This document shows positions 1-8,091 of a stretch of DNA of 8,091 nucleotides, one piece after another (position 1 is the stretch's first letter; the number at the start of each line of letters is the position of its first letter). The notes beneath the pieces were generated by a model. The model worked only from the letters and a program-made list of their open reading frames with translations, searched no databases and was not told the DNA's origin. Source of the DNA: Actinomycetota bacterium (GTDB taxonomy: Bacteria; Actinomycetota; Humimicrobiia; Humimicrobiales; Humimicrobiaceae). The stretch covers positions 1 to 8,091 of the forward strand of contig JALHTA010000319.1 of the NCBI GenBank assembly GCA_022865545.1, read 5' to 3'. Made by a program: the position numbers and the translations under genes.

Positions 1-46
1 AGTTAGCTTTGAATGAGTTTATTTGAGTAGCTAATTCGATAATCTG

Positions 47-84
47 ATAGTAATATTTAGTTCTAAACGTGTTCAATGTCCCCA
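47..84 (-). repeat. Repeat E1 (38-bp direct repeat, recombinase-tail-like)
   Basis: This 38-bp stretch is repeated exactly at 5136-5173 in the same orientation. A weaker similarity continues to its left, where both copies carry taattc and ataat blocks before the perfect part. Read on the minus strand it encodes LGTLNTFRTKYYY, which resembles the WLATVRNVRT and WLARVAKFRT peptides of the other repeats here. To the right of base 84 the two copies are unrelated, and this copy lacks the leading W. It is probably a relic of the same kind of 3' end or attachment sequence. Confidence 0.75.
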
Positions 85-149
85 GAGGATATGCACAGTT
101 CAAACCGTAAATTCACCTGCTTTAACTTTTATGGTATATTTTAATAAAT

Positions 150-212
150 ATGAAGAAATTCTTAACAATTTTACTATTAATCTTTCTTGGTCCTTTGCTA
201 AAATTAGCTTGA
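150..212 (+). pseudogene. Orphan signal-peptide-like ORF (20 aa)
   Basis: An ATG opens a 20-codon frame reading MKKFLTILLLIFLGPLLKLA and then a TGA stop. Two lysines followed by a long leucine/isoleucine core are typical of an export signal, but no mature protein follows. There is no convincing ribosome binding site. It is most likely the leftover 5' end of a gene for an exported protein or lipoprotein, cut off when the downstream DUF2284 module was joined. A chance ORF in AT-rich DNA cannot be excluded. Confidence 0.3.
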
Positions 213-258
213 TAAAATGCTACCTATCTTGATTATAGAGTTATAAAGGAGAATATTT

Positions 259-801
259 GTGGAATCAGAAGAGAATTTAGTTAAAACTTGTATTGAAGCT
301 GGAGCATATAAAGCATTTGTAATCTCAACAGGTAAAATCCCTTTTGATGAAAGTTTTAGGAGTTATTGCGAGGCTAATTCTTGTGGAAATTATGGTAAAA
401 ATTATGCATGCCCACCCAATGTCGGTGGCAGTAAAGAATTAATTAAAAAAGCAAAAAGCTATAAAAAAGCACTGGTATTTCAAACAGTAACTCAAATTGA
501 GGACTCCTTTGATTTTGAGGGAATGAAAGAAGCGGCGCTTAAACATTCAAATATTGCAGATACAATTAATAAAGATATAAAAAAGCAATCTGATAATTAT
601 CTTCAACTAACAGCAGGTAAATGCTCAGTTTGTGAGGTTTGTGCTCTAATTGAAAATAAGCCCTGTAAATTTCCAGATAAAGCAATTTCATCTTTAGAGG
701 CATATTGCATGAATGTATCAATTTTAGCTGAGCTTTGTCATATGAAATATATTAATGGAAAAAATACTGTTACATATTTTGGGGCGTTTCTATTCAGTTA
801 A
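259..801 (+). CDS. DUF2284 family cysteine-rich metal-binding protein
   Basis: This 180-residue protein matches the DUF2284 family (predicted metal-binding proteins common in anaerobes and methanogens); the precise function is unknown. Visible hallmarks are C37-x4-C42-G-x-Y-G-K-x-Y-A-C51-P-P near the N-terminus. A second cluster follows: C122-x2-C125-x2-C128-x7-C136, then K-F-P-D-K-A-x-S-S-L-E-A-Y-C150. These cysteines probably bind an Fe-S cluster or zinc, and the protein has no membrane segment. The start is GTG, preceded by AAGGAG at 246-251 with a 7-base spacer, which is the best start available. A TTGATA box at 209-214 could be a -35 element, but no good -10 follows. The gene stands alone; its stop codon abuts repeat A, whose minus-strand reading frame ends at 798-800. 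The length fits the family, so it looks intact. Confidence 0.85.
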   Translation: MESEENLVKTCIEAGAYKAFVISTGKIPFDESFRSYCEANSCGNYGKNYACPPNVGGSKELIKKAKSYKKALVFQTVTQIEDSFDFEGMKEAALKHSNIADTINKDIKKQSDNYLQLTAGKCSVCEVCALIENKPCKFPDKAISSLEAYCMNVSILAELCHMKYINGKNTVTYFGAFLFS

Positions 802-878
802 AAACCCAATTCCGGTATAAAAATATCCCTATCTGAAGTCATTATTGCGGTTCTAACATTTCGTACAGTGGCCAGCCA
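798..878 (-). repeat. Repeat A (recombinase-tail repeat, class 1)
   Basis: The 39-base core (840-878) is nearly identical to 5723-5761 (B) and 7441-7479 (C), and similarity with C extends left to 798. On the minus strand it encodes WLATVRNVRTAIM, then TSDRDIFIPELGF and a stop at 798-800. Copy C encodes a near-identical tail despite base changes, which argues for coding origin. The right boundary is sharp: after ...GGCCAGCCA the flanks of all copies differ. The last bases overlap the stop of the DUF2284 gene on the other strand. Confidence 0.85.
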
Positions 879-1036
879 CTTTGTACTAATTGTCTCAGGA
901 ACAGAAAAAACCGGGCTCTACACCCACAACGGGGGCAATCCGCTCTCTAACAGCATAGCGCTTTGATTCTAAGTCTGAGCTCTTTATTTGTTTCTCTCTT
1001 TAATACGCACATAATGGAAAAACTGTTTCTATTTGT
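879..1036. other. Intergenic stretch with GC-rich patch
   Basis: I see no gene here that I can name. The segment around 905-960 is clearly richer in G and C than its surroundings. On the minus strand a short frame reads RIAPVVGVEPGFFCS and stops, which could be a decayed gene end. It has no tRNA fold or terminator that I can recognise. It separates repeat A from the RhuM promoter. Confidence 0.4.
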
Positions 1037-1065
1037 TTGACTAAGCAGTAAAGGATTCATATACT
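1037..1065 (+). promoter_or_regulatory. Sigma70-type promoter for the RhuM operon
   Basis: TTGACT at 1037-1042 and TATACT at 1060-1065 are separated by exactly 17 bases, a near-consensus -35/-10 pair. Transcription would start near 1072, about 27 bases before the ATG at 1099. Confidence 0.65.
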
Positions 1066-1098
1066 AAACACAGATATTGAAATATAAGGACATTTATT

Positions 1099-1182
1099 AT
1101 GTTTGATGAACAGTTGAAAGAAGAAGTCGAGCTCAATAAACGGATACTGGAAAATTTAAGCAAAACTGATTATGAAAAATAA
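1099..1182 (+). CDS. 27-aa leader ORF overlapping the RhuM gene
   Basis: ATG at 1099 opens 27 codons, MFDEQLKEEVELNKRILENL then SKTDYEK, preceded by ATAAGGA at 1084-1090. Its stop lies inside the RhuM start (ATGAAAAATAA, an 11-base overlap), so the two are probably translationally coupled. An in-frame TGA at 1078-1080 shows that it does not extend further upstream. RhuM genes are often embedded in type I restriction-modification loci next to hsdM, and the charged helical sequence resembles the last residues of some HsdM proteins. It may therefore be a re-started scrap of such a gene. That link is inference from weak similarity; it could equally be a plain leader peptide. Confidence 0.4.
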   Translation: MFDEQLKEEVELNKRILENLSKTDYEK

Positions 1183-2200
1183 GAAAATTCCTGACAACCA
1201 GGTAGTTTTTTACCAGTCTCCCGATGGAGCTATCCATCTAGAAGTAATGTATGCAGAAGAAAACATTTGGCTCAATCAAAATACAATGGGAGAGCTTTTT
1301 GCTTGTAGTACTGATAATATTTCCTTGCACCTCAAAAATATTTATCAAAACAAAGAACTGGATCAAAATGCAACTTCCGAGGATTTCTCGGTAGTTCAAA
1401 AAGAAGGAAATAGGCAGATAAAGAGAAAAATAAAATTTTATAGCCTTGAGGCAATTATTGCAGTTGGCTACAGGGTCAATTCTGACAGAGGTAGGGAGTT
1501 TCGCATTTGGGCAACTCAGATTTTGAAAAACTATATTCACAAGGGATATGCTCTTGATAGCGACAGAATGAAATATGGTTCGCGATTCAGCACCCGTTAC
1601 TTTGACGAATTATATGAAGAGATTAAGGATATCCGTACTAGCGAGCGGATGATTTATCAAAAAATTACTGATATTTACGCTACTTCTTTTGATTACTCTC
1701 CAAATGCCCCAGAAACCAAAGAGTTTTTTGCAGCTGTGCAGAATAAGTTGCATTTTGCCATTACAGGCAGGACAGCGGCGGAGATTGTTGCACAAAGAGC
1801 TGATAGTAAAAAGGATAAAATTGGGCTTAAAACCTGGCGAAAATCTCCAAAAGGGAAAATCATGCCTAGTGATGTTGCAATTGCCAAAAATTATTTAGAT
1901 AAAGAAGAATTAAAGCATTTGGATCGTATCGGCAATATGTATCTTGATCATGCTGAAATGCAAGCAGCAAGAGGAAATGTAATGAAAATGAAAGATTGGC
2001 AGAAAAAACTAGATGCATTTTTGAAGTTTAGTGAATATGAGATTTTAACCAATGCAGGCAATGTCTCTCATGAAGTTGCTAAAGAATTAGCCTCAGGAGA
2101 ATATGCAAAATATAAGCCTATTCAGGATAAAAATTACATTTCTGATTTTGATCGGGAAGTAAAAAAGTTATCAGCTGATGATAATAAAAAAGATAAGTAA
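1172..2200 (+). CDS. rhuM: RhuM family protein (virulence/defence-associated)
   Basis: This 342-residue protein belongs to the RhuM family (COG3943), named from a Salmonella pathogenicity island and often found beside type I restriction-modification genes. Its biochemical role is not established. The N-terminal third carries the characteristic sequence: VVFYQSPDGAIHLEV, then a winged-helix-like block ENIWLNQNTMGELFACST with a helix-turn-helix. Next comes KFYSLEAIIAVGYRVNSDRGREFRIWAT around residues 87-115. This part resembles the DNA-binding KilA-N/ANT-like region of phage antirepressors. The C-terminal half is helical and Fic-like-adjacent in the family (TSFDYSP, FFAAVQNKLHFAITGRTAAEIV). The length is full for the family and the frame is unbroken. 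It is probably transcribed from the promoter at 1037-1065 and coupled to the 27-aa ORF. A HigA stub follows directly, suggesting that the region past the stop is a breakpoint. Confidence 0.88.
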   Translation: MKNKKIPDNQVVFYQSPDGAIHLEVMYAEENIWLNQNTMGELFACSTDNISLHLKNIYQNKELDQNATSEDFSVVQKEGNRQIKRKIKFYSLEAIIAVGYRVNSDRGREFRIWATQILKNYIHKGYALDSDRMKYGSRFSTRYFDELYEEIKDIRTSERMIYQKITDIYATSFDYSPNAPETKEFFAAVQNKLHFAITGRTAAEIVAQRADSKKDKIGLKTWRKSPKGKIMPSDVAIAKNYLDKEELKHLDRIGNMYLDHAEMQAARGNVMKMKDWQKKLDAFLKFSEYEILTNAGNVSHEVAKELASGEYAKYKPIQDKNYISDFDREVKKLSADDNKKDK

Positions 2201-2205
2201 AATAG

Positions 2206-2358
2206 CAACACAACAAAACAGCTGATACCGCTCTAAGATTATCCAAATACTTTGGTAACTCTGCATATTTCTGGATGGGTATACAGGATGAATTTGACCT
2301 GAGAGAAGAAGCTGAAAGAATTGAAGCTGAATTAAATAGAATTCTAAAAGCTATTTGA
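2206..2358 (+). pseudogene. higA: C-terminal fragment of HigA-type antitoxin
   Basis: The frame from 2206 to the TGA at 2356-2358 reads QHNKTADTALRLSKYFGNSA then YFWMGIQDEFDLREEAERIE, ending LNRILKAI. The block TADTALRLSKYFG-x-S-A-x-FWM-x-I-Q-x-x-x-DL is the hallmark of the C-terminal half of HigA (XRE-family addiction-module antidotes, normally about 90-110 residues). The helix-turn-helix N-terminal half and any higB toxin are missing, and an in-frame TAG at 2203-2205 closes the frame upstream. It is therefore a dead remnant of a toxin-antitoxin pair. The 8-base word CAGCTGAT occurs at 2172-2179 in the end of the RhuM gene and again at 2219-2226 here, which might mark a deletion junction. 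Confidence 0.8.
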
Positions 2359-2426
2359 AACCGGTAAGACTGGTAAATAATTAAGTTTGTAATATCTTAA
2401 TTAAATTGATTAATTCATTCAGTAAT

Positions 2427-2457
2427 TGGTTCGAAATTTCGCAACCCGGGCCAGCCA
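2427..2457 (-). repeat. Repeat D1 (31-bp perfect direct repeat, left of hicAB)
   Basis: This 31-base sequence is identical to 3045-3075. It contains the perfect palindrome CGAAATTTCG flanked by GGTT and CAACC, so it is almost fully symmetric, and a CCCGGG palindrome. On the minus strand it encodes WLARVAKFRT, followed here by NY and a stop. It ends two bases from the hicA stop codon. The plus-strand right end is the same CCAGCCA boundary as in repeats A, B and C. Confidence 0.92.
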
Positions 2458-2458
2458 A

Positions 2459-2683
2459 TCAAATTAAATTCTCTAATTCTTTTTTACCTATTCCAGCACT
2501 TTTTAAAATTGCCAAACAAGTACCAACAGGTAAATCCTTTTTATGAAATGGCACTACAACTCTTATTTTTGTTTCTGGTAAATAATAAATCTGATGGCTG
2601 CCTTTAGTTCTATCCAGAATAAACCCTCTGGATTTAAGTATTTTAATAATCTTTTCAGGAGTTAAAGATGGCAAATTAGACAT
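2459..2683 (-). CDS. hicA: HicA family toxin (type II toxin-antitoxin)
   Basis: This 74-residue protein is a HicA mRNA interferase, which cleaves mRNA through a small double-stranded-RNA-binding-like fold and is neutralised by HicB. The family signature is visible: a helix SLTPEKIIKILKSRGF, then DRTKGSHQIYY with the catalytic histidine at residue 30, then VVVPFHKKDLPVGT and a final helix LAILKSAGIGKKELENLI. Its length is normal for the family. The ATG overlaps the hicB stop (TAATG, one base shared), indicating a two-gene operon with the antitoxin first. The stop lies two bases from repeat D1. It appears intact. Confidence 0.93.
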   Translation of the reverse strand: MSNLPSLTPEKIIKILKSRGFILDRTKGSHQIYYLPETKIRVVVPFHKKDLPVGTCLAILKSAGIGKKELENLI

Positions 2684-2910
2684 TAGGTCTTAACTGATAA
2701 AGTATATTCTAATGTATCTTCTTCAGATGGAATCTCTTCATTATGGGCTCTTAAGCTTTCAATATATAATTCTATTGCCTCTTTTGCTTTTTCTATAGAG
2801 TCATCAACATTGTTACCATAGGTGATGCAACCAGGCAATGATGGAACAGTTACAGTGAAACCACCTTCCGGTTCTTTCTTTAAAAGTATTTTAAAATTTA
2901 ATATTTTCAT
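2683..2910 (-). CDS. hicB: HicB family antitoxin (type II toxin-antitoxin)
   Basis: This 75-residue protein is a short HicB antitoxin that binds and blocks HicA. It shows the usual partial RNase-H-like fold: FKILLKKEPEGGFTVTVPSLPGC, then TYGNNVDDSIEKAKEAIELYIESL, with the PSLPGC and EA-x-x-A-IELY motifs. It has no separate ribbon-helix-helix or helix-turn-helix domain, so autoregulation, if any, must work through another surface. The gene precedes hicA and is translationally coupled to it. Only a weak GAG lies upstream of the ATG, but a good promoter sits at 2944-2972. The operon and its promoter lie entirely between the D1 and D2 repeats, so this unit could move as a self-contained cassette. 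Confidence 0.92.
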   Translation of the reverse strand: MKILNFKILLKKEPEGGFTVTVPSLPGCITYGNNVDDSIEKAKEAIELYIESLRAHNEEIPSEEDTLEYTLSVKT

Positions 2911-2943
2911 ATTTTACTCGCTAGAAATTATAATTACATAGAC

Positions 2944-2972
2944 ATTATATTTTTAATTTGATAATAAGTAAA
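2944..2972 (-). promoter_or_regulatory. Promoter of hicBA
   Basis: Read on the minus strand, TTTACT (2967-2972) and a consensus TATAAT (2944-2949) are separated by 17 bases. The predicted start of transcription is near 2937, giving a leader of about 27 bases before the hicB ATG. The promoter is inside the segment bracketed by repeats D1 and D2. Confidence 0.6.
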
Positions 2973-3036
2973 TTAGTAAAAAAATCATAATACTTAAAGA
3001 TTTATAAGATTAAATCTCTTATTTTTATTATAGTAT

Positions 3037-3431
3037 TCACAAAATGGTTCGAAATTTCGCAACCCGGGCCAGCCAGTTAGAACGATAATCCAAATCTACC
3101 AGTACATCAAAGGGTTTTTTCAAGGTATACTCTAGCTTTTTACCCCTAAGTTGTAAGTTCGAAAGTAAAAATTAATAAGTTGCCTTTTTTGTTCTACTTT
3201 AGAACTGTTAAATAATTCTGGTGCCTTAGAACATATATTTAATAAGGAAATAAGCGTCATTGAGTAGTTTTCATCTGCTTCGGTTAAGCTTTTTAATTTA
3301 TTACTTAATTCATACTGTTTTTCTTTTAATTCTATTGCTTTTTCATCGTATTCATCCTGAGTAATTCCCCACCATTTCTCAACAATCTCTCTCCATAGAC
3401 ATTCAGGCTTTATGCTTCTTCTGGGATAATA
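3037..3431 (-). pseudogene. C-terminal remnant of a large serine recombinase
   Basis: The minus strand encodes the distal part of a resolvase/invertase-type recombinase of the large serine class (normally about 500 residues). One frame reads WREIVEKWWGITQDEYDEKA, then ELKEKQYELSNKLKSLTEAD and SSKVEQKRQLINF, the typical coiled-coil/linker region. The continuation LLSNLQLRGKKLEYTLKKPF, then DVLVDLDYRSNWLARVAKFR and a TGA at 3037-3039, lies one frame away. Adding one A to the A5 run at 3167-3171 restores a single frame, so the gene is frameshifted or the run is miscalled. The catalytic N-terminal domain is absent: an in-frame TAA lies just upstream, and a PD40 fragment begins at 3442. The last residues are encoded by repeat D2. 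It is non-functional as it stands. Confidence 0.75.
3045..3075 (-). repeat. Repeat D2 (31-bp perfect direct repeat, right of hicAB)
   Basis: It is identical to D1 at 2427-2457, with a period of 618 bases. Here it is continuous with the coding sequence of the recombinase remnant (NWLARVAKFRTIL then stop), so the repeat corresponds to the 3' end of that gene. The central CGAAATTTCG palindrome would suit a serine-recombinase crossover site. D1 and D2 together bracket hicAB and its promoter. Confidence 0.92.
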
Positions 3432-3441
3432 TTAAGAAGGA

Positions 3442-3543
3442 CTATTTGGACCAGGAAGGTGCAGCATCAAGATAATCATTGTCTGTAAGCTGCATTACAC
3501 CTGAGCCGTCCGGATTATATCTCCCCGTCTCCGTCACGGTCGC
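3442..3543 (-). pseudogene. Fragment of a TolB/PD40-like beta-propeller repeat
   Basis: On the minus strand a short frame reads NPDGSGVMQLTDNDYLDAAP then SWSK and a stop at 3442-3444. This fits one PD40/WD40-like repeat of TolB-type propellers (usual form NADGSG-x-x-x-LT-x-x-x-x-x-x-x-PSWSPDG). Just upstream a different frame reads DRDGDGEIY, the usual preceding strand, so a few bases appear to have been lost between them. It is higher in GC than the surrounding DNA. Only about one repeat remains, so it is a relic inserted between the recombinase and SLOG fragments. Confidence 0.55.
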
Positions 3544-3972
3544 CGAGGGTGCTGATAGACTTGTTGTTAAAGTGGGTTTAGATAGTTTTAATGCAAAATT
3601 TATTATACCTCTGCCAATGGAGAAATCAGATTATTTAAAGGATTTTAAGACTAAAAAATCAAAGGAGGAGTTCTTAGGATTATTTAAAAAAGCAGAAAAG
3701 GTATTGGAGATTCCGATATCAAAATACCGAGATTATAGTTATAAAAAAGCCGGTATGTATATTTTAGAAAATTGTGATGTACTGGTGGCTGTCTGGGATG
3801 GTAAATCAGAACAAGGCATAGGAGGCACAGCTGATATCGTTAAAATTGCTAGAGAAAAAAAATACCCCTTGCCATAGTATATGCTGGTAATAGAAAGCCT
3901 GGAAGCAATAAGCATACAACACTAGGAAAAAAGCAAGGAAAAGTAACTTTTGAAAGATTTCCAAATAAATAA
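3542..3972 (+). pseudogene. Truncated SLOG/Rossmann-like protein gene, frameshifted
   Basis: The recognisable part starts at AEGADRLVVKVGLD, continues with FIIPLPMEKSDYLKDF, and has a distal motif DVLVAVWDGKSEQGIGGTAD typical of SLOG-superfamily (LOG-like Rossmann fold) proteins. These are predicted to bind or process nucleotide-type ligands, often in stress or defence contexts. The N-terminal strand and loop normally preceding AEGADR are replaced by foreign sequence derived from the PD40 fragment. An open frame continues to a TAG at 3875-3877, but the family sequence carries on one frame over as LAIVYAGNRKPGSNKHTTLG to a TAA at 3970-3972. One missing base in the A8 (3855-3862) or C4 (3865-3868) run explains this. 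The gene is therefore both 5'-truncated and shifted. The assignment to a specific subfamily is uncertain. Confidence 0.65.
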
Positions 3973-3987
3973 TGGAATAGGAAGGTT

Positions 3988-4146
3988 ATGACTAAATGTG
4001 ATATCTGTGGTAGAGGAGCGAGCCTGTTTTGTCTTAATTGTGGAACTTTCTATTGTATGTCATGTCATGCAAGGCTTGGAAAATTTGGTTTTTCAGTGGT
4101 AAATGCGGCAGATGTAGTGGAAAAGTTATTAAAAAACGTTAGATAA
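3988..4146 (+). CDS. Small zinc-finger protein, probably frameshifted
   Basis: ATG at 3988 follows AGGAAGG (3979-3985) and lies 15 bases after the SLOG fragment, as in an operon. The product begins MTKCDICGRGASLFCLNCGT then FYCMSCHARLGKFGF, with four CxxC/CxxxxC-type cysteine pairs typical of a treble-clef or B-box-like zinc finger. In the annotated frame it ends SVVNAADVVEKLLKNVR at 4144-4146. One frame over, the same DNA reads SGKCGRCSGKVIKKR and stops at 4140-4142, adding a fifth cysteine pair. I consider the latter the original end, with one T lost from the T5 run at 4089-4093. The function is unknown; a protein- or nucleic-acid-binding role is only a guess. Confidence 0.55.
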   Translation: MTKCDICGRGASLFCLNCGTFYCMSCHARLGKFGFSVVNAADVVEKLLKNVR

Positions 4147-4161
4147 TAATTCTAAATGAGA

Positions 4162-4365
4162 CTACCAGGATACATTTTTATCTTCCAGTTCTATAGTTAC
4201 TTTAAAACATTGGCCTGCAAGTGATTGAAGTTTTAATATCTCATTAGTATATTGCCTGCTTATATCAATTCGGATTCTTGCACCATCGCCCATACCATCT
4301 AATAAGATTGCAGACTGGAAGGGAGGGAGACTCCCTGTGAATGTTATCTTGTCTATCTTATCCAT
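4162..4365 (-). CDS. Small hypothetical protein (67 aa)
   Basis: The product has 67 residues beginning MDKIDKITFTGSLPPFQSAI and ending KVTIELEDKNVSW. The pattern ITF-x-GSLPP-x-QSAI followed by alternating strand and amphipathic helix segments looks like a compact, cytoplasmic alpha/beta protein. It resembles small accessory or phage proteins of unknown role, but I cannot name a family. There is no signal peptide or membrane segment, and no good ribosome binding site or promoter lies immediately upstream. A 33-codon ORF (4375-4476) ends ten bases before it on the same strand. The sequence is protein-like and not a shadow of another gene. Confidence 0.55.
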   Translation of the reverse strand: MDKIDKITFTGSLPPFQSAILLDGMGDGARIRIDISRQYTNEILKLQSLAGQCFKVTIELEDKNVSW

Positions 4366-4374
4366 GTGACTTTT

Positions 4375-4476
4375 TTAATCTAACTTGTCAAATATAAGAG
4401 AATACTGGCGCGGATTGTATTTTATAAGGTCTCTAGAAATTTTACCCCCTCTACCCCTATATCCCAAAACTAGCAT
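4375..4476 (-). CDS. Possible 33-aa ORF upstream of the 67-aa gene
   Basis: A minus-strand ATG at 4474-4476 opens MLVLGYRGRGGKISRDLIKY then NPRQYSLIFDKLD and stops at 4375-4377. The basic glycine-rich start and helical end are protein-like, and it runs in series with the 67-aa gene. However, the ribosome binding site is weak and I recognise no family. It may be a fragment of a longer gene or a chance frame. Confidence 0.25.
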   Translation of the reverse strand: MLVLGYRGRGGKISRDLIKYNPRQYSLIFDKLD

Positions 4477-4509
4477 CTTAATTTATATTCCGGTGTGGGA
4501 TATCTATAA

Positions 4510-4635
4510 ATGCCTTTAAAACGCGGTACATTGCCGTATAAGACGCGATCTGGTGAATTAATTACAGAACTTACAATTATATGTTTTGAAATATCATATA
4601 TTACATTTATGAGGCAGGAGATCAGGTCGACTTAA
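4510..4635 (+). CDS. Possible 41-aa ORF
   Basis: ATG at 4510 opens MPLKRGTLPYKTRSGELITE then LTICFEISYITFMRQEIRST. It follows a GC-rich GGTGTGGG that could act as a weak ribosome binding site. The frame converges on the DUF211 gene and stops two bases before that gene's end. I recognise no family, and it could be a gene fragment. Confidence 0.2.
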   Translation: MPLKRGTLPYKTRSGELITELTIICFEISYITFMRQEIRST

Positions 4636-4637
4636 AC

Positions 4638-4925
4638 CTAATCCTGTTGAGTGGTGACCTCCTCAATTAAACTGGTACCTACAGATATCTTGTCAAGACT
4701 ATGTATGGCGGCGCCATTTGTCTTGATTATTTCTTCTACCTTCTCATAATCTATAGAATCACCTTCACAGGTGATTTTTATATTCTCAACTTTATTGTCC
4801 ATTTCAATAAGTGACACATCCACTCCATCAACTCCATCCAGATCGGCAAGCTGTTTTGCTATATCCAGCATGTTGGGTGAATGTGGTTTTGAAACATCGA
4901 GTACCAGTCTTCTTATATTTGCCAA
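4638..4925 (-). CDS. DUF211 domain protein (TTG start)
   Basis: The product matches DUF211 (PF02680, COG1888), a small ferredoxin-like-fold family best known from archaea, of unknown function. It starts LANIRRLVLDVSKPHSPNML, continues DIAKQLADLDGVDGVDVSLI and KVENIKITCEGDSIDYEKVE, and ends with IHSLDKISVGTSLIEEV. The longer ATG reading at 4983-4985 would add 20 residues not seen in the family. I therefore choose TTG at 4923-4925, which gives 95 residues, the family's usual length, and has AGGAGA seven bases upstream. The motif IRR-LVLDVLKPH in other members matches well here. The gene appears intact and monocistronic. Confidence 0.85.
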   Translation of the reverse strand: MANIRRLVLDVSKPHSPNMLDIAKQLADLDGVDGVDVSLIEMDNKVENIKITCEGDSIDYEKVEEIIKTNGAAIHSLDKISVGTSLIEEVTTQQD

Positions 4926-4932
4926 TTTATTT

Positions 4933-4938
4933 TCTCCT
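4933..4938 (-). promoter_or_regulatory. Ribosome binding site fixing the DUF211 start
   Basis: Minus-strand AGGAGA lies seven bases before the TTG at 4923-4925. It supports the short form over the ATG start 60 bases further upstream, which lies before this site. Confidence 0.7.
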
Positions 4939-5075
4939 ATCGTGTTAATGTTGTTAATAATATCAGTGACAAAACTTATAGCCAATGATCGTCATGATCT
5001 TTTATCTTAATGAAAAACTTAATTAATACCTTGATACATTAAGTATATCTTATATGTCTTCAAAATATAAGCAAA

Positions 5076-5213
5076 TTAAGCTGTTTTAAGTTCAATATTT
5101 AATATTTCGATCTGTGAAGATAATTCAATAATTTTATAGTAATATTTAGTTCTAAACGTGTTCAATGTCCCCAACCACTTAAGACAACTACGTAGTGTAT
5201 TTCTTAAGAGCAT
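5076..5213 (-). pseudogene. Short ORF ending in a recombinase-tail peptide (45 aa)
   Basis: The minus-strand frame from an ATG at 5211-5213 reads MLLRNTLRSCLKWLGTLNTF then RTKYYYKIIELSSQIEILNI and ends ELKTA. The WLGTLNTFRT block corresponds to WLARVAKFRT at the end of the serine-recombinase remnant and to WLATVRNVRT in repeats A, B and C. It is therefore likely the detached 3' end of another recombinase gene. No catalytic domain is present. The ATG may be fortuitous. Confidence 0.4.
5136..5173 (-). repeat. Repeat E2 (38-bp direct repeat of E1)
   Basis: It is identical to 47-84 over 38 bases, in the same orientation and 5,089 bases apart, with weaker similarity to the left. Unlike E1, its reading frame keeps the leading tryptophan (WLGTLNTFRT). 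E1 precedes repeat A, and E2 precedes repeat B, each pair enclosing one cargo gene. Confidence 0.85.
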
Positions 5214-5284
5214 AACACTTAAAAATCCCAATTAAATAACAAAGGTTATATAATATTTTTTAACACAATAATAAAACAACTATT

Positions 5285-5720
5285 ATATATAATCTACTTA
5301 GGAGTAACTTATGAAGAAAATATAGAGTTTACCTTAGATGATAATGTAAGCTTACTTACTACAGAGAAGGTCAAGGTAGTACTTAATGATAGCAGTGATA
5401 CATATACCCTTAGTGCTACTGCTAACAATTCAGAAGGCAGCACTTCAGCTTCCATTAATCTCTCTTGGGGATGTGAAGAAGATGTAGTCGGCAAAGAGGA
5501 TATGGAAGAGACCGAAGAAGTGACTACCGAAGATGAAGAGGAGACTGCTGAGGATCAAGAGGTAGTTGAAGAACAGGATAATCAAGGCGAAGTACTGGAA
5601 GGAGATCCTCTCCCTCCAGATCTATCAATCTTTATCTATGAAGGTCTCATATATTCAACTTCAGATGATGTTTGCTACTAACGTATAGCATCTGAACTAT
5701 ACGGTAATCCCTCATTTGAA
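5285..5720 (+). pseudogene. Relic of an Ig-like repeat protein related to the 480-aa gene
   Basis: An open frame without a usable start reads EENIEFTLDDNVSLLTTEKV, then SDTYTLSATANNSEGSTSAS and INLSWGC. An acidic linker rich in E, D and T (about 45 residues) follows, then PPDLSIFIYEGLIYSTSDDV and CY. These correspond to the end of one Ig-like domain, a linker and the start of the next, as in the intact protein at 5923-7365 (FTLEATATNSQGTASDS; CYYRVKAYITGNP). A TAA at 5679-5681 replaces the second tyrosine codon of CYYR, after which the frame continues as RIASELYGNPS. The sequence is then cut by repeat B. An ATG after AGGAG at 5311 opens only four codons. Both ends of the original gene are lost. 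Confidence 0.75.
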
Positions 5721-5761
5721 GCCATTATTGCGGTTCTAACATTGCGTACAGTTGCCAGCCA
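5717..5761 (-). repeat. Repeat B (recombinase-tail repeat, class 1)
   Basis: The 39-base core 5723-5761 matches repeats A and C with one or two changes, including a G-to-T in the GGCCAGCCA end. On the minus strand it encodes WLATVRNVRTAIM, then runs out into the Ig-like relic (ASNEGLPYSS). Similarity with A and C is shorter on this side than between A and C themselves. It truncates the Ig-like relic. Confidence 0.85.
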
Positions 5762-5843
5762 ATTATCTAATAATATTATGGGTATAATATTCGAATAATT
5801 TTTCTAATAAATTAACTTTATTCTATCCGATTATACTCATTTT

Positions 5844-5872
5844 TTGACTTCATAATCCCCTTATAATAAAAT
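5844..5872 (+). promoter_or_regulatory. Promoter of the 480-aa surface-protein gene
   Basis: TTGACT (5844-5849) and TAAAAT (5867-5872) are 17 bases apart. An alternative TATAAT lies at 5862-5867 but would be too close. The leader would be about 45 bases, ending in AGGAGG. Confidence 0.55.
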
Positions 5873-5922
5873 ACTTTGAATATTATAAAAAATATCTATA
5901 GCTATTCTTCAGGAGGGTCAAT

Positions 5923-7365
5923 ATGTTATGTAAATTCTGTGGTGCTAAAAATCCCGATGATTCCCTGTTCTGTAAAAAATGCGGTAAAAGTCTGGAAAAA
6001 AAAGCAACTGAAGTTAAAGCTCTGAACAAAATAACTCCTCAAAAAGATAAACCCGGAAGCAAGCTACCTTTAATACTGGGAATAACCATACCCCTTGGTA
6101 TCATAATAATAGCAATAATACTTGTATTTACTGGTATTATCCCACTGCTTAACCAAAATGAACCAGTAGCTGATGCTGGAGAAGATATAAATACATCAGT
6201 TGGAGAGGTAATAATATTGAATGGCAGTGGTTCCTATGATTCAGATGGAGACAATTTAATATATTTATGGGAGGTAGATGATAGAAACTACGAGGGAGAG
6301 ACCATAGAGATGATTATTGAAAAGCAAGGTGTCTATACTGCAAAACTACTAGTACAAGATTCCCGTTATTCCAGTACCGACTCAGTAATAATAACTGTAA
6401 ATCGCAAAAATAATACTGAGAACCAGGTACAAGAAGATACTGAAATAATTGAATGGGAATATGAAGAGCTTAAATCAATACCATGGAGTGAAGCTAAGGA
6501 TTATATAGGAGAAACAGTAATGGTATATGGTCCTGTTGTTGCCACTTATTATGATAAAGAAATTGATGGAGGAACAACATTTTTGAATATTGGTAAGGAT
6601 TACCCAGATCCAGAAGGATTCTCTGCATGGATCCCTGGCCCATATAGATCAAAATTTTCCCAGGCGCCAGAAATATATTATTCTGTAAAAAGTATTTCTG
6701 TTACAGGTTTAATAGTAGAGGTTGATGGTATTCCACATATGAAAGTTACGGATCCAAGCCAGATAAGTATTGTTGAAGAAGTTGAAGAGGTAGCGGAGGA
6801 ACCAAAATCAGAACCTGACATAGAACCTATCACCGAAGAGGAGCAGGAAGAAGAACCAGCTGAAGGGGTGCTATCAGCTCCAACTGTCAGGTTAGAAATA
6901 ATTGAAGGTCCTTCATTTTCACAACTCGGTGATAATACCTGTTACTACAGAGTAAAAGCGTATATTACTGGTAATCCTACTCCAACAATATCTTTTAATA
7001 AGGATGATAGCATGGGTTCATTAGGAGGAGGTATCTCACAGGTAAACCTGCATAATAAAGGCGAATCTTTTACATTGGAAGCTACTGCCACTAACTCTCA
7101 GGGTACTGCCTCTGATTCAATAACCTTGATACATACCTGTCAGGACCATATTCCGATTCTGGTCAAAAATGATACTGGCGGAACCCTGACCCTGAGTATA
7201 AGTGGGCCAGGTAATTATAACTTCAGTATTCCTCCTGGACAGCAAAATATATATGTAATCCCTGGTACTTATAATTATACAGCTAAGGGTTGCGGAGGTG
7301 CAGTATTGTCTGGAACATATGATCTATCCAAATCTGGGGATGAATGGGATTTCTGGTGTCAGTGA
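5923..7365 (+). CDS. Membrane-anchored zinc-ribbon/PKD/Ig-like protein
   Basis: This 480-residue protein begins with a zinc ribbon (C3-x2-C6 and C17-x2-C20, of the MxCxxCGA...FCxxCG type) and a basic linker. One hydrophobic membrane span follows at about residues 48-76. The outside part starts with a PKD-like domain at about 80-160 (AGEDINTSVGEVIILNGSGS, then YDSDGDNLIYLWEVDD). It continues with an OB-fold-like region at about 175-283 (IGETVMVYGPVV; SVTGLIVEVDGIPH) and an acidic Glu/Pro linker. It ends with an Ig-like domain at about 315-405 and a beta-rich C-terminal domain containing several cysteines. AGGAGG at 5911-5916, six bases before ATG, fixes the start. It is probably a cell-surface sensor or adhesion protein with a cytoplasmic zinc ribbon, but its ligand is unknown. 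A related relic precedes it, and repeats B and C flank it. Confidence 0.75.
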   Translation: MLCKFCGAKNPDDSLFCKKCGKSLEKKATEVKALNKITPQKDKPGSKLPLILGITIPLGIIIIAIILVFTGIIPLLNQNEPVADAGEDINTSVGEVIILNGSGSYDSDGDNLIYLWEVDDRNYEGETIEMIIEKQGVYTAKLLVQDSRYSSTDSVIITVNRKNNTENQVQEDTEIIEWEYEELKSIPWSEAKDYIGETVMVYGPVVATYYDKEIDGGTTFLNIGKDYPDPEGFSAWIPGPYRSKFSQAPEIYYSVKSISVTGLIVEVDGIPHMKVTDPSQISIVEEVEEVAEEPKSEPDIEPITEEEQEEEPAEGVLSAPTVRLEIIEGPSFSQLGDNTCYYRVKAYITGNPTPTISFNKDDSMGSLGGGISQVNLHNKGESFTLEATATNSQGTASDSITLIHTCQDHIPILVKNDTGGTLTLSISGPGNYNFSIPPGQQNIYVIPGTYNYTAKGCGGAVLSGTYDLSKSGDEWDFWCQ

Positions 7366-7401
7366 GGTTGGGAAGTCTAATAGGAATATGATTTTATATA
7401 A

Positions 7402-7479
7402 TTAAATTAATTCAGGTATAAAAATATCCTCACCTGCGGTCATTATCGCGGTTCTAACATTGCGTACAGTGGCCAGCCA
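7402..7479 (-). repeat. Repeat C (recombinase-tail repeat, class 1)
   Basis: The core 7441-7479 matches repeat A, and similarity continues left to the stop codon at 7402-7404. The minus-strand frame reads WLATVRNVRTAIMTAGEDIF then IPELI and stops. It keeps the frame and the D-I-F-I-P-E-L end of copy A although bases differ, which supports coding origin. The right end is again ...GGCCAGCCA, with unrelated sequence beyond. Confidence 0.88.
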
Positions 7480-7652
7480 AAGGGAAAATATTTAGCTATC
7501 TAATAATAGGTAGGATTATAGAAAAAAGAGTATATAAGTAATCAAGAAAAGAATCACTTTATTATGAGTAAAGCGTTAAAGCTATCTCAGTAAAACTCTT
7601 TAAGTGGGAATAATAAATATTTCTCATACCCTTTTTATCAGTTCTGATTATT
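7480..7652. other. AT-rich intergenic stretch
   Basis: I see no gene, RNA gene or clear terminator between repeat C and the end of the URO-D-like gene. The sequence is AT-rich with short A and T runs. Confidence 0.4.
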
Positions 7653-8091
7653 TTAATAATAACCATACTTATGAACAGCCTTTATCATTGCAATATAGTT
7701 TTCAGGCCTGACTCCCGGATGTATGGAATTGGACGAGCTTATTATATATCCCCCGCCGGGTGAGGCTATATCAATAGTCTCCTTTACGATCCTGTCGACC
7801 TCATCTATTGAACCTTTCGGAAGAAGTTCCTGGCAGTCTATATTACCTACTATGCAGGCTTTATCCTTCAAATATTCCTTGACCTCGCCTATGTCCATGC
7901 ATTGGGGCTGAATAGGGTGAATGCCATCAAATCCTACCTCGATCAGGTCGTCAAGGATCTGCCAGATATTACCATCAGAGTGCTTTATTATCTTAAGATC
8001 CTTACTATGTGAATATTCTACAATTTTTGCCAGGTATGGTTTTACATATTCTTTAAAATGGTCCGGAGACATTATAAGGTTTTCACTCCCC
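7653..8091 (-). CDS. URO-D/MtaA-like methyltransferase, partial
   Basis: This is the C-terminal part of a uroporphyrinogen-decarboxylase superfamily protein. The family includes the MtaA/CmuA-type corrinoid-dependent methyltransferases of anaerobes as well as true HemE. The frame is open to the right edge of the window (GSENLIMSPDHFKEYV), so the ATG at 8070-8072 is internal and the gene is cut by the window, not by a mutation. Visible family features are the helix FKEYVKPYLAKIVEYSHSKD, the strand-turn IKHSDGNIWQILDDLIEVGF with G-x-H-P-I-Q, the block GNIDCQELLPKGS, and PGGGYIISSSNSIHPGVRPE before a final helix. HSDG stands where MtaA-type enzymes have an H-x-C-G zinc motif, so a catabolic or salvage role with altered metal binding is possible. 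It does not look like HemE. The substrate cannot be told. Confidence 0.82.
   Translation of the reverse strand, partial: GSENLIMSPDHFKEYVKPYLAKIVEYSHSKDLKIIKHSDGNIWQILDDLIEVGFDGIHPIQPQCMDIGEVKEYLKDKACIVGNIDCQELLPKGSIDEVDRIVKETIDIASPGGGYIISSSNSIHPGVRPENYIAMIKAVHKYGYY

Follow-up and report, generated by a model that had tools for sequence, protein, structure and literature searches.

Organization of the locus

The DNA stretch analysed here (the window) is 8,091 nucleotides long and represents the entire contig C222 of genome G000, from an actinomycetotal bacterium of the family Humimicrobiaceae. It carries seven copies of a short sequence, termed tails, which belong to three sequence families (D, R and WLGT) and have a single shared orientation. 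Complete tail copies encode a ten-codon W...RT peptide on the minus strand. The first tail (59–88, plus strand) is a degenerate member of the WLGT family, whose likeness to the copy at 5148 spans positions 21–84 and ends after CCCCA. A gene for a DUF2284 protein (259–801, plus strand), assigned by a Pfam-type domain score, is the cargo upstream of an R-family tail that extends over 71 nt (808–878, plus strand; 30-nt core 849–878). The minus strand of this tail is WLATVRNVRTAIMTSDRDIFIPEL, and over the 71 nt its peptide resembles the native C-termini of two homologues of a large serine recombinase (LSR), P0037 (...DIFIPELNL) and P0075 (...DIFIPKLSL). The next cargo gene encodes a RhuM-family protein (1172–2200, plus strand; domain score) and is followed by the 3' remnant of a higA antitoxin gene (2221–2358, plus strand), which was recognised by eye and has no score; the names rpoD, ddl, catalase and higA' were all assigned by eye. 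This remnant resembles the higBA segment of another locus (L013), which likewise precedes a D-family tail.

A D-family tail, D1 (2427–2457, plus strand; WLARVAKFRT on the minus strand), forms the left boundary of a segment containing the toxin gene hicA (2459–2683, minus strand) and the antitoxin gene hicB (2683–2910, minus strand), which overlap by one base at 2683. Both were assigned by domain score (PF07927, HicA_toxin, 3e-20; PF15919, HicB_lk_antitox, 7.2e-13), and the presence of the two domains in one operon identifies a HicAB toxin-antitoxin system. On the other side lies D2 (3045–3075, plus strand), identical to D1 over 31 nt, as stated in a preliminary description of this DNA. D2 is joined at CAGCCA to a C-terminal LSR remnant (3076–3422, minus strand), which runs in two frames and matches residues 392–493 of the homologue P0047. 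An open stretch of 44 codons at the end of this remnant shares its reading frame with D2, which represents the end of the broken gene, again as described earlier; the longer piece of the remnant (3135–3422) is in a different frame. Beyond it are a gene for a DUF211 protein (4638–4985, minus strand; domain score), a WLGT-family tail (5110–5177, plus strand; 30-nt core 5148–5177) whose minus strand reads WLGTLNTFRT... and which is followed by CTTAAGACAACTACGTAG, and an R-family tail (5691–5761, plus strand; core 5732–5761). A further cargo gene, for a zinc-ribbon/PKD protein (5923–7365, plus strand; domain score), precedes the last R-family tail (7409–7479, plus strand; core 7450–7479). The possibility that the tails are parts of tRNAs was rejected, as ARAGORN finds no tRNA in the window. 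They were also rejected as a known RNA, the sole Rfam match in the window being at chance level and elsewhere than the tails.

The repeats bracketing hicAB

A single base (2458), instead of the two previously given, separates D1 from the hicA stop codon (2459–2461), and D1 abuts hicA without the right-arm motif that follows tails in relatives (see below). The preliminary description had proposed a complete operon with its own promoter. Both genes are confirmed, while the promoter is unsupported: six promoter-like sites are found in 2380–3100, compared to 4.0 (sd 1.9) in shuffled sequences. It had also regarded a palindrome within the repeat, CGAAATTTCG, as a feature of a recombination site. 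The palindrome is present in both copies (2432–2441 and 3050–3059), yet it is not conserved in a second tail family, so the site does not generally include it. Crossover at the palindrome was rejected for the same reason; the switch in sequence occurs instead at CAGCCA, where the repeat ends.

The D1/D2 identity could also have arisen if tails exchanged sequence with one another, through gene conversion or homologous recombination, in which case it would be uninformative on the mobility of hicAB. Identical tails do recur in the genome, and the D1/D2 sequence is also present on contig C350. The identity ends with the 31-nt unit, however, and the flanks of D1 and D2 diverge beyond it, which makes this explanation very improbable in our assessment.

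Tails in related genomes

A 30-nt D pattern, allowing up to two mismatches, finds a match in 15 of the 296 genomes searched in the phylum. These all belong to the window's family, of which 24 genomes were sampled; the 272 others have none, and the reversed pattern, used as a control, has no match in the phylum genomes. The R pattern was run on 35 genomes of the family, compared to 24 for the D pattern, and matches 21; a D or R tail is present in 27 of the 35. The family is known from draft genomes. Tails were counted at 147 places, of which 145 were listed and used for the orientation count. Their orientation is concordant on all 30 contigs with at least two listed tails, and neighbouring pairs agree in 55 of 55 cases. 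In 40 sequences examined closely, all 94 neighbouring pairs are co-oriented, with a median spacing of 957 nt, although these sequences were picked for holding tails with the listed orientations already visible, so that the list-based 55 of 55 is the unselected count. One shuffle of each of the 40 sequences contained no tail.

The two tail consensuses start with GGTTCGAAA and GGTTCTAAC. A motif like TTMRGACATATATGTC or YTTMRGACATRTRTGTC follows 31 of 134 tails, including a copy in the window at 5178–5195, and is absent from a control stretch; the right flanks of the other 103 tails have no shared motif. The YTTMRGACATRTRTGTC-like motif is near-palindromic in its second half and could possibly be the other arm of a site.

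Segments and cargo

Intervals between neighbouring tails were analysed for gene content, using 78 of 94 after those outside 200–4000 nt were dropped and counting ATG-started ORFs of at least 70 residues. One ORF is found in 48 intervals, two in 20, three or four in 6 and none in 4. The cargo genes run with the tails in 67 cases and against them in 42, which argues against a transcription element. The Pfam assignments among 109 cargo proteins, as covered by tallies of 25 of 155 Pfam families and 25 of 101 PADLOC families, include HigB-like toxin (4), HicA (3), radical SAM (3), PemK/MazF (2), Fic (2), aldo/keto reductase (2) and FMN reductase (2). A catalase-like cargo ORF was recognised by eye. 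The cargo types higBA and hicAB recur as tail-associated units in several genomes.

Near-full matches to hicAB, with 76–79% DNA identity, occur in three relatives (G023, G024 and G033). In G023, which belongs to another genus, hicAB lies between two identical R-family tails (a 35-nt identical run) followed by LSR sequence, a layout equivalent to that of the window but built from another pair of tails. R tails flank hicAB to the left and right in G024; in G033, the flanks are an R tail and, opposite it, a diverged site resembling a tail. Neither of these two hicAB pairs is directly followed by an LSR. The search for tails covered these three and four partial matches (L081–L084), the latter without a tail by a broad pattern; shorter matches were left out.

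The preliminary description favoured a single event, in which a hicAB circle was inserted into, or excised around, a site in the end of this recombinase gene. The identity of D1 and D2 over 31 nt, and the reading frame that D2 shares with the end of the remnant, are what such an event would leave. Against this stand the five additional tails of the window, the 30 of 30 concordant contigs and the bracketing of hicAB by another tail pair in G023, which together call for a general system. We therefore regard a single event as very improbable: there are dozens of segments in arrays of uniform orientation, and hicAB is one of them.

A different possibility is that the tail is an ordinary interspersed repeat, such as a MITE, a REP or an element of 3'-UTRs, which some recombinase genes captured as their coding end and which has no role in recombination. 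Many tails are indeed solitary, without a recombinase. In the 43 intervals where the last gene is co-directional with the tail, the tail begins 19–300 nt past the stop codon, as might be expected of such an element, and the lack of a shared motif in 103 of 134 right flanks points the same way. However, the orientation of tails is fixed on each contig though genes run both ways, R tails match native LSR C-termini well past 30 nt, and the junctions switch at CAGCCA, with LSR ends found also on tRNA genes (see below). An interspersed repeat is thus a very unlikely explanation.

The recombinase and its two C-terminal classes

Of the LSR, no more than the C-terminal part is present in the window. 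The full-length homologue P0047 contains the Resolvase N-terminal, Recombinase and zinc-ribbon domains (PF00239, PF07508 and PF13408), and a profile of 45 homologues matches the TP901-1 and A118 integrases in the PDB. The homologues differ in their C-termini: the native class ends in WL..VD.FRT..., and the other main class ends in codons that read as antisense tRNA (e.g. WLGREDSN). Among the 120 homologues listed, 110 could be parsed, into 41 antisense-tRNA-like, 17 native-like, 44 short and 8 other C-termini; a coarser rule applied to 206 homologues gave 58 tRNA-like, 13 native-like, 110 short, 20 other and 5 unparsed. The numbers in each class therefore vary with the rule applied. Seventeen pairs of homologues with bodies 75–84% identical fall into different tail classes. 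Because such similar bodies end either in the native tail or in antisense-tRNA-like codons, the last codons of the recombinase are not fixed. Homologues that do not end in the sequence of the remnant, which had been expected to count against a site at this position, do therefore exist, yet tail exchange accounts for them.

The predicted structure of P0037 has a mean pLDDT of 81.6 and a pTM of 0.45. Block means of pLDDT are 79–89 over residues 451–480 and fall to 54, 55, 45 and 35 from residue 481; the tail begins at residue 490. Given this low pLDDT from residue 481, exchange of the C-terminal tail looks tolerable in the model.

Our search of G000 found only remnants of this LSR group. The only full-length LSR of the group in the family is in G009 (54% identical), where the match reads past one TAG; an LSR in G003 (61% identical) runs off its contig. 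More distant LSR genes, 26–32% identical, are present in six relatives (G012, G013, G018, G023, G026 and G029), and it could be these, instead of this group, that act on the tails.

The prevalence of remnants among the family's LSRs of this group also bears on an explanation by decay, in which ordinary LSR islands were inserted successively at tRNA ends and then lost DNA by deletion; the segments would be scars that were never mobile by themselves. Truncation, as in the higA end and the 59–88 tail, would be a natural product of this process, and a comparable scenario has been published for CIMEs (PMC5704250; PMC3146451). Against it, the segments are compact, with one ORF in 48 of 78 intervals, and cargo of the same type (higBA and hicAB) is found repeatedly, in several genomes, as a unit accompanied by tails. 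On balance, decay seems unlikely to us, though it deserves serious weight.

Junctions with tRNA genes

The best match to the window's remnant within the family is in another genus (L016), where a tRNA-like 3' end lies to the left of CAGCCA. The two sequences are identical at 312 of 346 aligned positions overall; at the D2 junction, they agree at 40 of 40 positions to the right of CAGCCA, and at 12 of 40 to the left. In relatives, an LSR gene or remnant can abut a tRNA gene or end within it, and its last codons are then antisense tRNA. ARAGORN identified a tRNA at the LSR junction in four of ten family loci, tRNA-Gln in L019, L021 and L023 and tRNA-Asn in L020, whose LSR is a 493-residue open frame; no tRNA was found at the junction of the other six loci scanned. 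In one locus (L018, contig C87 of G023), the LSR end with its tRNA-like tail is tandemly repeated at 1680–2200, in at least three units of ~160 nt, and an ARAGORN tRNA-Gln is located further on, at 2272–2346. Outside the phylum, the three full-length homologues scanned in Patescibacteria (L093–L095) all have a tRNA-Asn or tRNA-Lys at the LSR junction; a fourth LSR locus (L096, 24% identical) was left out. No convincing native tail was found at the far end of L093–L095 within the 10 kb searched. Nor was an element found that is complete in the sense of having an intact LSR next to a tRNA on one end and the native tail of that LSR on the opposite end.

Rows of tails also start at tRNA sequences. 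Four begin at a complete tRNA, which is tRNA-Gln in L061, L134 and L135 and tRNA-Asn in L066. Five others begin at a 25-nt tRNA-Gln-like 3' end, ~11–57 nt downstream of a different complete tRNA (Leu in L013, Arg in L060 and L067, Cys in L069 and Met in L071). In L057, L062 and L064, the row starts at a tRNA-Gln-like end and no tRNA was found; L064 has a tail upstream of this anchor as well. The 11 tRNA-Gln-like anchors thus comprise three in complete tRNA-Gln, five fragments and three without a tRNA.

Comparison of related genomes indicates turnover at such sites. G006 and G007 have a common flank of 1.4 kb (79% identical), which ends just past a tRNA-Arg(cct) and is followed by different segments. 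The first segment gene has no Pfam match in one of the two genomes and encodes a Fic protein in the other, and the similarity resumes for only 72 nt, around the next tail. A tRNA-Asn behind an rpoD-like gene was listed at 28 loci, 22 of them readable after the CCA. Within genus g5, each of the three species has a different sequence right after the CCA of this tRNA-Asn, and one has the intact LSR there. G009 and G028 have a common LSR junction at the site, and G006, G011 and G013 have another common flank. The latter flank occurs once per genome in 5 of 35 genomes, adjoining tRNA-Asn sequence in four and a tail in one. That one is G000, where an R tail on contig C478 (1940–1990; L129) is joined to the flank that adjoins tRNA-Asn sequence in the other four. 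This join is consistent with a predicted right junction. The case is weakened by the ORFs behind the flank: two genomes have a Y2_Tnp ORF there, and a third has a different LSR.

A proposed model for the arrays

We consider it probable, at roughly 70%, that hicAB belongs to a row of small segments divided by same-orientation copies of an LSR 3' end, which are predicted attachment sites joining segments to tRNA 3' ends and to each other. This reading retains two ideas of the preliminary description, both of which our comparisons support: that the repeats are putative copies of a serine-recombinase attachment site, and that this site straddles the 3' end of the recombinase gene itself.

The attachment site would span the 3' end of the LSR gene, with exchange near CAGCCA, which corresponds to a tRNA 3' end with its CCA encoded there. 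In the proposed attP, the 30-nt tail would form the left arm, CAGCCA the edge and the start of the LSR body the right arm; in segments without a recombinase, the right arm may sometimes be a TTMRGACATATATGTC-like motif. Integration at a tRNA would swap the native last codons of the LSR for antisense-tRNA codons at the left junction, and the right junction would keep the stranded native tail, facing the old downstream DNA. Later insertions could then use the stranded tails as their sites, again in the same orientation, leading to tandem accumulation. A recombinase provided in trans would move those segments that lack one of their own (hicAB, higBA, Fic and others). In this scheme, the hicAB segment would have D1 and D2 as its two junctions, and the remnant to the right of D2 would be a leftover of a neighbouring recombinase. 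Large serine recombinases normally tell attB from attP, and repeated use of the tails would need a relaxed rule. The model does not explain the five fragment anchors or the three anchors without a tRNA.

Comparison with known systems

Integrons contain single-gene cassettes with sites in fixed orientation, and toxin-antitoxin cargo is common; they use the tyrosine recombinase IntI and a folded attC with a GTTRRRY core. The arrays resemble them in their rows of single-gene segments, fixed orientation and toxin-antitoxin cargo. In contrast, the tails contain no GTTRRRY core, and the enzyme joined to them is a large serine recombinase. A tentative and somewhat doubtful extension of our reading is that the arrays are an integron-like system, in which the LSR's own terminal codons would be the cassette site, single-gene cassettes would be shuffled in orientation-locked, tRNA-anchored arrays, and each integration would swap the C-terminus of the enzyme, a possible built-in activity switch. 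If true, cassette arrays would have evolved at least twice in bacteria, by unrelated enzymes, and there would be a bacterial serine-recombinase example of an integrase protein sequence that changes with the insertion site. The tails also offer a simple DNA signature with which draft genomes can be screened for arrays and for the toxin-antitoxin pairs, Fic genes and metabolic genes that they carry.

Several components are already known: tandem accretion by serine recombinases downstream of an RNA gene (PMC3146451; PMC5704250) and archaeal integrases that carry their own site (PMC8371274). The combination of these with one-gene segments, whose repeated site would be the tail of the recombinase itself, was not found in the literature searched, within the terms used. 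In the archaeal suicidal (SSV-type) integrases (PMC8371274), the attachment site is inside the recombinase gene and translated, as predicted here; these are tyrosine enzymes and are split in two by integration. Here, the domains are those of a bacterial serine recombinase and only the tail differs between LSR classes, so that the predicted change is a swap of the C-terminal tail, modelled with low confidence.

CIME/IME accretion involves integrase-less elements that retain their ends and stack in tandem (PMC5704250), features that the arrays may share. The hicAB segment itself has tail copies, as putative att sites, on both sides and no recombinase between them. The IMEs of serine recombinases are described in the same review (PMC5704250) as having very short flanking repeats and disrupting genes, whereas the repeats here are ~30 nt and tRNA 3' ends are used. 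Tycheposons carry tRNA-anchored cargo, like the arrays, and their enzyme is a tyrosine recombinase; in tRNA-repeat additive islands, the recurring repeats are copies of tRNA ends, in contrast to the copies of LSR tails found here (PMC10872708).

The genomic islands at ssrA in Dehalococcoides are similar in their serine recombinase, their tandem arrangement downstream of an RNA gene with direct repeats of the same site, and the existence of islands without an integration module. Of those islands, 15 lack the module and 16 have it, as six genes, and the ssrA 3' end is copied in their 20-bp repeats (PMC3146451). They differ from the arrays, whose repeats match the recombinase's native 3' end, whose targets seen are tRNAs and whose segments mostly contain one or two genes. 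The repeats here are not ssrA 3' ends: the tails match LSR C-termini, and the anchors are tRNA-Gln, tRNA-Asn and tRNA-like ends. As a separate observation, a tmRNA gene on contig C72 of G025 (2089–2441; L141) is located ~470 nt from an oppositely oriented tail.
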